Assembly (NCBI GenBank): GCA_024637035.1
Contig: JAGXFW010000009.1
Coordinates: forward strand, 1 to 64,000
Length of the DNA: 64,000 nucleotides
Source: Actinomycetes bacterium
Lineage (GTDB): Bacteria > Actinomycetota > Thermoleophilia > RBG-16-64-13
Reading direction: 5' to 3'
Shown here: in pieces, positions 1-64,000 of the stretch
Numbering within the stretch: position 1 is the stretch's first letter
How the letters are laid out: the number at the start of each line of letters is the position of its first letter
Notes under the pieces: generated by a model
Database searches by the model: none
Seen by the model: only the letters and a program-made list of their open reading frames with translations
Told to the model about the DNA's origin: nothing
Program-made: the position numbers and the translations under genes

Positions 1-264
1 CATGTCGATGTGGGGACGGAGGATGTCGAGCCCGGCGTAGAGGGCGTCGGCGCACATGAGTACCTCGGGGACGAAGTACTCCTGGCTGTCGAAGAGCACG
101 CCGACCTCTTCCATACCGGAGGCGAGGCCGTCCATGATGGCCTCATAGGCGTCGAAGCCTTCGTCGAGCACGGCCTGGGCGGCTACGGACACCCGGTCTT
201 CTTCGTACTCCACGACACCTTCGTGCAGTTCCTTGAAGAGTTCAGCTTTGCGTTCGTCTGACAT
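1..264 (-). CDS. Corrinoid protein (MtbC/MttC type), N-terminal part
   Basis: First 88 residues of a cognate corrinoid protein, cut by the window edge. Such proteins carry a cobamide that shuttles a methyl group from a substrate-specific methyltransferase to an acceptor methyltransferase in the cytoplasm. Only the helical cap domain is visible, with the family-like stretches GMEEVGVLF and YFVPEVLMCADAL; the cobalamin-ligating DxHxxG motif would lie outside. The ATG at 264 has a strong ribosome-binding site (AAGGGAGG) about 9 bases upstream. It follows the UroD-type methyltransferase gene on the same strand after 127 bases, the usual pairing. The methyl donor cannot be told from this part. Confidence 0.85.
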   Translation of the reverse strand, partial: MSDERKAELFKELHEGVVEYEEDRVSVAAQAVLDEGFDAYEAIMDGLASGMEEVGVLFDSQEYFVPEVLMCADALYAGLDILRPHIDM

Positions 265-326
265 GTGGTATTCCTCCCTTGGGCCGACCTGCGGCGACCC
301 TTCGTGCTGTCTCTATGGCCGGTCCG

Positions 327-354
327 GACTCGCGACCTCGTGAGGCCGCGAGTC
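327..354 (-). promoter_or_regulatory. Intergenic RNA hairpin between methyltransferase and corrinoid genes
   Basis: Perfect 8-base arms GACTCGCG (327-334) and CGCGAGTC (347-354) enclose an inner CCTC/GAGG stem with a two-base loop, giving a 28-base hairpin. It lies in the 127-base gap between the methyltransferase stop and the corrinoid protein start. There is no T-tract after it, so it is more likely an mRNA stabiliser, processing site or attenuator than an intrinsic terminator. The role is inferred. Confidence 0.5.
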
Positions 355-391
355 GGTCCGGGCCGGCACTCGTGTTCGACCGGTTGCGCCC

Positions 392-1462
392 CTACAGGAT
401 CGGGTACTGCCCGTACTCCTCTGCCGCTTCCATCATCGCGATGGCGTTGAGCAGGGAGCCGTTCGGCGGGAACTCGCAGCCGGTGGAGAGGATGTAGCCG
501 CCGCCGGGAGCCAGCACCTGGATCTGCTCCTTGCATTTCTCCTTGACCTGCTCGGGTGTGTGCAGGATCATGTCGGGGCTCGGCGGCACGTAGCCGATCA
601 GACAGGTCTTGTCGCCCCACTTCGCCTTGAGTTCCTCGGACGACTTGCAGTCGTCGGGAAGGTAGGCGAAGCTGATCGCCTCGGGCTTCATGGTCTCCAT
701 CTGGACGTCGAAATAGACGTTGTTGCCGCAGTTGTGCACGATCACGGCTTTGCCGTGGCTGTGCACGCGGTCGGCCATCTTCTTGGCGTAGGGGCCCTCC
801 ATCTTCATCCACAGGTCTTTACTCATGATGGACCCTGAGGCGAAGAGCGTGTCGATTACCACGGCGTGGGCGGACGTCTCGCACAGGGCGTCGATGTAGT
901 CGAGCAGCACGTCGGTGATGATCTCCGACGCCTCGTGCACCACTTCGGGGTTCTTCATGCAATCGACGAACAACCGCTCCGCTCCGCGCAGCATCGAGAG
1001 GATGCCAAGCGGACCGTAGATGAAGGTCATGACGCCCGTGTGGCTGGCGAGCGCGTTCGCCACGCCCTCGGTGTAGCGGAGCATGTGGCTCATCCGCTTG
1101 CCTTTGCGGGGGTCGATGCGCTCGATCTTCTTGTAGTCCTCGAGCGATTGGATCAGGTTGGCCTTGTACACTGGATGCGGCGTGTCTTCGATCGGGAACA
1201 CCACCGGGCCGCCGAAGTCGGCGCCCTCTACCGAGAGGTCCACCAGAAGAAGCACTCCGTCGGGTCCGATGAGCTTGTGCATCTGCACCATGCTCTCGAC
1301 GGCCAACTCGGAGTCCTGCGCCCACTCTTCGTACGTGATGCCAAGCACGCGGCGGGCGGCGCCGCACACCAGCGGTCCGGCCGGTACTCGGTCGCCTTCC
1401 TTGAAGGTCAGTGCCGAGACGATACGTTCCAGTCCCGTCATTTGCGCTGTCTGCATACTCAT
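392..1462 (-). CDS. Uroporphyrinogen decarboxylase-family methyltransferase (MtaA/MtbA-like)
   Basis: A 356-residue member of the UroD/MtaA/CmuA family, which moves methyl groups between a corrinoid protein and a thiol or folate-type acceptor, or demethylates substrates. The zinc motif of the methyltransferase branch is present: His243-x-Cys245 (in VHNCGNN) and Cys329 (in STGCEF). True heme-pathway UroD lacks this arrangement. The ATG at 1462 is preceded by GAAGGGGG 7 bases upstream. It is followed by the corrinoid protein gene on the same strand, which supports a corrinoid-dependent role. The upstream two-component pair on the same strand may control it. Substrate and acceptor (CoM-like thiol or tetrahydrofolate) are unknown. 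Confidence 0.82.
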   Translation of the reverse strand: MSMQTAQMTGLERIVSALTFKEGDRVPAGPLVCGAARRVLGITYEEWAQDSELAVESMVQMHKLIGPDGVLLLVDLSVEGADFGGPVVFPIEDTPHPVYKANLIQSLEDYKKIERIDPRKGKRMSHMLRYTEGVANALASHTGVMTFIYGPLGILSMLRGAERLFVDCMKNPEVVHEASEIITDVLLDYIDALCETSAHAVVIDTLFASGSIMSKDLWMKMEGPYAKKMADRVHSHGKAVIVHNCGNNVYFDVQMETMKPEAISFAYLPDDCKSSEELKAKWGDKTCLIGYVPPSPDMILHTPEQVKEKCKEQIQVLAPGGGYILSTGCEFPPNGSLLNAIAMMEAAEEYGQYPIL

Positions 1463-1699
1463 GCGGTCCCCCTTCTTCCGTGTGGTGAGACTTCCCCTGA
1501 ACGAACTCGTCCATCCAGCCGAGGAGTGGTGGCTACCCGATGCGGGTGACCACGTCTTCCCCTTGGCCCTCGGACGTGCGAGCGTTACCCATCAGTGTAC
1601 GGGGAGCACGGCCAGAGCGGAACCGCGAATCGGGGCTATCTTGAGAGTGCTCCAACGGGTGAGGCTTCGACTCTCGTGAGTAATCCTTTCGGGTAGTGT

Positions 1700-2377
1700 C
1701 TACTCGACGGACCCTTCCGGCCCGAGCCCGAAGCGCATAGCGTAAGTCGCGGCCTGTGTGCGGTTCTGCACGTCGAGCTTCTCGAGGATGTTCTTCACGT
1801 GGGCTTTCGTGGTGTTGAGCGTGACGTGGAGCTCCGCCGCGATCTGGGCGTTGCTGAACCCGCGGGCTACCAAGCGCAGCACTTCGGTCTCGCGGGCGGT
1901 GAGGCTCGGTCCTACGGACTTCCGACCCTCAGCGGACACATCGACGACCGCCATACGCCGGAGCATCCGGGAAGCGATGGCCCGTGTGACCGCCACCTCG
2001 TCGCGTGAGACTCCCTCCACCAATTCGAAGAGTTCGGCCGCGTCGAGGTCTTTCAGCAGATAGCCCGATACGCCGAGCCGAAGGGCCCGGTCGAGGTGTT
2101 CGTCGAGTTCGGACGCGGTCAACATGACCACCGCGATGTCCGGGAACTGGGAGCGGATCTCGGCCGCCGCCTCCAGACCGCTGCCGCCGGCGAGGTAGAT
2201 GTCGAGCAGGATCAGGTCGGGTTGCAGCTGCCCGCAGAGTGCCACGGCCTCCTCTTCCGTCCCGGCTTCCCCCACGATATCCACTAGATCGGCCCGCGTC
2301 TTCATCAGGCTCACCAAGCCCTGGCGGAAGAGTAGGTGGTCGTCGGCGACGACCGTGCGGAGGGGGAGCGACTTCAC
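1700..2377 (-). CDS. NarL/FixJ-family response regulator
   Basis: A 225-residue cytoplasmic response regulator. The receiver domain spans about residues 8-125, with acidic pocket ADDH, phospho-acceptor Asp59 (LILLDI) and conserved Lys109. A LuxR-type helix-turn-helix covers about 159-212 (LTARETEVLRLVARGFSNAQ). The GTG start at 2377 overlaps the kinase stop by four bases (GTGA), indicating translational coupling; a longer in-frame ORF reaching 2473 would run inside the kinase and is rejected. It is the evident partner of the HisKA_3 kinase just upstream. Target genes are not known; the methyltransferase/corrinoid genes 237 bases downstream on the same strand are candidates. Confidence 0.92.
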   Translation of the reverse strand: MKSLPLRTVVADDHLLFRQGLVSLMKTRADLVDIVGEAGTEEEAVALCGQLQPDLILLDIYLAGGSGLEAAAEIRSQFPDIAVVMLTASELDEHLDRALRLGVSGYLLKDLDAAELFELVEGVSRDEVAVTRAIASRMLRRMAVVDVSAEGRKSVGPSLTARETEVLRLVARGFSNAQIAAELHVTLNTTKAHVKNILEKLDVQNRTQAATYAMRFGLGPEGSVE

Positions 2378-4539
2378 CGCTTGGCGGTGACCCGACCGCT
2401 CGACCACTCTGCAGCGAAAGGCTTGCCGCCTCCTGTTTCCAGGGGGAGCCGTAGGCGCACGAGTGTCCCGCACCCCGGCTTCGAATCGATCTCCAGGCGG
2501 CCGCCTACGCTCTCCGTGCGTTCCTTCATCGACTGCAGGCCGATGTCCCGACGCACGGCTTTCGGGTCGAACCCGACCCCGTCATCCTCCACCGTCACCG
2601 TGAGGAATGCATCCTCCCGGATGAAGTTCACCCACAGGTGCCCGGCCTGGGCGTGCCTGCGCACATTCACCAGCGCCCCCTGTACGATGCGCACCAACTG
2701 CACCTCAGCCATGGAGGAGAGCCGCAGGGCGTCGTCCACCTCCGATCGGACGTTCACATTCACCGAGGTCTGAGCGTCGAACTCCCGCAGGTAGCTCCTG
2801 AGGGCGGTGATGGGTCCACCGTCTGTGGAGAGCGCCGTTCGCAGACTCAGGATGTTCTCTCGCACTTCAGAGTGAGCTTCCAGTATGCGGGCGCGGGCGT
2901 GCTTCAATTCGGCGAGCGTCTCGTCCACCCGGTTCTGGCGTACGAGCACCTCGAGCGACTGCATCTCCAGATTGAGGAAGCCGAGGATCTGAGCCAGCCC
3001 GTCGTGCATCTCGCGGGCCATGCGTGTGCGTTCGTCGAGCACGGCGACGGAACGGATCTTCTGCGCCATGATCGCGTGCTCCACCGCGACGACGGCCTGG
3101 TTGGCCAGGCTCTCGAGCACCACTTCGGCCGAGGCGGGGAAGGGTGTGTCGCGGCCGGCGATGAGTGTGCCCACCACCTGGCCGTCCATGACGAGCGGGA
3201 CCGCGAGGCAGGAGCCTCCTCCACCGGCGATGGGCGGTGAGCCCAGGTCGGAACGGAGTCTGCAGGCGATCTCGTTGAGGCAGGAGCAACCGGTGTTTCC
3301 GCAGGAGGGGCCGTGGTGCGCGGGGTAGGCGTAGCTGAGCCCCCCGCGTCTATCGGTTCGCCCTTGGGAGTCGGAGGACGGTCGGTGGGTGTCGAAACGC
3401 ACCTCGAAACGCTTGAGTTCCTCATCCCACATGCAGAGGGCGGCGATCTCGGCGTCGAGGAGGGCGCGCGCCGATTCCACCACGAATGGAAGTACGTCTT
3501 CCACTTCACCCATCGTGGACACCCGGTGGGCGATCTCCACCAACGTGTTCACCCAATGTTCGATGGTCTCGTTGAGCACGAGCGCCTCTTCCTTCTGCCT
3601 GCGCTCTGTGAGGTCGTTCAGGATCACGACCGTGCCCTGGTACTTCTCGGTAGCGTCGGCCATGTGCTTCATCTTCACTTCGAAAGCACGTTCCCCGAGC
3701 AGGGTGTCCACCACCTTCTCGAACACCACCTCATGCTCGCCGGTCGAAGCGAAACGGGTGACCTCTCGGGCCAGCCAGGGAAACACCTCCACCAGGGGCG
3801 GGCGATAGTACGAGAAGGTGTCCCGCTGTCCCCCCTCGTGGAAGTGCTCCATCGCAGCCTCGTTCATCCCTTCAATGCACAGCTCCGCGTCCACGAGGAT
3901 CACTGGGTCATACAGGCTCTCGAAGATGGTGTAGTACTTGTTCTTCTCGTTGACCATGAGGCGGTTCAGGGTCTGGAGTTCGTCCACGCGTTCATCGTGG
4001 GTGAGCGAGTTCCACTCCACCCCGCACCCGATCTCGAAGAGGTCGAAGAAGCGCTCGAGCAACACGAGGCATTCCCGCTCGATGTGTCGCTCGAGGCCCG
4101 CGCCGCGGACGAGGTCGAGGTAGCTCTGGCGGTAGTACTTCACCAGCCCGAGGAACATGGGCAGTGTCACGCCTCGCGCGCGGTGCCGGCGGACTTCTTG
4201 CCGGCCGAACGCCGCTATGGGAGTCTCATGGGCGAAATCGTCCACACCGAGTTCGGGGATGGTGCCTGCGCTGTCGATGGCGTCGACGATCGAATCGGTG
4301 AGACCGATGATGGAGATCTCCCAGGCCTTGAGCTGGGTGGCGGCGTAGCGGCTGTAGCCGTGCTCCTTGGCGTAGCCGAGCACCCGCTCGAGCAACCAGG
4401 GCTTGCTCCGCGTCAACAGGTCGATGAGAACCAGGTTCGTGGACCCCAACGTGCCCCCTTGCCCGTTGCTGGGATCGTGCACGGGGGACTTTAGCATGCT
4501 CGAGCGAGAGGAACGGCGCGTGCTCGCCGGCCAGGTCAC
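2374..4539 (-). CDS. NarX/NreB-like sensor histidine kinase (PAS, GAF, HisKA_3)
   Basis: About 700 residues with no transmembrane segment, so probably a soluble sensor. After an unassigned N-terminal helical region (about 35-190) come a PAS domain (about 200-310), a GAF domain (about 325-490), a HisKA_3 dimerisation helix with phospho-acceptor His512 ([11 protein letters not shown]) and a HATPase_c domain to the end ([23 protein letters not shown]). The GAF domain holds a cysteine cluster, Cys413-x4-Cys-x-Cys-x5-Cys426, a possible metal or redox site. The start is uncertain: GTG at 4539 has its GGAGG too close, and ATG 4497 or a TTG near 4450 behind AAGGGGG are alternatives. It overlaps its response regulator by four bases. 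Confidence 0.88.
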
Positions 4540-4659
4540 CCTCCACCGTCACACGTCGATCCCCGCCTGCTTGGCGCCGCCGATGGCGGCGCCTGTTGCT
4601 TCGGTCGCACGAGCGCCGTGGGCCACCGGTCGGGCGGGATGCTCCACGGGAGCGTCTGC

Positions 4660-4665
4660 TACCCT
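4660..4665 (+). promoter_or_regulatory. -10 box for a leaderless rnhA transcript
   Basis: TACCCT sits exactly six bases before the rnhA ATG at 4672 and there is no ribosome-binding site between them. This is the spacing expected when transcription starts at the A of the start codon. No good -35 box is visible. Confidence 0.45.
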
Positions 4666-4671
4666 GTTCGA

Positions 4672-5208
4672 ATGACTGAACCAGGCACCAACGACGAACG
4701 CGCGCCGGGCGCCCCCGCCGTGGTCAAGGGCACCCCCGCCGCGGTCCAAGGCGGCAGCGCCGGCGGCGGCACGGTCAAGATCTACACCGACGGCGCCTGT
4801 TCGGGCAACCCCGGGCCGGGCGGCTACGGGGCCATCCTTCTCAGCCGTGGGCACCGCAAGGAGCTCTCCGGCGGCGAACCGGACACCACCAACAACCGCA
4901 TGGAGCTGCGGGCCTGCATCGAAGCGTTGCGTGCCCTCAAGTATCCGTGCGAGGTCGAACTCACCTCGGACTCCCGCTACGTCGTTCAGGGCATCGAAGA
5001 CGGCTGGGCGGTGCGATGGCGGCGGAACGGTTGGATGCGCGACAAGAAGACACCGGCCAAGAACGCCGACCTGTGGCAGGAGCTGCTCGAACTCTGCGCC
5101 GTACACCGCGTTCGCTTCCTCTGGGTGCGCGGACACGATGGCCATCCCGAGAACGAGCGCGCCGACGAGTTGGCCGTCGCGGCCATACGGGGGATCGGCC
5201 GGCGCTGA
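4672..5208 (+). CDS. rnhA: Ribonuclease HI
   Basis: A 178-residue RNase HI, which cuts the RNA strand of RNA-DNA hybrids during replication and R-loop removal. All four carboxylate residues of the metal site are present: Asp40 ([14 protein letters not shown]), Glu78 (NNRMEL), Asp100 (TSDSRY) and Asp165 (NERADELA), plus His155 in the flexible loop. The core is of normal length; the first ~33 residues are a low-complexity Gly/Ala/Pro extension. The ATG at 4672 is chosen over an upstream in-frame ATG because the family core begins just after it and a -10-like box lies six bases upstream, which suggests a leaderless mRNA. It is divergent from the histidine kinase gene. Confidence 0.95.
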
Positions 5209-5308
5209 ACTGGGCCGGATTCAACGCGGCACCGCCCCGAAACGTCGGCGGCGGCGCAGCGACCCCGAGCACTCGGTCGGCCACCGCTGTCCAGGCGCAG
5301 CCGGACGG

Positions 5309-5791
5309 CTATGCTCCTCTGTCTCGCCCTCCCGGGGGCTGTACCACGAGGTCGACCTCGCAATCCAAGACGCTGAGCAGATCAAGGAGTCTGTCCACGG
5401 ACTTGCGGTAGTTCGTGGGATCGAGGAGCCGGTAGAATTGCGCGGGTGACGTGCTCAACCGCCGGATGATCTCGCGTTTGGAAAGGTGGCTTTCGTCCAC
5501 GCGCTCCGACGCTTCGAGGGTCAGCTTGTAGAGCAGAAGATCCCTCATGTAGCCGGGATCGCGGTTGTACTCGAGTACTTCGTCGACGTGGACCGATCCC
5601 TCGAGACCCGAGGCCAAGCGGAAGGTGAACCCCTCGCGGCCGAGTTCGTCGTCGACGCCCACCGCGACCAGCGGATCCCGCCCGGAGGGAGGAGGCTGGG
5701 CCTTCGAGTAGGGAAACGAGAACAACCCTTGCCGCGTAGACACTTCGAATACGCGCTTGTGGTTGTTGGGTGAGACGTTCTTGATCTTCAC
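5309..5791 (-). CDS. DUF2442-like protein with C-terminal antitoxin-type HTH
   Basis: A 160-residue cytoplasmic protein. The first ~75 residues resemble DUF2442-type small domains (KIKNVSPNNHKRVFEV, a beta-rich segment, then GREGFTFRL and SVHVDEVLEYN). The C-terminal ~75 residues hold a helix-turn-helix (SKREIIRRLSTSPAQFYRLL) like those of HigA/XRE antitoxins, ending in DCEVDLVV. The GTG at 5791 is chosen because GGAGGGG lies 5-6 bases upstream and the extended reading frame to 6487 has no family-like content. A good promoter lies at 5862-5890. No toxin gene is adjacent, so it may be a solitary regulator. Function unknown. Confidence 0.72.
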   Translation of the reverse strand: MKIKNVSPNNHKRVFEVSTRQGLFSFPYSKAQPPPSGRDPLVAVGVDDELGREGFTFRLASGLEGSVHVDEVLEYNRDPGYMRDLLLYKLTLEASERVDESHLSKREIIRRLSTSPAQFYRLLDPTNYRKSVDRLLDLLSVLDCEVDLVVQPPGGRDRGA

Positions 5792-6132
5792 AGAAGCCCC
5801 TCCGCCTTGAGTCGACGTATCAACCCTCGTACCCGCCTCGCCGGATCTTGGGCACGAAAAAATGATACCTCGCAAGGTAGCGGTTAACAAGAGACTCGGA
5901 CTGGAGTTCCCAGTGATAGCAGCCCGAGGGTCTGTCTGGAATCGGACAGAAGGTGGAGTCGCAGGGCAGGCCGAGTGAAGCACGTGCGCTAGGCCTGCGA
6001 CCCGATCCCGCAGGCATCGTCGAGGCCGCGCGACGTCCGCTGGGCGAAGGGTCGCGCCTAGGATGCCTGGGGGGCTTGAATCCCGCGTCGGCACGACTCT
6101 GCCGAATCCACGGTGGGGCGGGTAGTCGTCGA
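5792..6132 (+). other. 341-base intergenic region
   Basis: It holds the promoter described at 5862-5890 in its first 100 bases. In the remaining ~240 bases, between the promoter and the end of the kinase gene at 6133, I see no gene, repeat or convincing terminator. Confidence 0.5.
5862..5890 (-). promoter_or_regulatory. Sigma-70-type promoter of the DUF2442/HTH gene
   Basis: On the minus strand a -35 box TTGTTA (5885-5890) and a -10 box TATCAT (5862-5867) are separated by exactly 17 bases. Transcription would start near 5855, about 65 bases before the GTG at 5791. The region is clearly more AT-rich than its surroundings. Confidence 0.6.
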
Positions 6133-7671
6133 TCAGGAGCCGCTGCGTCCCCCAAGAGTCGCGTCGTCGCCGGCCACGATGTCCCGCCACCATTCCAGGT
6201 ACGGTTCGCTCTTCGGCATCTTTCCTCGGGGAGTGCGGGCAAGGTGGGAGAGGTTGAGGGCGTGACCGAGCATGGTGGTGCCGAGGATGTCTCGGAAGCC
6301 TCCCTCGTCGACGCTCAGGTGGCGTCTGAGTCTGAGCAGGATGTCGCCCAGCCATTGCGGTCTGGCGGACGGGACGGCGAACCGAGAGCGGAAGACCTCT
6401 ACCTTGTCGTCGAATGCGGAAGCTCCGCTCTTGCCGGTGAGCACGAAGGCGAGCAGAAAGAGGAGATCGCCTCCGGGCAGTCCCCACCCCGCCGACTCCC
6501 AGTCGATGAGCGCGGCCCGGCCGTCAGAGGACAGCACGTTCCAGGGCCCAGCATCGCGGTGGCAGAAGGTGAGCGAGATACCGGTGGTCTTGAGACGGGC
6601 CGGGAGCCCCTCGAGGTAGTCGTGTTCGCGCGGACGGAGCTCGAAGTTGGCCCGGGCCGAGCGCGCGATGGAGCGTGTCCATCGACCCAGGTCCGGCGGC
6701 TTCATCGCTCCTGTCTCGACCCGGCGCGAGGTCAGGCGTTCCAGGTCGTAGAGCCAGACGGCCAGCCTCTCGAGTTCATCCAGTCTCCCCGTCCACGGAC
6801 GGTACTCTAACGGCACTCCGTGCACCGCCGACTGAGCCCACCCCTGGTGGGGCCCCCATGAGACCTGTCCGAGAGGTCTCACCGGTGCCCCGGGCATGAT
6901 CCGCTGGACTCTGGTCAACTGGGTCTGCTCCCGCGTGAGCAACGCGCTGAGGGAAGGCTGTCGCGGCACCTTGACGACCCGGAGTTCTTTCGGACCATCC
7001 CCCTGGCCGCCGGCGACTTCGATCGCCACGAGCGGCTTGCTCGCCTCCCAGGGAGCCGAGGCGATGATCGTTCCTCCGGCGTGATCGACAAGGGTGCCAG
7101 CCGGGCCGGCTATCGTGATCCCGGTCTCCTTGATCAACGATTGGAGTGTCAGACCGGGCAGGCCCAACCGCGCCCGGGCGAGCCGACCCTTAACGGACAT
7201 CGGGGGGATGAGCCCCTGCCATACGTGGTGCCGGGCATTCTGGTTGTCGGCGGGGAAGTAGAAGGTCGTGCCGGTATCCGTGGGGACGGCGCGGAGCGAG
7301 AACACCTCTGCGAAGTCCACGCCGGCAGCCTCGGTGGCGTCGCGGAGCGCCTTCCGGCTCGTGTGCGCGGCACCGAGTAGGACCACGACGGTTGCGGGGC
7401 CTATCCGCCCCCCGTGGGCGAGGACGGCCACCGCGGAGGAGGAGGCTGCGGCGAGTACGACCAGGTCGACCGCGCCGGTCCAGTGGCTCACCGCCCCGGC
7501 GTCGACTCCCTCAGCGGGGAGACTCTCAGCGGGGAACCTCTCGACCCGGCCCGCTGACTCGGCGAGTGCTTCCGCGAGGCCGGCGGGTGTCCCGCTCCCG
7601 ACGATGGCGGTCTCCCAGGATTGCCTGCTCAGGTAGAAGCGCCAGTCGGGGAGTTGGAGTGCCTCGTTCAT
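6133..7671 (-). CDS. APH-fold phosphotransferase with a long unassigned N-terminus
   Basis: A 512-residue protein whose C-terminal half is an aminoglycoside/choline-kinase-type (APH) domain. The catalytic loop reads FCHRDAGPWNVL, with His371, Asp373 and Asn378, and the metal motif is Asp390-Trp-Glu (ALIDWESAGWG). It therefore probably phosphorylates a small molecule hydroxyl with ATP. Residues 1 to about 215 are not part of a standard APH protein; they contain alternating hydrophobic strands (AVDLVVLAAASSS, ATVVVLLGAA), suggesting a Rossmann-like domain, and FYFPADNQNARHH. No signal peptide or membrane helix. It stands alone, and its substrate cannot be named. Confidence 0.72.
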   Translation of the reverse strand: MNEALQLPDWRFYLSRQSWETAIVGSGTPAGLAEALAESAGRVERFPAESLPAEGVDAGAVSHWTGAVDLVVLAAASSSAVAVLAHGGRIGPATVVVLLGAAHTSRKALRDATEAAGVDFAEVFSLRAVPTDTGTTFYFPADNQNARHHVWQGLIPPMSVKGRLARARLGLPGLTLQSLIKETGITIAGPAGTLVDHAGGTIIASAPWEASKPLVAIEVAGGQGDGPKELRVVKVPRQPSLSALLTREQTQLTRVQRIMPGAPVRPLGQVSWGPHQGWAQSAVHGVPLEYRPWTGRLDELERLAVWLYDLERLTSRRVETGAMKPPDLGRWTRSIARSARANFELRPREHDYLEGLPARLKTTGISLTFCHRDAGPWNVLSSDGRAALIDWESAGWGLPGGDLLFLLAFVLTGKSGASAFDDKVEVFRSRFAVPSARPQWLGDILLRLRRHLSVDEGGFRDILGTTMLGHALNLSHLARTPRGKMPKSEPYLEWWRDIVAGDDATLGGRSGS

Positions 7672-7936
7672 GCGAAGAAGCGTGGGTGCGCGCGCTTCGC
7701 GAGTGATCTCCGCGGTCGTGGGTGCCGATCGACTGGTGCCAACAACGCTCCGTTCTTAGCTTGGCTCGCTGACGCCCGGAGGCGAGTGTCCAGTGTCGAG
7801 TGTATCGTGTGACCTCCTGGACACCAACGTCCGTACATGCCTGAAAAGATCACCGTTTCGTGGGAACATCCACAGAGTCAGCGGCCGACCGTCGCTGGGC
7901 CGGAATCGCGGCTGAACTCACCGTAGGGGAGCAGTG

Positions 7937-8731
7937 ATGGACCACCTCGTCATCGACCAGGAACTATGCGCGCGCGATGGTATCTGCATAGCCGAGTGTC
8001 CCGCGCGGATCATCAAGGAAGACGTCGACGGGTATCCGGTACTCGCGCCGGAGGACGTGCCGAGTTGCATCTCGTGCGGCCACTGCCTAGCGGTGTGCCC
8101 GCATGCGGCACTGACCCTTCAGGGCGTGGCTCCCGGCGCGTGCGTGTCGATGGACGCAGGGCCGGCTCTCGTTCCTGGGGCGGTGGCGGGCCTGGCGACC
8201 GGCCGGCGCTCCGTGCGCCGCTATCGTGAGGAGCCGCTGCCGCGCGCGACCATCGAGGGGTTGATCGATCTGGCTCGGTGGGCTCCCTCGGCCCGGAATG
8301 TCCAGCCGGTGCATTGGACTGTGCTCGACAGCCGGGAGAAGACGCGGGCGGCCGCGGGCTTGGTTGCCGACTGGTTCCGAGAAGTCGGCGTCTACCCCGA
8401 ACTGGTCTCGGCGTGGGATGAGGGTGACGATCGCATCCTGCGCGGTGCCCCTCATCTCGTCGTCGCCCACGCCTCCAAGCGCGGCTTCCGTCCGGCCGCC
8501 GATTGCGTGATAGCCCTGTCCACACTGGAGTTGGCTGCGCACGGACTGGGGCTGGGAAGCTGCTGGGCGGGCTACTTCATGGCAGCGGCTGACTCCCATG
8601 AGCCCGTGATGGAGCTACTGGACCTGCCGGAAGGTCACCAGGTCTACGGGGCCCTCATGCTCGGCCTGCCCCGCTATCGTTACCGTCGGGTGCCGCCCCG
8701 GCAAGAGGCGCGGGTGACGTGGCTGTCGTAG
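7937..8731 (+). CDS. Ferredoxin-nitroreductase fusion protein
   Basis: A 264-residue flavoprotein. Residues 1-60 form a two-cluster ferredoxin domain and about 85-264 a nitroreductase FMN domain (GRRSVRRYREEPLP, LARWAPSARNVQPVHW, GLGSCWAGYF). Such proteins pass electrons from ferredoxin to FMN to reduce quinones, nitro compounds or unknown substrates in the cytoplasm. The second cluster motif is complete (Cys44, 47, 50, 54). In the first, the second cysteine is replaced by aspartate (Cys11-x2-Asp14-x2-Cys17-x3-Cys21). ATG 7937 is chosen over GTG 7934 because AGGGGAG ends five bases before it. It stands alone. Confidence 0.88.
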   Translation: MDHLVIDQELCARDGICIAECPARIIKEDVDGYPVLAPEDVPSCISCGHCLAVCPHAALTLQGVAPGACVSMDAGPALVPGAVAGLATGRRSVRRYREEPLPRATIEGLIDLARWAPSARNVQPVHWTVLDSREKTRAAAGLVADWFREVGVYPELVSAWDEGDDRILRGAPHLVVAHASKRGFRPAADCVIALSTLELAAHGLGLGSCWAGYFMAAADSHEPVMELLDLPEGHQVYGALMLGLPRYRYRRVPPRQEARVTWLS

Positions 8732-8814
8732 TGTTCGCACACGTCGCATGTCGCTGCGGCGCCGACGTGATCATGGTGGAGTAAGCGTCGCTGCCGGGGG
8801 CGCGCATCAGCGCC

Positions 8815-9771
8815 CTAGGTCGTCGAAAGTGATATCCGTTCTTCGGGTTCGAGCAGGCAGTCGCCGACGCAGGCGGGCTCGCAGGCGCAGTCGCACGGCT
8901 CCATGTGCACCGTGACGCTGGTGCCGGGGAAGCGGTCCTCGATGGCGTCCTCGAGTCTTTGCGAGATCTCGTGAGCTTGGTCGAGGTGCATGTCGCTATC
9001 CACGAGCACGTGAACGTCCACGAAGCGGGTGGGCCCGGCTTTTCGGGTGCGCAGCTTGTGATACGCGCGGATCGTGGGCTTGAGCGCGAGGATCTGACCG
9101 CGTATCCACTCCTCCTCTTCGTCGAGGCTCACGTCCATGAGATCGCGGATGGCATGGACTGTAAGGCGGTAGGCTGCGCTCATGATGAGAAGAGCGACCG
9201 CTATCCCGGCAACCGGGTCGAGCCAGTCGAGGTCGACCGTGGGTAGCACCCTGTGCCCCACCCAGATCAGGGCGAGGCCGCCCATGACGCCGACTGAGGT
9301 ATAGACGTCAGTGCGCAGATGCCACGCATCGGCCTGCAAGGCTACCGAGTCCGTCTCCGAGCCCACTCGGAAGAGCATGCGCGAAACCAACGTGTTGACG
9401 ATCGCCGAGACGAGCATGATGGCGATGCCCCAGCCGACCAGCGAGATCGGCCCCGGGTGGCGGAGTTTGTCCACGGCTTCGACGATGATCCAGATCGCAG
9501 CGGCGAAGATGAGGAGTGCTTCGGCAACCCCCGACAGGTTCTCCACCTTGCCGTGACCGAAAGGATGCTCGTCGTCGGCGGGCCGACCAGAACGCCGTAC
9601 CGCGAATAGAGCGATCACGGAAGCAGCGAGGTCCATGCCCGAATGGATCGCCTCCGAAAGAACGGCCACCGATCCGATGGTGATCCCCACGATCAGCTTG
9701 AGCACCACGAGCGTGGTGTTCGAAGCCACCGAGATCCACGCCGCTCTAGCTTTGCGCCCCTGCGCTTCCAC
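8815..9771 (-). CDS. Cation diffusion facilitator metal exporter with Cys-rich tail
   Basis: A 318-residue CDF-family antiporter that exports divalent metal ions (Zn, Fe, Mn, Co or Cd) in exchange for protons across the inner membrane. There are six membrane helices in about residues 12-210. The metal site has His43-x3-Asp47 (SEAIHSGMDL) and His151-x3-Asp155 (ADAWHLRTD). A cytoplasmic domain follows (TRFVDVHVLVDSDMHLDQAH). The C-terminus carries Cys293, 295, 297, 301 and 305, an unusual metal-binding tail. Start GTG 9771 has GAAGGGAG about five bases upstream; the open frame extends to 10236 but would overlap the divergent dehydratase gene and lacks family content. Confidence 0.9.
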   Translation of the reverse strand: MEAQGRKARAAWISVASNTTLVVLKLIVGITIGSVAVLSEAIHSGMDLAASVIALFAVRRSGRPADDEHPFGHGKVENLSGVAEALLIFAAAIWIIVEAVDKLRHPGPISLVGWGIAIMLVSAIVNTLVSRMLFRVGSETDSVALQADAWHLRTDVYTSVGVMGGLALIWVGHRVLPTVDLDWLDPVAGIAVALLIMSAAYRLTVHAIRDLMDVSLDEEEEWIRGQILALKPTIRAYHKLRTRKAGPTRFVDVHVLVDSDMHLDQAHEISQRLEDAIEDRFPGTSVTVHMEPCDCACEPACVGDCLLEPEERISLSTT

Positions 9772-9978
9772 CACGGCTCCCTTCGACAACAAGCCCCGAG
9801 GGATACTGTCCCACGGGGCCAAAGGCTTCCGCTGCCCACGAAGGGCCCGGCCCGCACCGGGTGATTCGGCGCGGCCTGTTCCGATTGCGACTTCGAGTTT
9901 ACTCTGATGCGCAGCCAGACGGCAACCCGGCCGGGTTGCCGTGGCGCCCGGCACTGCTCCCGCCGCGCCGCCACGGGA

Positions 9979-9984
9979 TAGAAT
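9979..9984 (+). promoter_or_regulatory. -10 box close to the dehydratase start
   Basis: TAGAAT, a five-of-six match to TATAAT, lies nine bases before the ATG at 9994, so the mRNA would begin within about three bases of the start codon. No Shine-Dalgarno sequence is present between them. Confidence 0.4.
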
Positions 9985-9993
9985 GCTTGCACG

Positions 9994-11514
9994 ATGCCTA
10001 CGCCCCCCGCGCAGACGATCCGCCTCCATGTCGCCGACGATGTGGTCATCGCTCGGGTCGACATCCCTGCGGGGACCCTTCTGACGAACGAAGGCGTTCA
10101 CACGGTCTCTTCCATCCCTGCTGGACACAAGATAGCGGCGGCCGCCGTCGAGCGCGGCGCTCCCGTCCGGCGCTATGGCGAGGTCATCGGGTTCGCCACC
10201 ATGGACATCTTGCCGGGTGAGCACGTGCACGTGCACAACCTAGCCTTTGGAGGACTCGAACGCGAACATGCCTTCGGCGCCGGCGTGCGGCCTGTCGAGT
10301 ATGTACGGCCCCCCGCTACCTTCCAGGGGATCGTGCGGACCGATGGCCGGGTGGCCACACGAAACTACCTCGGTGTGATCGCTTCGGTGGCCTGCTCGGC
10401 CGGGGTCGCTCGGTTGATCGCCGACCACTTCCGTGGCCGCCTCGCCGACTATCCCAACGTCGACGGCGTGGTCGCCCTCACGCACGCCACCGGCTGCGGC
10501 ATGGCGATCACGGGCGAGGGCATGGACATGCTGCGTCGCACGCTCACCGGGCACGTCCGCCACCCGAACTTCTTCGCGACCCTCGCCGTCGGCCTGGGCT
10601 GTGAGGTCAACCAGGTGGACGCCTGGTTCCAATGCGCCGAGCTGGAGCCCTCCGACGGGCTGCATGTACTCGACATCCAGCGGGAGGGCGGCACGGCTGC
10701 GACGGTGAGGGCGGGCATCGCCCGCATCGAAGCGCTCCTCCCGGCCGCGAACGCCATCGAGCGCCGCCCTGTCTCCGCGGAGCACCTCGTGGTGGGACTC
10801 GAGTGCGGTGGCTCCGACGGGTACTCAGGCATCAGCGCCAACCCGGCGCTGGGCGCGGCCGCCGACCTTCTGGTGCGCCACGGCGGTACGGCCATCCTCT
10901 CGGAGACACCCGAGATCTACGGGGCCGAGCACCTGTTGACATGCCGGGCGGCGTCACGGGAAGTGGGCGAGAAGCTCCTCGCCCGTATCCGCTGGTGGGA
11001 AGACTACGCCGCCGGGAACCACGCAGAACTCGACAACAACCCGTCTCCGGGGAACAAGGCCGGGGGTCTCACGACCATCTTGGAGAAGTCGCTCGGGGCC
11101 GCGGCCAAAGGCGGCACGACGACGCTGCAGGCCGTGTACGAGTACGCCGAGCCGGTCGTCGCTCGGGGCCTTGTCTTCATGGACACGCCCGGGTACGACA
11201 CGGTGTCGGTGACCGGGCAGGTGGCCGGCGGAGCCAACCTGGTGTGTTTCACCACCGGACGCGGGTCGGTGGCGGGATGCGTGCCCTCACCCATGATCAA
11301 GATCGCCACCAATTCCCGCCTCTACCATCACATGGAGGGCGACATGGATGTCGACTGCGGCACCATCATCGACGGCACCGAGACCGTGGAACAGGCAGGG
11401 GAGCGCATCTTCCAGCTGATGCTCGAGACGGCGTCGGGTGGGCGCACGAAGTCCGAAGCGCTCGGCCTTGGAGAAGCGGAGTTCTCGCCCTGGGTGGTGG
11501 GAGCGACCTTCTGA
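9994..11514 (+). CDS. UxaA/GarD-family sugar-acid dehydratase
   Basis: A 506-residue protein of the altronate/galactarate dehydratase family, which removes water from hexonates or hexarates to give 2-keto-3-deoxy acids; the family uses iron. The N-terminal SAF domain covers about residues 1-75 (DDVVIARVDIPAG). The catalytic region follows, with VRTDGRVATRNYLGVI, THATGCGM, GLECGGSDGYSGISANPA, NPSPGNKAGGLTTILEKS and the C-terminal CVPSPMIKIATNS. Length is normal for the single-chain form. No sugar transporter or dehydrogenase is adjacent, so the substrate is open. It is divergent from the CDF exporter. Its near-leaderless start is described separately. Confidence 0.88.
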   Translation: MPTPPAQTIRLHVADDVVIARVDIPAGTLLTNEGVHTVSSIPAGHKIAAAAVERGAPVRRYGEVIGFATMDILPGEHVHVHNLAFGGLEREHAFGAGVRPVEYVRPPATFQGIVRTDGRVATRNYLGVIASVACSAGVARLIADHFRGRLADYPNVDGVVALTHATGCGMAITGEGMDMLRRTLTGHVRHPNFFATLAVGLGCEVNQVDAWFQCAELEPSDGLHVLDIQREGGTAATVRAGIARIEALLPAANAIERRPVSAEHLVVGLECGGSDGYSGISANPALGAAADLLVRHGGTAILSETPEIYGAEHLLTCRAASREVGEKLLARIRWWEDYAAGNHAELDNNPSPGNKAGGLTTILEKSLGAAAKGGTTTLQAVYEYAEPVVARGLVFMDTPGYDTVSVTGQVAGGANLVCFTTGRGSVAGCVPSPMIKIATNSRLYHHMEGDMDVDCGTIIDGTETVEQAGERIFQLMLETASGGRTKSEALGLGEAEFSPWVVGATF

Positions 11515-11520
11515 TCAGGC

Positions 11521-11784
11521 GAACTCGCAGATCCAGCGACCCTCGATCTCGCGGCGGGGATGGATGCGTACGTTGCCGTGGAGGCCATGGCATCTGATCG
11601 GCCCTATCGGGCTGCTTCGGACGTCACCGAGATCGTGGCCGAGATCCAGCGCGAGTCCGGCACTCAGTTCGACCCAGCGGTGGTGGCGGCGTTCGTCCGT
11701 GCGGTCCGCAGCGCTGGTCGGGACTTGGTGGTCAACTCCGCCGTGCGTGCGGCGACTCGTCCGCCCGTCGCGGGCGCTCGATAG
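11521..11784 (+). pseudogene. Fragment of an HD-GYP phosphodiesterase
   Basis: About 85 codons in frame encode the last third of an HD-GYP cyclic-di-GMP phosphodiesterase domain: MDAYVAVEAMASDRPYR followed by SGTQFDPAVVAAFVRAV, matching the family pattern of a DAYDAM-SDRPYR helix and the GTQFDP motif. The catalytic HD and HHE/GYP residues, normally more than 100 residues upstream, are missing because the dehydratase stop codon at 11512-11514 lies directly upstream in the same frame. The motif helix is itself altered (VAVEAM for VADAYDAM). An ATG at 11560 could start a 74-residue peptide, but it would have no enzyme activity. I read it as a decayed remnant. Confidence 0.6.
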
Positions 11785-11862
11785 GCGACCGCGACCCGAC
11801 AGCGTGGGGGGTAGGCAGCAACCCCAGAGTCGGGCGCGATCGAGTATGGGGCTTCGAGTGCT

Positions 11863-12717
11863 CTACGCTCCGTTCGCGACGGCGCCGCCGGCGGGACCGC
11901 TCGCGTGCGTCTGCGCCGTCGAGCGCTCCGGTCGCAAGAACAGCACACCCACGCCGATCAGGTAGGCCCAGTATGCGGCCACCTCCACCAGAGAGGGATT
12001 CCCGTTGTAGCCAACCAGTGCCTTGAGGAATACGCCGACGCCGACCTTCTCGTCGAGCACGCTGTTCATGTCCCAGAGATGCTCTACCACGACAGGGACC
12101 ACACCGACTTCTTGGAGTTCGTGCAGCCCGTACGCCAGCATCCCGGCGGCCAGCACGATGAGCAGGGCTCCGGTGGCGCGGAAGAACGCGCGCAGGTCGA
12201 GGCGGAGACCGCCACGATAGAGGCCGTACCCCAGCACCACGGCCACGGCGAGGCCGGCGACGCCGCCCACGGTGGCAGCGAGTGCATCGGTCGCCGAGAA
12301 CGAGGCGAACAGGAACAGTGCCGTCTCCAGGCCCTCGCGGCCAACGGCGGCGAAGGCCAAGATCCCGAGTGCCCAGCCAGAACCGATGCCCGCCGCCGCC
12401 TGCACCCGCCCGTCGATCTCCTGTTTCATGCGGACTGCCTGCGAGCGCATCCAGAAGATCATGAAGGTCAGGAGGCCTACCGCCACGAGACTCGCGACTC
12501 CCTCGAATACTTCAGCCGCAGTCTCGGAAAGGCTCCCTGCGGTGAGGGCGAGTCCCGCGCCCACGAGGGCGCTCATGACGACCGCCACACCTACGCCGTA
12601 CCACACGAACCGCCTCATCCCGAGCGCTCCGGTCTTCTGTACAGCCGCCAGCACCAAGCCCACGACCAAGGCGGCTTCGATGCCTTCTCGCAAGGTGATC
12701 AAGAACGACGTGACCAC
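11863..12717 (-). CDS. FTR1-family iron permease (EfeU-like)
   Basis: A 284-residue membrane protein with about seven helices. It carries the two REGxE iron-binding motifs of the FTR1/EfeU family: REGIE at residues 10-14 and REGLE at 127-131. The family imports ferric or oxidised ferrous iron in the inner membrane. GTG 12717 is chosen because GGAGGA lies four bases upstream; ATG 12738 is an in-frame alternative. There is no EfeO or EfeB partner gene beside it. A palindrome resembling a DtxR/IdeR iron box lies about 115 bases upstream at 12831-12844, which suggests repression when iron is plentiful. Confidence 0.9.
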   Translation of the reverse strand: MVTSFLITLREGIEAALVVGLVLAAVQKTGALGMRRFVWYGVGVAVVMSALVGAGLALTAGSLSETAAEVFEGVASLVAVGLLTFMIFWMRSQAVRMKQEIDGRVQAAAGIGSGWALGILAFAAVGREGLETALFLFASFSATDALAATVGGVAGLAVAVVLGYGLYRGGLRLDLRAFFRATGALLIVLAAGMLAYGLHELQEVGVVPVVVEHLWDMNSVLDEKVGVGVFLKALVGYNGNPSLVEVAAYWAYLIGVGVLFLRPERSTAQTHASGPAGGAVANGA

Positions 12718-12830
12718 GGTATCCTCCGTTTCCCCCATCGACTGACGTCGGCGCGCCCGGCTTTCCGCTGGTTCGGCGGGTCGAGCCCACCCGCGCAGTC
12801 AATGGAATTAGCATGACCTGCTCGTGGTAG

Positions 12831-12844
12831 TTAGGGTACCCTAA
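12831..12844 (-). promoter_or_regulatory. Candidate DtxR/IdeR-type iron box
   Basis: TTAGGGTACCCTAA is a perfect 14-base palindrome and matches the TTAGG-n4-CCTAA half-site pattern of DtxR/IdeR-family operators. It overlaps a possible minus-strand -10 box TACCCT that has TTGCAC 17 bases upstream. It precedes the iron permease gene, so iron-dependent repression is the natural reading. The protein that binds is not in the window. Confidence 0.6.
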
Positions 12845-13037
12845 ACCATCAGCGTGTGCAAGTTTCCCCTATCGCTTGCGTGTATTGCCAATCTAGGAGC
12901 ATACTGAGGTTGCTCGGTGGGGGGCTCGAGCTCAACAGATCGCGCGCGTTCGCGTTCCGACGTATCAGGAACCACTCGTCACAGCTCCCCTGTTCGAAGG
13001 GTATTGCGGTTTTGGAATCGTTTCGAGAGGAGTGACG

Positions 13038-16000
13038 ATGAGAAAGTCGCCGGATCTTCACATGCGCTATCGGCTGATGCCGGCCGAACGGACAGCAAGA
13101 ACCCGCGTTAGTGCCGTTGTTTCCGTGCTCGCGATCTTCAGCCTTTTCATCCTGGCCGGTTCTGACCCCGCCCACTCTGTAGCGTCCGACAACCAGCCTG
13201 TCGCAGCTTCCGCGGCTGGCAGCTTCGACTACGTGCCCGGGCAGATCCTGGTCAAGTTCAAGGAGGGTGTGGGTCCGACCAAGCGGGCGCAACTGCAGGC
13301 AGGTGCGGGGGTCCGGAAGGCGCTCAAAGCACTCGGGCCAAGAGGCAAGAAGGACGTACACCTCTTCGAGCTGGAAACCGGCGTGTCTGTGGACAGGGCC
13401 GTCAAGAAACTGAGAAGCAGCAGCGACGTCGCATCCGCCGAACCCAACTACATCCGGTATGCGACGACGATACCGATGCCGAACGATCCCTTCTTCGCGA
13501 AGCAATGGGGGCTGTTCAACAACGGGCAGACGATCAAGGGGGTCTCCGGGCGGGTGGACGCCGACATCGATGCGGAGGTCGCCTGGTTCACTTCTGAGAG
13601 GGGCGATTCCAACCCCGTCACCGTGGCGGTCATCGATACCGGCATCGATCAGACCCACCCTGATCTCCAGAACAGCCTGTGGCAGAACCCTGGTGAGATA
13701 GCGGGCAACGGCGTCGACGACGACGCCAACGGATACGTTGACGACATCAACGGCTACAACATGGCCGGCATCTCCCAAACGCACATCAACGCCGTGTGGA
13801 ACATCGGCGAGACGAACGCCAACTGGAGAGGTCAGTCGATACTAGGCACCGGCCGGCCGCTCACCCAAGTGGGCCTGTTCGTGGGCCGGGTGGGGACCCC
13901 GACCTCCACGATCGAGATCGTGGTGCGTGACGCCCTGACCGGCTCCAACTTGGCGACGGCGTCCATAGCCGCGGGCGATGTAGGCACCACGGCCGGGGTC
14001 GTCACCGTGACCCTGAGCGCTCCCATCACCTTGAGTGCGAAGACCTACTACATCTTGTTCAGGGCGACCACCACCAGCGCTACCGACTACTATCAGGTGT
14101 ACGGCAATGCCTCCAGTCTCGCCAGCTACAAGTCGGACCCCTACAGAGGCGGCATGCAGCATTGGTGGGACGGTACGACCTGGTCGGTCGACACCGACGA
14201 CGACTGGTTCTTCACTACCAACGCCAACGCCAATCCTCAGGATGACAGCGGCCACGGAACTCACGTGAGCGGCATCATCGGGGCCAAGATCGACAACGCC
14301 GTGGGCATCGCGGGTGTTTCCTATGGAGCCCGGATCATGGTCATAAAGGCCGGGAGCTCCAACGGCTCCTTCAGAACCAGCGACATCATCGAGGCCCTCT
14401 ACTACGCCGCCGACAACGGAGCCAAGGTCATCAACATGAGCTTCGGCAGCGGGGCTACCGTGGACTCGGAGCGGGAAGCCGTCCTCGACGCGTACGGCAA
14501 GGGGGCCTCGCTGTTCGCGGCTGCGGGCAACGACGGAGCCAATGCGCACAACTTCCCGGCCAGCTACGCGCGCGTCGTCAGCGTGGCCGCCACGACGAAC
14601 CTTGATACCAGGGCCTCCTTCTCCAACTACAACGCCAGCGTCGACGTCTCGGCTCCCGGCGAGAACATCTACAGCACGATGCCTACCTATGCGGTCGGCT
14701 TGAACAGTGCCGGGGTCGCCCAGCACTACGATTATCTGAGCGGCACTTCGATGGCCGCGCCTATGGTCGCGGGCCTGGCCGCTCTCGTCCTCAGCCGAAA
14801 CCCGGAGTACACGGCCGAGCAGGTGATGCAGGTGATCGAAACGAAGCTGGTCGACGACAAGGGAGGGCCCCCGGCCGGCTGGGATCAGTTCTTCGGTACC
14901 GGTCGGATAACGGGTATCCTCCTGGCGAACGAAGTGCTCGTCGGCAACAATCGGATCGACGGGAACTGGTGGGCGCCGGCGCCGCCCCCCAGTTCGACGA
15001 CGACCCACACTGAGTCCCTCGACAGCGCCGGAGATCGCAACGACATCTTCAGCATCGCTGTGGGGGAGGGTCAGCGGATCAAGGTCAGCTTGACTGCTCC
15101 CGCGGGAACGGATTTCGACCTCTATCTGTATCCACCCGGGACCACCGATGCCTCCCTGGCCGCGGGTGGATCGGGCAGCGCTGTGGCCTCGTCCACCGGC
15201 TCGACGTATCCCAAGGCGCTCAGCTACCAGCCCCCCGCGGGCGCGGGTGGCACGTACTACCTTCGGGTCAATGCCGCGTCGGGGCGCGGGAGCTACGTGA
15301 TCACCTACAGCGCGATGGATGCCGACAACGACATACCCGGCGTGCCCGCGCCGCCTTCACCCATCAACGACGCCCTGCAGTTCTTGTTCGACGAGAACGA
15401 TGTCTTCAGCGTGAGTCTGGCCGAGGGCGAGCAGATCATGACGAGTCTGATCGGGCAGCTGAACACCGATTTCGACCTGTATCTCTACCCGCCGGGCAGC
15501 GCCGACCTCTCGAGTGGCCCCGTGGCCACATCGGCCGGCAGCGGGTACCCCGAGAAGATCAAGTACGTGGTCCCAGCGGGCGCGGGCGGCACGTACTATC
15601 TGCGGGCGGCTTTCACCCCCGCCTCGTCCGGCACCTACGCGCTCGCCTACAACATCGGCCCGGCCGACGTCACACCGCCGATCACGTCACTGTCGACAAG
15701 CCCGGCCGTCCCCGACGGCGACAATGGCTGGTTCAAGACGGCGCCCACGATCACGTTGGCCTCGAATGAGCCGGGCGCGACCTACCTGCAATGGGGGGCG
15801 GACTGGAGCGGCTGGTGGCAGACCTACTCCAGTCCCTTCGCCGCCTACGAGGGTGACAACCCCCTCTACTACTACTCCGTCGATCTCTCGGAGAACCAAG
15901 AGACGACCCAAGTCAGCTCGATCAAGCTGGACATGACCGCGCCGTCGGCGCCCACGCTCCTCTCGGTTTCCGCCGATAGTGCGACCGCCGTCACGCTATC

Positions 16001-16931
16001 CTGGGGAGCCGCCGGCGATCCCGTGAGCGGCGTCTCCGGCTACCGGATCTACGACGGCGATTTCTCGGTGCTCCTGGGCAGCACCAGTGCCGTTTCCCGC
16101 CAACTCACCGGCGTCACGCCGGGTATCCAGAAGCGGTACTACGTGACCGCGGTGGACAACGCCGGCAATGAGTCGGGCCCAAGCAACACGGCCACGATCG
16201 CCACGGTGCCCACTGGAACCGACGTGCCGGTCACGATGAACGCGGTCACGTTGGTGTTCTCCGCGGTACTGACCGGAGGGGGCGTCACAGTGGCCGGCAG
16301 CCCCGACCCGCCGGCAAACCAGACCCAGACAGGCTTCCAAGTGAACGGCGTCTACTACGACGTGTCCTCGACCGCCGTGTACTCGGGACCCATCACGATC
16401 ACGTTGCCGTACGATCCCGGCTTCCTCGGTGACCCGCAGACCCTGCGGCTGTACCACTATGACAAGGTCCTTGACTCGTGGATCGATGTGACCACTGCGG
16501 TCGATACGACCAACCACACGATCAGCGGTGTGGTCACCTCCCTCTCGCCGTTTGCCACCGGTGTGCCGAAAAGGGTGTTCGGCGGGTTCGGGCAGCCCCT
16601 AGGTGCCGGCATCAAGGCGTTCAAGCTTGGCCAGATCGTGCCCGTCAAGTTTCAGCTCAGGGATGAACTCGGAAGCCCCGTGGCCGACGCGGTCGCCAGG
16701 ATCTACGTCGCGAAGGTCGTGGGCGGAGTCCCCGGGGTCGAGCAGCCGGGCACCTCGAACGTGCCCCAGTCGGGCAACACCTTCCGATACAACAAAGTCC
16801 AGGAGAAGTATGTGTTCAACCTTGAGACCAAGCCACCGACCAAGCCACTCTCCGCCGGCGTGTGGCAGATCAGAGTAGTGATGGACGACGGTGTCTCGTA
16901 CGTCGCCATGATCTCGCTGTCTTCTCGCTAG
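13038..16931 (+). CDS. Large secreted subtilisin-like serine protease
   Basis: A 1297-residue extracellular S8 peptidase. A signal anchor is at about residues 24-42. An inhibitor-like propeptide (VPGQILVKFKEGVG) covers about 65-140. The catalytic triad is Asp200 (VAVIDTGID), His406 (SGHGTHVSG) and Ser571 (LSGTSMAAP), with oxyanion Asn498 (AAAGNDG). Between Asp and His is an insertion of about 150 residues that looks like a separate beta-sandwich module. After the catalytic domain come two PPC-type domains (each with DFDLYLYPPG), an Ig/FN3 region and a C-terminal beta domain (PVKFQLRDELGSPV). ATG 13038 follows GAGAGGAG by six bases. No cell-wall sorting signal is seen. Confidence 0.93.
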   Translation: MRKSPDLHMRYRLMPAERTARTRVSAVVSVLAIFSLFILAGSDPAHSVASDNQPVAASAAGSFDYVPGQILVKFKEGVGPTKRAQLQAGAGVRKALKALGPRGKKDVHLFELETGVSVDRAVKKLRSSSDVASAEPNYIRYATTIPMPNDPFFAKQWGLFNNGQTIKGVSGRVDADIDAEVAWFTSERGDSNPVTVAVIDTGIDQTHPDLQNSLWQNPGEIAGNGVDDDANGYVDDINGYNMAGISQTHINAVWNIGETNANWRGQSILGTGRPLTQVGLFVGRVGTPTSTIEIVVRDALTGSNLATASIAAGDVGTTAGVVTVTLSAPITLSAKTYYILFRATTTSATDYYQVYGNASSLASYKSDPYRGGMQHWWDGTTWSVDTDDDWFFTTNANANPQDDSGHGTHVSGIIGAKIDNAVGIAGVSYGARIMVIKAGSSNGSFRTSDIIEALYYAADNGAKVINMSFGSGATVDSEREAVLDAYGKGASLFAAAGNDGANAHNFPASYARVVSVAATTNLDTRASFSNYNASVDVSAPGENIYSTMPTYAVGLNSAGVAQHYDYLSGTSMAAPMVAGLAALVLSRNPEYTAEQVMQVIETKLVDDKGGPPAGWDQFFGTGRITGILLANEVLVGNNRIDGNWWAPAPPPSSTTTHTESLDSAGDRNDIFSIAVGEGQRIKVSLTAPAGTDFDLYLYPPGTTDASLAAGGSGSAVASSTGSTYPKALSYQPPAGAGGTYYLRVNAASGRGSYVITYSAMDADNDIPGVPAPPSPINDALQFLFDENDVFSVSLAEGEQIMTSLIGQLNTDFDLYLYPPGSADLSSGPVATSAGSGYPEKIKYVVPAGAGGTYYLRAAFTPASSGTYALAYNIGPADVTPPITSLSTSPAVPDGDNGWFKTAPTITLASNEPGATYLQWGADWSGWWQTYSSPFAAYEGDNPLYYYSVDLSENQETTQVSSIKLDMTAPSAPTLLSVSADSATAVTLSWGAAGDPVSGVSGYRIYDGDFSVLLGSTSAVSRQLTGVTPGIQKRYYVTAVDNAGNESGPSNTATIATVPTGTDVPVTMNAVTLVFSAVLTGGGVTVAGSPDPPANQTQTGFQVNGVYYDVSSTAVYSGPITITLPYDPGFLGDPQTLRLYHYDKVLDSWIDVTTAVDTTNHTISGVVTSLSPFATGVPKRVFGGFGQPLGAGIKAFKLGQIVPVKFQLRDELGSPVADAVARIYVAKVVGGVPGVEQPGTSNVPQSGNTFRYNKVQEKYVFNLETKPPTKPLSAGVWQIRVVMDDGVSYVAMISLSSR

Positions 16932-16992
16932 GGCACGTGTCACACGCTCGACGTTGGATGTGCGATCTTCCGCGCGAAGTAGGGAGCCGCGC

Positions 16993-18456
16993 ATGAAGCT
17001 GTCGACGGTTCGACTCGACCGTGCCGCCGGCGTGCTCGTAGCGCTGGGCTGTGGAGACGCGCTGGGCGTGCCGTACGAGTTCGCTCGGCCGCCCGAGGGC
17101 GAACCCGAGATGATCGGTGGAGGCCTCGGGCCGTACCATCCCGGCGAGTACAGCGACGACACGCAGATGGCCGTCTGCATCGCCGAGGTGGCCGCCACCG
17201 GCGCGGACCTCACGGCGTCGGACAGCCTCGATCAGATAGCTGAGCGCTTCCTTGCGTGGGGATCCACCGGAGCGAGCGACGTGGGCATCCAGACCAGGCA
17301 TGTGCTCGCGGCCGCGCGTGCCGCGACCGGCCCGCCGGCCGCCCGGATGGCGGCGGCTGCCCGGCGACTCCATGGCGAGACCGGCCACACCGCGGGCAAC
17401 GGGGCGCTCATGCGCACCGGCATCGTCGGACTGGCCTCCTTGGGCGACCTCGATCAAACGGCCGCCGCCGCCCGCGCGGTGGCCGAACTCACCCACACCG
17501 ACCCCCTGGCCGGCGACTCCTGCGTGCTCTGGTCGATCGGGGTGGCGGTCGCCGTAGCCGACGGCACGTTCGACGGGGTGCGTCGGGGTCTCGACTACCT
17601 GTCCGCCGAGCGCCGCGACATGTGGGCGGCCTGGCTCGACGAGGCGGAGGGAGCCGATTCCAAGCAGTTCCCCAACAACGGTTTCACGGTGACGGCGTTG
17701 CAGGCCGCCTACGCCGCCATCACCGCGACGGCGGTGCCGCCCGATCGCCCCGACTCGGGCGACTTCCCGTGCCTCCACCTGCAGCGAGCTCTTTCAGAGG
17801 CCGTGCTCTCAGGTAATGACACGGACACCGTGGCCGCCATCGCCGGTGCGCTGCTCGGCGCGCGGTGGGGCGTCTCGGCGGTGCCCGCCCGCTGGCGGCG
17901 CATCGTCCACGGGTGGCCGGAGCTACGCAGCCGCGACCTCGCCCGGCTCGGGATCATCACGGCTCGTGGAGGGACCTCCGACGAGCAGGGATGGCCGCAG
18001 GCGCCTCACTTTGAGTACGGCACGCCGCCGCGGGCCGGGGTCCCGCACCCGGCCGACGCTGAGGTCACGCTGGGTACGGCGAACACCACGGGTGTGTCAC
18101 CGGATGCCGTCGTCAGCCTCTGCCGACTCGGGCGATGCGATGTTCCCGCCGCCGGCATCCCGCCTGAGGACCACGTCGACTTCTGGCTTATCGACACGAC
18201 AGCGGCCGACAATCCCAACCTGGCCTTCGTGATCGACGACGCCGCGCGGACCGTGCTCGACCTCAGGAGCGAAGGCAAGTCGGTGCTGTTGCACTGCGTG
18301 CACGCTGAATCCCGCACCCCGACGGTGGCGGCACGCTACGGCATGCTGAAGGGGCGGTCGGTGTGGGAGGCCAAGCGCGAAACAGCGCAGGCTCTGGGCG
18401 CCGAAGCGCGGAATGAGGTGCTCTGGGCGGAGCTCGATCGGTTCGACGGGGGGTAG
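16993..18456 (+). CDS. ADP-ribosylglycohydrolase fused to a phosphatase-like domain
   Basis: A 487-residue cytoplasmic fusion. Residues 1 to about 325 form a DraG/ARH ADP-ribosylglycohydrolase domain, which removes ADP-ribose from proteins or nucleic acids. The metal residues are visible as SDDTQM (Asp55, Asp56, Thr57), GNGALMR and NDTDTVAAIAGALLGARWG. From about residue 360 follows a dual-specificity/tyrosine-phosphatase-like domain with the Cys-x5-Arg loop (LLHCVHAESRT, Cys435 and Arg441) and an upstream Asp-rich stretch that may supply the general acid. ATG 16993 has AGGGAG six bases upstream. It follows the protease gene by 61 bases and precedes the Nudix gene on the same strand. Confidence 0.87.
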   Translation: MKLSTVRLDRAAGVLVALGCGDALGVPYEFARPPEGEPEMIGGGLGPYHPGEYSDDTQMAVCIAEVAATGADLTASDSLDQIAERFLAWGSTGASDVGIQTRHVLAAARAATGPPAARMAAAARRLHGETGHTAGNGALMRTGIVGLASLGDLDQTAAAARAVAELTHTDPLAGDSCVLWSIGVAVAVADGTFDGVRRGLDYLSAERRDMWAAWLDEAEGADSKQFPNNGFTVTALQAAYAAITATAVPPDRPDSGDFPCLHLQRALSEAVLSGNDTDTVAAIAGALLGARWGVSAVPARWRRIVHGWPELRSRDLARLGIITARGGTSDEQGWPQAPHFEYGTPPRAGVPHPADAEVTLGTANTTGVSPDAVVSLCRLGRCDVPAAGIPPEDHVDFWLIDTTAADNPNLAFVIDDAARTVLDLRSEGKSVLLHCVHAESRTPTVAARYGMLKGRSVWEAKRETAQALGAEARNEVLWAELDRFDGG

Positions 18457-18586
18457 GAGGGGCGTCATCTCTCGGCGGTGATCGGGCAGCGCCTCCGCTG
18501 GTCGTGGTGCGCCGGCGGCGGTCGTCGTACGCGGTTGTTCGGCGGTGGAAGGCTGTTGCTCGACGCAGCCGCATTGCGGCGCCTGC

Positions 18587-18592
18587 TATCCT
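18587..18592 (+). promoter_or_regulatory. -10 box for a leaderless Nudix transcript
   Basis: TATCCT lies seven bases before the ATG at 18600, with no Shine-Dalgarno sequence in between. The spacing fits transcription starting at the start codon. Confidence 0.45.
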
Positions 18593-18599
18593 CTGACCG

Positions 18600-19247
18600 A
18601 TGATGTACGAAGATGGAACCCCAACCGGATCGGGAAGTCGGTCGATAGACCGCGAAGACTTGCGCGCTCGGCTGCAGGCGGCGCGCCGGCCGGTCGAACG
18701 CGACGAGGCGGCCCCCCCGCCGGGCATCCCGGCGGCTGTGCTGGTGGGGCTGCTGGCGCACCCCGGGGGCCCGCACGTGATCCTGACCGAGAGGGCCGCC
18801 CACCTGAAAGATCACGCGGCCGAGATAAGCCTTCCGGGAGGTCGCATCGAAGAGAGCGATGACGGGCCGGGCGCGGCCGCCCTGCGTGAGGCCTTCGAGG
18901 AGATCGGCCTGCCTCCGGAGCGCGTGGATCTCCTGGGCCGCCTCCCCGCCTACGAGACCATCACGGGGTTCCGCGTGTTCCCGTTCGTGGGCTGGATCGA
19001 GCCGCCGCTGGAGTTCGCGCTCGACTCGCGCGAGGTGGCCGACGTCTTTCAAGTGCCGCTGAGCTTCGTGCTTGACACGGCGAACCACCATCGCGAGAGC
19101 TTCGTCTGGCGTGGTGTGACACGCTCCTACTACGTTCTGCCCTACCCCGGCCGCCGTATCTGGGGTGCCACCGCGGGGATACTGGTCGGTCTGGCACGGG
19201 TGCTGGTTCCGCCAGCACGATCGCAGACCTGCGTGAAGGAAGAGTAG
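18600..19247 (+). CDS. CoA-pyrophosphatase-type Nudix hydrolase
   Basis: A 215-residue Nudix hydrolase. The Nudix box is complete (GGRIEES to REAFEEIGL, about residues 80-102), giving the metal-binding glutamates. Just before it stands the CoA-hydrolase signature of the NudL/PCD1 group (VILTERAAHLKDHAAEISLPGG read in two parts, an LTxRxxxL pattern followed by an LPGG). This points to cleavage of CoA or acyl-CoA to phosphopantetheine derivatives and 3',5'-ADP. GFRVFPFVGWI continues the family fold. ATG at 18600 and 18603 are both possible; a -10-like box seven bases upstream suggests a leaderless mRNA. It converges with the hybrid kinase gene. Confidence 0.88.
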   Translation: MMYEDGTPTGSGSRSIDREDLRARLQAARRPVERDEAAPPPGIPAAVLVGLLAHPGGPHVILTERAAHLKDHAAEISLPGGRIEESDDGPGAAALREAFEEIGLPPERVDLLGRLPAYETITGFRVFPFVGWIEPPLEFALDSREVADVFQVPLSFVLDTANHHRESFVWRGVTRSYYVLPYPGRRIWGATAGILVGLARVLVPPARSQTCVKEE

Positions 19248-19263
19248 TAGGCGGCTCGGGTCG

Positions 19264-22179
19264 CTACAAGCGCGCTGCCGGGGGGTCGAGTACATCCTGG
19301 ATCTTGCGTAGCAGGTCCTCGGGGGTGAACGGCTTCTCCAGCAGGGTGACCTCGTCGTCCAGCTGTCCGCGGCGTACCACAACGTCGCGGGTGTAGCCGG
19401 ACATGTACAGCACTTTCGGAGCGAATCCGGGCTTGGCAAGGAGTCGGTCGACCATGGCCGGACCGCTCATGCCGGGCAGCACGACATCGCTGAGGATCAC
19501 GTCGATCGTGCCGGGATGACGGTCCACCATCCCGATGGCCTCCTCCGGTGTGGCGGCCGCGAGCACCACGTACCCCTGGCGAGCGAGGATCCGGGCGGTC
19601 AGCATGCGCACGGCCGGTTCGTCCTCCACCAGCAGAATGGTCTGGTTGCCCGAGAGCGTCCTATCCGTCTCAGGCGACTCCGCGGCAGGCGACCAGTCGA
19701 GCTGCCCCTCCGCGCGCGGCAGGTAGACCGAGAAGGTGGCCCCTCCTCCCGGCTCGCTGTGCACGTAGACGCTGCCACCGCTCTGCTTGACGATACCGTA
19801 TACGGTGGAGAGGCCGAGTCCGGTTCCCTGTCCCGGCTCCTTGGTGGTGAAGAAGGGCTCGAAGATCTTGGCGAGGGATTCGTGGTCCATACCCTTTCCC
19901 GTATCGGATATCTCCAGCAGGACGTGGGGGCCGCTGTGGGCTCCCGGGCGTTGGGCGGCGGTCGCTGCATCCACGTGCACGTTGGCCGTCTCGATGGTCA
20001 GCGTCCCGCCCTGAGGCATGGCGTCGTGCGCGTTCACAACCAGGTTCATGATCACCTGCTCCAGCTGCCCGGGGTCGGCCTCCACCGGCCAGAGAGCGTT
20101 CTCCTTCCGGAAGACGACTTCGATGCCCGTGCCCAGGAGACGCCGGACGAGCGCCGTCATCGACTCGACCACGTCGTTGACGTCCAGGACCCGCGGCTGC
20201 AGCGCCTGCCGGCGCGAGAAGGCGAGAAGCTGGCGGGTAAGGGCCGCCGCCCGATCGGCGACGGTGCGGATCTCCGCCAGGCCGTCCTGGTGCTCTGACG
20301 TCGTGTGCTCGGTGGTTCTAAGGAGCTCCGTCTGGCCGATGATCGCCGTGAGCAGGTTGTTGAAGTCATGGGCGATGCCGCCGGCCAGGCCGCCGACCGC
20401 CTCGAGGCGCTGGCTCTGACGCAGCCGTTGCTCGCTCTCTTGCAGAGCCTCCTCAGCCGCTCTGCGCTCGGTGATGTCCTGGATGGTGCCATACATCTTC
20501 ACCGGGCGGCCCTCGCCGTCGAACTCCAGCCGACCGAGGCCGTGCACCCAGCGCTCGGCCTGGTCGCTCCGGCGTACGATGCGATACTCCTTATCGAAGG
20601 CCTCCCGGCGGCCGAGGACCTCGTCGCGCAAGTAGGTGGACATCATCGCGTGGTCTTCGGGATGGACGAGGGCCAGCCAACCCTCCACCGAGCGCTCGTA
20701 CTCGGCGTCGATGCCGAAGAGGGTGTCCAGCGTGGCGGAACTGGTCCAAGTCCCTGCAGCGACATCCAGCGCATAGCTCCCCAGGCCAGCCACCGCCTGC
20801 GCCTCTGCGAGCAGGTGCTCGCTCTCCCTGAGTGCCTCCGCCGCTCTCCGTTGCTCGGTCATGTCATGGCCGGTGGCGAGCAGACCGAGGACGTTCCCCC
20901 GTTGATCCGTGAGTGCCTTCTCGCGCCATTCGATCTCGAGTTCGCGCCCGTCCTTGGTCACGATCGGATACAAGTGACCGGTGGTTCGGTTCTCGAGCTT
21001 CGACTTCGGGAAGAGATCGCGGGCGCTCTCACGGGCGCTCTCGGGAACTAACAGCGCGAACCACTCCCGTCCCTCTGCTTCTTCCTGGGTGTAGCCGGAG
21101 ATCTCTTCCGCGAAGGGATTCATGTGGACGACGCGCCCCTCCGTGTCCAAGAGGAGCACGATCGTCTGAGCGGTCTCGATCAGGCTCTGGGCGAAATCGC
21201 GCTCTCGTCTCAGCAAGTCCTCCGAACGCTCCAATTCGGACGTTCGGTCCAGGACGCGGGCTTCCAACTCCCGGCGGCTCTCGAGCAGGCTGGACGACAT
21301 GGAGTTGAAGGCCTGGGTCAGCGTCCCCAGTTCTTGGCCGAACGGGACCGGGGCCTCCTCGCCGAGGCGCTGCTCCTGCGTGGCGATCAGCAGCGCCTTC
21401 GCGCGCAGCGCGTTCAGGGGGTCGAAGACCAAGCGCCGGGGAAGCCAGAACAGCAGCGCGAACATCGATCCCAGCACCGCCAGCAGTACAGCACTCAACT
21501 GGATAGAGGCACGGTCGATCTCCCCGTACGCCACGGCCAGCGGAACGCGGACGGAGATGGCGGAGGTGACGTTCCCCAGCTCCGCCTCTCGGTGGAAGGA
21601 ACGTTCCGCGCCGTACGCGGCCACCAGATCGGCCGGGGCGTCCGCGGGGTCCCCATGGCAACGGAGACAGGCCTCCTCCAGTACTTCCCCCGGGCGCATC
21701 ACGACCAGGTACGGCTCACCGTCGATGGTGCGCACGCTGGAACGCTCGGTCGCCGTAGGATCGGCCTTCAACTGTTCCAGGAAGCCCCGTTCCTCGGGGT
21801 CCGCCTCGTTCGCGGGATTGCGGGCGTGGATCGCGGCGTCCTTGTAGTAGTAGTCATCCGGGCTGAAGGTCTCGAAGTAGTCGCCCATGGTGCGCACTGC
21901 GTAGGTCGACGACATCCAACTCGGATCGAAGTAGTCGTCAGGCCGGAACGGCTCGGTCCAGGCGAACAGGTTCGGCTTGAGGACCTCGGAGAAGTAGAAG
22001 TGCACGGCCAGATTGCGGTCCAGGGTGAGCCGCATCTTGGCTTCGGCTTCCGCCAGGGCCTGCTCGCGCATGTTGTGGTTGACGAGGAGGACGATCACCA
22101 GCCCCGCCACCACGAACAGGATGCCGGCAGCCACGCCGAAAAGCGTCGATACCCTCATCGAGCGGAGTCGTTCGACCAT
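19264..22179 (-). CDS. Hybrid histidine kinase with a heme-type periplasmic sensor
   Basis: A 971-residue membrane-bound hybrid kinase. Two membrane helices (about 12-33 and 225-245) enclose an extracytoplasmic DUF3365/Tll0287-like domain containing a c-type heme motif, Cys171-x2-Cys174-His175 (CLRCHGDP). Then follow a HAMP-like linker, two PAS domains (about 340-455 and 465-585), a HisKA domain with the phospho-acceptor in GGIAHDFNNLL, a HATPase_c domain (DTGKGM, GTGLGLSTVYG) and a C-terminal receiver (LLVEDEPAVRM, LSDVVLPG, LEKPF). ATG 22179 has GAGG four bases upstream; the frame also offers GTG 22188. It is likely a redox or gas sensor; no separate partner regulator is next to it. Confidence 0.9.
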   Translation of the reverse strand: MVERLRSMRVSTLFGVAAGILFVVAGLVIVLLVNHNMREQALAEAEAKMRLTLDRNLAVHFYFSEVLKPNLFAWTEPFRPDDYFDPSWMSSTYAVRTMGDYFETFSPDDYYYKDAAIHARNPANEADPEERGFLEQLKADPTATERSSVRTIDGEPYLVVMRPGEVLEEACLRCHGDPADAPADLVAAYGAERSFHREAELGNVTSAISVRVPLAVAYGEIDRASIQLSAVLLAVLGSMFALLFWLPRRLVFDPLNALRAKALLIATQEQRLGEEAPVPFGQELGTLTQAFNSMSSSLLESRRELEARVLDRTSELERSEDLLRRERDFAQSLIETAQTIVLLLDTEGRVVHMNPFAEEISGYTQEEAEGREWFALLVPESARESARDLFPKSKLENRTTGHLYPIVTKDGRELEIEWREKALTDQRGNVLGLLATGHDMTEQRRAAEALRESEHLLAEAQAVAGLGSYALDVAAGTWTSSATLDTLFGIDAEYERSVEGWLALVHPEDHAMMSTYLRDEVLGRREAFDKEYRIVRRSDQAERWVHGLGRLEFDGEGRPVKMYGTIQDITERRAAEEALQESEQRLRQSQRLEAVGGLAGGIAHDFNNLLTAIIGQTELLRTTEHTTSEHQDGLAEIRTVADRAAALTRQLLAFSRRQALQPRVLDVNDVVESMTALVRRLLGTGIEVVFRKENALWPVEADPGQLEQVIMNLVVNAHDAMPQGGTLTIETANVHVDAATAAQRPGAHSGPHVLLEISDTGKGMDHESLAKIFEPFFTTKEPGQGTGLGLSTVYGIVKQSGGSVYVHSEPGGGATFSVYLPRAEGQLDWSPAAESPETDRTLSGNQTILLVEDEPAVRMLTARILARQGYVVLAAATPEEAIGMVDRHPGTIDVILSDVVLPGMSGPAMVDRLLAKPGFAPKVLYMSGYTRDVVVRRGQLDDEVTLLEKPFTPEDLLRKIQDVLDPPAARL

Positions 22180-22414
22180 CACCCTCACAGTCTCTCACGT
22201 GTGGCATCGTTTCTCAGCAGTCATCGTCGCGGTCGCGTCGTTCCTTGAGGCGGCGGGCTGGAGGACCGGCGTGCGTCCGCGCGGTGGCGGCTGGAAGCCC
22301 GGTGAAACCCGGCCACCTGTGGCGGGTGTGCGGCGAGCGTGTTGGCGCGTGTGCGGCGGCGCCAGGTGAGGTGTGATCTCCAGCTCAGTCAGCGTCAGCG
22401 CCGTGTCCGGTAGG

Positions 22415-22831
22415 TCAGCTGTCGAACCAGTTCTCGACCCGAAGACCCTCGAACGACTCGAAATCGCGCGCATTGCGTGTGGCCAGGACCAGGCCGTGCA
22501 CCAGAGCAGTGGCGGCGATCTGACCGTCGACGAACGGCACAGTCAAGCCGAGGCCCTGAAGCCGGGCGCGCTCGGCCGCGTGGCGCGCGGCCACCGGCCC
22601 GTCGTAGGGGAGGATGTCCAGTCCCACCGCAACCACGTCCTCCAGATAGTGCAGGAGGCGATCGCGCCGTGACGAGGCCGGGAGTCGCAGGCAGCCGTAG
22701 AGGAGTTCGTGCCACACGGGCGCGGCCGTGACCGAATCGCCTCGGTGGCGGGCCAACTCTCGCATGACGCCGGCGTTCGGCCTGGCCGCCACGGCTTCGG
22801 AGATGATGTTCGTGTCGAGCAGATAGGGCAC
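22415..22831 (-). CDS. vapC: VapC-type PIN-domain toxin
   Basis: A 138-residue PIN ribonuclease, the toxin of a type II module. Acidic metal-site residues are visible in LLDTNIISE, in WHELLYG and in PFVDGQIAA, followed by LATRNARDF. Such toxins cleave tRNA or rRNA when released from the antitoxin. GTG 22831 is chosen because the PIN domain starts there and the antitoxin stop is only four bases upstream; the open frame continues to 23080 but that part belongs to the antitoxin in another frame. Expected to be co-transcribed with the Phd-type antitoxin. Confidence 0.9.
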   Translation of the reverse strand: MPYLLDTNIISEAVAARPNAGVMRELARHRGDSVTAAPVWHELLYGCLRLPASSRRDRLLHYLEDVVAVGLDILPYDGPVAARHAAERARLQGLGLTVPFVDGQIAATALVHGLVLATRNARDFESFEGLRVENWFDS

Positions 22832-22835
22832 GCCT

Positions 22836-23111
22836 TCAGGCCGGTGTTTCGCGTCCGGGGCTGCGGTCGCGCACGTCGCGGTAGACTTCGTCCACGTCCA
22901 GATCCGAGATGTCAACAGATCGCCGGAACGCGGAGACGGCGTCCCAGAACCCCGGTCGAGTCGCCCGAAGCCTCTGGTACTCCTCCTCGGCCACCACGAC
23001 CGCGACCGGGCGACCTCGCCGGGTAAGCGTGACGGGCCCGTCAGACTCGGCTGCGTGCACCAGTTCCGAGAGGTGGTCACGGGCCTCGGCTATCGAGTAT
23101 CTCTTGGCCAC
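22836..23111 (-). CDS. Phd/YefM-family antitoxin
   Basis: A 91-residue antitoxin. The N-terminal DNA-binding Phd/YefM fold is recognised by YSIAEARDHLSELVHAAE, GPVTLTRRGRPVAVVV and EEEYQRL; the acidic C-terminus (DISDLDVDEVYRDV) would wrap the PIN toxin. GTG 23111 is preferred over GTG 23117 because AGGAAGTGATC, nearly a full anti-16S match, ends directly before it, leaving normal spacing from its GGAAG core. The direct repeats just upstream at 23125-23156 are probable autoregulatory operators. It pairs with the VapC gene four bases downstream. Confidence 0.9.
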   Translation of the reverse strand: MAKRYSIAEARDHLSELVHAAESDGPVTLTRRGRPVAVVVAEEEYQRLRATRPGFWDAVSAFRRSVDISDLDVDEVYRDVRDRSPGRETPA

Positions 23112-23124
23112 GATCACTTCCTAG

Positions 23125-23156
23125 ATGGCTATCTGAAACTAACTACATGGCTATCT
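23125..23156 (-). promoter_or_regulatory. Direct-repeat operator of the Phd-VapC module
   Basis: ATGGCTATCT occurs at 23125-23134 and again at 23147-23156, 22 bases apart, that is two helical turns. With the flanks (CTAG/CTAC before each copy) the repeats match at 13 of 14 positions. They lie immediately upstream of the antitoxin ribosome-binding site. Binding by the antitoxin is inferred from how Phd-type modules are regulated. Confidence 0.6.
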
Positions 23157-23288
23157 TAGGCCTGAGGGGCGGCAACGTCAATCCGACCTTGGTTGGAGAG
23201 TGGGCCACGATCGGGCTGAAGCCCCGACGCGTCGGGTCGTCTTGATACTCTGGGTGCGACTCCCCCACGAGGTGATCTCATACCGGTA

Positions 23289-23480
23289 GCGCCCTTCGGA
23301 ATCGTCACACCCGGGGATCCACGCACGCCAGTCATCGCCCACGTTCCCCATGCGTCGACGGTCGTGCCAGTGAAGATGCGGCGGGAGACCATCGTCCTCG
23401 ATGAACCAGATCTGCAGCGTGAGTTGGTGCGCCTCACCGATCACCACATGGATGACCTGTTCTTTCCTCTACTGCGATGA
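23289..23480 (+). pseudogene. N-terminal remnant of an N-formylglutamate amidohydrolase-like gene
   Basis: In this frame the DNA encodes a segment typical of the start of N-formylglutamate amidohydrolases (HutG type): TPVIAHVPHASTVVP, then LQRELVRLTDHHMDDLF, ending at TGA 23478-23480. The family motif PHAS with the TD-HxD-LF helix is clear. The rest of the enzyme, about 200 residues, is missing and there is no good start codon before the segment. The antisense ORF in the same place has no recognisable content. I read this as a truncated, decayed gene in the stretch between two toxin-antitoxin modules. Confidence 0.6.
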
Positions 23481-23577
23481 AGCGACGGGCGAGCGCGGCG
23501 CCCGCTTCGACGACCTCCGCGCCGCTGTGGAGAGGGCCGTCACCGCCGGGATGGCGTCGGTGCTGCCCGCCGGGTGA

Positions 23578-24217
23578 AGGCGGCCCGATGGGCGGGTGCG
23601 CATCTCGGCCCCGGAGCGGATGAGCATGGAGACCATCCGCGTCTTCGCGATCGCCAAGATCGGCTGGATCCGGAAGCAGCAGGCGAAGCTCCGCGAGCAG
23701 GATCGGGAGACGAGCCGCGACTATGTGGACCGCGAGAGTCACTTCGTGTGGGGGCGCCGCTATCTGCTGAAGGTGGTGGAGGCGAACGCCGCCCCACGCG
23801 TCCAGCTTGAGCACGGCACGATGCTCCTGCGCGTGCGCCCCGCCGGCGGGCACGGAGACGAGGGCGGGGACCGTCTCCGCGTGGTATCGCCGGCTCCTAC
23901 GGGAGGCGGCCGCGCCCCTGGTCGAGACCTGGGAACCCCGCCTGAGGGTTGAGATCGCGGGTCTCCACGTGCGCCAGATGAAGACCAAGTGGGGCAGCTG
24001 CACGCCAAGGGCGCGGACCGTCCGCCTGAACACCGAGCTGGCCAAGAAGCCTCCGGAATGTCTGGAGTACGTGCTCGTTCACGAGATGGCGCACCTGCTG
24101 GAGCCGACGCACAACACCCGTTTCGTGGCACTGATGGATCGCTTCATGCCCACCTGGCGGGACACCCGCAATCTGCTGAACAGTCTGCCGGCCCGGCACG
24201 AGGAGTGGGGGTACTAG
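23578..24217 (+). pseudogene. YgjP/SprT-type M48-like metallopeptidase, frameshifted
   Basis: Two overlapping frames together spell one YgjP-family (DUF45) zinc metallopeptidase. The first frame gives DGRVRISAPERMSMETI, IGWIRKQQAKL and YLLKVVEANAAPRVQLEHG. The second, shifted by one base near 23850-23870, gives SAWYRRLL, QMKTKWGSC and the zinc motif VLVHEMAHLLEPTHNTRF with its downstream helix. The N-terminal end is also cut off by an in-frame TGA at 23575-23577. One extra base in the shift region would explain the break. Such genes often sit beside type I restriction genes, but none is here. A sequencing error is possible for the frameshift but not for the early stop as well. Confidence 0.68.
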
Positions 24218-24356
24218 GGACGCTCACAAGCCTGGGCGAACAAGTGCCGAAGAGGGAGTCGTGGACCGCCTCGGCCTGCGCGTCCCGCGACCCGCACCCG
24301 TGGTCGATCGCAGGCACTTCCGACTCCGCGCTGCACAACAAGACGGACCCCAGCGC

Positions 24357-24914
24357 TCACTCGGCGAGATGGTCGCGCACGGTTTGACTGAATTCGGGCG
24401 CCAGAGTATCAAGCCGTTCGAGCAGTTCAGACATGGTCCGGGGTGGCTGCTTGTTGGTGGACGCCATCCCCTCCAGCTCGGCCAGGACGATCTCAGGCTG
24501 CAGATAGAACTGATGGAGCAAGAAGTCGTCCGGACCTTGCACGTCGAGGTCGAATGGCTCAAGGACCTTCAACGGGAAGTGCCTTAGATTCCTGGTCACA
24601 ATCACATCTGCGCGCCCTTTCACCGCCGCAGCGAGGACATGGCGGTCCTTCCTCTCGTTCGCCATCGCCTCCACCAAGCCTGCGTAGCCGATGACTTCTG
24701 CGTCGGGGAAGAACTCACGCATTAGGTCAACCGTGCGCGCCAGCCTCTCCGCAGTGAGGTCGGGACGGTCGCGAAGGATACTGCCGACCATCTCTTCCAG
24801 GATCTCGGCGGACCACAGAGGACGGTAGAGCCGGCGCTCGCCGAGTCGCAACAGGAGGTCGCGCAGCGTTGGCGGGTAGAGAACGCAGGCGTCGAGGAGC
24901 GCTGTGTATGCCAA
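24357..24914 (-). CDS. PIN-domain toxin (PIN_3 type)
   Basis: A 185-residue PIN-domain protein, longer than VapC. The acidic residues of the nuclease site are in LLDACVLYP (Asp8), in SAEILEEM, in NERKDRHVLAAA and in DVIVTRNLRHF. The C-terminal third (HQFYLQPEIVLAELEGMAS onward) is an extra helical region typical of this larger subfamily. It lies 17 bases downstream of an HTH gene that looks like its antitoxin, in the same order (antitoxin first) as classic modules. Predicted RNase; target unknown. Confidence 0.82.
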   Translation of the reverse strand: MAYTALLDACVLYPPTLRDLLLRLGERRLYRPLWSAEILEEMVGSILRDRPDLTAERLARTVDLMREFFPDAEVIGYAGLVEAMANERKDRHVLAAAVKGRADVIVTRNLRHFPLKVLEPFDLDVQGPDDFLLHQFYLQPEIVLAELEGMASTNKQPPRTMSELLERLDTLAPEFSQTVRDHLAE

Positions 24915-24931
24915 GAAGAACTCCCCGGTCC

Positions 24932-25390
24932 CTACAGACCCAGCTTCTCGTTCTCCTCAGCCAGGGCCGTCAGTATCTCCCTGCGGCGCGCGGACCGGCG
25001 TTCCCGGTAGGACATGAGGTCGTCAAACCTGACCCGTCGATGCGTACCGACCAGGTGATGCGGGATGGCCCCTTCCTCGAGCAGCTTGACTACGTGTGGG
25101 CGCGAGACATTCAACAGATCAGCAGCCTCTTGCGTCGTCAGTTCATGGTGCACAGGCACGATGGAGATGGCATTCCCGGAAGCCATCTCCTGCACCACTT
25201 TGAGCAAGATCCTGTGGACGCTCGGCGGTATCTTCATGCGATCGCGTTCATCCGAAACAAGGAAGGCGGACCGTTGGCTCCGCGGCTGGGCCAGGTACCG
25301 AGCTAGGTCTATGACGTCGGTGGTCTCCTGCTCGTCCGCCCGGACGGGGCCGAATTCCTTGTCGTCTTCTACTTCAGCGCACCGTGCCAT
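24932..25390 (-). CDS. Excisionase-type HTH antitoxin
   Basis: A 152-residue protein with a MerR/excisionase-type helix-turn-helix (TTQEAADLLNVSRPHVVKLL followed by HRRVRFDDLMSY, about residues 88-130). The basic C-terminus (RERRSARRREILTAL) may contact the toxin. ATG 25390 is chosen because GAGGGAG lies seven bases upstream; the frame stays open to 25543 but that part has no family content. It precedes the PIN-domain gene by 17 bases, and this pairing is a known type II toxin-antitoxin layout. A promoter is proposed at 25416-25444. Confidence 0.82.
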   Translation of the reverse strand: MARCAEVEDDKEFGPVRADEQETTDVIDLARYLAQPRSQRSAFLVSDERDRMKIPPSVHRILLKVVQEMASGNAISIVPVHHELTTQEAADLLNVSRPHVVKLLEEGAIPHHLVGTHRRVRFDDLMSYRERRSARRREILTALAEENEKLGL

Positions 25391-25415
25391 TTCGTTGCTC
25401 CCTCGCCTTAGCCTG

Positions 25416-25444
25416 GAAAGACCATACTCCTTTCTGATAATAAT
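25416..25444 (-). promoter_or_regulatory. Promoter region of the HTH-PIN module
   Basis: On the minus strand TTGCGA and TATGGT stand 17 bases apart in an AT-rich stretch (25416-25455) upstream of the HTH antitoxin start at 25390. The two nearby TTATT repeats may be part of an operator. Coordinates are accurate to a few bases. Confidence 0.45.
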
Positions 25445-25588
25445 CGCAATAACCGAAACAGGACACCGCCTCTCGATGTCGCGGATACCTATTGCTATCG
25501 GGCCGCTCGGACCCGTCGACTGCCCGGCAGGCTGGCACGCCACTATCGGCGCTTCGAGGGGCGATTCCGGGAAGCAGGGGGGCTATCC

Positions 25589-25849
25589 ATGGGGTTCATA
25601 GGTCGCATCTTTGGGGGACTGTTCGGGCCGCGGCCAATCGAAGGAGCGGCGGAGAGCCCGTCGCCCGAGCCGGTGGAGGAAGGTCTCGCAAGCCTTCGCC
25701 GACGCTCGCCGACCGGCTCCTGGCACTGCACCAAGTGCGAGGAATCATGGGCCAGCGACACCCCGGCGCCTGAAGACTGGGGCACGAGGATGGAGGGCCA
25801 GCACCGCTGCCCGTCGTGCGGCTCTTGGTGGATGACCCACCCGGTGTGA
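25589..25849 (+). CDS. Small zinc-ribbon protein
   Basis: An 86-residue protein of unknown function. The N-terminus (MGFIGRIFGGLFGPRP) is hydrophobic and glycine-rich and could touch the membrane; the C-terminal half has a zinc ribbon with two Cys pairs, HCTKCEESW and RCPSCGSWW. The GGGGGG stretch about 7 bases before the ATG may serve as a ribosome-binding site. It is divergent from the toxin-antitoxin module and next to tRNA-Ser. Codon use looks normal, so I accept it as a real gene with moderate confidence. Confidence 0.65.
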   Translation: MGFIGRIFGGLFGPRPIEGAAESPSPEPVEEGLASLRRRSPTGSWHCTKCEESWASDTPAPEDWGTRMEGQHRCPSCGSWWMTHPV

Positions 25850-25879
25850 CTGCCTGAAGCCGAAGTCGCGCGCAGCAGG

Positions 25880-25968
25880 CGGAGGGGGCGGGATTCGAAC
25901 CCGCGAGGGTTTTGACGCCCTGCCGGTTTTCAAGACCGGTGCATTAAACCAGGCTCTGCCACCCCTCC
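25880..25968 (-). tRNA. tRNA-Ser (anticodon TGA)
   Basis: A class II tRNA on the minus strand. The acceptor arms GGAGGGG and CCCCTCC pair fully. The anticodon stem CCGGT/ACCGG holds the loop CTTGAAA with anticodon TGA, reading UCA and related serine codons. There is a long variable arm, as expected for serine, and a T-arm GCGGG-TTCGAAT-CCCGC. The discriminator base is G. The following bases are CCT, so the CCA end is not encoded. Confidence 0.96.
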
Positions 25969-26196
25969 GCGACGCGGGTTGAAGGCCACGGTCGAGACCG
26001 ACCATCGCCGCCGGATCGAGGCGCGGCGATGAACCTCTATCGCCCCCGACGCCGGCTCCCGCAGCAGTGAGTATAGCCGACGATGCGGGTCGCCTGCCCG
26101 CGTTGATGCGGGTGTTCCGCGCGTCACGGAAGAACCGCGTCGCCGTGTGCCGCGCCCGGCAGGCTCATCTCTCCCACCCCCCGAAGCGCCCGCCTC

Positions 26197-27492
26197 CTAC
26201 GCGAACCTCCGCACGGAGAACGGGGCGAGGTCGAGGCCATGCTCACGCCGTAGCGCGAGGTCGGCGACGAGGACTCCCGTGGCCGGGCCCAGGGTGAGGC
26301 CGAGCATGTTGTGGCCCGTGGCCACCAGGATGCGGGAGGAGTCGTGCAGGCGGCCGATGAAGGGCAGCCCGTCGACGGTCATGGGCCGGGGGGCGACCCA
26401 CTCGTCGGCGAGATTCTCCCAGTCCGCACCGGGGAGGAAGTGGCGCACCGCGTTCACCATCGCCTGGATGCGTCGTATGTTCAGTCCTTCGCGCGTGCCG
26501 TCGAACTCCATGGTGCCGGCGATGCGCACCCGCTCGCCCTCCGGGGTGGCCACCACGTATTCGTCGGAGAAGGTGATCACCCGCTCGGGCATGGTGTCCA
26601 CGCCCACGGTGAAGCTGTAGCCCTTGCCCGGCTGCATCCCCAGCGGCACGCCCAGGCGGCGGCACAGGTCTTCAGACCATACTCCCGCTGCGATGACCGC
26701 CGAGTCTCCGTTGAAGGCGCCGACACGAGTCAGCACCTCGACACCGTGCCCGGATTCCCGCAGTGACACCACTTCCGCGTTCTCGACGATGACCACGCCT
26801 TGTGAGCGGAGGGCGTCGGCCAAACGGTCCACGAACGGCGACGGGTTTATCCAGCGCTCTCCGTGGCGGACGAACCCGTGTTCCGCGGCGGGCGAGAGCG
26901 CCGGCTCGGCTGCGCGCAGGTCGGCACCCCGGAGGAGCGGGCCGGGTGCGGCCGCCAGGTGGGGCAGCTCTTCGTAGTGGTGCCGCGCTTCCTGCGCGGC
27001 GGCCTCGCTGGAGCAGCACACGAGGTAACCGTTGGTGTGCATGTCGGCGGCGACGCCTTCGACTGCCAGCTCGTCGAACAGGGGGAAGGAGCGCTGGTTG
27101 AGTGCCACCAGCGCCGCCAACCCGGCGTCGTGACTCTTCTGCGTGCAGTGGCGCAGGAAGCGCGTGAAGAAGCGGGCTCCCCGCACAGCTTGCCGGGGCG
27201 ACAGGTACACGGCGCCGTCGCTGCGGAAGATGGTAGATGCGACCTCTCCGATGATGCCCGGGCCTGGGAGGGGGGAGACGCTCGAGGTGATCTCTCCGGC
27301 ATTGAAGCGCGAGGCCCCACCGCCCACGAGGCCGCGCTCCAGCACGGTCACCGACGCGCCCGCCTTCCGCAGATAGTACGCCGAGCTGAGCCCGATCAGG
27401 CCGCCACCCACGATGATCACCGACGGGCCGTCCGGGAGGGCGCCAGGGAGGTCCTCCGGGAGGGCGCCTGTGCCGCTGTCCTCTTCAACCAT
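26197..27492 (-). CDS. D-amino-acid dehydrogenase-like FAD oxidoreductase
   Basis: A 431-residue DAO-family flavoprotein. The FAD-binding motif is at about residues 24-52 ([19 protein letters not shown], then VTVLERG). Internal motifs ([41 protein letters not shown]) and the C-terminal [29 protein letters not shown] fit DadA-type dehydrogenases, which oxidise D-amino acids to imino acids. ATG 27492 is chosen because the FAD motif follows and the upstream extension lacks content. It is the last gene of the ridA-transporter operon, 82 bases after the ATPase gene. Glycine/sarcosine or L-proline-like substrates are alternatives. Confidence 0.85.
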
Positions 27493-27574
27493 CACTCTCA
27501 ACTCCACGCTCGTCGTCGGCAGGGGGTATCGCCGCGCCCCGGTGTTACGGGGCGCGGCGCGAGCATCACACGCG

Positions 27575-28363
27575 CTACAGGACTTTGGAGAGGAAGGACC
27601 GGGTCCGCTCATGCTGCGGGTTGCTCAGGACCGCAGCCGGGGCTCCCGACTCCACGATGACTCCTCCATCCAAGAAGTACACAGCGTCGGCCACCTCGCG
27701 GGCAAAGCCCATCTCGTGCGTCACGACGATCATGGTCATGCCTTGCTCCGCCAGCTGTTTCATCACGGCCAGCACGTCGCCCACCAGTTCCGGGTCGAGG
27801 GCTGAGGTGGGTTCGTCGAAGAGCATCAGCTTGGGCTCCATCGCCAGAGCCCGGGCTATGGCGACGCGCTGCTGTTGGCCTCCCGAGAGCTGGCTGGGGT
27901 AGGCGTCGGCCTTGTCGGCGAGGCCGACCTGCTCGAGGAGTTCCCGAGCCCGTTCCACGGCGGCGGCCTTCGGTACTCGCTTCACCCGCACGGGTGACTC
28001 GATGATGTTCTGCAGGGCGGTGAAGTGCGGGAAGAGGTTGAACTGCTGGAACACCATCCCGATCTCCGCCCGCTTCCCGCAGACCTCCCTATCCTTCATC
28101 TCGTAGAGCGTCCCGTGCTTCTCCCGGTAACCCACGAGTTCTCCGTCGACGTAGAGGCGTCCGGCTTCGATCTTCTCCAGGTGGTTGATGCAGCGCAGGA
28201 AGGTGCTCTTCCCCGAGCCCGAAGGACCGATCAGACACACCACAGCCCCGGCCGGCACCGACATGGTGATGCCCTTCAGCACCTTCAAACGGCCGAAGCG
28301 CTTGTGTACCGACTGTGCATCTACCATGGGGTTCATCGCCGGTTTTTCAGACACGGCGCTCAC
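27575..28363 (-). CDS. Polar amino acid ABC transporter ATPase
   Basis: A 262-residue ATP-binding subunit of a family 3 (GlnQ/HisP-like) amino-acid importer, acting on the cytoplasmic face. Walker A is GPSGSGKST, the signature [15 protein letters not shown], Walker [13 protein letters not shown], and the switch histidine is in VTHEMGF. The GTG start at 28363 overlaps the permease stop by four bases (GTGA). Together with the permease and the binding protein upstream it forms a complete importer. Confidence 0.95.
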
Positions 28364-29370
28364 GATGTCGTCCTTCCCGACGCGCTCGGCACGGAGCCGC
28401 CCGCGGGCAACAGGAGTCGGCGGAAGGAGGCGCGCATGCGCTGGATGGGGGTAGGCGGCAGATCGCGGTTACTTGAGCCGCGGGCGTAGTAGCGTTCGAT
28501 GTAGTACTGACCGATGGTCATGATGGTGGTCACGAACAGGTACCAGGAAGCCGCCACGATGAGGAGTTCGATGGTGAGGAAGTTCTGGGCTGCGATGTTC
28601 TGCGCCTCGGTCATGAGCTCTCGAGCCGCGATCACACTCACCAGCGAGGTGGTCTTCAACATGCCGATGAACTCGTTGCCGGTGGGAGGGATGATGGCCC
28701 GCATTGCCTGGGGCAAGATGATCCGCCGGAAGGCGAGGCTCCGTTTCATGCCCAGCGCCAACGCCGCTTCCGATTGCCCGTATTCCACGGATTGGATGCC
28801 CGCGCGCACGATCTCGGCCAAGTAGGCGCCCTCGCAGACGCCGAGGGCAAGTACGGCCGCCACGGAAGTCGAGATGACCCGGTTGGTGTCGGCCTCGAAG
28901 TAGATCTCGGTGAACGGGATCCCGATCCACAACTTGGGGATGATCAGCCCGATGTTGAACCAGAAGAGGATCTGGAGGAGGGCGGGAGTGCCCCGGAACA
29001 GCCAGATGTAGAGCCAGCTGATGGTGGAGAGCACCGGGTTCACCGACATGCGCATCACCGCCATCGTCACGGCGAGGACGACGGCGAGCGCCATGGAGAG
29101 GACGGTGTAGATGAGGGTGAGGCGGAGCCCCGCCATGATGCGGGGCACGGTGAGGAACTCCCGCACCGCCCCCCAATCGATATTGGGCGACAGCACGAAC
29201 AGTCTGATGACCACCGCCGCCAGGAGCAGGGCGATGACCGCGCCCACCCAACGCCAGTAGTGCTTGACCGGGATCGCGCGGATGGCCTCACCCGACGCGC
29301 CGGACGGCGCATCGGGTGAGGAGTCGGACTTCGAGGTGCCCTGGTCTGGCATGACCGGGGAGTCGCTCAT
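28360..29370 (-). CDS. Polar amino acid ABC transporter permease
   Basis: A 336-residue inner-membrane permease of the HisM/GlnP type. After a ~45-residue hydrophilic N-terminus come about five or six helices. The EAA loop that contacts the ATPase is readable as [20 protein letters not shown] followed by [10 protein letters not shown] 29370 is chosen because it lies four bases after the binding-protein stop; the open frame continues to 29472 inside that gene. One permease gene implies a homodimeric channel. Confidence 0.93.
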
Positions 29371-29374
29371 CTGC

Positions 29375-30295
29375 TTACCCGGCCGAGGTGGTGCCGCCGT
29401 TGATGGTGGCTTTCTCGATCGCGCCGCCGGCCAGACCGTACTTCTCGAGGATCTCGACGTACGAGCCGTCATCGATCATCTGCTGCAGGGCGGCCGATAC
29501 GGCCTCGGCGAAGTCAGCTTCGTCCTTCCGCAGGGCGTAGCCGTAGGGGATGCTGCCCAACAGGTTCGGGAGCACGAGGTCGAGCGCTTCGCCGTCCTTC
29601 ACCGTGGACGCCTCGTAGGCGGCTGCCGGGAGATCCAGCACGTGGGCGAACACGCGGCCGCTCTGCACCGCGAGCAGACCGTCCTGGTCGCCGGGGAACT
29701 GGTTGATGTCCACCAGATCCTTACCCTCGGCCGCGAGCGTCTCGTTGAGGTCTTCCAGGATCGTGACCGCGATCGTGCCCTTGCTGGCCCCTACGGACTT
29801 GCCGGATAGGTCCGCTTCCGTGAGGATCGCACCGCCTTCGCCTTTCTTCACCAGGGCCGCTTCACCCACGAAGAGATAGTCCACGAACGTGACCTGTTCC
29901 TGCCGGTCGGTGAAGTCGCCCATCGAGGAGGCGATCATGTCGATGCGCTTCGATTTGAGAGCGGGGATCAGGCCGTCCCAAGCGGTGTTGACCCACTCCA
30001 CCGTGATACCAAGGTTGGTGGCGATGCCTTCGACGATGTCAACATCGACCCCGGTCGGGGTGACGCCGTCTTCCAGGAAGTACTCCATCGGCGGGAACGG
30101 CATGTCCGAACCCACCTTGATGCTGCCGGCCTCCTTGTAGGCAGCAGGCAGAAGGTCCGCCGCGGCCGATCCGGTCTCGGCCGGGGCTGCGGTCGTCGTC
30201 GTGGTGTCACCGCATCCCACGAGAGACAGGATGAGGACGGCCGCTAAGGCGAGCACCCCCACGATCCAGAGAGATGATGTCCTTTGACGCTTCAC
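29375..30295 (-). CDS. Amino acid ABC transporter substrate-binding lipoprotein
   Basis: A 306-residue family 3 solute-binding protein. The N-terminus is a lipoprotein signal (ALAAVLILSLVGC) with lipobox LVGC, followed by a Thr/Ala-rich linker. The mature part has the family motifs IKVGSDMPFPPMEYF, GVDVDIVEGIATNLG and WDGLIPALKSKRIDMIASSM. It would capture an amino acid outside the membrane for the permease. GTG 30295 overlaps the ridA stop by four bases and has AGGAGGT eight bases upstream. Confidence 0.94.
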   Translation of the reverse strand: MKRQRTSSLWIVGVLALAAVLILSLVGCGDTTTTTAAPAETGSAAADLLPAAYKEAGSIKVGSDMPFPPMEYFLEDGVTPTGVDVDIVEGIATNLGITVEWVNTAWDGLIPALKSKRIDMIASSMGDFTDRQEQVTFVDYLFVGEAALVKKGEGGAILTEADLSGKSVGASKGTIAVTILEDLNETLAAEGKDLVDINQFPGDQDGLLAVQSGRVFAHVLDLPAAAYEASTVKDGEALDLVLPNLLGSIPYGYALRKDEADFAEAVSAALQQMIDDGSYVEILEKYGLAGGAIEKATINGGTTSAG

Positions 30296-30711
30296 GTGTG
30301 TTGACCTCCTGTTGATGATTCGTTCGTGCCCTCTACTTCTTGCACGGCCGCGATCACGACCACCTCGATCTTGAGGCCGTCGTAGAGTCCAGCTACCTGG
30401 ACCGTATGGCGGGCCGGTTCAGCCCCTGGGAAGAATCGACGATAGACGGTGTTCATGCCGGCGTAGTCGTCCATGTCTGTGAGATAGACCTCGACGCGCA
30501 GCACGTGATCCAAAGACGAGCCGTGGCTCCGGAGTATCTCCTCGACTCGTTGGAATACGAGCGTGGCCTCCAGATCGATATCGCCGTGCACCACTTCGCC
30601 CGTCGAGGGATCCTGGGGGACGACGCCGGACACGTAGAACAAGCCTCGGTGTATCACTCCCGTCGAGTACGGAGCATCGCGCTCGCTCTCGTCCCGGATG
30701 ATCGTCCGCAT
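30292..30711 (-). CDS. RidA-family imine deaminase
   Basis: A 139-residue RidA/YER057c/UK114 protein, a cytoplasmic trimer that speeds hydrolysis of reactive enamine/imine intermediates to keto acids and ammonia. Recognised by APYSTGVIHRGLFYVSG, VEEILRSHGSSLDHVLRVEVY and the C-terminal RHTVQVAGLYDGLKIEVVVIA; the conserved arginine is the Arg of ARHTVQV, shifted from its usual place before A/V. ATG 30711 has a purine-rich GGGGTGGGGGG upstream. It is the first gene of the operon with the transporter and the DAO-type oxidase, whose product is an imine, so the genes make chemical sense together. Confidence 0.9.
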   Translation of the reverse strand: MRTIIRDESERDAPYSTGVIHRGLFYVSGVVPQDPSTGEVVHGDIDLEATLVFQRVEEILRSHGSSLDHVLRVEVYLTDMDDYAGMNTVYRRFFPGAEPARHTVQVAGLYDGLKIEVVVIAAVQEVEGTNESSTGGQHT

Positions 30712-30847
30712 CCCCCCACCCCCTTGTGGTGCGTGCCGTGCCCTCGCTCAGCCCGACGCCACGTCGCTCCCCTGTCGGATCCCACGGCCCCCGTCAATGC
30801 CCGGTCACAGTGTCGTCCGACTCGAGGTGACAAGTGGGTGCGTGATG

Positions 30848-30876
30848 ACACTAGATTACGACATGCGTGTTGTCAA
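30848..30876 (-). promoter_or_regulatory. Sigma-70-type promoter of the ridA operon
   Basis: On the minus strand a perfect -35 box TTGACA (30871-30876) and a -10 box TAGTGT (30848-30853) are exactly 17 bases apart. Transcription would start near 30841, about 130 bases before the ridA ATG. Confidence 0.65.
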
Positions 30877-30896
30877 GCCTCGCAATATCCGCATTT

Positions 30897-30940
30897 CGTG
30901 TATTGTGGTGTCTTCAGCCTGGGTATTACGTGTATTATGG
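30897..30940. promoter_or_regulatory. Paired repeats in the lrp-ridA divergent region
   Basis: CGTGTATTGTGG (30897-30908) and CGTGTATTATGG (30929-30940) match at 11 of 12 positions and are 32 bases apart, about three helical turns. They lie upstream of the ridA -35 box and of the Lrp-type gene, in a stretch richer in AT than the surroundings. Binding by the neighbouring Lrp/AsnC regulator is a natural guess. Confidence 0.5.
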
Positions 30941-31126
30941 GCATTGGCTAGACACCCTGACACCAGGGAGAAGGACTCGAGTCGGCGGCCCGGATGCGGT
31001 TCATTCACCGGGTCGAGGGGTGTTCGGCGCGGAGTGGCCTGTCGACGACGCGATCGCGGGCGAACAGACACTCGCGATTCGCACAGGCGTGAGGGATCAA
31101 AGAGCGGCCGCTATCAGGGAGGACAC

Positions 31127-31573
31127 GTGGTCAAGAGGCGTTTCGACAAGACCGACCGAGCGATCATCCACTTGTTGTGGGAAGACGGGAGGCGTTCCTA
31201 CACGGCGATAGCCAAGACCGTGGGCCTTTCCGAGGCCAGCGTGCGCCAGCGTGTGGCCCGCATGATCAGGGACAGGGTCTTCCGGATAACGGTGATAACC
31301 GACACCATGGAACTCGGCTACGCGACGGCGGGCCTCGGGCTCAAAGTCAACGAGGGACGCCTCACCGAAGTCGCTTCCCGCATCGCTGACTTCGCGGAGG
31401 TGGACTTCGTATCGGTCTGTGCCGGGTCGTGCGACCTCAACGTGGGTGTGGTGTGCGAGAGTCACCAGAAGCTGTACGAATTCCTGACGGTTTCTCTGCG
31501 CGAGATCCCCGGACTCGAGGTGGTCTACACGCACTTCCACGTGGACGTCGTGAAGAACGAGTTCAAGTGGTAG
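31127..31573 (+). CDS. Lrp/AsnC-family transcription regulator
   Basis: A 148-residue regulator. The N-terminal HTH (KTDRAIIHLLWEDGRRSYTA, then TVGLSEASVRQRVARMIRD) is followed by a RAM ligand-binding domain (ATAGLGLKVNEGRLTEVASR, VDFVSVCAGSCDLNVGVVC, HVDVVKNEFKW). Members sense amino acids and control nearby catabolic or transport genes. GTG 31127 is chosen because AGGGAGGA lies about five bases upstream; the frame is open to 30698 without content. It is divergent from the ridA operon and is its probable regulator. Confidence 0.92.
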   Translation: MVKRRFDKTDRAIIHLLWEDGRRSYTAIAKTVGLSEASVRQRVARMIRDRVFRITVITDTMELGYATAGLGLKVNEGRLTEVASRIADFAEVDFVSVCAGSCDLNVGVVCESHQKLYEFLTVSLREIPGLEVVYTHFHVDVVKNEFKW

Positions 31574-31735
31574 CGAGGTGCCACAGGCCTCCTCCGAAGG
31601 GTTCGAGATGCCCCCGGAAGGGGACAGTATGACGGCAGCACAACATGCCACGAATCCCCGGACGATCCCTCGGAGAACACATCTTCTCGTTTCTTCCTCA
31701 CCGACCAGTCCGGCGTGAACAGAAAGAAGACTTCC

Positions 31736-32161
31736 ATGGCAACCAGCGTAGCCATACGGAGCAAGACCGATGTCATCCAGGAGTACTTCAGGCGTCAGTA
31801 CGTGACGGAGGAAGGGGACCTGGAAGCGAACCTGCGCGCCCTGGTCTCCGATGATCTCGTCTACCACGTGGGAGACGAGCGTCTCTCGGTCGAAGGATTG
31901 CTGAAGCTGACTGAGGGCATCCGGCGGTCGCCGAAGGCCGACCGCGTCGTCGAGATGACCGACTTCGAGGAGCGCGACGATCAGGTGTCGTTCCACCTGC
32001 GCATCGCGTTCCGCGACGCGGACACCGGCGTGCTCAAGGTCAACGAGAACGACCACCTGTGGAGGTTCGACGCCGCGGGCAAGGTCGTCGACATCCGACC
32101 CAAGGACGCCGAAGCGATCACGAGCGTCGTGAAGGGGCTGGGCATCGAGATCGAGAAGTAG
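31736..32161 (+). CDS. SnoaL/NTF2-fold protein
   Basis: A 141-residue protein of the NTF2-like superfamily, recognised by an N-terminal helix (DVIQEYFRRQYV), the VSDDLVYHVGDERLSVEG segment, and alternating strands near the end (VSFHLRIAF, NDHLWRFDAAGKVVDIRP). Members range from isomerases to simple ligand-binding proteins, so no reaction is assigned. ATG 31736 is preferred; GTG 31715 is an in-frame alternative with little ribosome-binding support either way. It follows the Lrp gene by 162 bases on the same strand. Confidence 0.7.
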   Translation: MATSVAIRSKTDVIQEYFRRQYVTEEGDLEANLRALVSDDLVYHVGDERLSVEGLLKLTEGIRRSPKADRVVEMTDFEERDDQVSFHLRIAFRDADTGVLKVNENDHLWRFDAAGKVVDIRPKDAEAITSVVKGLGIEIEK

Positions 32162-32169
32162 CTCCGCGT

Positions 32170-32229
32170 CCATGCGTGATTCGAGCCCATGCGTGATTCG
32201 AGCCCATGCGTGATTCGAGCCCATGCGTG
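32170..32229 (+). repeat. Tandem 17-base repeat, 3.5 copies
   Basis: Three perfect copies of CCATGCGTGATTCGAGC (32170-32186, 32187-32203, 32204-32220) plus nine bases of a fourth. They start nine bases after the SnoaL-like stop codon. The unit has no internal dyad and no spacers, so this is a simple tandem array and not a CRISPR. Confidence 0.9.
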
Positions 32230-32500
32230 CGGAACGGGGGAGGTCTGGCTTTCGGGGCGGAGTCAGGCTCCGAGCGGCTCGTCGCTCGCGACGAGTAGGC
32301 CGCGAAGCCCGTGGCTGCATCGCGCGCGGGCGGCCGTGGCGCCCACGATCTCAGTACGCGGCCCTCGCCTAGCCGAAATGTCGGCCACAGATAGCATCGT
32401 GCCGGCACCCGGGTCTGCCGCGCGCGCCCCACTCGGCGGGCGCGGGCCTGGTCGTGTGCACTCGTGGGCTTCCTGGTCATCCGCGACGTGGAGCTGTATC
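32230..32500 (+). other. Gene-free stretch between tandem repeat and VapBC operator
   Basis: About 270 bases of very GC-rich DNA follow the tandem repeat. Open frames exist on both strands but none has recognisable content or a ribosome-binding site. With the repeat and the operator the whole gene-free gap runs from 32162 to 32581. Confidence 0.45.
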
Positions 32501-32506
32501 ATGGCT

Positions 32507-32538
32507 ATGCATTAGAAAGATGCATCAGGACAATGCAT
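32507..32538 (+). promoter_or_regulatory. Triple ATGCAT operator of the VapBC module
   Basis: The palindrome ATGCAT occurs three times, at 32507-32512, 32520-32525 and 32533-32538, each 13 bases from the next. It lies 44 bases before the antitoxin ATG, where a VapBC complex would bind its own promoter. Confidence 0.55.
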
Positions 32539-32581
32539 CGCGCGCCAGGTGCAACCACCCCGCACACTGGAGTCGACCATC

Positions 32582-32785
32582 ATGAGGACCACTCTCGATA
32601 TCGATCGGAGCCTGCTCGACGAAGCCGTGCGCGTGTTGGGTGCCTCGAGTAAACGGGAGGCCATCGAGACAGCACTTGCTGAGGTGGTCAACGCGAGCCG
32701 ACGCCGAGACTTGGTCGCAGCCTTGGGCTCGTTCGATCTTGCGCTGACCGCCGAGGACCTCGCGCGGGAGCGGGAGGACGAGTGA
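32582..32785 (+). CDS. vapB: VapB-type antitoxin
   Basis: A 67-residue antitoxin of the DUF2191/VapB group. The N-terminal beta strand and helices of a ribbon-helix-helix protein are visible (MRTTLDIDRSLLDEAVRVLG, then SKREAIETALAEVV); the acidic C-terminus (LTAEDLAREREDE) would inhibit the toxin. ATG 32582 is chosen over 32549 because the RHH strand begins at residue 2 and GGAG lies nine bases upstream. Its stop overlaps the toxin start by four bases (GTGA). Confidence 0.9.
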   Translation: MRTTLDIDRSLLDEAVRVLGASSKREAIETALAEVVNASRRRDLVAALGSFDLALTAEDLAREREDE

Positions 32786-33279
32786 CCGCCCCTCTGCGGC
32801 CCCGCCCCGAACTCGGGGCGGGCGCCGAAGCGCCGTTGGGAGGGGCGACGCCTCTACCCGCAGGCCCCGTGCTCATCGACACATCGCTGTGGATCGAAGC
32901 GTTGCGGCGGTCGGGGTCGCCTGCCGCGCGCCGAACCGTGGCTCAGGCCGTAGAACCGGGTATGGCGTTGGTGAACGGCCTCATCCGCGCCGAACTACTC
33001 AAGGGGGCCAAAGACGAGCCCGAGTTCCGTCGGCTGGAACTGCTGCTCGAGGCGACTACCAGTCTACCCCTCGATGAGCGCACTTGGACACGAGCGGCGA
33101 GGCTAGGGTTCGACCTGCGCCGGGCGGGTGTGTCGGTGCCCACGGTCGACCTCGCGATCGCCGCGGGCGCGCTCGAGGCAGGCGTTCCGCTGCTTCACAT
33201 GGATGCCCATTTCGAGCTCATTGCCGACCACGTCGATTTGGAGCAGCGGTTCGTCGGCAGAGGCGGCCGCGGCGCATAG
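32782..33279 (+). CDS. vapC: VapC-type PIN-domain toxin
   Basis: A 165-residue PIN ribonuclease. The metal-site acids are in LIDTSLWIEAL, in LIRAELLKGA, in PTVDLAIAAGA and in LHMDAHFELIA. The first ~28 residues are a Pro/Gly-rich extension before the PIN domain; translation from the coupled GTG at 32782 would include it, though a downstream GTG at 32869 (VLIDTSL) could give a compact 136-residue toxin. It is translationally coupled to the antitoxin, forming the third toxin-antitoxin module of the window. Confidence 0.9.
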   Translation: MTAPLRPRPELGAGAEAPLGGATPLPAGPVLIDTSLWIEALRRSGSPAARRTVAQAVEPGMALVNGLIRAELLKGAKDEPEFRRLELLLEATTSLPLDERTWTRAARLGFDLRRAGVSVPTVDLAIAAGALEAGVPLLHMDAHFELIADHVDLEQRFVGRGGRGA

Positions 33280-33340
33280 CGGCCGAGGGTCCCGGTCGAA
33301 TGGCGGTCTCGTGTACGTGCCCGTTTTGCCTCGCTCGCCC

Positions 33341-34684
33341 CTACCCGACGACCCCACACCAGTCCGCCAGTGTCAGGGCGACTATCGCGGCCACCTCGAG
33401 GACGCGGTCGATCTCCACGTACTCGTCGGCGTAGTGGGCGACGGCGGTCGTGCCGGGGCCGAACACCACGCCGGGCGTGTGTCCGACGGCTGCCAGGAGA
33501 CCCGCGTCGGTGCCCCAGGGGGAGGCGGCGATCACCGGGTCCTCACCGAGGACGTCTCGATAGCGGGCCGAGAGTACGCGCATGAAGTCCGAATCGGGAT
33601 CGACATCGCCGGGAAGCCAACGAGCGCCAAACCACTCAAGTGTCACGGGGTGCTCGGCGAACCAGGAGTCGGTGTCGGCGAGGGCTCCGAGAGACGCGGC
33701 CATCTCGGCTTGTGCCGCCTCCACAGGCTCTCCGGGGATGACGCCGAGCCGCCCTTCCAGGGTGACTCGGTCGGGCACCATCGACGGCCACTCTCCGCCC
33801 TTGATCGAGCCCACGTTCACGGGAACGGGGATGGGTGTGCCGGCGTAGAGGGGGTCGTCGATTCGGGCGTTGCGTTCCGTCTCCAGGCGACCGAGTGTGG
33901 CGAGCACGGGCAGCGTCTTCTCGATGGCGCTCACTCCCTCGTAGCGGGTTCCGCCGTGGGCGGCGCGGCCCGTCACGGTGAGACGGAACCACAGAGAACC
34001 CTGTTGCTTGGGGAAGATGCGCATGCCCGTGGGCTCCGGGACGAGCGCGGCGTCGGCAGTGTAGCCGCGGCGTATGGCGGCTAGGGTGCCCGCCCCGCCC
34101 GACTCCTCGTCGACCACGCTCTGCACGATCACGTCGCCTCGCAATCTCACGCCTAGAGATCTCAGCGCCGCCACGGCCAACAGGAGCGAGACGTTGCCGC
34201 CCTTCATGTCGCTCGCCCCGCGACCGTAGAGTCGGCCCTCGTCAACGTCCGCGGCCCAGGGATCGCGGGTCCACTGGCTCGGGTCTCCCACCGGCACCAC
34301 GTCGACGTGGCCGTTCAGGATCATCGAGCGTCCGCCGCCCGATCCCTTCCACACGCCCACCACGTTCGGGCTGCCGTCGAAGTCGGTGCGCGGTGAGCAG
34401 AAGTGGGGGTCGTCGGCCAAGGTCGGTCCGTCAGGCTCCCAGACGTCTACCTCGAGCCCGAGGATGCGCAGGTGTTCGGCGACGATCTGCTGGGCGGCCC
34501 TCTCGTGGCCTTGGGTGCTTTCAGCTTGGACGAGGCGCCGGAGCAGGTCGATCGCGTCGTCGCGCTGCTCGTCGAGCCAACGTTTCACGGGGTCGCGGAG
34601 GTCGAGGGGCGGCGCCCACTCGCCGGTGGGTGGGGTGGGGCCGCCCGAGGGTGGAGGCGGGCTGGTGGGGTCCACAGGGTTCAT
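33341..34684 (-). CDS. M20-family amidohydrolase (ArgE/DapE-like)
   Basis: A 447-residue zinc hydrolase of the M20 family, which includes acetylornithine deacetylase, succinyl-diaminopimelate desuccinylase and other N-acyl amino acid deacylases. Zinc-ligand motifs are LNGHVDVVPVG, LYGRGASDMKGG and the catalytic DEESGG; the dimerisation domain starts near FRLTVTGRAAHGG. The first ~30 residues are Pro-rich. ATG 34684 overlaps the thiolase stop by four bases, so it belongs to the catabolic operon. An N-acylated amino acid is the likely substrate. Confidence 0.9.
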   Translation of the reverse strand: MNPVDPTSPPPPSGGPTPPTGEWAPPLDLRDPVKRWLDEQRDDAIDLLRRLVQAESTQGHERAAQQIVAEHLRILGLEVDVWEPDGPTLADDPHFCSPRTDFDGSPNVVGVWKGSGGGRSMILNGHVDVVPVGDPSQWTRDPWAADVDEGRLYGRGASDMKGGNVSLLLAVAALRSLGVRLRGDVIVQSVVDEESGGAGTLAAIRRGYTADAALVPEPTGMRIFPKQQGSLWFRLTVTGRAAHGGTRYEGVSAIEKTLPVLATLGRLETERNARIDDPLYAGTPIPVPVNVGSIKGGEWPSMVPDRVTLEGRLGVIPGEPVEAAQAEMAASLGALADTDSWFAEHPVTLEWFGARWLPGDVDPDSDFMRVLSARYRDVLGEDPVIAASPWGTDAGLLAAVGHTPGVVFGPGTTAVAHYADEYVEIDRVLEVAAIVALTLADWCGVVG

Positions 34685-35904
34685 CGGGTGCCTCCGTTCG
34701 AACGGTCCTGCCATCCGAAGCCCTCGAAGATCGCCGCGATGCCCTGTCCGCCGGCCATGCAGAGGGTGACGAGCCCGTAGCGTGAGCCGCGGCGCTTCAT
34801 CTCGTGGAGTAGCGTGCCCGTGAGTTTTGCGCCGGTCGCGCCAACGGGGTGGCCCAAGGCGATGGCGCCGCCGTTGACGTTCACGCGGGCGGGGTCGAGT
34901 CCGAGTTCGCGGATGACCGCCAGGCTCTGCGCGGCGAAGGCCTCGTTGAGTTCGATCAGGTCGATGTCGTCGAGGGTGAGTCCGGCGCGGGTCAGGGCCT
35001 TCCGCGTGGCAGGGACGGGTCCGATGCCCATGATGGTGGGGTCAACGCCGGCGGCGGCGAAGGCACGCACGGCGCCCAGCGGCTCGAGACCCAGCTCGGC
35101 GGCTTTCCTCTCCGACATCATCAGCACGGCCGAGGCTCCGTCGTTCATGGGACACGAGTTGCCGGGGGTGACGGTGCCACCCTCCACGAAGACGGCGGGC
35201 AGTTTGGCCAGGCTCTCGAGGGTTGCGTCCGGGCGGACGCTCTCGTCTGCCGCGAAAAGCCGCGTCTCCCGGCGTTCTCGCACGGTGACCGGAACGAGTT
35301 CGTCGGCGAAGCGACCGGCTTGTTGGGCGGCATGAGCCCGCCGGTGGCTCTCGATGGCGAACAGGTCCTGCTCTTCGCGGGTGATGTCGTAGCGGCGGGC
35401 CAGGTTCTCGGCGGTCACGCCCATGTGCACGCCGGCCAGGGAGCAGGTGAGGCCGTCGGCCAAGATGGCGTCTTCGACGATCGTGTCGCCCAGCCGTGCG
35501 CCCCACCGGTGGTCGCGTAGGAGATGAGGGGTACGGGTCATGTTCTCTACGCCACCGGCTACCACGACATCGGCTTGCCCGGTCATGATGGTCTGAGCCG
35601 CCAGCGTAATGGCTTTGAGCGAGGAGCCGCAGGCCTTGATCACCACGTAGGCGGGGGTGTCGACGGGGAAGCCCGCCCGCTGAGAGCTGATGCGGGCTGA
35701 GTTCAGGCCGCCGCCATGCACGTAGCCGTGGCCGAAGACCACCTCCTCTACCAGCGAAGCGTCGACTCCACTGTCCTCCATCAGGGCTTCAAGTACGATA
35801 CGGCCGAGTTCGGCCGCGGGGAGGTCACGGAGTGACTTGCCGAAAGCCCCCACAGGGGTCCGGCGGGCGGCCACGATCACTGCCTGCTGCATCTCCTGGT
35901 GCAT
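34681..35904 (-). CDS. Acetyl-CoA acyltransferase (thiolase)
   Basis: A 407-residue thiolase, which cleaves 3-ketoacyl-CoA with CoA to acetyl-CoA and a shorter acyl-CoA, or works in reverse. The nucleophilic cysteine is in IKACGSSLKAI (about residue 92), with GHPVGATGAK (catalytic His) and LCMAGGQG (second Cys) near the C-terminus. It lies 87 bases after the CoA-transferase genes on the same strand, which suggests it splits the 3-oxoacyl-CoA made there, for example acetoacetyl-CoA. Confidence 0.93.
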   Translation of the reverse strand: MHQEMQQAVIVAARRTPVGAFGKSLRDLPAAELGRIVLEALMEDSGVDASLVEEVVFGHGYVHGGGLNSARISSQRAGFPVDTPAYVVIKACGSSLKAITLAAQTIMTGQADVVVAGGVENMTRTPHLLRDHRWGARLGDTIVEDAILADGLTCSLAGVHMGVTAENLARRYDITREEQDLFAIESHRRAHAAQQAGRFADELVPVTVRERRETRLFAADESVRPDATLESLAKLPAVFVEGGTVTPGNSCPMNDGASAVLMMSERKAAELGLEPLGAVRAFAAAGVDPTIMGIGPVPATRKALTRAGLTLDDIDLIELNEAFAAQSLAVIRELGLDPARVNVNGGAIALGHPVGATGAKLTGTLLHEMKRRGSRYGLVTLCMAGGQGIAAIFEGFGWQDRSNGGTR

Positions 35905-35991
35905 CGCTCTACCTTCTTGTCGTTCGGTTCTCGGGTCCGCCCGCGCGTTGTCGGGCCGGTCGGCCGAAGGTCGTGCGCGTCGCGGTACGCC

Positions 35992-36693
35992 TCAGAACAC
36001 TCCGGGTGGGTCGGGCACCAAGAGCGGTGCGCCGGTGAGCGCCGCCACCTCGTTCACCGAGTGGCCTTGCGCCACCTCTTTCAGCACTAGGCCCTCGGGG
36101 GTCACCTCGATGACGGCCAACTCGGTCACGATGAGGTGAACGCATCGTTCGGCCGTCAGAGGCAAGGTGCACTCGGTCACTATCTTGGGCTCGCCGTCCT
36201 TGCTGGTGTGCGTGGTGATCGCCACCACTCTGCGTGCCTTCTGAGCCAGCTCCATGGCGCCGCCCATGCCGGGTACCCGGCGTCCGGGCACGAGCCAATT
36301 GGCCAGATCACCCCGGGCGCTCACCTGCAGGGCGCCGAGGATGGTCATATCCAGCCGTCCCCGACGGATCATGCCGAAGGCCACCGTGCTGTCGAAGTAC
36401 GAGGCGCCGGGCGTCTCGCTCACCGGCAGCCCCCCCGCGTTGGTAAGGTGACCGTTCTCGTGACCCGGCGGCGGAGCCGCCCCATAGCCGAGCATGCCGT
36501 TCTCGGCTTGGAAGATCACTCCGATGTCGTGCGGCACGAAATCGGCTACCAGAGTCGGAACGCCGATGCCCAGGTTGACCACCGTGCCCGGCACTATCTC
36601 CCGGGCCGCGCGCTCGGCGATGCGTCGGCGGACGTCGGCCGGATCGCCTCCGGTGCCGACGACGCCTCCGGGGCGTGGCGCGCGCGCACTCAT
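35992..36693 (-). CDS. 3-oxoacid CoA-transferase subunit B
   Basis: A 233-residue beta subunit of a family I CoA-transferase (ScoB/AtoA-like), which moves CoA from a donor such as succinyl-CoA or acetyl-CoA to a 3-oxoacid. The catalytic glutamate is in QAENGMLGYG; other family stretches are VVNLGIGVPTLVADFVP and RGRLDMTILGALQVS. ATG 36693 overlaps the alpha-subunit stop by four bases; the frame beyond it to 36786 is a shadow of that gene. Confidence 0.93.
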   Translation of the reverse strand: MSARAPRPGGVVGTGGDPADVRRRIAERAAREIVPGTVVNLGIGVPTLVADFVPHDIGVIFQAENGMLGYGAAPPPGHENGHLTNAGGLPVSETPGASYFDSTVAFGMIRRGRLDMTILGALQVSARGDLANWLVPGRRVPGMGGAMELAQKARRVVAITTHTSKDGEPKIVTECTLPLTAERCVHLIVTELAVIEVTPEGLVLKEVAQGHSVNEVAALTGAPLLVPDPPGVF

Positions 36694-37415
36694 GCCTGCT
36701 CCTTCCGCTGCTCCCAGACCCAGGTCCAGTGGATTCCCTCGCTCTGCACCACCATGTCGACGAAGATGCCTGGTGTGACTATGCACTCGGGGTCGAGCGC
36801 TCCTATCGGTACGATCTCGTCGGCTTCGGCGATGGTGATGTCGCCGGCCATGGCGACGAAGGGGTTGAAGTTGCGGGCGGTCTTGTCGAACACCAAGTTG
36901 CCCAGGGCGTCGGCCTTAGCCGCATAGACGATGGCGACCTCGGCCGTGAGGGCGGGCTCCACCAGGAAGGTGCGGCCCTCCAACTCCAGCGTGGTCTTGC
37001 CCGTTTCCGCAACCGTACCGAGGCCCACGTCTACCAGCACGCCGCCGAGTCCCACGCCTCCGGCGCGGATGCGCTCGGCAAGGGTGCCCTGGGGGGAGAA
37101 CTCCACTTCGAGTTCGCCGCGGCTCATCTGGTCGCCGGCGATCGGGTTCGAGCCGATATGTGAGGCCAGCAGTCGCCGCACCCGGTGATTCACGAAGAGA
37201 GGTCCGGGTCCCACCTCGGGGAAGCCGGCGTCGTTACCGATCAGCGAGAGGTTGGTGACGCCCTTCTCGAGGATCCCTTTGGTGAGGGTAGGCGGAGTGC
37301 CGATGCCGCCGAAGCCGCCGTACATCAGGGTCATCCCGTCGTGGAAGAACTCGAGGGCGCGAGCGAGCGGAACCACCTTGTTCTCGCGCGGCGGCAACGG
37401 CGGATGGGCATTCAT
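36690..37415 (-). CDS. 3-oxoacid CoA-transferase subunit A
   Basis: A 241-residue alpha subunit (ScoA/AtoD-like). The CoA-binding Gly-rich segment MYGGFGGIGTPPTL and the stretches GNDAGFPEVGPG, GTLAERIRAGGVG and ARNFNPFVAMAGDITI are typical. It starts within the aminotransferase stop (four-base ATGA overlap) and ends overlapping the beta subunit start, so the three genes are translated together. This ties the aminotransferase product, a keto acid, to CoA activation. Confidence 0.93.
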   Translation of the reverse strand: MNAHPPLPPRENKVVPLARALEFFHDGMTLMYGGFGGIGTPPTLTKGILEKGVTNLSLIGNDAGFPEVGPGPLFVNHRVRRLLASHIGSNPIAGDQMSRGELEVEFSPQGTLAERIRAGGVGLGGVLVDVGLGTVAETGKTTLELEGRTFLVEPALTAEVAIVYAAKADALGNLVFDKTARNFNPFVAMAGDITIAEADEIVPIGALDPECIVTPGIFVDMVVQSEGIHWTWVWEQRKEQA

Positions 37416-38737
37416 CGCAGCGTGGCCTCCAAAGCCGTCAATGAGTGGTCCAAGAGGTCGCCGAGCAGGTCGAGTTCTGCTTCGTCGATCGTGAGTGGTG
37501 GCGCGATGATCACCGCGTCGCCGGGCCCTTCACCCGCTCCGGTGAGCGCCGGGTAGATCAGCAGGCCCTCCTCTTGCGCCGCCGCGACCAGCCGGGCCGT
37601 GATTCGGGCGTTGATCGGGAACGGCGCGCGGGTCACCGGATCCGCCACGAGTTCGAGCCCCCACAGGAGTCCGAGGCCGCGTACGTCGCCCACGACTGGG
37701 TGGCGGGCCTTCAACTGCTCCAAACGCCCGCCGAGAGTTGGGCCAAGGGCCGCCGCCCGGCTTGGCAGGTCGTGCTTCTGCACGTACTGCACCACCGCAA
37801 GGCCGACAGCGCAGGAGAGCGGGTTCGCCGAATAGGTATGGCCGCTCATGATCACGCCCGAGCCGGCGCGGATCGTCTGAACCAGACGGTCGCTCGCCAG
37901 GGTGGCGGCCAAAGGCGTGTATCCGGCGCTCAGTCCCTTGCCCAGGGCGATCAGGTCGGGGTCGACGCCCCAGTGCGCCATGGCGAACATCGCCCCGGTT
38001 CGCCCCATCGCCGTCATGACCTCGTCGGCGATGAACAGCACCTCGTTGCGGTCGCAGATCTCGCGGATGCGCTGGAAGTAGCCGTTGGGCGGCACGATGG
38101 CGCCGCCTGCCGCGCCTATGATGGGTTCCGCCATGAAAGCGGCCACATGTTCGGCTCCCAGCCGATCGATGTTGCTTTGGAGGTCGTCCGCGCAGGCCAC
38201 ATCGCATTCCGGATAGGTCTTCCCGAGCGGGCAACGGTAGCAGTACGGGGGCACAACCACAGCGTTGGGTGTGAGCAGCGGTTCGAAGAGGCTCCGGCGT
38301 GTGCGGTGCCCGGACATGGAAAGGGCGCCGAGCGTGATCCCGTGGTAGCTCAAGCGGCGCGAGAGTACGACGGTCTTCTCGGGACGGCCCGCTTCCCGCC
38401 AGTACTGCACGGCCATCTTCTGCGCGGTCTCGGTGGCCTCGGAACCGCTGTTCACGAAGAAGGTCCAGCAGATATCCCCGGGAGCGAGTTGCTCGAGGAG
38501 GGCGGCCAAGTCGTCGGCCGACTGGTTGCGGAACTGCAGGCGGTAGCTGAAAGCTACGCGCTGGGCCTGCTCGGTCATGACATCAACGATCTCTCGGAGT
38601 CCGTGGCCGAGCCCGGCGGTGACGGCTCCCGAGCAGCCGTCGAGATAGCGCCGGCCCTCACTGTCGGTCAGGAAGACACCGTCCCCAAAGGCCACAGTAG
38701 GGTAGTCGCCGTCGAGCAATGGTTGGATCAGGGGCAT
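37412..38737 (-). CDS. Class III PLP-dependent aminotransferase
   Basis: A 441-residue omega-amino-acid-type aminotransferase. PLP contacts are NSGSEATETA and LFIADEVMTAMGRTG; the Schiff-base lysine is in LIALGKGLSAGYTPL. An insertion with four cysteines (CYRCPLGKTYPECDVACA) is shared by a subset of this family. Members act on amino groups away from the alpha carbon (beta-alanine, GABA, beta-amino acids, diamines). ATG 38737 has GGAGG 9-10 bases upstream. It leads an operon with CoA-transferase, thiolase and M20 genes. Confidence 0.92.
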   Translation of the reverse strand: MPLIQPLLDGDYPTVAFGDGVFLTDSEGRRYLDGCSGAVTAGLGHGLREIVDVMTEQAQRVAFSYRLQFRNQSADDLAALLEQLAPGDICWTFFVNSGSEATETAQKMAVQYWREAGRPEKTVVLSRRLSYHGITLGALSMSGHRTRRSLFEPLLTPNAVVVPPYCYRCPLGKTYPECDVACADDLQSNIDRLGAEHVAAFMAEPIIGAAGGAIVPPNGYFQRIREICDRNEVLFIADEVMTAMGRTGAMFAMAHWGVDPDLIALGKGLSAGYTPLAATLASDRLVQTIRAGSGVIMSGHTYSANPLSCAVGLAVVQYVQKHDLPSRAAALGPTLGGRLEQLKARHPVVGDVRGLGLLWGLELVADPVTRAPFPINARITARLVAAAQEEGLLIYPALTGAGEGPGDAVIIAPPLTIDEAELDLLGDLLDHSLTALEATLR

Positions 38738-38819
38738 GTGACGGTCGCCTCCTCGTGCGCGCGCCCGGGCCTTCGCGGGCCGCGCCGTAGGGTGTGAGGT
38801 GTCGGGGTGTGGCTTGTTG

Positions 38820-38833
38820 TACTATCGGTAGTA
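38820..38833 (+). promoter_or_regulatory. Inverted repeat before the PucR-type gene
   Basis: TACTA-TCGG-TAGTA has perfect five-base arms. It lies in the 170-base divergent gap between the aminotransferase operon and the PucR-type regulator gene, where an operator for that regulator would be expected. The assignment is a guess from position. Confidence 0.4.
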
Positions 38834-38907
38834 GTCAACCGCCCTCCGCCCAGTGGTAGGGAGGATTTGGTTGTCCGAGATGTCCACACCGGGAGGGATT
38901 CCGTAGC

Positions 38908-40602
38908 ATGGCCATCACAGTGCGAGAAGCGCTGGACATCGAGCCCCTCGCCCGTGGGCGTCTCGTCGGCGGCCGGCGCGGGCTCGATCGGGTCATTCGC
39001 TGGGTGACCATCGTCGAGGTGCTGGAGGACGTGGGACTGCTCCAAGAAGGCGAGCTCTTGGTCACCACCGCCTACGAGCTCGAGAACGATCTCGAACGGC
39101 GACGCACCTACATCTCCGACCTCGCGGAGCGGAAGCTGGCGGGAGTGGCTGTGCTCACCGGGTTCTACATCAAGGAAGTGCCTACCGAACTGATCGAGCA
39201 GGCCGATGAGCACGGACTGCCTCTCATCCAACTCCCGCCCAACATCAGCTTCTCCGACATCACCCGTGCCCTGCTCGAGCGCATAGTCAACCGCCAGTAC
39301 GAGCTCATGCACGCCTCGGAGAGCGTCCACCGGGAGCTCACCGAACTTGCTCTGGGCGATCGGGATTTGGAGGACATCACAGCCGTGGTCGCCCGCTGGA
39401 CGGGTGGCTGGGTGACGGTGAACGACAAGCGCGGAGAACGGTTGGCCGAGGCCGGCGAGTCCTTCGGCGAGCGGGGCCCCGCGGTGCTCGTTCGTATGCG
39501 CGGCAAGCTCGGGGACGACGTCCTCGAGTCGCGGCAAGAAGCCACCGTGGTCGACGCGGAGACCGGCAGTGCTTACTCGGGCCTCTCGGTTCCCGTGCGG
39601 GCGGGTGGCCGTCGCTTTGGCACCCTCGTGTTGGTGAAGCGGAAGGGCAGTCTTCAGGATCTGGACCGGGTGGCCCTGGGCCACGCTTCCACTGTGGGGG
39701 CGCTCATCCTCATGCGTCGAGAGGCGGTGGTCGATGAAGCCCGGCGTCTTCGCGGAGACTTCCTCGATCGGGTCCTTGCCGGCACGAGCGCTCGCGATCC
39801 GGTCTCCGTCGTGGAGCAGGCTCGACGGTTCGGGTGCGATCTGACGAGACCCCACGTGGCGGTGGTCTTCAGGATGCGCTTGGCCGGTCTCGGTGCGCGT
39901 GGCATGGGGCGGACGGTCGAGACCGTCAGCCGGGAGGCCTTTGCGGCTCGCAGGGCGGCGGCCGGACGCCTGTTGCGTGCCGTGGAACACGTCCTCGTTG
40001 GTGACGACCGGAGCGTCTTGGTGCGGGAACGCGAGGGCGATGTGTTGGCTCTGATCGGCGCCGACGACCCAACCGAACCGGCCCGACTGGCGCGCGAGGT
40101 GCTGGAGCGATGGGGTGCGCCCCGACCGGGGGAAGGCCCCTTGGCGGCGGGCTTGGGCGAGCGGGCGGACGATATCCCGGCGTTCGCGCGGAGCGCCGTT
40201 CAAGCCCATGACGCCGCCCGCCTCGGGCCGCTCTTGCCTGGAGCCCCGGTCGTGCTGGAGCACCATGACCTTGGCGTCTTCCGCCTCGTGGCCGACATGG
40301 AGCGACGGAAGGTGGATCTGGAAGCCGCCGCCGCCTCTGCTTTGGGGCCTCTGGCCGATGCGACCGTGCGGGCCCGCCGCATGCTCGAGACGCTGGAGGC
40401 CTACCTGGAGAACGACGGCAACCTGCAGGCCACTGCCGCCGCCTTGTTCGTACACCGTCACACGTTGCGCTACCGGCTCCGGCGCATCGAGGAACTGACG
40501 GGTCGGCGTCTGCGCGATCCGCTGGACCGCCTTGAGTTCCACCTGGGCTCCGCTCTCCTGCGCTATCGGCTGCTGCGGCGCGCGCAGGGCGGCGAGCCGT
40601 GA
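38908..40602 (+). CDS. PucR/CdaR-family transcription regulator
   Basis: A 564-residue regulator. The N-terminal PucR domain spans about residues 5-130 (LDRVIRWVTIVEV, LQEGELLVTTAYEL), a GGDEF-like CdaR domain about 285-435, and the C-terminal helix-turn-helix (HTH_30) is in ENDGNLQATAAALFVHRHTL with RYRLRRIEELTGR. Family members activate purine or amino-acid catabolism in response to substrate. A GGGAGGG stands about 11 bases before the ATG. It is divergent from the aminotransferase operon and convergent with the second amino-acid transporter, and is the likely controller of both. Confidence 0.9.
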   Translation: MAITVREALDIEPLARGRLVGGRRGLDRVIRWVTIVEVLEDVGLLQEGELLVTTAYELENDLERRRTYISDLAERKLAGVAVLTGFYIKEVPTELIEQADEHGLPLIQLPPNISFSDITRALLERIVNRQYELMHASESVHRELTELALGDRDLEDITAVVARWTGGWVTVNDKRGERLAEAGESFGERGPAVLVRMRGKLGDDVLESRQEATVVDAETGSAYSGLSVPVRAGGRRFGTLVLVKRKGSLQDLDRVALGHASTVGALILMRREAVVDEARRLRGDFLDRVLAGTSARDPVSVVEQARRFGCDLTRPHVAVVFRMRLAGLGARGMGRTVETVSREAFAARRAAAGRLLRAVEHVLVGDDRSVLVREREGDVLALIGADDPTEPARLAREVLERWGAPRPGEGPLAAGLGERADDIPAFARSAVQAHDAARLGPLLPGAPVVLEHHDLGVFRLVADMERRKVDLEAAAASALGPLADATVRARRMLETLEAYLENDGNLQATAAALFVHRHTLRYRLRRIEELTGRRLRDPLDRLEFHLGSALLRYRLLRRAQGGEP

Positions 40603-40619
40603 TGCGTCGAGAGCGGGTC

Positions 40620-41342
40620 TCATAGCACCTGGCTGAGGAACCGCTGGGTCCGCTCGTGAGTAGGCGCGGTGAAGAGCAGTTCGGGCGTGGTGTCCTCGAT
40701 GATCTGCCCGTCGTCCAGCATGATCGCTCGGTCGGCCACCTCGCGCGCAAAGCCCATCTCGTGGGTCACGACGACCATGGTCATGCCGCTCTTCGCGAGG
40801 TCCTTCATCACCTGGAGCACTTCACCCACCAGCTCGGGGTCAAGGGCGGAGGTCACTTCATCGAACAGCATGACATCGGGGCTCATGGCCAGAGCGCGGG
40901 CAATAGCCACCCGCTGCTTTTGGCCACCGGAGAGCTGAGATGGGTAGGAGTCCTCCTTGTCGGCGAGGCCCACGCGCTGGAGAAGATCCCGGGCCGTGGC
41001 CCGGGCCTCTTCCTTCGACAGCTTCTTCACATTGATGGGCGCCATGGTGATGTTCTCGATGGCGCTCATGTGAGGGAAGAGGTTGAAGTGCTGGAAGACC
41101 ATGCCCACGTGCTCGCGTACGTCGTCCAGGTCGTCCTTGCCAGGAACGACGCTCTTGCCGAGGAGTTCTATCGTCCCCTCCTGGGCGATCTCGAGGAAGT
41201 TGAGACAGCGGAGCAACGTGCTCTTGCCCGAACCACTCGGCCCGATCAGCACGACCACCTCGCTCTGCTCGACGTCGAGGTCGATGCCCTTCAGCACGTG
41301 GAGCGCACCAAAGTGCTTATGCAATCCGCGTACGTGTATCAC
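40620..41342 (-). CDS. Polar amino acid ABC transporter ATPase
   Basis: A 240-residue family 3 (GlnQ-like) ATP-binding subunit. Walker A is GPSGSGKST, signature [15 protein letters not shown], Walker [13 protein letters not shown] (a Val where Pro is usual), switch His in VTHEMGF. GTG 41342 has GGGAGG five bases upstream and lies 26 bases inside the permease gene. It completes the binding protein-permease-ATPase set of the second amino-acid importer. Confidence 0.95.
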
Positions 41343-42006
41343 GTTGCCTCCCGCTGTTGGCCTTGTCCATGCGCGACTCGAGTCGTTGGACCAGGAGTGT
41401 GAAGATCAATACCAGCACGAGGTAGTACAGGCCCGCGACCATATAGGTCTCGAAGGGCTGGAAATTCTCGGCCTGGGCGCTGAGGGCGGCGCCATACAGC
41501 TCGGCCACGCCGAGGTATGCCACCAGCGAAGAGTCCTTGAGACCGATGATGAACTGGTTGCCGAGAGGCGGTACGGCCCGGCGGAAGGCCTGAGGCAGGA
41601 TCACCAGCCGCATAGACTTCCAGTGCGAGACACCTAGAGAACGGGAGGCCTCCATCTGCCCCTTGTCTATCGACTGGATCGCTCCCCGGAAGATCTCAGC
41701 CACGTAGGCGCCGGAGTGGATGGCCAACGCCAGCGAACCGGCCCAAAAGGAAGGCAGCACGACGATAGACGTGATCCCGAAATAGAGGAACATCAGCTGG
41801 ACGATGAGGGGGGTCCCGCGGATCACCGCGATGTACACGTGGGCCACCCAGTTCAAGGCCCGGTTGTCCGAGAGCTTGAGGAATGCGACCAAGAGACCGA
41901 GCACCATGGCCAGCACCAAGGAGACGGACGTGAGCTTCAGCGTCATGCCCGTAGCGTTCAGGAAGGGCACGAAGTGCTCTTGAAGGATCTCCCAGAAGTC
42001 GATCAC
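41317..42006 (-). CDS. Polar amino acid ABC transporter permease
   Basis: A 229-residue HisM/GlnP-type inner-membrane permease with about five helices. The EAA loop reads [20 protein letters not shown] followed by ILPQAFR. GTG 42006 has AGGAG about 10 bases upstream. It lies 88 bases after the binding-protein gene and overlaps the ATPase gene by 26 bases. As the only permease it should act as a homodimer. Confidence 0.94.
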
Positions 42007-42094
42007 GGACGTCGTCTCCTATCGTCGGAGGGGGAGCGACGACGCGCCGGCGGGGTCGCCGCGGGCGCGTCGAATGCTGCAGGAGGAGGCAATC

Positions 42095-42904
42095 CTATTC
42101 CCCCAGGATGTTCCGTCCCAGCCACTTCGTGCTGATCGCGTCGTAGGTGCCGTCGGCGATGATGGCGTCAAGGGCGGCGTTCAGATCGGCGAGGAGGGCG
42201 GTGTCTTCCTTCCGGACCGTGATTCCCATCTCATCTATGTAGAGAGGCTCCGCCACATCTTTGATCTCAAGGCCGTTCTCCATGATGGCGGAGAAGCCGA
42301 CCACCGCGTCCGTGATAACCGCGTCGATGCGGCCGGTGGTGAGGTCTTGCAGAGCGATCACGTCGCTGTCGTAGCCCACGACCTTGTCTTCATCGGTGAG
42401 GGTGACCGCGATGTCCTTGAAGGTGGAGGCTTTCACCACGCCGATCTTCTTGCCGGCCAGGTCTTCTGGGCTATTGATATCGGTGTTGTCGGCCCCCACG
42501 AAGATCTGGGCTCCCGAGCGGTAGTACGGGTTCGTGAAGCTCACCTGTTCGAGGCGCGTCTCGGTGATGGCCATGCTGCCGATGATCACGTCGTACTTCT
42601 TCGACTTCAGGCCTTCGATGATGGTCTCCCACGGGTTGGTCACCGGGTTGGCCGTCATGCCCATCTGCTCGGCCAGGGCTTGGCCGATCTCGACGTCGAA
42701 GCCCACCAGTTCGCCGTCTTTCGTGAAGTTGAACGGTTTGTACAAGCCGGACATCGCGTAGGTGAGTTCCGCCTTCGGTGCCTCGGTGGTGGCAGTGTCG
42801 CCGCCGCAGCTGGCGAGCACGGCGACGGCCAGCACAAGAACCAGCAGTAGAATAAGCGGTTTGGAGAGTTTCTCCACGGATGGACCCCCTTCAGGATTGG
42901 ACAT
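42095..42904 (-). CDS. Amino acid ABC transporter substrate-binding lipoprotein
   Basis: A 269-residue family 3 solute-binding protein with a lipoprotein signal (LILLLVLVLAVAVLASC; lipobox LASC). Family motifs include YKPFNFTKDGELVGFDVEIG, WETIIEGLKSKKYDVIIGSM and FTNPYYRSG. Two starts compete. ATG 42904 has a -10 box TATAGT eight bases upstream, as in leaderless genes; GTG 42877 has AAGGGGG seven bases upstream and gives a more compact signal peptide. It heads the second amino-acid importer operon near the aminotransferase locus. Confidence 0.93.
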   Translation of the reverse strand: MSNPEGGPSVEKLSKPLILLLVLVLAVAVLASCGGDTATTEAPKAELTYAMSGLYKPFNFTKDGELVGFDVEIGQALAEQMGMTANPVTNPWETIIEGLKSKKYDVIIGSMAITETRLEQVSFTNPYYRSGAQIFVGADNTDINSPEDLAGKKIGVVKASTFKDIAVTLTDEDKVVGYDSDVIALQDLTTGRIDAVITDAVVGFSAIMENGLEIKDVAEPLYIDEMGITVRKEDTALLADLNAALDAIIADGTYDAISTKWLGRNILGE

Positions 42905-42912
42905 ACAACCTC

Positions 42913-42918
42913 ACTATA
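42913..42918 (-). promoter_or_regulatory. -10 box of the second amino-acid importer
   Basis: TATAGT (minus strand) is a five-of-six match to the consensus and lies eight bases before the ATG at 42904. The transcript would start within about two bases of that ATG. Confidence 0.45.
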
Positions 42919-42975
42919 GCCACATCACCGGTTCCGCGATATCGGGCTGTTCGGTGGAATCTGCGGCCACGGTTT

Positions 42976-42990
42976 TGTACATGATGTACA
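42976..42990 (-). promoter_or_regulatory. Perfect palindrome, candidate operator
   Basis: TGTACAT-G-ATGTACA is a perfect inverted repeat with a single central base. It lies 72 bases upstream of the binding-protein ATG, about 55 bases before the likely start of transcription. The form resembles GntR-family operators; which protein binds it is unknown. Confidence 0.5.
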
Positions 42991-43229
42991 TATTGAGATC
43001 CACCCGGTGGGGGAGAGTCGCTCCAGCGATGCCGAGCGGGGCGCACTGGGTGCCGGGTGGTCGTGCCTAGGGTGTCTCCCCCTTCGGCGCGCCTGGGGGA
43101 TCCTGCACGGATGTGCCGATGTCGGGACGCGTCGCAACGCCGTGGCGCGCGCTACCTACGTTCCCCATGATTGGACGCCCCGGGGCGGTGCATGGGACGG
43201 TGGGCCCGGTCAGTTCGGGCGGGCCTCTA

Positions 43230-44111
43230 TCAGAAGCTGACGCCCACCCCGCTCGCGCCGCCGTTCCACTGGTGACACTCGAGGCAGACCCTGTCCAGCT
43301 GCGAAGTGACCAGGTGGGTGTCGGTGAGGAAGTCGGCGCCCGAGGTGAGGTGGGGGAAGCTGTTCCCGGTGGCGTAGACCGCAGCCCCTTTGTGGCACGA
43401 GCGGCACGTAGCGGACGAGAAGTCGGCTACCTGGGTCGTGCCGTCGGCGCCGGTGAGCGTGGCGGTCATGACGTGGGACACCCCGTTGCGGGTGGGAAAG
43501 TCGGAGACGCCCATCTGGGCTCCATCGTGGCAGGTGGCGCAGGTGCCCGTCCCGTCGGCCCGGCTGGTCTTGTCGTGGCAGTCGCGGCAGAACTCGTCGA
43601 GAGTGGTGGCCGGCGCAGCCACCGCGCCCGTGCCTCCGGCCAGGACGTCGCCCGGGTTGTTCCGCACCAGCATGGAGGCGGTGATGCCGTCCGCTGGACT
43701 TACTAGCACGTTCGCCCCGTGTATCGAGTGACAGCTCAGGCAGCCACGATAGGCGGTCCCTTGATGCGTGGCGGCATGGTTGTTCTCGTACTCGTTGTCG
43801 TACAGGGCCACGTTCCCGCCGTACGGGTGGGGCACGCTGAAATGGGTGACGTGGCAGTAGATACAGGCGCGGTCGCGCGGGGTCTTGATCAGAGCCTCGC
43901 CGCCCGCACGGGCGTCGTGCACCGCGTGACAGATCTTGCAGAGGTTCGTGGCGTTGGAGTAGCCGCCATGTGGCCAGCTACCGAAGAGGTAGCCGCCCTC
44001 CCAGGGCGATGCACTGGCCGGGATGCCGGGCACGGCCGCGGCGGTGCCGACGAACACCAGGAGCAGCAACGCAGCTGCCAACGATACTGCCATTCCGACG
44101 GTCCGCTCCAC
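43230..44111 (-). CDS. Seven-heme c-type cytochrome
   Basis: A 293-residue exported protein with a signal peptide (AVSLAAALLLLVFVGTAAA) and seven CxxCH heme-c motifs: CKICH, CIYCH, CLSCH, CRDCH, CATCH, CRSCH and CLECH. The spacing resembles doubled-CxxCH proteins. It would carry electrons outside the membrane, in anaerobic respiration or extracellular electron flow. GTG 44111 has GAGGGAGG about eight bases upstream; the frame up to 44189 is leader sequence without support. No partner reductase or quinol dehydrogenase gene is next to it, so its role is not fixed. Confidence 0.88.
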   Translation of the reverse strand: MERTVGMAVSLAAALLLLVFVGTAAAVPGIPASASPWEGGYLFGSWPHGGYSNATNLCKICHAVHDARAGGEALIKTPRDRACIYCHVTHFSVPHPYGGNVALYDNEYENNHAATHQGTAYRGCLSCHSIHGANVLVSPADGITASMLVRNNPGDVLAGGTGAVAAPATTLDEFCRDCHDKTSRADGTGTCATCHDGAQMGVSDFPTRNGVSHVMTATLTGADGTTQVADFSSATCRSCHKGAAVYATGNSFPHLTSGADFLTDTHLVTSQLDRVCLECHQWNGGASGVGVSF

Positions 44112-44173
44112 TGCGGCAACCTCCCTCGACCGCGCGCCATTCGGCGCGCATCCACATCCCGCCGATATCCTAA

Positions 44174-44191
44174 CTTTGGTTCCACCCAAAG
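44174..44191 (-). promoter_or_regulatory. Inverted repeat upstream of the cytochrome gene
   Basis: Perfect six-base arms CTTTGG and CCAAAG with a six-base loop, about 65 bases before the cytochrome start. It could be an operator; no regulator gene is adjacent. Confidence 0.3.
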
Positions 44192-44297
44192 GGAAGAGGC
44201 TACACTCAGAGGCGCCGAATGCACGCTTTCGGGACCATTCGGCGTCGCCGAACGAAGGTATCCGCGCTCGTGGGGTCGCCCCCGGGGGCGTGTGCTC

Positions 44298-45350
44298 CTA
44301 CGCTCGCCCCACCGTGACCAGCACCGCCCCCACGACCACCAGCAGCACTAGCAGGCCGAGCCGGCGGCTGATCCGTTCGACACGGGCGATGAAGAGGGCC
44401 GCGAGTGTGAAGGTGATCAGCGGTGTGAGGTTCTTGAGCGCCGTGCTCACGGCCAGCTGCCCGCCGAGTTCTAGGGCGAGGAAGAAGGAGACCATCGCCG
44501 CAGCCGCCGTTACTCCCGACGCGGCCAACGGGACGGCGTCCCTTCGCGACATGTGGGACACCTCGCGCAATCGTCCGCCGCGCGCCACCATGGCGAGTGT
44601 CACCAGAAGGGCGACGGACGTGCCGATGGCGGCGCCGATGACGGACGACGGCAGGTACTCAAGCCCAAGAACACGCAGGAGCCAGGCGAGCGTGAAGAAC
44701 AAGCCGGAGCCGAGGCCGAACAGGGCGCCGAATACCGCGGATCGACCCCCGACCCGTATCGTCATCCGCCGCATCCCGGCCAGGGCATAGACGGCGCCGG
44801 GGGCGTGGCGCCACCGATCTCCCGGTGGGTGGATGCCCACGAGGGCGGGAGCCTCGGCCGGCCCGGTGGGTAGGGGCGTGGTCGGCGGCGTCTCCCCTTC
44901 GGTGGGTACGCCGAGCGTGCGTCCGGTCTCGTCGATGAAGAGCACCATCCCGGCCACGAGCACTATGAGTCCAGCGATGGTCAGGGGACTCAGCGCTTGA
45001 GAGAGCACGACCCAACCGATCACCGCGGCGAAGAGGCCCTCGCTCATGCCGAGTGAGGCGGTGCGCGTCGCACCGACGCGCTTGATCGCCATGAAGTTGA
45101 GTGAGCGACCAACGAAGGGTCCGATGACACCGGCGGCGACGTAGTAGAGCACTCCGACCGGATGAAGCGGCACTGGGTCGATCATCCATGCGATGCCGGC
45201 GGCAGCGATGAGGCAGATGCTCCCCGCAATAAGGTTCACCAGCAGTGCCTGTGAAGAGCGCACCCGCCCTCCGCGGAGGCCGAGTTGCGTGAGGAACTGG
45301 CTGCTGCCATATGCGACGGCCGATAGGGCCGCGAGTATCACGGTGATCAT
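44298..45350 (-). CDS. EamA/DMT-family transporter
   Basis: A 350-residue inner-membrane protein with about ten helices in two EamA repeats (residues ~1-140 and ~205-350). A hydrophilic, Pro/Gly-rich loop of about 60 residues joins the halves (TGRTLGVPTEGETPPTTPLP region), longer than usual. Family members export metabolites or amino acids; the substrate is not predictable. ATG 45350 has GGAGAG four bases upstream. It is followed by the cytochrome gene on the same strand after 186 bases, probably a separate unit. Confidence 0.85.
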   Translation of the reverse strand: MITVILAALSAVAYGSSQFLTQLGLRGGRVRSSQALLVNLIAGSICLIAAAGIAWMIDPVPLHPVGVLYYVAAGVIGPFVGRSLNFMAIKRVGATRTASLGMSEGLFAAVIGWVVLSQALSPLTIAGLIVLVAGMVLFIDETGRTLGVPTEGETPPTTPLPTGPAEAPALVGIHPPGDRWRHAPGAVYALAGMRRMTIRVGGRSAVFGALFGLGSGLFFTLAWLLRVLGLEYLPSSVIGAAIGTSVALLVTLAMVARGGRLREVSHMSRRDAVPLAASGVTAAAAMVSFFLALELGGQLAVSTALKNLTPLITFTLAALFIARVERISRRLGLLVLLVVVGAVLVTVGRA

Positions 45351-45705
45351 GTGCTCTCCGAAGCTCTAGCCGGCACGCCGGAGGACGCCGTCGTGGCTTC
45401 GCGTCCCCGTCGTGGCTGCGCGTCCCGTCCGACGCGCGTGACGGACGCAGTCTACCAGCGAAGTATAGCCCCGGCGCCCGATTCGACGTCGTCGAGGGTG
45501 CCCGGCCCCCGACGCCGGGTGGAGGTGCGCGCGACCCGCCTCGACGCGTACGGCTCTGGCAGGAGCGATCCCATGTTTCGTCAGGCTAGTGTTTCGTAGT
45601 ATAGTTTTAATGCACCCTGGTGGCGCGAGGGTACGAGCGCCACGATCTGGCCGCTTCGATGCGCCCGGGCGCCTAGAGCCCGGTTCGACGGAAGGGGGAA
45701 GCAGC
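45351..45705. other. 355-base region upstream of fadD
   Basis: No gene is supported here. TGTTTCGT occurs twice (45574-45581 and 45590-45597), and TATAGT at 45600-45605 is a good -10 box for the fadD operon, giving a leader of about 95 bases. The repeats just upstream may be a regulator site. The rest is GC-rich without evident structure. Confidence 0.45.
45574..45605 (+). promoter_or_regulatory. Putative fad operon promoter with repeated box
   Basis: Direct repeats TGTTTCGT at 45574-45581 and 45590-45597 (16 bases apart) precede the -10 box TATAGT (45600-45605). The first repeat covers the -35 position, whose match is poor, so an activator or repressor may act here. Inference from position only. 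Confidence 0.4.
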
Positions 45706-47412
45706 ATGGCCGGCACAGCAACCCGGAGTCCAGCCGAACACCCGTGGCTCGCCAAGTATCCCGAGGGCATCGACTGGGCGGCTCCGATCCCCGCCATGCC
45801 ACTGAACAAAGCGCTGGACGCCGCCGTCGCCTCCTATCCCTACAACCCCGCGATGGACTTTCTCGGCAAGCGCTACTCCTACGACGACCTCGATGACCTC
45901 GCCGCGCGGGCGGCCAAGGGTCTTCAGGCACTGGGCGTCGTCAAGGGCACACGGGTGGGTCTGTTCCTTCCCAACTCCCCGTATTCAGTGGTGATGTTCT
46001 ACGCCGTGCTCAGGGCGGGCGGCATCGTGGTGAACTACAGCCCGCTCTACGCGGAGCGCGAGCTCGTGCATCAGGTGGAGGACTCGGGCACTACATTGAT
46101 GGTCACCATGGATCTCGAGGCGCTCTACCCCAAGATGGCCAAGGTGCTCGAGAAGACTGCGCTCGAGAAGATCATTGTGGGGCGCATGGTCGACATCCTG
46201 CCGTTCCCCAAGAACAAGCTGTTCCCCCTGGTCAAGCGCAAGGACGTGGCTGCCGTGCCGCGCGACGAGCGTCATGTGAGGTTCGCGGACCTTATCGCCA
46301 ACGACGGTGACTACGCTCCGGTCGACGTGCACCCGGATGACATCGCCGTGCTGCAGTACACGGGCGGCACGACCGGCGTGCCCAAAGGTGCGATGCTCAC
46401 GCATGCCAACCTTTACGCGAACGCCTCTCAGTGCCTGCAGTGGTTCACAGGAGTGGTCCACGGGGGAGAGCGCATGCTCGTGGTGTTGCCGCTGTTCCAC
46501 GTGTTCGCCATGTCGGTGGCCATGAACATGGCGGTGCTGATGGCGGCGGAGATGGTGCTGCTGCCCCGTTTCGAATTGGCTCAAGTGCTTGAGACCATCC
46601 ACAAGAAGAAGCCGTCGCTGTTCCCGGGCGTCCCGACCATGTACACGGCGATCAACAACGCAAAGGAGCTTAAGAAGTACGATCTTTCCTCGATCAAGTA
46701 CTGCATCTCGGGCGGTGCGGCGCTCCCGGTGGAGGTGAAGAAGACCTTCGAGGACCTCACCGGCTGCCTTCTCGTCGAGGGGTACGGCCTCACCGAGACC
46801 TCTCCTGTGGCCACCTGCAATCCGCTTCACGGCGTCAACAAGCCGGGGTCCATCGGCCTACCCGTGCCGCAGACCCTCATCGAGTTCCGTTCGCTCGAGG
46901 ATCCAACGCAGACCGTTCCCCATGGCGAGAAGGGCGAGATCTGTATCTCGGGCCCGCAGGTGATGCCCGGCTATTGGAAGAATCCGGAGGCGACCGCCGA
47001 GGTGCTGACGGACGGCTGGCTGCGCACCGGCGACGTGGGCTACATGGACGAAGACGGCTACACCTTCATCGTCGACCGTATCAAGGACCTGATCCTCACC
47101 GGTGGCTTCAACGTGTATCCGCGGAACATCGAGGAGGCGGTCTACGAGCACCCGTCGGTGGCCGAGGTCATCTGCATCGGGGTGCCCGATGACTATCGCG
47201 GGGAGCGCCCCAAGGTGTTCATCAAGCTGAAAGAGGGGGAGACGGTCTCCAGCGAAGCGATGCTCGACTTCCTCAAAGACAAGCTCTCGAAAGTCGAGAT
47301 ACCGCGGGAGGTGGAGTTCCGCGCCGAGCTGCCCAAGACCCTCGTCGGCAAGCTCTCGAAGAAGGAACTCGTGGAAGAGGAGCGCAAGAAGCGCGAGGCG
47401 CGCAGCCCGTAG
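45706..47412 (+). CDS. fadD: Long-chain fatty acid-CoA ligase
   Basis: A 568-residue acyl-CoA synthetase of the ANL superfamily, which activates fatty acids with ATP and CoA. Motifs: P-loop YTGGTTGVPKGAML, GYGLTETSPVATCNP, GWLRTGDVGYMDEDGY and the C-terminal lysine region LPKTLVGKLSKKEL. ATG 45706 follows GAAGGGGGAAG, while the open frame from 45589 is leader. It heads a four-gene beta-oxidation operon (ligase, thiolase, dual hydratase/dehydrogenase, acyl-CoA dehydrogenase). Confidence 0.94.
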   Translation: MAGTATRSPAEHPWLAKYPEGIDWAAPIPAMPLNKALDAAVASYPYNPAMDFLGKRYSYDDLDDLAARAAKGLQALGVVKGTRVGLFLPNSPYSVVMFYAVLRAGGIVVNYSPLYAERELVHQVEDSGTTLMVTMDLEALYPKMAKVLEKTALEKIIVGRMVDILPFPKNKLFPLVKRKDVAAVPRDERHVRFADLIANDGDYAPVDVHPDDIAVLQYTGGTTGVPKGAMLTHANLYANASQCLQWFTGVVHGGERMLVVLPLFHVFAMSVAMNMAVLMAAEMVLLPRFELAQVLETIHKKKPSLFPGVPTMYTAINNAKELKKYDLSSIKYCISGGAALPVEVKKTFEDLTGCLLVEGYGLTETSPVATCNPLHGVNKPGSIGLPVPQTLIEFRSLEDPTQTVPHGEKGEICISGPQVMPGYWKNPEATAEVLTDGWLRTGDVGYMDEDGYTFIVDRIKDLILTGGFNVYPRNIEEAVYEHPSVAEVICIGVPDDYRGERPKVFIKLKEGETVSSEAMLDFLKDKLSKVEIPREVEFRAELPKTLVGKLSKKELVEEERKKREARSP

Positions 47413-47495
47413 TCGCTGTCTGCCGCGTCGAGCACCGATGGGAACGCGTGCCGGCTTCGGCGCGCGGGTGGGATTCGTGAGAAAGGGGCGCTTTC

Positions 47496-48632
47496 GTGGA
47501 AGGTGTTGTCATCGCTGGGTTCGTGCGGTCGCCCATGACACCGGCGAACAAGGGAGAACTCGCGCGGGTACGGCCCGACGAGGTAGCACGTCAGGTGGTC
47601 CGTGGCCTCGTGGAGCGCACCCGCGTGGAGGTGGACGACATCGAGGACCTCCTGCTGGGGTGCTCCTCGCCTGAGGCGGAGCAGGGGCTGAACCTGGCCC
47701 GGATGGTGGGCTTCCTGGCCGACCTGCCCATCTCGATGGCGGCCGTCACCATCAACCGCTTCTGCGGCTCGTCGATGCAGGCCATCCACACAGCGGCGGG
47801 CGCCGTGCAGTTGAACGCGGGCGAATGCTTCATCTGTGGCGGGGTGGAGTCGATGACGCGGGTGCCTATTTGGGGCTTCAACCCTATGCCGCACCCCGGC
47901 CTTCATCGCTCATTCGGCGAGGCGTACACTTCGATGGGCATCACGGCCGAGAACGTCGCCCGCCGATACGGAGTCAGCCGCGACGAACAGGAGGCCTTCT
48001 CGGTCGCCAGCCATCGCAAGGCGGCGGCTGCTCAGGAGGCGAGCAAGTTCGCGGACGAGATCGTGCCCATCGTCGATGGTGATCGCACGATATCGGTGGA
48101 CGGCTGCATCCGGGCCGACTCGACTCTGGAGGCCTTGGCCGCATTGCGGCCGGTGTTCCTCGAAGGCGGTTCCGTGACCGCGGGCACGTCATCGCCGCTC
48201 ACCGACGGCGCCTCCGCCGTGCTGGTGTGCTCCGAACGCTACGCCCGCGAAGCCGGTCTGGACATGCTGGCCCGCATCCGGAGCGTAGCGGTGTCGGGCT
48301 GCTCGCCGGAGATCATGGGGATGGGGCCGGTGGCTTCCACGAACAAGGCGCTTCAGCGCGCCGGGCTCACGGTGGAAGACATGGACATCATCGAGCTCAA
48401 CGAGGCCTTCGCCTCCCAGGCGATCGCGGTGATCAAAGAGCTCGGCATCGACGAGACCAAGCTGAACCTCGACGGCGGCGCCGTGGCGCTCGGACACCCC
48501 TTGGGAGCGAGCGGGGCGCGGATCACGGGCAAGGCCGCTTCCCTGTTGAAGCGGGAAGGAGGGCGCTACGCGCTCGCGACCATGTGCATCGGTGGCGGGC
48601 AGGGCATCGCTACCGTCTTGGAGGCGATCTAG
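47496..48632 (+). CDS. fadA: 3-ketoacyl-CoA thiolase
   Basis: A 378-residue thiolase for the last step of beta-oxidation. The nucleophilic cysteine is in INRFCGSSMQA, with GHPLGASGAR and MCIGGGQG near the C-terminus. GTG 47496 is preceded by GAAAGGGG. It ends one base before the fadB start, and together with it would form the trifunctional-type complex. It is distinct from the thiolase of the amino-acid locus at 34681-35904. Confidence 0.94.
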   Translation: MEGVVIAGFVRSPMTPANKGELARVRPDEVARQVVRGLVERTRVEVDDIEDLLLGCSSPEAEQGLNLARMVGFLADLPISMAAVTINRFCGSSMQAIHTAAGAVQLNAGECFICGGVESMTRVPIWGFNPMPHPGLHRSFGEAYTSMGITAENVARRYGVSRDEQEAFSVASHRKAAAAQEASKFADEIVPIVDGDRTISVDGCIRADSTLEALAALRPVFLEGGSVTAGTSSPLTDGASAVLVCSERYAREAGLDMLARIRSVAVSGCSPEIMGMGPVASTNKALQRAGLTVEDMDIIELNEAFASQAIAVIKELGIDETKLNLDGGAVALGHPLGASGARITGKAASLLKREGGRYALATMCIGGGQGIATVLEAI

Positions 48633-51068
48633 ATGTGCGCCGCGGCCGCGCTGGGGGCCGAGGCGGAAGGAGGCATCTCACGGGTAGCGGTGATCGGCGC
48701 CGGCCTGATGGGCAGTGGTATCGCCGCGCACCTCGCGAACGCCGGCGCGGAGGTCCTGCTGCTCGACATCGTGCCCGCGGACCTTCCTGCGGGGGCGTCT
48801 CGGAGCATGCTGGCTGAAGGTGCCCTGGCGAAGCTGCTGAAGTCCGACCCTGCCGCCTTCATGCATCGCCGGAACGCCCGGTTGATCACGCCCGGCAACA
48901 TCGAAGACCACCTCGACCGGCTCGCCGAGGTCGACTGGGTCATCGAGGCCGTCGTGGAGCGCCTCGACATCAAGCACGAGATCTACGCGAAGATCGATGC
49001 GACCCGGAAGCCGGGGTGCATCGTCAGCTCGAACACCTCCACCATCCCTCTGGCGCAGTTGGTGGAAGGCGCATCCGACGACTTCGCCCGCGACTTCATG
49101 ATCACCCACTTCTTCAATCCACCTCGCTACATGCGTCTGCTCGAACTGGTGACCGGCGAGCACACCGATCCGGCCAAGGCTGAGGCGATACGCACCTTCG
49201 CCGACGTGCGTCTGGGCAAGGGCGTGGTGCCCGCGAACGACAGTCCGGGATTCATCGCCAACCGCATCGGCGGCTTCTGGGTGCAGTGCGCCATGGTCGA
49301 GGCCATCGACGCGGGTCTCTCGGTGGAGGTGGCCGACGCCGTCCTTGGACGCCCGATGGGCGCGCCCAAGACCGGAGTATTCGCATTGCTCGACCTGGTG
49401 GGTCTGGACACCGTGCGCTACGTGGGACGCAGCCTGATGGACAGTCTGCCGCCCGACGACGCCTTCCGCGCCGTACACCGGGAGCCAGAGCTCGTGACCC
49501 GCCTGATCGAGACCGGCTACGTAGGACGCAAGGGCAAGGGCGGCTTCTACCGCTTGAACACGGAGGGCGGCCGGCGGACCAAGGAAGCGATCGACTTGGC
49601 GACCGGTGAATATCACGCGGCTGCCCGACCTCGTCTGGACAGCATCAGCGCCGCCAAGCGGGGCGGCCTTCGGGCGCTGCTGGAGTCGCCGGATGCCGGC
49701 GGCACCTACGCGTGGCGCGTGCTGAGTCGCACGCTGAGCTACGCGGCGTCGCTGGTGCCGGCGATAGCTCCCGACATAACCGCCGTCGACGAGGCCATGC
49801 GCCTGGGCTACAACTGGAAGAAGGGCCCGTTCGAGTTGATCGACGAAGTCGGCGCGGCCTGGTTGGCTGAGCGCCTCGAGGCCGACGCTCAGCCGGTGCC
49901 GCCACTGCTGGCGGCCGCCGCCACGACCGGCGCGACGGATGACGCCGGCGCCGCGGGCCTCGATACGGCCGCCGACGCGCCACCCGTCGGCTGCTTCTAC
50001 CGCACGGTCGAAGGCGTCCTCGAGTATCGCACCGTCGACGGGGCCTTCGCGCCGGTCGAGCGCCGCCCCGGCGTGCTGTTGCTGGCCGACGTCAAGCGGC
50101 GGGGCGACCGGGTGGCCGGCAACTCCTCCGCCAGCTTGTGGGATCTCGGCGACGGCATCCTCTGTCTGGAGTTCCATGGCTTTGCGAACGCCTTCGACGA
50201 CGGCACGCTGAAGATGGTGGGCACCGCTATCGAGACAGTGCTCATGGAGGGCTTCCGGGGACTCGTGCTCTACAACGACGGCGACAACTACTCGGTGGGG
50301 GCCAACATCGGTCTGGGGCTCTTCGCAGCGAACATCAGCCTGTGGCCGCCTATCCAGGAGTTGGTGGAAGGCGGTCAGCAGGCGTACCGGTTCCTGAAGT
50401 ACGCTCCGTTCCCCGTGGTGGCCGCGCCGGCGGGCATGGCGCTCGGCGGCGGGTGCGAGTCACTGTTGCACAGTGATGCGATCCAGGCCCACGCGGAGAG
50501 CTACATAGGGCTGCCTGAGGCCGGGCTCGGACTCCTACCGGCCTGGGGAGGGTCGAAGGAGATGCTGCTGCGCCACACGCGGAACCCGAAGCGGGTGAAC
50601 GGGCCGATGCCCCCCATCGCGGGAGCTTTCGAGACCATCAGCATGGCCAAGATCTCTCGCTCGGCCGAGGAGGCCCGCGAACTCCTGTTCCTTCGTGAGG
50701 GCGACCGCGTCACCATGAACCGGGACCGCCTGCTTTCCGACGCGAAGGCGAGGGTGCTCGAGCTGGTCGACGGCTACGCACCCCCCGAGGAGCCCACCTT
50801 CAGCCTGCCTGGGGCGTCCGCGAAATCCGCGCTCGACATCTTCGTGAACGAGTTCGTGAATTCGGGACGAGCCACCGCGTATGACGGGGTGGTGTCGGGC
50901 CACATCGCGACCGTGCTCTCCGGCGGCGATACCGACCTCACGCAGGAGGTCAGCGAAGATCGCATGCTCGAGCTTGAACGTGAGGGATTCCTGGCTCTTA
51001 TCCGCGAACCGCGCACACTCGCCCGGGTCGAGCATATGCTCGAGACCGGCAAGCCGCTGAGGAACTGA
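48633..51068 (+). CDS. fadB: 3-hydroxyacyl-CoA dehydrogenase / enoyl-CoA hydratase
   Basis: An 811-residue bifunctional enzyme. The 3-hydroxyacyl-CoA dehydrogenase part comes first (NAD motif VAVIGAGLMGSGIAAHLANAG read from about residue 18, then ITHFFNPPRYMRLLELV and NDSPGFIANRIGG). The enoyl-CoA hydratase part follows from about residue 500 (FDDGTLKMVG, GMALGGGCESLLHSD, LPEAGLGLLPAWGGSKE). This order is that of FadN-type proteins of Gram-positives, reverse to E. coli FadB. The start codon follows the thiolase stop directly. Confidence 0.93.
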   Translation: MCAAAALGAEAEGGISRVAVIGAGLMGSGIAAHLANAGAEVLLLDIVPADLPAGASRSMLAEGALAKLLKSDPAAFMHRRNARLITPGNIEDHLDRLAEVDWVIEAVVERLDIKHEIYAKIDATRKPGCIVSSNTSTIPLAQLVEGASDDFARDFMITHFFNPPRYMRLLELVTGEHTDPAKAEAIRTFADVRLGKGVVPANDSPGFIANRIGGFWVQCAMVEAIDAGLSVEVADAVLGRPMGAPKTGVFALLDLVGLDTVRYVGRSLMDSLPPDDAFRAVHREPELVTRLIETGYVGRKGKGGFYRLNTEGGRRTKEAIDLATGEYHAAARPRLDSISAAKRGGLRALLESPDAGGTYAWRVLSRTLSYAASLVPAIAPDITAVDEAMRLGYNWKKGPFELIDEVGAAWLAERLEADAQPVPPLLAAAATTGATDDAGAAGLDTAADAPPVGCFYRTVEGVLEYRTVDGAFAPVERRPGVLLLADVKRRGDRVAGNSSASLWDLGDGILCLEFHGFANAFDDGTLKMVGTAIETVLMEGFRGLVLYNDGDNYSVGANIGLGLFAANISLWPPIQELVEGGQQAYRFLKYAPFPVVAAPAGMALGGGCESLLHSDAIQAHAESYIGLPEAGLGLLPAWGGSKEMLLRHTRNPKRVNGPMPPIAGAFETISMAKISRSAEEARELLFLREGDRVTMNRDRLLSDAKARVLELVDGYAPPEEPTFSLPGASAKSALDIFVNEFVNSGRATAYDGVVSGHIATVLSGGDTDLTQEVSEDRMLELEREGFLALIREPRTLARVEHMLETGKPLRN

Positions 51069-51079
51069 GGAAGGACGCT

Positions 51080-52939
51080 ATGACCGTGTACAAGGCGCCC
51101 CTGCGCGACATCCGCTTCATCCTGAAGGAGCTTGTCCACGCGGAGCAGCTCGTGGACCTCCCCGGCTACGAGGAGGCCACTCCCGACCAGATCGACTTCG
51201 TACTCGAAGAGCTGGCGGGTGTGTGCCAAGAACTCCTCTTCCCCCTGAACCAATCAGGCGACGAGGAGGGATGCCACTACGAAGACGGTGTGGTGACCAC
51301 GCCGGCGGGCTTCAAGGAGGCGTACGCGAAGTACGTGGAGGCTGGATGGCCTGCGATGGCCTGCGACCCCGAGTACGACGGCATGGGTCTTCCCAAGACG
51401 GTCAGGCTGCTCGCCGAAGAGATGCTGTCGTCGGCGAACCTCGCTTTCAGTGTGTACCCACTACTCACCACCGGGGCCTACACGGCGATCTTCAAGCACG
51501 GCACCGACGAACTCAAACGCGCCTACCTGCCTCGCATGGTCGAGGGATCCTGGAGCGGCACCATGTGCCTCACCGAGGCTCACTGCGGCACCGACCTGGG
51601 TCTGGTGCGCACGCGAGCGATCCCGCAGGACGACGGCTCGTACCGGGTCACCGGCAGCAAGATCTTCATCAGCTCGGGGGAGCACGATTTCACCGAGAAC
51701 ATCATCCACCTCGTGCTGGCCCGTCTGCCCGACGCCCCGTCGGGCACCCGCGGCATCAGCCTGTTCCTCGTGCCGAAGTTCCTCGTGAACGAGGATGGGT
51801 CGCTCGGCGAACGCAACGGTGTGGTGTGCGGGGGCATCGAGAAGAAGATGGGTGTGAGCGGGTCGTCCACGTGCGTGCTCAACTTCGACGACGCCGTCGG
51901 CCACCTTGTGGGTGAGCCGAACCGAGGCATGAGCCACATGTTCACCATGATGAACGCCGCCCGTCTGGGCGTGGGCATGCAGGGTCTTGGCCTCGCCGAG
52001 GTGGCCTACCAGAACGCCCGGGCGTATGCGAAGGAGCGGCTCCAAGGCAGGGCGCTCCGAGAGCCCCGCTACCCCGAGCGCGAGGCCGATCCTCTGATCG
52101 TGCATCCCGACGTCCGCCGTATGCTCTTGACCATGCGCGCCAACACCGAAGGGGCGCGCGCGTTGGCCGGTTGGGTGGGCTTGAACCTCGATCTGGCCGA
52201 GCATCACCCCGATCCGGCCGTGCGTGAAGAGGCGGGTGATCTGGTAGACCTGCTCACGCCGGTGGTGAAGTCCTACTTCACCGACCACGGGTTCCTCGCA
52301 ACCAACCTCGCCGTGCAGATACACGGCGGTCACGGCTACATCCGCGAGACTGGGGTGGAGCAGTTCGTGCGCGACGCCCGCATCGCGCAGATCTGGGAGG
52401 GTGCCAACGGCGTCCAGGGTCTCGACCTCGTCGGGCGGAAACTCGGCATGCACAACGGGAGGCTGTTGCGCCGCTTCTTCCATCCGGTCGCGGCATACCT
52501 GGAGGCGCATCAGAACGACCCCCTGCTCGGGGAGTTCGTGGCTCCGTTGGCGAAGGCGTTCGGCCGCCTGCAACAGGCCACCGCGCGCATCGCCCAGCAA
52601 GGGCTGCGCGACCCCGATGAGGCTGCCGCTGTCTCGAGCGACTACCTGCGCCTGTTCGCCCTGGTCGCTCTCGGCTATATGTGGGTGCAGATGGCCGAGA
52701 TCAGCCTCGAGCGTCTGGGGATCGGCTCGTCGGGAGAGTCGCGGGTGAACGGCGGCCAGGCCACGGCCGATGCGGCCGCCGCGTCCGTCGGCGATCCGAA
52801 GGACGTGCCTTTCTACCAGGGCAAGATCGCCTGTGCACGCTTCTACTTCCAGAAACTCCTGCCGGAGACGTCGTCGCTCTTCGCCGTCATCATGGCCGGC
52901 GCCGCACCCGTCATGGCTCTGGGGGACGAGGGGTTCTAG
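51080..52939 (+). CDS. fadE: Acyl-CoA dehydrogenase
   Basis: A 619-residue flavoprotein that makes the trans-2-enoyl-CoA in beta-oxidation. N-terminal, middle and C-terminal ACAD domains are visible (MCLTEAHCGTDLGLVRTRA, KIFISSGEHDF, GMQGLGLAEVAYQNA, QIHGGHGYIRETGVEQFVRD), with an extra C-terminal domain of about 130 residues, as in long ACAD_C-type members. The catalytic base is expected in RDARIAQIWEGANGVQ, a Glu. AGGAAGG is six bases before the ATG. It closes the operon; electrons would go to ETF, whose genes are not in the window. Confidence 0.93.
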   Translation: MTVYKAPLRDIRFILKELVHAEQLVDLPGYEEATPDQIDFVLEELAGVCQELLFPLNQSGDEEGCHYEDGVVTTPAGFKEAYAKYVEAGWPAMACDPEYDGMGLPKTVRLLAEEMLSSANLAFSVYPLLTTGAYTAIFKHGTDELKRAYLPRMVEGSWSGTMCLTEAHCGTDLGLVRTRAIPQDDGSYRVTGSKIFISSGEHDFTENIIHLVLARLPDAPSGTRGISLFLVPKFLVNEDGSLGERNGVVCGGIEKKMGVSGSSTCVLNFDDAVGHLVGEPNRGMSHMFTMMNAARLGVGMQGLGLAEVAYQNARAYAKERLQGRALREPRYPEREADPLIVHPDVRRMLLTMRANTEGARALAGWVGLNLDLAEHHPDPAVREEAGDLVDLLTPVVKSYFTDHGFLATNLAVQIHGGHGYIRETGVEQFVRDARIAQIWEGANGVQGLDLVGRKLGMHNGRLLRRFFHPVAAYLEAHQNDPLLGEFVAPLAKAFGRLQQATARIAQQGLRDPDEAAAVSSDYLRLFALVALGYMWVQMAEISLERLGIGSSGESRVNGGQATADAAAASVGDPKDVPFYQGKIACARFYFQKLLPETSSLFAVIMAGAAPVMALGDEGF

Positions 52940-52972
52940 TCGTCGCGGCTACTCTCTGTCCGCCGGGTCCGG

Positions 52973-52978
52973 TACTCT
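52973..52978 (+). promoter_or_regulatory. -10 box for a leaderless recQ transcript
   Basis: TACTCT lies seven bases before the recQ ATG at 52986 with no ribosome-binding site in between, the third clear example of this arrangement in the window. Confidence 0.45.
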
Positions 52979-52985
52979 GGCGTAG

Positions 52986-54926
52986 ATGACGCGACGCTCC
53001 AACCCCCCCGTCCACCCCGACGCGACCCCGCCTTCAGGCATCGGGGCCGGCGACGTTGCAGCCAACGCCGCCGGCAACGCGAACGCTGCTGCCGCCGATG
53101 TCGATGCCGAGTCCATCCTTCACGACGTCTTCGGCTTCCGCGAGTTCCGCCCCGGGCAGAAAGAGATCATCGACCACGTCGTCGCGGGTGGCGACGCCTT
53201 CGTGCTGATGCCCACCGGCAGCGGCAAGTCTCTCTGTTTCCAGATCCCCGCCATCCGGCGGCCCGGCACCGCCGTCGTGGTGTCACCCTTGATCTCGTTG
53301 ATGAAAGACCAAGTCGACGCGCTCCGTGGGGCGGGCGTCTCGGCTGCGGCACTGAACTCGTCGTTGAGCGGTGGGGAGTCGCGCGAGGTGCTCGCCCGTT
53401 TGCGGGCCGGTGACCTCGACCTGCTGTACGTCGCTCCCGAACGCTTGATGATGGACTCCTTCCTCGAGCTGCTCGGTTCCGTGGATATCGCCCTGTTCGC
53501 CATCGACGAGGCACACTGCGTCTCCCAGTGGGGCCACGATTTCCGGCCGGAGTACGTGCGACTTGGTGAACTGCGGGGACTCTTCCCCCATGTGCCCCTC
53601 GTCGCGCTCACCGCTACCGCCGACGACCAGACACGCGAAGACGTTCGTCGGCGGCTCGGACTGGCCGGCGCGCCGGTGTTCACTTCCGGGTTCGACCGCC
53701 CCAACATCCGCTACCTCGTGGTCGAGAAGCGTCATCCGTTCGAGCAACTGCGCGCCTTCTTGGCCGAGCGGGCGGGGTTGTCCGGCATCGTCTACTGCCT
53801 CAGCCGAAAACGCGTTGAAGAGGTGGCGGCGAAGCTGGTGGGTGCCGGGGTGAAGGCTGCCGCGTACCACGCCGGGTTGCCCGCGGAGGAGCGCGTGCGT
53901 GTGCAGGAGGCCTTCCAGCGCGATACCCTGCACGTCGTCGTGGCCACTGTGGCTTTCGGGCTGGGCATCGACAAGCCCGACGTTCGCTTCGTGGTGCACT
54001 ACGACATCCCGAAGACCATCGAGTCGTACTACCAGGAGACCGGCCGAGCCGGCCGCGACGGAGCCCCGGCCGACGCCCTTCTGCTGTACGGCCTCGCCGA
54101 CGTGGTGGTGGCGAGGGTTCTTCTGGAGCAGGGTGGCAATCCCGAGCAAGTGCGGGTGGAAGTGCACAAGCTGAACGCGATGGTCGGCCTAGCCGAGGCT
54201 CTTTCGTGCCGCCGCCGCGCGTTGCTGCAGTACTTCGGCGAGACTCGAGACTCGGATTGCGGCAATTGCGATATCTGCCTCGATCCCCCCGATACCTACG
54301 ACGCAACGGAGGATGCGCAGAAGGCCCTCTCGAGCGTGTATCGGGTGGGGCAGCGCTTCGGCATCGCGTATGTGATCGACGTGCTGCGCGGGGCCGACAC
54401 CGAGCGCATCCGGCGGTTCGGCCACGACCGACTCTCCACCTACGGAGTCGGCGCTCATCTGGGCAAAGACGCGTGGACGAGCCTGTTCCGCCAACTGATC
54501 CATCGTGGATACCTCTACCAGGACATCGAGGCATATTCGGCGTTGAAGCTTGCTTCTGCCGCCCGACCCCTGTTGGCCGGCAAGGAACGGTTGGAACTGG
54601 CGCGCCCCCGGTTCTCGACGCCAGGTGAGGCGAAGAAGCCGGCCGGCCGGCGACGCCGGGCCGGGTCTGCCGATGCACCGGCCGCTCTGTTCGATGGCTC
54701 GGTCGAGCCCGACGGGCCGCTGTACGAGACCCTGCGCGCATTGCGTCGCACGCTTGCGGAGCAGGCCAAGGTGCCCGCCTACGTGGTGTTCTCCGATGCC
54801 TCGCTGCGCGAGATGGCCATCTTACGACCCCAGACCGACGACGAGTTGCTGGCCGTGAACGGCGTGGGAGCGGTCAAGCTGGAGCGCTACGGCGCGGCCT
54901 TCCTCGAGGTGCTTCGTGAGGCCTGA
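52986..54926 (+). CDS. recQ: ATP-dependent DNA helicase RecQ
   Basis: A 646-residue superfamily 2 helicase for recombination and repair. Motifs: Q-like [14 protein letters not shown], Walker [13 protein letters not shown] box in [20 protein letters not shown], motif [12 protein letters not shown]. The RecQ zinc module has Cys residues in [13 protein letters not shown] and DCGNCDIC. A winged-helix region follows, and an HRDC domain is at the C-terminus ([32 protein letters not shown]). The first ~40 residues are Ala-rich. It follows the fad operon by 46 bases but has its own promoter-like box. Confidence 0.95.
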
Positions 54927-54930
54927 GGCA

Positions 54931-55926
54931 CTACCAGTCGCGCAGATCGTTGATCATCCAGCCGGCTTCGGTCGGTACCACGTGGTACCGCCAGCGGTCT
55001 CGTCCGTACGTCCAGGTCTCTTCGACTTTCACCCAGTAGGTGCCATCGGAGGCCTTCTCGACGCTGTCGACCGTGTATTTCTTGAAGTCACCGTTGCTGT
55101 AGGAAGCGCTCGCGGCGTCCAGAGAGAATGGTTCCACGGTGAGGGCGTGGGCGTCATCGGCGCGGTCTTCCATGACGGCGACTAGGAACGACTCCACCAC
55201 CGACTGCGCCTCGTCCGCCTCGGACATCGGGACGTCTGATGCTCCCAAAGCATACGTGTCCGCAACGACCCAACTGCCGTCCGGCGCCGGTTCCACGATG
55301 TAGGCGGTCACGAATTCGCTCGCGGGCGGCCCTCCCCAGAACTCCATTTGGACGCCTTGGTCGTCTGCCAGCCTGTACACCCAGCCTTCAGGGAGCTCGG
55401 CCTTCACCGCCTCCTCGGCGGAGGCGTACCCGGAGAGTCCGGCGGTGGTGGGCGGAGCGGTCGTCGCCGCGGCCACCGTCGTCACTGTGGTTGTGGTCTC
55501 GATCTGGGCAAAGGTGGTGGTGGTCGACACATTCGTGTCGTCGCCCCTCAGGAGCATGAATGCTCCACCGGCCAGTGCACCCAGCAGCACCACTCCCACG
55601 ACCGACAAGGCGATGATCAGCCCCGTGTTGCCGCCGCTCTTGGGCGGAGGAGCCGACGGCCCTGATGTCTGGGGGCCGTAGCCGGGCGGAGGGGGCGCGT
55701 AGCCGGGCGGAGGGGGCGGCGATGACTGGCCGTACGTGGCGGGTGGCGGAGCGGGCACCCAACCGGCCGCGGTCGGCGGAGGTGGAGGTGGGGGTGGAGT
55801 GGTGGCGGGCGTTGGGGGACCTGGAGGCGGAGCCCCGGGGGAGGGCGCCGCGGTCATCCGAGCGCCGCAGGATCCGCAGAACTCCGCGCCCTCCGGGTTG
55901 ATCTCTCCGCAGTTCGAGCAGTGCAC
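54931..55926 (-). CDS. Zinc-ribbon, Pro-rich, single-pass membrane protein
   Basis: A 331-residue protein of unknown function. Residues 1-25 are a zinc ribbon (CSNCGEINPEGAEFCGSCG), about 30-100 a Pro/Gly/Tyr-rich linker, and about 108-132 one membrane helix (IIALSVVGVVLLGALAGGAF). A Thr-rich spacer leads to an outside domain of about 170 residues (TAYIVEPAPDGSWVV, VVESFLVAVMEDRADDAH, WTYGRDRWRYHVVPTEAGW), resembling NTF2-like or DUF4878 folds. GTG 55926 is chosen because AAGGAGG lies six bases upstream; ATG 55944 is in frame but has none. It may be a membrane stress or envelope sensor. Confidence 0.72.
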   Translation of the reverse strand: MHCSNCGEINPEGAEFCGSCGARMTAAPSPGAPPPGPPTPATTPPPPPPPPTAAGWVPAPPPATYGQSSPPPPPGYAPPPPGYGPQTSGPSAPPPKSGGNTGLIIALSVVGVVLLGALAGGAFMLLRGDDTNVSTTTTFAQIETTTTVTTVAAATTAPPTTAGLSGYASAEEAVKAELPEGWVYRLADDQGVQMEFWGGPPASEFVTAYIVEPAPDGSWVVADTYALGASDVPMSEADEAQSVVESFLVAVMEDRADDAHALTVEPFSLDAASASYSNGDFKKYTVDSVEKASDGTYWVKVEETWTYGRDRWRYHVVPTEAGWMINDLRDW

Positions 55927-56079
55927 CAGGATCCTCCTTCGCATCGGTCACGCCTGGTCGAGCAGCCTCATCATATCGAATGCAGGTGGGGGTGCGCGAG
56001 GCGGGTCGAATGCCGCTCCTGGCCGCACGGGTGCGAATCGACTAGTATGGAGCCATCGAGGTCGTTGCGCGGAGGCTCC

Positions 56080-57402
56080 ATGGTGGGCGAGACCTATGAA
56101 TACCTAGTGGTGGGGTCCGGGGCAGGCGGTGCGGCGGTGGCCAGGCAACTGGCGCTGCGTGGCAAGAGCGTCCTGATCGTGGAGCGCGGCCACCCTCAGC
56201 CCAGCCTCGGCACCTTCGCCGCGGGCACCCGGTTCTACGACGTAGCGCCGGTCACGAACCTGCCTCCCCGCTCTCGCGAGGGGGTGACCATGTGGAGGGC
56301 GTTCGCCGCCGGCGGCTCGACGATCGCGGCTTGCGGCAACATGGTGCCCAGCCTGGTCGAGGAGCTCGCTCTGACGGGCATCTCCCTGAAGGACGATATC
56401 GCCCGTGTTGAGGATGAGATCGGCGTGCGGCCGATCGACAGCGGGCTGCTCACGTCGGGAGGCCGGGCCCTTGCAGCGGCGGCAGCCGAACTCGGCCACA
56501 CCTTCTCCGCGATGCCGAAGGCCCTCGACCCTCGGAAGTGCCGGGGCTGCGGCCACTGCACTCTGGGTTGCGCGAACGGTGCTAAGTGGACGGCGGCTCG
56601 GTTCGTGGACGAAGCTGTGACGGCCGGTGCCCGCACCGCCTTTGGCATGCAGGTGGAGACGGTGCTGCTCGATGACCGCGGGGCGGCCAGGGGCGTACGG
56701 GCCCGCGGTCCGGACGGCTCAGTGGATTTGTCCGCCGAGGTTGTGATCCTCGCCGCCGGCGGCTTGGGCACCCCGCCCATCCTCTTGAAATCCGGGGTGA
56801 TCGAGGCGGGTGGCGGCTTCTTCCTGGACCTGTTCGTGAACACGTACGGGGTGATCTCCTTCGACGGCGCCGGAGGCCGAGGAATACCGGCACCGAACCT
56901 GGCTCACGAGCCGTCGATGGCGCTGGTCGACATGGAGCATAGACTCGCCGATGGTTTCATCCTCAGTCCGTACATCAACCAGCCAAGGCGGGTGCGCTTC
57001 ATCGAGGCCGGCCTTCGAGGGTTCGCGCTTCCCGGGGAACGGACGCTGGGCATCATGACCAAGATCTCCGATGAGACCACGGGCCGGGTGTTCGCCGATG
57101 GCTCCGTGAGCAAGACGGTCACCGCTGAGGATCGTCGACGTCTCGATCGCGGAGCGGCGCTCTCTCGGCAGATCCTGATCCGGGCGGGCGCGAGGCCAGA
57201 GTCGATCGTGGTCACCCGCCCTCAAGGTGCCCACCCCGGCGGGGGAGCCGGCATCGGCCGTGTGGTCGATGCCGCGCTGCGCACCCGCATCGAGGGGCTT
57301 TACGTCTGCGACGCCAGCGTCCTACCCGAAGCGCCAGGATTGCCTCCGATACTCACCCTGCTGGCATTGGGACGATGGTTGGGGAACCGGTTGGCGGCGT
57401 AG
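56080..57402 (+). CDS. GMC-like FAD oxidoreductase with four-Cys motif
   Basis: A 440-residue flavoprotein of the GMC (glucose-methanol-choline) oxidoreductase type. The FAD motif is YLVVGSGAGGAAVARQLA (residues 8-25) and a second FAD contact is in VILAAGGLGTP. The C-terminal GMC segment is GAHPGGGAGIG with YVCDASVLPEAPGLPP. A Cys154-x2-Cys157-x2-Cys160-x3-Cys164 motif (KCRGCGHCTLGC) is ferredoxin-like and may hold an Fe-S cluster. ATG 56080 follows GGAGG by four bases; GTG 56083 is an alternative. Substrate probably an alcohol or a sugar; electron partner unknown. Confidence 0.78.
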   Translation: MVGETYEYLVVGSGAGGAAVARQLALRGKSVLIVERGHPQPSLGTFAAGTRFYDVAPVTNLPPRSREGVTMWRAFAAGGSTIAACGNMVPSLVEELALTGISLKDDIARVEDEIGVRPIDSGLLTSGGRALAAAAAELGHTFSAMPKALDPRKCRGCGHCTLGCANGAKWTAARFVDEAVTAGARTAFGMQVETVLLDDRGAARGVRARGPDGSVDLSAEVVILAAGGLGTPPILLKSGVIEAGGGFFLDLFVNTYGVISFDGAGGRGIPAPNLAHEPSMALVDMEHRLADGFILSPYINQPRRVRFIEAGLRGFALPGERTLGIMTKISDETTGRVFADGSVSKTVTAEDRRRLDRGAALSRQILIRAGARPESIVVTRPQGAHPGGGAGIGRVVDAALRTRIEGLYVCDASVLPEAPGLPPILTLLALGRWLGNRLAA

Positions 57403-57497
57403 CAGGTGCCGGGTAGGGTCTGCTATCGTGAGTCCAGGACGTCACCACAGCCCGCCGCGTGCGCGCGTGCGGGTCCGCAAGAGGGGGGCATTAGACC

Positions 57498-58211
57498 ATG
57501 AAGACCAGCATCGACTATCGTCCGTCGTATTCTCTCGTCACCGCTACGCTCGATCCGAATGAGCGCATCCAGGTGGAGGCCGGGTCGATGGTCGGCATGT
57601 CGGCAGGTTTGACGGTCGAGACGTCGGCCAAGGGAGGAGTCCTCGGTTCCCTCAAGCGCTCGGTGCTCGGCGGCGAGAGCTTCTTCATGAACACCTATCA
57701 GGCCCCCGTCCAAGGCGGCCAGATCATGCTCGCTCCGGCTCTTCCCGGCGACATGACGGTGCGGGAGTTCGCCGGCCACAACATGATCGTGCAGTCCGGC
57801 TCGTACGTGGCGTCTTCGGAGGGTCTGAGCATCGATACCAAGTGGGGCGGAGCAAAAACCTTCTTTGCGAGCGAGGGTTTCTTCATGCTGAAGGTGCAGG
57901 GCACGGGCACGCTCGTCCTATCGAGCTACGGGGCCATCCACGAGATGACTCTGGAAGCGGGCCAGACGTTCACCGTAGACACGGGCCATCTGGTGTCGTT
58001 CTCCGAGGGCATGGGGTTCAATGTCCGTCGCGTTGGAGGAATCAAGTCCACTCTGTTCAGCGGAGAGGGCCTGGTGGTCGATCTGACCGGTCCGGGCTAC
58101 CTCATGCTGCAGACCCGCAGCGAGGATGCTTTCCTCTCGTGGTTGCTGCCAAGGGTCTCCAAGGACCAGGGCGGAGGCGGAGGCGGCTTCAACATCAAGC
58201 TCGGGGGCTGA
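57498..58211 (+). CDS. AIM24/TIGR00266 family protein
   Basis: A 237-residue beta-rich protein of the AIM24 family, whose role in bacteria is poorly known. Typical stretches are LDPNERIQVEAGSMVGMS, GGVLGSLKRSVLGGESFF, LPGDMTVREF, LSSYGAIHEMTLEAGQTFTV and GEGLVVDLTGPGYLMLQTRS. The Gly-rich tail (DQGGGGGGFNIKLGG) is common in the family. GAGGGGGGC stands about nine bases before the ATG. It has no clear partner genes. Confidence 0.9.
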   Translation: MKTSIDYRPSYSLVTATLDPNERIQVEAGSMVGMSAGLTVETSAKGGVLGSLKRSVLGGESFFMNTYQAPVQGGQIMLAPALPGDMTVREFAGHNMIVQSGSYVASSEGLSIDTKWGGAKTFFASEGFFMLKVQGTGTLVLSSYGAIHEMTLEAGQTFTVDTGHLVSFSEGMGFNVRRVGGIKSTLFSGEGLVVDLTGPGYLMLQTRSEDAFLSWLLPRVSKDQGGGGGGFNIKLGG

Positions 58212-58265
58212 GGTTCGAGGGAGGGCGTTCCGCGAAGGCGGGGGCGACGAAGCAGGGTCCGCTGG

Positions 58266-58844
58266 TCAGGATCGTCCGTCTGATCCGTCTGATCCGTCTG
58301 ATCCGTCCGCGTCCGCTCCGCCCGCTCCGCCGGAGCGCGCGCGTGTCGGCTGCGGCAGCCGCCATTCCTTCCACAGCACCCTGCTCGAGAGCAGGAGGGC
58401 CGATCCCACCGTCACGTAGAGGAAGCCCACGTCGGCTCGGGGGAGCGGCGAAGCCCGGAGAACCTGACCAAGGATCATCATGCCCACGATGAGGGCCCAA
58501 CTGACGGGGGAGAAGAAACCGCCCACGCAGTGGTCGTCACCCCGGGTGCGGATGCGATGTATGGTCCGCCTGGCCACGCGATCCAGGACGAACCGGGACT
58601 TCACGAGTCCGAGGAGTAGGAACGGCGCGGCGTAGGCCCACCCGAGACCTTGGTAGCGACCTACCACCCAATGGAGGCCGAGGCCAAGGAGGACTGAGCC
58701 GACCACGGTCCACATCATCTCGGCGAGGAAGAGCTGGGAGCGGGCGCCGGCAGTGGGCTTGTGGAGTTCGAGCCAGCGGCGCAGCATCGCCCTTTCGCCC
58801 GGTTTGGGTGAACCCATCTGTGGCGTATCTTGGTGGCGGGTCAT
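58266..58844 (-). CDS. Small integral membrane protein, unknown function
   Basis: A 192-residue protein with four predicted membrane helices (about 43-62, 66-82, 108-128 and 135-155). The C-terminus is hydrophilic and repetitive (DADGSDGSDGSDGRS), encoded by tandem 9-base units at 58276-58302. The start codon overlaps the stop of the pncB gene by one base (TGATG), so it is read after pncB. I do not recognise the family; a role linked to NAD salvage is not evident. Confidence 0.65.
   Translation of the reverse strand: MTRHQDTPQMGSPKPGERAMLRRWLELHKPTAGARSQLFLAEMMWTVVGSVLLGLGLHWVVGRYQGLGWAYAAPFLLLGLVKSRFVLDRVARRTIHRIRTRGDDHCVGGFFSPVSWALIVGMMILGQVLRASPLPRADVGFLYVTVGSALLLSSRVLWKEWRLPQPTRARSGGAGGADADGSDGSDGSDGRS
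58276..58302 (+). repeat. 9-base tandem repeat at the end of a coding region
   Basis: CCGTCTGAT is repeated three times, followed by degenerate units. On the minus strand it encodes the Asp-Gly-Ser repeats at the C-terminus of the small membrane protein, where slippage could vary the length. Confidence 0.8.
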
Positions 58845-60376
58845 CAGTGCAACACCCCTGGGGCGAGGCGGATCAAGTCGGTCTTCAGCTCCGCCAGTCG
58901 GGGTGAGAGGCCCACGTGGTAGATCTCCGGGTTGCGGAGGCGTCGCAGTTCCTCAGGCAAGGACGCTACCTGTTCCCGCGCCCGGCTCCGCACCTCAGTG
59001 AGAGACGGCGAAGGCTTCACGCGCCGTCCCTCTCGCACAACGGGCTCGAGAAGGTCTTCCGCGTGGACAGCGCCTTCGAGTGCCACCTGGAAGCTCAGGT
59101 CGCTCCGGCCCACGTAGGAGATCTGTGGGCCGTCCTGGGGGTCCTCGTCGGCTCGGTAGAGCACGTCTCCGATCGGGCGCCCGCTGGCATCGCGGTATCG
59201 GATCACGCGTTTGCGTCCAGGGTCGGTCATCTTGGCCGGATTCGAGCTCAGCTTGATGCGGGGCTCCCATGCACCGCCTTCGTGCAGCGCGCCGGCGACG
59301 GTCGCGGCTTCTTCGGGCGTGGCCGGGTCTCGGCCGTCCACGCGGGCTGCCGTCAGCTTGTACACCCCGCCCAGCGCGGGCCAGCTCGACGAGGTGATCA
59401 GGTGGGTGCCGACTCCCCAGGCGTTGATCGGGGCCCCCTGCCTCTTCAGGTCGGCGATCAGGTCTTCGTCGAGCTCGTTGGACGCGACGATCATCGGCTC
59501 GTCGAAACCCGCCTGAGTGAAGATCGCATGGGCGGCCTTGCTGAGCCTCGCGAGGTCGCCGGAGTCCAGGCGTATCGCCGCCCGTACGCCGAGCCGGCGT
59601 TCGCGCAGCTCCTTGAACACCCGCAAGGCGTTGGGGATTCCTGATGTGAGCGTGTCGTATGTGTCCACGAGCAGAACGCAGTTGTCGGGGTAGATGTCGG
59701 CATAGGCGCGGAATGCCGTGAGTTCATCGTCGAAGCTCATGACCCAGGAGTGGGCGTGGGTGCCCGCCACGGGGATGCCGAAGAGCTTCCCCGCCAGCAC
59801 GTTCGAGGTGGCGTCAGCGCCGCCGATGTACGCCGCGCGCGAGCCGGATAGGCCCCCATCCGGGCCCTGGGCGCGACGAAGCCCGAACTCCATCACTCGG
59901 TCGCCGTCGGCCGCGAGCCGGATACGGGCCGACTTGGTGGCGATAAGGGTGGGGTAGTTGAGAGCGTTCAGGACCGCGGTCTCGAGGAACTGCGCCTCGG
60001 CGAGCGGCCCCTCGATGCGCAAGATCGGCTCGTTGGGGAAGACGACGGTGCCCTCAGGTGCCGCGTCGATCGAGACGGTCGGCTTGAAGCCGCGCAGGTG
60101 GTCGATGAACTCGTCGCCGAAGGTGCCGAGAGAGGCGAGGTAGGCGATATCGTCACTGGTGAAATGCAGGTTCTCCACCAGATCGAGCAGCTGCTCGAGT
60201 CCCGCCGCGACAGCGAAACCGGTGTGTGGAGGCAACTCGCGGAAGAAGTACTCGAACGAGGCTGTGAGAGGCTGTCGATCGCTCCGCCAATAGCCGTTCA
60301 TCATGGTGAGTTCGTAGAAGTCCGTCAGGAGGGCGAGGTCTTCCCGGTGTGCCCAGCGGCTCGTGGCGTCTGTCAT
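58844..60376 (-). CDS. pncB: Nicotinate phosphoribosyltransferase
   Basis: A 510-residue enzyme that joins nicotinate and PRPP to nicotinate mononucleotide in NAD salvage. Family stretches are LLTDFYELTMMNGYW, FEYFFRELP, EFGLRRAQGPDGGL, GIPVAGTHAHSWVMSF, VLLVDTYDTLTSGIPNAL, RLDSGDLARLSK and GVGTHLITSS. ATG 60376 is chosen because the family begins there; the frame beyond it encodes RHTRHD repeats from the tandem repeat. It follows pncA by 64 bases on the same strand, so the two salvage steps (nicotinamide to nicotinate to NaMN) are in one operon. Confidence 0.93.
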   Translation of the reverse strand: MTDATSRWAHREDLALLTDFYELTMMNGYWRSDRQPLTASFEYFFRELPPHTGFAVAAGLEQLLDLVENLHFTSDDIAYLASLGTFGDEFIDHLRGFKPTVSIDAAPEGTVVFPNEPILRIEGPLAEAQFLETAVLNALNYPTLIATKSARIRLAADGDRVMEFGLRRAQGPDGGLSGSRAAYIGGADATSNVLAGKLFGIPVAGTHAHSWVMSFDDELTAFRAYADIYPDNCVLLVDTYDTLTSGIPNALRVFKELRERRLGVRAAIRLDSGDLARLSKAAHAIFTQAGFDEPMIVASNELDEDLIADLKRQGAPINAWGVGTHLITSSSWPALGGVYKLTAARVDGRDPATPEEAATVAGALHEGGAWEPRIKLSSNPAKMTDPGRKRVIRYRDASGRPIGDVLYRADEDPQDGPQISYVGRSDLSFQVALEGAVHAEDLLEPVVREGRRVKPSPSLTEVRSRAREQVASLPEELRRLRNPEIYHVGLSPRLAELKTDLIRLAPGVLH

Positions 60377-60388
60377 GGTCGTCCGTCC

Positions 60389-60429
60389 GTCATGCCGAGT
60401 GTGTCTGTCATGCCGAGTGTGTCTGTCAT
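60389..60429 (+). repeat. 18-base tandem repeat between pncA and pncB
   Basis: GTCATGCCGAGTGTGTCT occurs twice in tandem (60389-60406 and 60407-60424) followed by five bases of a third. It fills most of the short gap between the pncA stop and the pncB start. Confidence 0.85.
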
Positions 60430-60440
60430 AGCCGGGTCCG

Positions 60441-61091
60441 TCAGGCCTCGGCGATGCCGGAGTCGGCTTCATCTGCGTCGGTGCCTATCGTGACGGCAAG
60501 CGCCATCGCGGTGGCAAGGACCGCACCCGTCGTCGTGTGCACGCCGGCCCAGCGGAGCTCCTCCAGTGCGTCGCGGGAGGTGTCGGGAGCGACACCTCGC
60601 ACCGCGTCCTCCAAGAGGAACACCTCGAATCCCGCCCGGCGCGCGTCGAGAGCCGTGGCCATCACGCAGTAGTCGGTCGCGAGACCTGCCACGAAGACTC
60701 GCTCGACGCCCCGTTCCCTGAGCCACGCCGTGAGATCGACCGACGTCGCCTGGAAGCCGCTGTAGGCCTCGGCGTCGGGGTCGTCTCCCTTGCTGACGAT
60801 GAGCGCGCCGTCCGGCCTCTTGAGAGCGGGGTGGAACTGCGCGCCCTCGGTATCTTGAACGCAGTGCGGCGGCCACGAACCATCCCCGTACTCGGGCCGG
60901 TCCGAGAAACTGACGTGGTCCGCCGGGTGCCAATCTCGCGTGAAGACGACATGTGCGAAGAGCGGCACCAGTCGATTGATCTCGGGCACCACGCGATCTC
61001 CGCCCTCTACCGCGAGGCTCCCGCCGGGGCAGAAGTCGTTCTGCACATCGACCACGATCAAGGCATCTGTGTCGCGATGGATCGTGTCCAC
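60441..61091 (-). CDS. pncA: Nicotinamidase
   Basis: A 216-residue cysteine hydrolase that deamidates nicotinamide to nicotinate. The triad is Asp15 (LIVVDVQNDFCPGGSL), a Lys in VSKGDDPDAEAYSGF and Cys in AGLATDYCVMATA; metal-site residues are in FTRDWHPADHVSF. GTG 61091 has AAAGGAGTG eight bases upstream; the frame beyond is unsupported. The C-terminal ~20 residues are an extension without homology. It leads into pncB, giving a compact NAD-salvage unit. Confidence 0.93.
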   Translation of the reverse strand: MDTIHRDTDALIVVDVQNDFCPGGSLAVEGGDRVVPEINRLVPLFAHVVFTRDWHPADHVSFSDRPEYGDGSWPPHCVQDTEGAQFHPALKRPDGALIVSKGDDPDAEAYSGFQATSVDLTAWLRERGVERVFVAGLATDYCVMATALDARRAGFEVFLLEDAVRGVAPDTSRDALEELRWAGVHTTTGAVLATAMALAVTIGTDADEADSGIAEA

Positions 61092-61387
61092 GGAGCACAC
61101 TCCTTTCGGTTCAGCGGGCCGTCGACCGTGCTCCCGGCCGGACGGCCACCATCGGTCTGACGCTTCGCCCACGGGCTCGTGGCGGCGCGCTACCGATGCG
61201 GATCAAGGTCCATTGTACTTCGATTCGGGGCCGGGGGCGGCTCTCAAGAAGGTTCCAGGTCAGCCGCGAGCGGGTTCTACGTGGCCTCCATACGCGAAGC
61301 ACCGGCCCTTGCGAAGCGAATCGTGGGAGCCGGTGCGTCGGTGATTCGGCGATGGTCGCTGTATGTCGCTGCTCTTCTCGCAGGCGG

Positions 61388-61771
61388 CTACTTCGCCATC
61401 TCTGTCAGACTGAGGATGTTGCCTTCGCTGTCCTTGAACCAGGCAGCCTTCATGCCGTCTTCGACGAAGACGCCGTTCTCGGTCTTGAGGCCCTCCAGTT
61501 CGTAGTCCTCGAACGCAACACCCTTGTCCCTGAGGCCTCTCATCTCGGCGTCAAGATCGTCCACGAGGAAGAAAGCGGCGGTGGCTTCGCCCGGTTTCGA
61601 CGCGCTCTGGTAGACGAGGAATCGCGTGCAATCGCCAGCCTGGTAGATCGCCGAGCCGTTAGGCTGGGGCATCTCGACCTTCTTGAGCCCGAGCTTGTCT
61701 TCGTAGAAACGCGCCGCCCGCTGGATGTCGGAGGCGGGAAGGGTCGGATATATCTGTGAGCCGGATAGCAT
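61388..61771 (-). CDS. VOC-fold (glyoxalase/dioxygenase-like) protein
   Basis: A 127-residue single VOC protein with the two beta-alpha-beta repeats (PTLPASDIQRAARFYEDKLG; AAFFLVDDLDAEMRGLRDKG; KAAWFKDSEGNILSLTEM). Such proteins bind metals or ligands and may be glyoxalases, resistance proteins or dioxygenases; the metal residues are not all convincing, so function is open. AGGAG lies about 10 bases before the ATG at 61771. It is divergent from the RdhA-like gene. Confidence 0.85.
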   Translation of the reverse strand: MLSGSQIYPTLPASDIQRAARFYEDKLGLKKVEMPQPNGSAIYQAGDCTRFLVYQSASKPGEATAAFFLVDDLDAEMRGLRDKGVAFEDYELEGLKTENGVFVEDGMKAAWFKDSEGNILSLTEMAK

Positions 61772-61930
61772 CGTGTCTGCTCCTACATTGCTTGTGCTAC
61801 CCCTGATACATACCCAAATGACAGCTGTTACGAACTAGCCTGAGGGGTTCTCGGTGAACGCGTCGAGGCTTTCCCACCCCCCATGGTAGAGTGCGGCCTC
61901 GGGTCGGTTGTCGAGTCTGAGGAGTCGTCC

Positions 61931-63292
61931 GTGCCGGGTCTCATCGAGAGCTTCGCGGGAGCGGTGACGGTCGTCGGCGCCCTCGGTCTTGCTTGGTTCG
62001 CGGTCGCATCGGTGCGGGAGGGTGAGCACAGGGCGGCCAAGAGGGCCGTGTTGGTCGTCGTCGGGCTCCTTGTGGTTGCCGCCCTGGCCGTGGCGGGACC
62101 TTCGCCATGGGCGGCTGCGCTTGCTTCCGCCGTGACCCTCACGGTGGCTGTGGGCGTGCTCCTCCTATTCGTTCCCATGGGACGCGTGATCCGAGGCCCC
62201 GACGCGCCGACCCTGAGAGTTGATGAGCGAGACATCATGTTCGCCCGGGCGCGTCTGGGCCCCGAGGGGCCGCAGTTCGAGGAGTACTACGCGATGCGCC
62301 CCGAGAACCGTGAGTCTGACGACCGCACGCGTGCCCTTCCCGGTCTGGGCTCTCCACGATCAGGCAAGGCGCAGCCCTGGGCGTTCACCGCCATGGACGC
62401 GTCGTTCACGTTCACGGAAGCCGTGCGTGCCGAGGTGGACGGAGCCGTCGCTCACGCCATGGTGGTCGCGACGCCGGAGCAGTTCACGCACTATGCGAAG
62501 GGTCTCGCTCGCCTGTGGGGGGCTCGGACAGTGGGCGTCGCGGAACTCCGGCCCTATCACGCCTACTCGCACGTTGGTCGGGGGGACGGAGTGTGGGGCG
62601 CGCCCATCGACGTACCCCACCGCTACGGGATCGCCTTCACGGTGGAGATGGACTTCGACCTCGTACGCACGGGTCCCGAGGCCTCCGAGGCCATGGAGTC
62701 CGCGCATCAGTACGTGGAGGCGGCGGTCGTGGCTCTGCAGCTCGGCTACGCGATCCGTTCGATGGGCTATTCCGCCCGGGCGCACATCGACGGCAACTAT
62801 CAGGTGATCGCACCGCTCGTGGCGCGCGACGCCGGGCTGGGAGAGATCGGCCGGATGGGTCTGCTGATGACGCCCGAACTCGGTCCCCGGGTGCGGTTAG
62901 GCGTGGTCACCACCGATCTGCCCCTCGTGGCCGACGGACGAAGGCTTGACGACTCGGTGCTCGACTTCTGCCGCATCTGCGAGAAGTGTGCGGAGAACTG
63001 CCCGAGTCATTCGATCCCCACCGGCGATCGGGTCCTGTTCGATGGAGCCCTTCGCTGGCGCATCGACGCCGACACGTGCTTCCGCTACTGGAACAGCGTA
63101 GGCACGGATTGCGGGCGCTGCATGTCCGTGTGCCCCTACTCGCACCCGAGTTCGGCCGTGCACGATGTCGTGCGGTTCGGGAACCGCCACTCGGGGTTCG
63201 CCCGGCGCGCGGCTCTACGGCTCGACGACGTGTTCTACGGGCGGATCCCCGCTCCGGGGCGTCCTCCTGCCTGGTTACCGCCGAAGCTCTAG
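61931..63292 (+). CDS. Membrane-anchored reductive dehalogenase-like protein
   Basis: A 453-residue corrinoid/iron-sulfur protein related to RdhA. Residues ~5-95 form three membrane helices instead of the usual Tat signal. The catalytic part has HIDGNYQVIAPLVARDAGLG, GRMGLLMTPELGPRVRLGVV and TTDLPL, the typical RdhA/QueG B12-domain stretch. Two [4Fe-4S] motifs follow: Cys347-x2-Cys350-x2-Cys353-x3-Cys357-Pro, and Cys383-x10-Cys394-x2-Cys397-x3-Cys401-Pro (CFRYWNSVGTDC, GRCMSVCP), the second being RdhA-like. GTG 61931 has GAGGAG six bases upstream. No rdhB anchor gene is near. The substrate is unknown; halogenated compounds are one possibility. Confidence 0.8.
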   Translation: MPGLIESFAGAVTVVGALGLAWFAVASVREGEHRAAKRAVLVVVGLLVVAALAVAGPSPWAAALASAVTLTVAVGVLLLFVPMGRVIRGPDAPTLRVDERDIMFARARLGPEGPQFEEYYAMRPENRESDDRTRALPGLGSPRSGKAQPWAFTAMDASFTFTEAVRAEVDGAVAHAMVVATPEQFTHYAKGLARLWGARTVGVAELRPYHAYSHVGRGDGVWGAPIDVPHRYGIAFTVEMDFDLVRTGPEASEAMESAHQYVEAAVVALQLGYAIRSMGYSARAHIDGNYQVIAPLVARDAGLGEIGRMGLLMTPELGPRVRLGVVTTDLPLVADGRRLDDSVLDFCRICEKCAENCPSHSIPTGDRVLFDGALRWRIDADTCFRYWNSVGTDCGRCMSVCPYSHPSSAVHDVVRFGNRHSGFARRAALRLDDVFYGRIPAPGRPPAWLPPKL

Positions 63293-63326
63293 CCGATCCC
63301 CAGCTGCGAAGTTCTAGCCGATCCCC
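63283..63326 (+). repeat. Direct repeat spanning the stop of the RdhA-like gene
   Basis: GAAGCTCTAGCCGATCCCC (63283-63301) and GAAGTTCTAGCCGATCCCC (63308-63326) match at 18 of 19 positions, 25 bases apart. The first copy contains the gene's TAG stop, so the 3' end has been duplicated. Confidence 0.85.
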
Positions 63327-63328
63327 GG

Positions 63329-64000
63329 TTACTCCAGCAGCATGCGGTCGGAGGCGAGTGTCTCGCCGGCGACTTCGTGGAACTTCCGCACCAGTTCAGG
63401 CACGGTGAGCGACGACTTGTCTGCTCCGGCCACGTCGAGGATCACCCGTCCCGCGTGCATCATCATCAAGCGGTTGCCCCGGGACAAGGCCAGCTCCATG
63501 TTGTGCGTGACCATGAGTGTCGTCAGGCGTTCGCGCGTCACGATCTGGGTGGTGAGGTCCATGATCGTGGCGGCCACCTTCGGGTCGAGCGCGGCGGTGT
63601 GCTCGTCGAGCAGAAGGAGCTGCGGCCGGGTGATGGTGGCCATGAGGAGCGAGAGGGCCTGACGCTGGCCGCCCGAGAGCTTCGCCACGGCGGACCGAGG
63701 GCGCTCTTCCAGGCCCATGCCGAGCTGCGACAACTGCCCCTTCACGGAGGCGCGGCGCGATGCCGATAACCCTCGAGCCAGTCCCCGGCGTTTACCCCGG
63801 AGCATGGCGAGACACAGGTTCTCCTCGATGGACAGCGATGGCGCGGTGCCTGCACGAGGGTCCTGGAACACGCGGCCGATCGACTGTGCCCTCAGGTGTT
63901 CGGGTCGTTGAGTCAGCTCCTTGTCGTCGAGCCAGATCTCTCCGTGATCGATGGGGAACGTCCCGGCGACCGCGTTCAACAGCGTAGACTTCCCGGCTCC
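63329..64000 (-). CDS. ABC transporter ATPase (TrpX type), partial
   Basis: C-terminal 223 residues of an ATPase, cut at the window end within Walker A (GAGKSTLLNAV). The stretches SIGRVFQDPRAGTAPSLSIE, LSGGQRQALSLLM, LLLLDEHTAALDP and VTHNMELALSRGNRL are typical of the importers with an ABC_sub_bind-type binding protein (TrpXYZ-like). Substrates of this group include aromatic amino acids; the binding protein and permease genes would be beyond 64000. The stop is two bases after the repeat downstream of the convergent RdhA-like gene. Confidence 0.9.
   Translation of the reverse strand, partial: GAGKSTLLNAVAGTFPIDHGEIWLDDKELTQRPEHLRAQSIGRVFQDPRAGTAPSLSIEENLCLAMLRGKRRGLARGLSASRRASVKGQLSQLGMGLEERPRSAVAKLSGGQRQALSLLMATITRPQLLLLDEHTAALDPKVAATIMDLTTQIVTRERLTTLMVTHNMELALSRGNRLMMMHAGRVILDVAGADKSSLTVPELVRKFHEVAGETLASDRMLLE

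Follow-up and report, generated by a model that had tools for sequence, protein, structure and literature searches.

The closest described relatives of the protein considered here are the "hybrid putative RDases", first described in 2018–2019 (Jochum 2018, PMC6129605; Atashgahi 2019, PMC6797604). These proteins of approximately 450 aa possess three membrane helices, an EXE motif and two Fe-S motifs (FeS1 and FeS2), lack both the Tat signal and an RdhB partner, and form a separate clade (PMC6129605, PMC6797604). The 2019 review assigned the hybrids' EXE loop to the stretch connecting helices 1 and 2 and likened it to RdhB, and TMHMM predicted an exoplasmic C-terminus for many of them (PMC6797604). 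No hybrid RDase with a known activity is on record (PMC6797604, PMC9303371, PMC10624902), their function was still undemonstrated in the later papers (PMC9303371, PMC10624902), and their physiological function and activity "remain to be assessed" (PMC10624902). Organohalide respiration has not been reported for the hybrid carriers strain NaphS2 and D. sandiegensis (PMC6129605).

Three structurally characterised systems are relevant for comparison. In D. hafniense PceA2B2 (8q4h), cryo-EM revealed menaquinone between the two C-terminal PceA helices and PceB TM2/TM3; the residues of this site include K489, H495, R499, D515 and Y520, and the EXE glutamates of PceB, E61 and E63, belong to the TM2–TM3 loop (PMC10624902). 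Corresponding helices bear numbers one lower in the hybrids than in RdhB (helices 1–2 in PMC6797604, TM2–TM3 in PMC10624902), and the RdhB sequences collected in this work (L071–L099) agree with the latter source. NpRdhA (4ras, 6zxu) is a soluble cytoplasmic enzyme with a second RdhA-like N-terminal stretch and an NADPH-linked electron supply. QueG (5d08, 5d6s), which has no membrane helices and a catalytic Asp134 (according to the titles of the B. subtilis structures), shares with the RdhA proteins the core cobamide/2×4Fe-4S fold over approximately 210 residues.

The window, i.e., the whole stretch of 64,000 nucleotides analysed here, carries close to its 3' end an intact ORF coding for a stand-alone RdhA-fold protein with a GTG start. 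This protein belongs to the hybrid putative RDases, all five distinguishing features of which were found in it, and no functional or structural difference from the published members was detected. The gene and its parts are as follows (residue numbers refer to the 453-aa form):

61931–63292, plus strand: hybrid rdhA, encoding a TM-anchored reductive dehalogenase homologue of 453 aa (the alternative ATG at 61883 would yield 469 aa)
61934–62017, plus strand: membrane helix 1, residues 2–29, the probable counterpart of RdhB TM2 (AF2, hhalign)
62018–62026, plus strand: EXE motif E30-G-E32, within the charged loop that joins helices 1 and 2 (family alignment)
62027–62095, plus strand: membrane helix 2, residues 33–55, the probable counterpart of RdhB TM3 (AF2, hhalign)
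62102–62164, plus strand: membrane helix 3, residues 58–78, a linker into the catalytic domain (AF2)
62192–63238, plus strand: RdhA-fold catalytic domain, residues 88–436, which would hold a cobamide and two 4Fe-4S clusters (VIA-align)
62711–62713, plus strand: catalytic tyrosine Y261, equivalent to SmPceA Y246 and NpRdhA Y426 (profile alignment; Y in 44 of 44 hybrids)
62894–62896, plus strand: R322, equivalent to SmPceA R305 and NpRdhA K488 (profile alignment; R in all 43 hybrids with letters at this position)
62969–63004, plus strand: FeS1 motif C347-x2-C350-x2-C353-x3-C357-P358 (motif and family alignment)
63077–63136, plus strand: FeS2 motif C383-x3-W387...G391-x2-C394-x2-C397-x3-C401-P402 (motif and family alignment)
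63161–63238, plus strand: predicted menaquinol-site residues H411, R415, D432 and Y436, matched to DhPceA H495, R499, D515 and Y520 (alignment)

The 453-aa form is preferred, since a ribosome-site-like GAGGAG lies immediately 5' of the GTG at 61931 and the start points of the relatives approximately coincide with it; no such stretch accompanies the ATG at 61883. The scan for promoters and terminators returned no signal above chance.

Among the curated families, TIGR02486 (RDH) was the best match (E = 4.5e-41), with a score of 141.7 bits lying below the curated cut-off of 160.35, as it does for a related Thermoleophilia hybrid; the PF13486 profile missed the window protein, its sole match being a paralogue. 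The phmmer search against the PDB retrieved NpRdhA (2.6e-46), SmPceA (2.9e-34) and DhPceA (3.7e-29), with QueG far behind (1e-4). The AlphaFold2 model, built from a 20-row alignment (mean pLDDT 91.2, pTM 0.89), displays helices at residues 2–29, 33–55 and 58–78 followed by the catalytic domain. Its VIA-align matches were NpRdhA (Z 37.6), DhPceA (Z 35.5) and SmPceA (Z ~33), and the DhPceA match spans model residues 88–452, so it includes the C-terminal membrane-edge helices. CblC/MMACHC, CblD and nitroreductase, considered as fold relatives, were discarded, as their Z of 5–7 is background for this search. The protein thus has the RdhA fold (Z 33–38 to three RdhA structures) together with the catalytic Tyr and Arg, Y261 and R322, and the model suggests that it would bind a cobamide and two 4Fe-4S clusters.

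The equivalence of the catalytic residues was established by profile alignment followed by counting along the structure chains. The invariant counterparts of SmPceA Tyr246 and Arg305 in the hybrids are an addition of this work to what is known of the group; the tyrosine is shared with NpRdhA, whereas the arginine takes the place of its Lys488. For SmPceA N272, a two-residue indel leaves two candidate equivalents, D287 and N289. Both RdhA-type Fe-S motifs are complete (FeS1, C347–C357-P; FeS2, C383...C401-P), as had been noticed in the first-pass annotation.

The tree analysis supports the same assignment. All RDases are split from QueG and QueG-like proteins in the quick tree (SH-aLRT 98) as well as in the careful tree (89 rows, 273 columns; 95/92 after re-rooting), and the 39 hybrids of the latter constitute one side of a branch with a support of 100/100, lying with the RDases, and QueG forms another such group at the far end of the tree. 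The position of the hybrid clade among RDases is unstable: the quick tree makes all other RDases its sister group, and the careful tree the soluble RdhAs without TM helices. By profile, structure and tree, the window protein is therefore of the RdhA type, placed with the reductive dehalogenases and outside QueG. The two checks proposed along with the initial annotation, tree placement relative to QueG and a model with a cobamide-binding fold, thus both turned out in favor of the RdhA assignment.

A membrane-anchored variant of QueG standing in for the missing true enzyme was considered as well, since searches of the host genome (G000), of its sister species (G001) and of another Thermoleophilia genome of the same family group (G005) yielded distant QueG-like proteins (in G000, on contigs C7, C16 and C24) but in none of the three a QueG scoring above the curated cut-off. 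Almost no credence can be given to this reading: the protein scores 37.7 bits with the QueG profile TIGR00276 at a cut-off of 200, its model matches QueG with Z 14.9 over ~212 residues vs. 33–38 for the RDases, it falls outside QueG in the tree, and a true QueG co-occurs with the hybrid in four other genomes (G061, G062, G063 and G065).

The first scan found 19 full relatives of 37–60% identity in Chloroflexota, Acidobacteriota, Bacteroidota, Spirochaetota and other phyla, and further genome searches expanded the hybrid set to 44 distinct proteins. As the same architecture recurs in at least 44 proteins of several phyla and many columns of their alignment are invariant, it is not a product of chance. 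Hybrids are rare in Actinomycetota, where 1 of 396 sampled genomes had one at E ≤ 1e-60, namely the host genome itself; they are carried by 19 of 198 sampled genomes (~10%) of one Bacteroidota order and, in the class to which an Anaerolineales MAG belongs, by 10 of 249. The two Thermoleophilia hybrids (from G000 and G005) are located in the trees among Chloroflexota copies, suggesting horizontal transfer. The presence of a hybrid in Actinomycetota, in a Thermoleophilia-related host, is new here, this phylum being absent from the 2019 table. Since the type as such had already been described, the novelty of this locus lies in the host phylum and in two sequence-based arguments developed below, one for a fused quinol site and one for the orientation of the protein in the membrane.

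The host genome (3.57 Mb, 34 contigs) harbors a second hybrid on contig C15 (L043:7598-8124), which is truncated, with the N-terminal part missing, bears a frameshift and a TGA, and is 62–70% identical to the window protein over the C-terminal part. In the sister species (contig C21, L050:6941-7100), the flanks of the locus are syntenic at 80–88% DNA identity, the hybrid and ABC genes are gone, and approximately 28 C-terminal hybrid codons remain together with the tail of the ATPase gene. The hybrid gene is, hence, dispensable. The broken C15 copy and the 3' scar of the sister species could also be read as signs that the window gene itself is decaying and non-functional, which is very improbable, since this copy is full-length and every invariant residue in it is intact.

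Two soluble Tat-less RdhA paralogues are encoded in the same genome, one on contig C3 near NpRdhA and the other on contig C30 in the PceA/respiratory group, so that there are three deeply separate RdhA types in the host, none of which was seen with a Tat signal. The C3 protein (L042:7476-8828), close to the catabolic NpRdhA, is also present in the sister species (L047). In the C30 region (L045:7587-12087, also L048:7278-11729), the RdhA gene is situated directly 3' of a gene resembling the gamma subunit of 2-oxoacid:acceptor oxidoreductase and near a ferredoxin-like gene, and the sister species shows a similar arrangement of its RdhA and ferredoxin-like genes; the C30 RdhA may draw low-potential electrons from the 2-oxoacid:acceptor oxidoreductase complex.

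The surroundings of the hybrid gene and the other features of the window mentioned below are the following:

395–1462: MtaA/CmuA-type methylcobamide methyltransferase
61388–61771, minus strand: divergent neighbour with the glyoxalase/bleomycin-resistance fold, outside the system
63329–64000, minus strand: convergent neighbour, ABC transporter ATPase continuing past the end of the window

Neither of the hallmarks of a classic respiratory RdhA, the Tat signal peptide and the RdhB partner, is present: the window protein contains no Tat signal (RRxFxK), no rdhB was found beside its gene, and no small protein with at least two membrane helices that could serve as RdhB was found around it (L046, positions 1–7000). 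This bears out the earlier remark that no anchor gene is near. The corrinoid methyltransferase reported from the other end of the window is there indeed (MtaA-like), and its suggested link to the hybrid gene, 60 kb away, found no support and was dropped. Downstream of the convergent ATPase gene lie a permease and then a PF04392 substrate-binding protein (L046:3330-6233). This PF04392 (TrpX-like) ABC transporter was lost together with the hybrid gene in the sister species, which could be a hint at the substrate; it is absent near other hybrids and was set aside as a substrate clue. Likewise, an operon or a conserved partner gene was sought and rejected: the 20 hybrid neighbourhoods compared share nothing except between close relatives, and no halogen-metabolism gene was seen among the neighbours of the hybrid. 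Elsewhere in the window, the GMC/MftG-like FAD oxidoreductase at 55921–57402 gives weak Fer4 matches at residues 201–221 (E ~0.02), possibly reflecting an extra Fe-S site or chance.

The three N-terminal helices, on which hydropathy and the AlphaFold2 model agree, occupy the place of the Tat leader, as the first-pass annotation had it. The EXE motif is well conserved, E30 being kept in 44 of 44 hybrids and E32 in 40 of 44; the RdhBs that adjoin Tat-type RdhAs in Chloroflexota mostly have E-x-E-x-x-A/S between TM2 and TM3. In the hhalign comparison, TM1-EXE-TM2 of the hybrids fell exactly in register with TM2-EXE-TM3 of true RdhBs (score 23.7, probability 30%, 41 columns). The highest scores among the controls were 18.1 for segment-preserving column shuffles (0 of 150 above the real score) and 23.1 for shuffles confined to the EXE loop (0 of 100 above), and the reversed profile scored 14.9; the match is a short one and rests mainly on the EXE loop. 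As the in-register alignment exceeds all shuffles, the anchor probably consists of an RdhB hairpin deprived of its first helix and supplemented with a new linker helix. Compared with PceA2B2, with which it shares the RdhA fold, the catalytic Y/R pair, the H/R/D/Y residues and the EXE motif, the window protein is one polypeptide instead of two, has no Tat signal, lacks RdhB TM1 and features the additional TM3 linker.

The residues lining the quinone on the PceA side have likely counterparts too. In the profile alignment, H411, R415 and D432 align with DhPceA H495, R499 and D515, and Y436 corresponds to Y520 only if a one-residue shift in the D-to-Y spacing is allowed. The H, the R and the D..Y pair are all kept in 42 of the 42 hybrids with a complete C-terminus. 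NpRdhA has G and A at the H and R positions; the closest soluble relatives that have no TM helices and whose C-terminus could be read (L024, L025, L084, L085 and L086) mostly retain H and D..Y and have A, V or S instead of R. Some Tat-less soluble RdhAs, the C30 paralogue among them, have all four residues, so the H/R/D/Y set is supporting and not decisive for a quinone site. The respiratory sequences were left out of this comparison because a fixed offset misreads several of them. This residue-level argument for a fused quinol site, a new element of the present analysis, suggests that quinol may be the electron donor of the hybrid. The host genome encodes corrin-ring synthesis (CbiB, CobB, CbiE/T, CobI, CobM, CobJ and CobS) and the futalosine route to menaquinone (two MqnA/D-family proteins, MqnC and MqnE); hence, both cofactors of the mechanism outlined below are available. 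Menaquinol is a thermodynamically weak donor for the Co(II)/Co(I) couple, and the same question arises for the known quinone-dependent RDases.

The distribution of charges argues for the sidedness of the protein. On average, the hybrids carry 2.8 K+R residues in the EXE loop and 3.3 just after TM3, against 0.14 in loop 2–3, and the pattern is seen in 44 of 44. The true RdhBs (Chloroflexota set) have 0–1 K/R in the EXE loop, the opposite side being K/R-rich. By the positive-inside rule, such loop charges suggest that the EXE hairpin and the catalytic domain of the hybrids face the cytoplasm, i.e., in the reverse orientation to RdhAB and PceA2B2; an upside-down unit of this kind also fits the missing Tat signal. 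This charge-based case for an inverted orientation, likewise a new element, bears on the doubt raised by the TMHMM predictions (PMC6797604). Alternatively, the catalytic domain might be exoplasmic as in classic PceA, exported independently of Tat, so that quinol oxidation would release protons outside and energy would be conserved, as the TMHMM results for many published hybrids (PMC6797604) and the functional analogy to PceA2B2 (PMC10624902) would have it. Such an arrangement appears improbable, given that there is no Tat signal for carrying a folded cobamide/Fe-S protein across the membrane and that the loop charges are opposite in all 44 hybrids, the reverse of the K/R distribution in true RdhBs.

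Overall, it is considered fairly probable that the window protein is a one-piece, cytoplasm-facing RdhA-type cobamide/2×[4Fe-4S] reductase with its own RdhB-like hairpin, probably fed by menaquinol and probably acting on an organohalide. In the proposed mechanism, menaquinol would bind in a pocket that the two C-terminal helices (H411, R415, D432 and Y436) form together with the EXE hairpin, and its electrons would pass via the two [4Fe-4S] clusters to a base-off cobamide; Co(I) would then reduce the substrate, with Y261 as the proton donor and R322 in a stabilising role. Provided that the predicted orientation is correct, quinol would be oxidised and the substrate reduced on the same, cytoplasmic face of the membrane, so the step itself would build no proton gradient; it would suit a role in disposing of electrons, in detoxification or in the catabolic removal of halogens, any conservation of energy taking place upstream. 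The non-classical reductase of the original annotation, with its catalytic domain following the helices and facing the cytoplasm, gains the support of profile, fold, tree and charge distribution.

That the substrate would be an organohalide is challenged by another reading, in which the same fold serves a membrane-bound cobamide reductase for a different electrophile, e.g., an epoxide, an aryl ether or a quinone-like compound. The lack of halogen-metabolism or conserved neighbours across the 20 loci, the cultured hosts NaphS2 and D. sandiegensis not being reported as organohalide respirers (PMC6129605), the ability of the same fold to reduce other things in QueG and the separation of the hybrid clade from all characterised RDases speak for it. 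It is nevertheless judged rather unlikely, because the hybrids invariably have the equivalents of the Y246/R305 pair found in true RDases and their core is nearer to RDases than to QueG in sequence, structure and tree.

A broader proposal extends the favored account of a quinol-fed, cytoplasm-facing organohalide reductase to the whole group. The hybrids may represent an inside-out menaquinol:organohalide oxidoreductase, in which the TM2-EXE-TM3 contact of RdhA and RdhB was kept by gene fusion (with RdhB TM1 lost and the linker TM3 gained), the EXE loop took over the positive charges, and the whole unit was turned upside down. Drawing electrons from the quinol pool, it would carry out the reduction of organohalides (or other electrophiles) in the cytoplasm, independently of Tat export and with no proton gradient of its own. 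This is advanced tentatively, as a possibility somewhat short of an even chance.

With the evidence from residues and topology, the remark that the function of the hybrids remains to be assessed (PMC10624902) becomes a testable question, namely, whether they are one-gene, Tat-independent, quinol-fed dehalogenases facing the cytoplasm. Should this be true, the hybrids would offer an unusually simple dehalogenase module for study in a laboratory host, and the natural halogen cycle would be widened to Actinomycetota.
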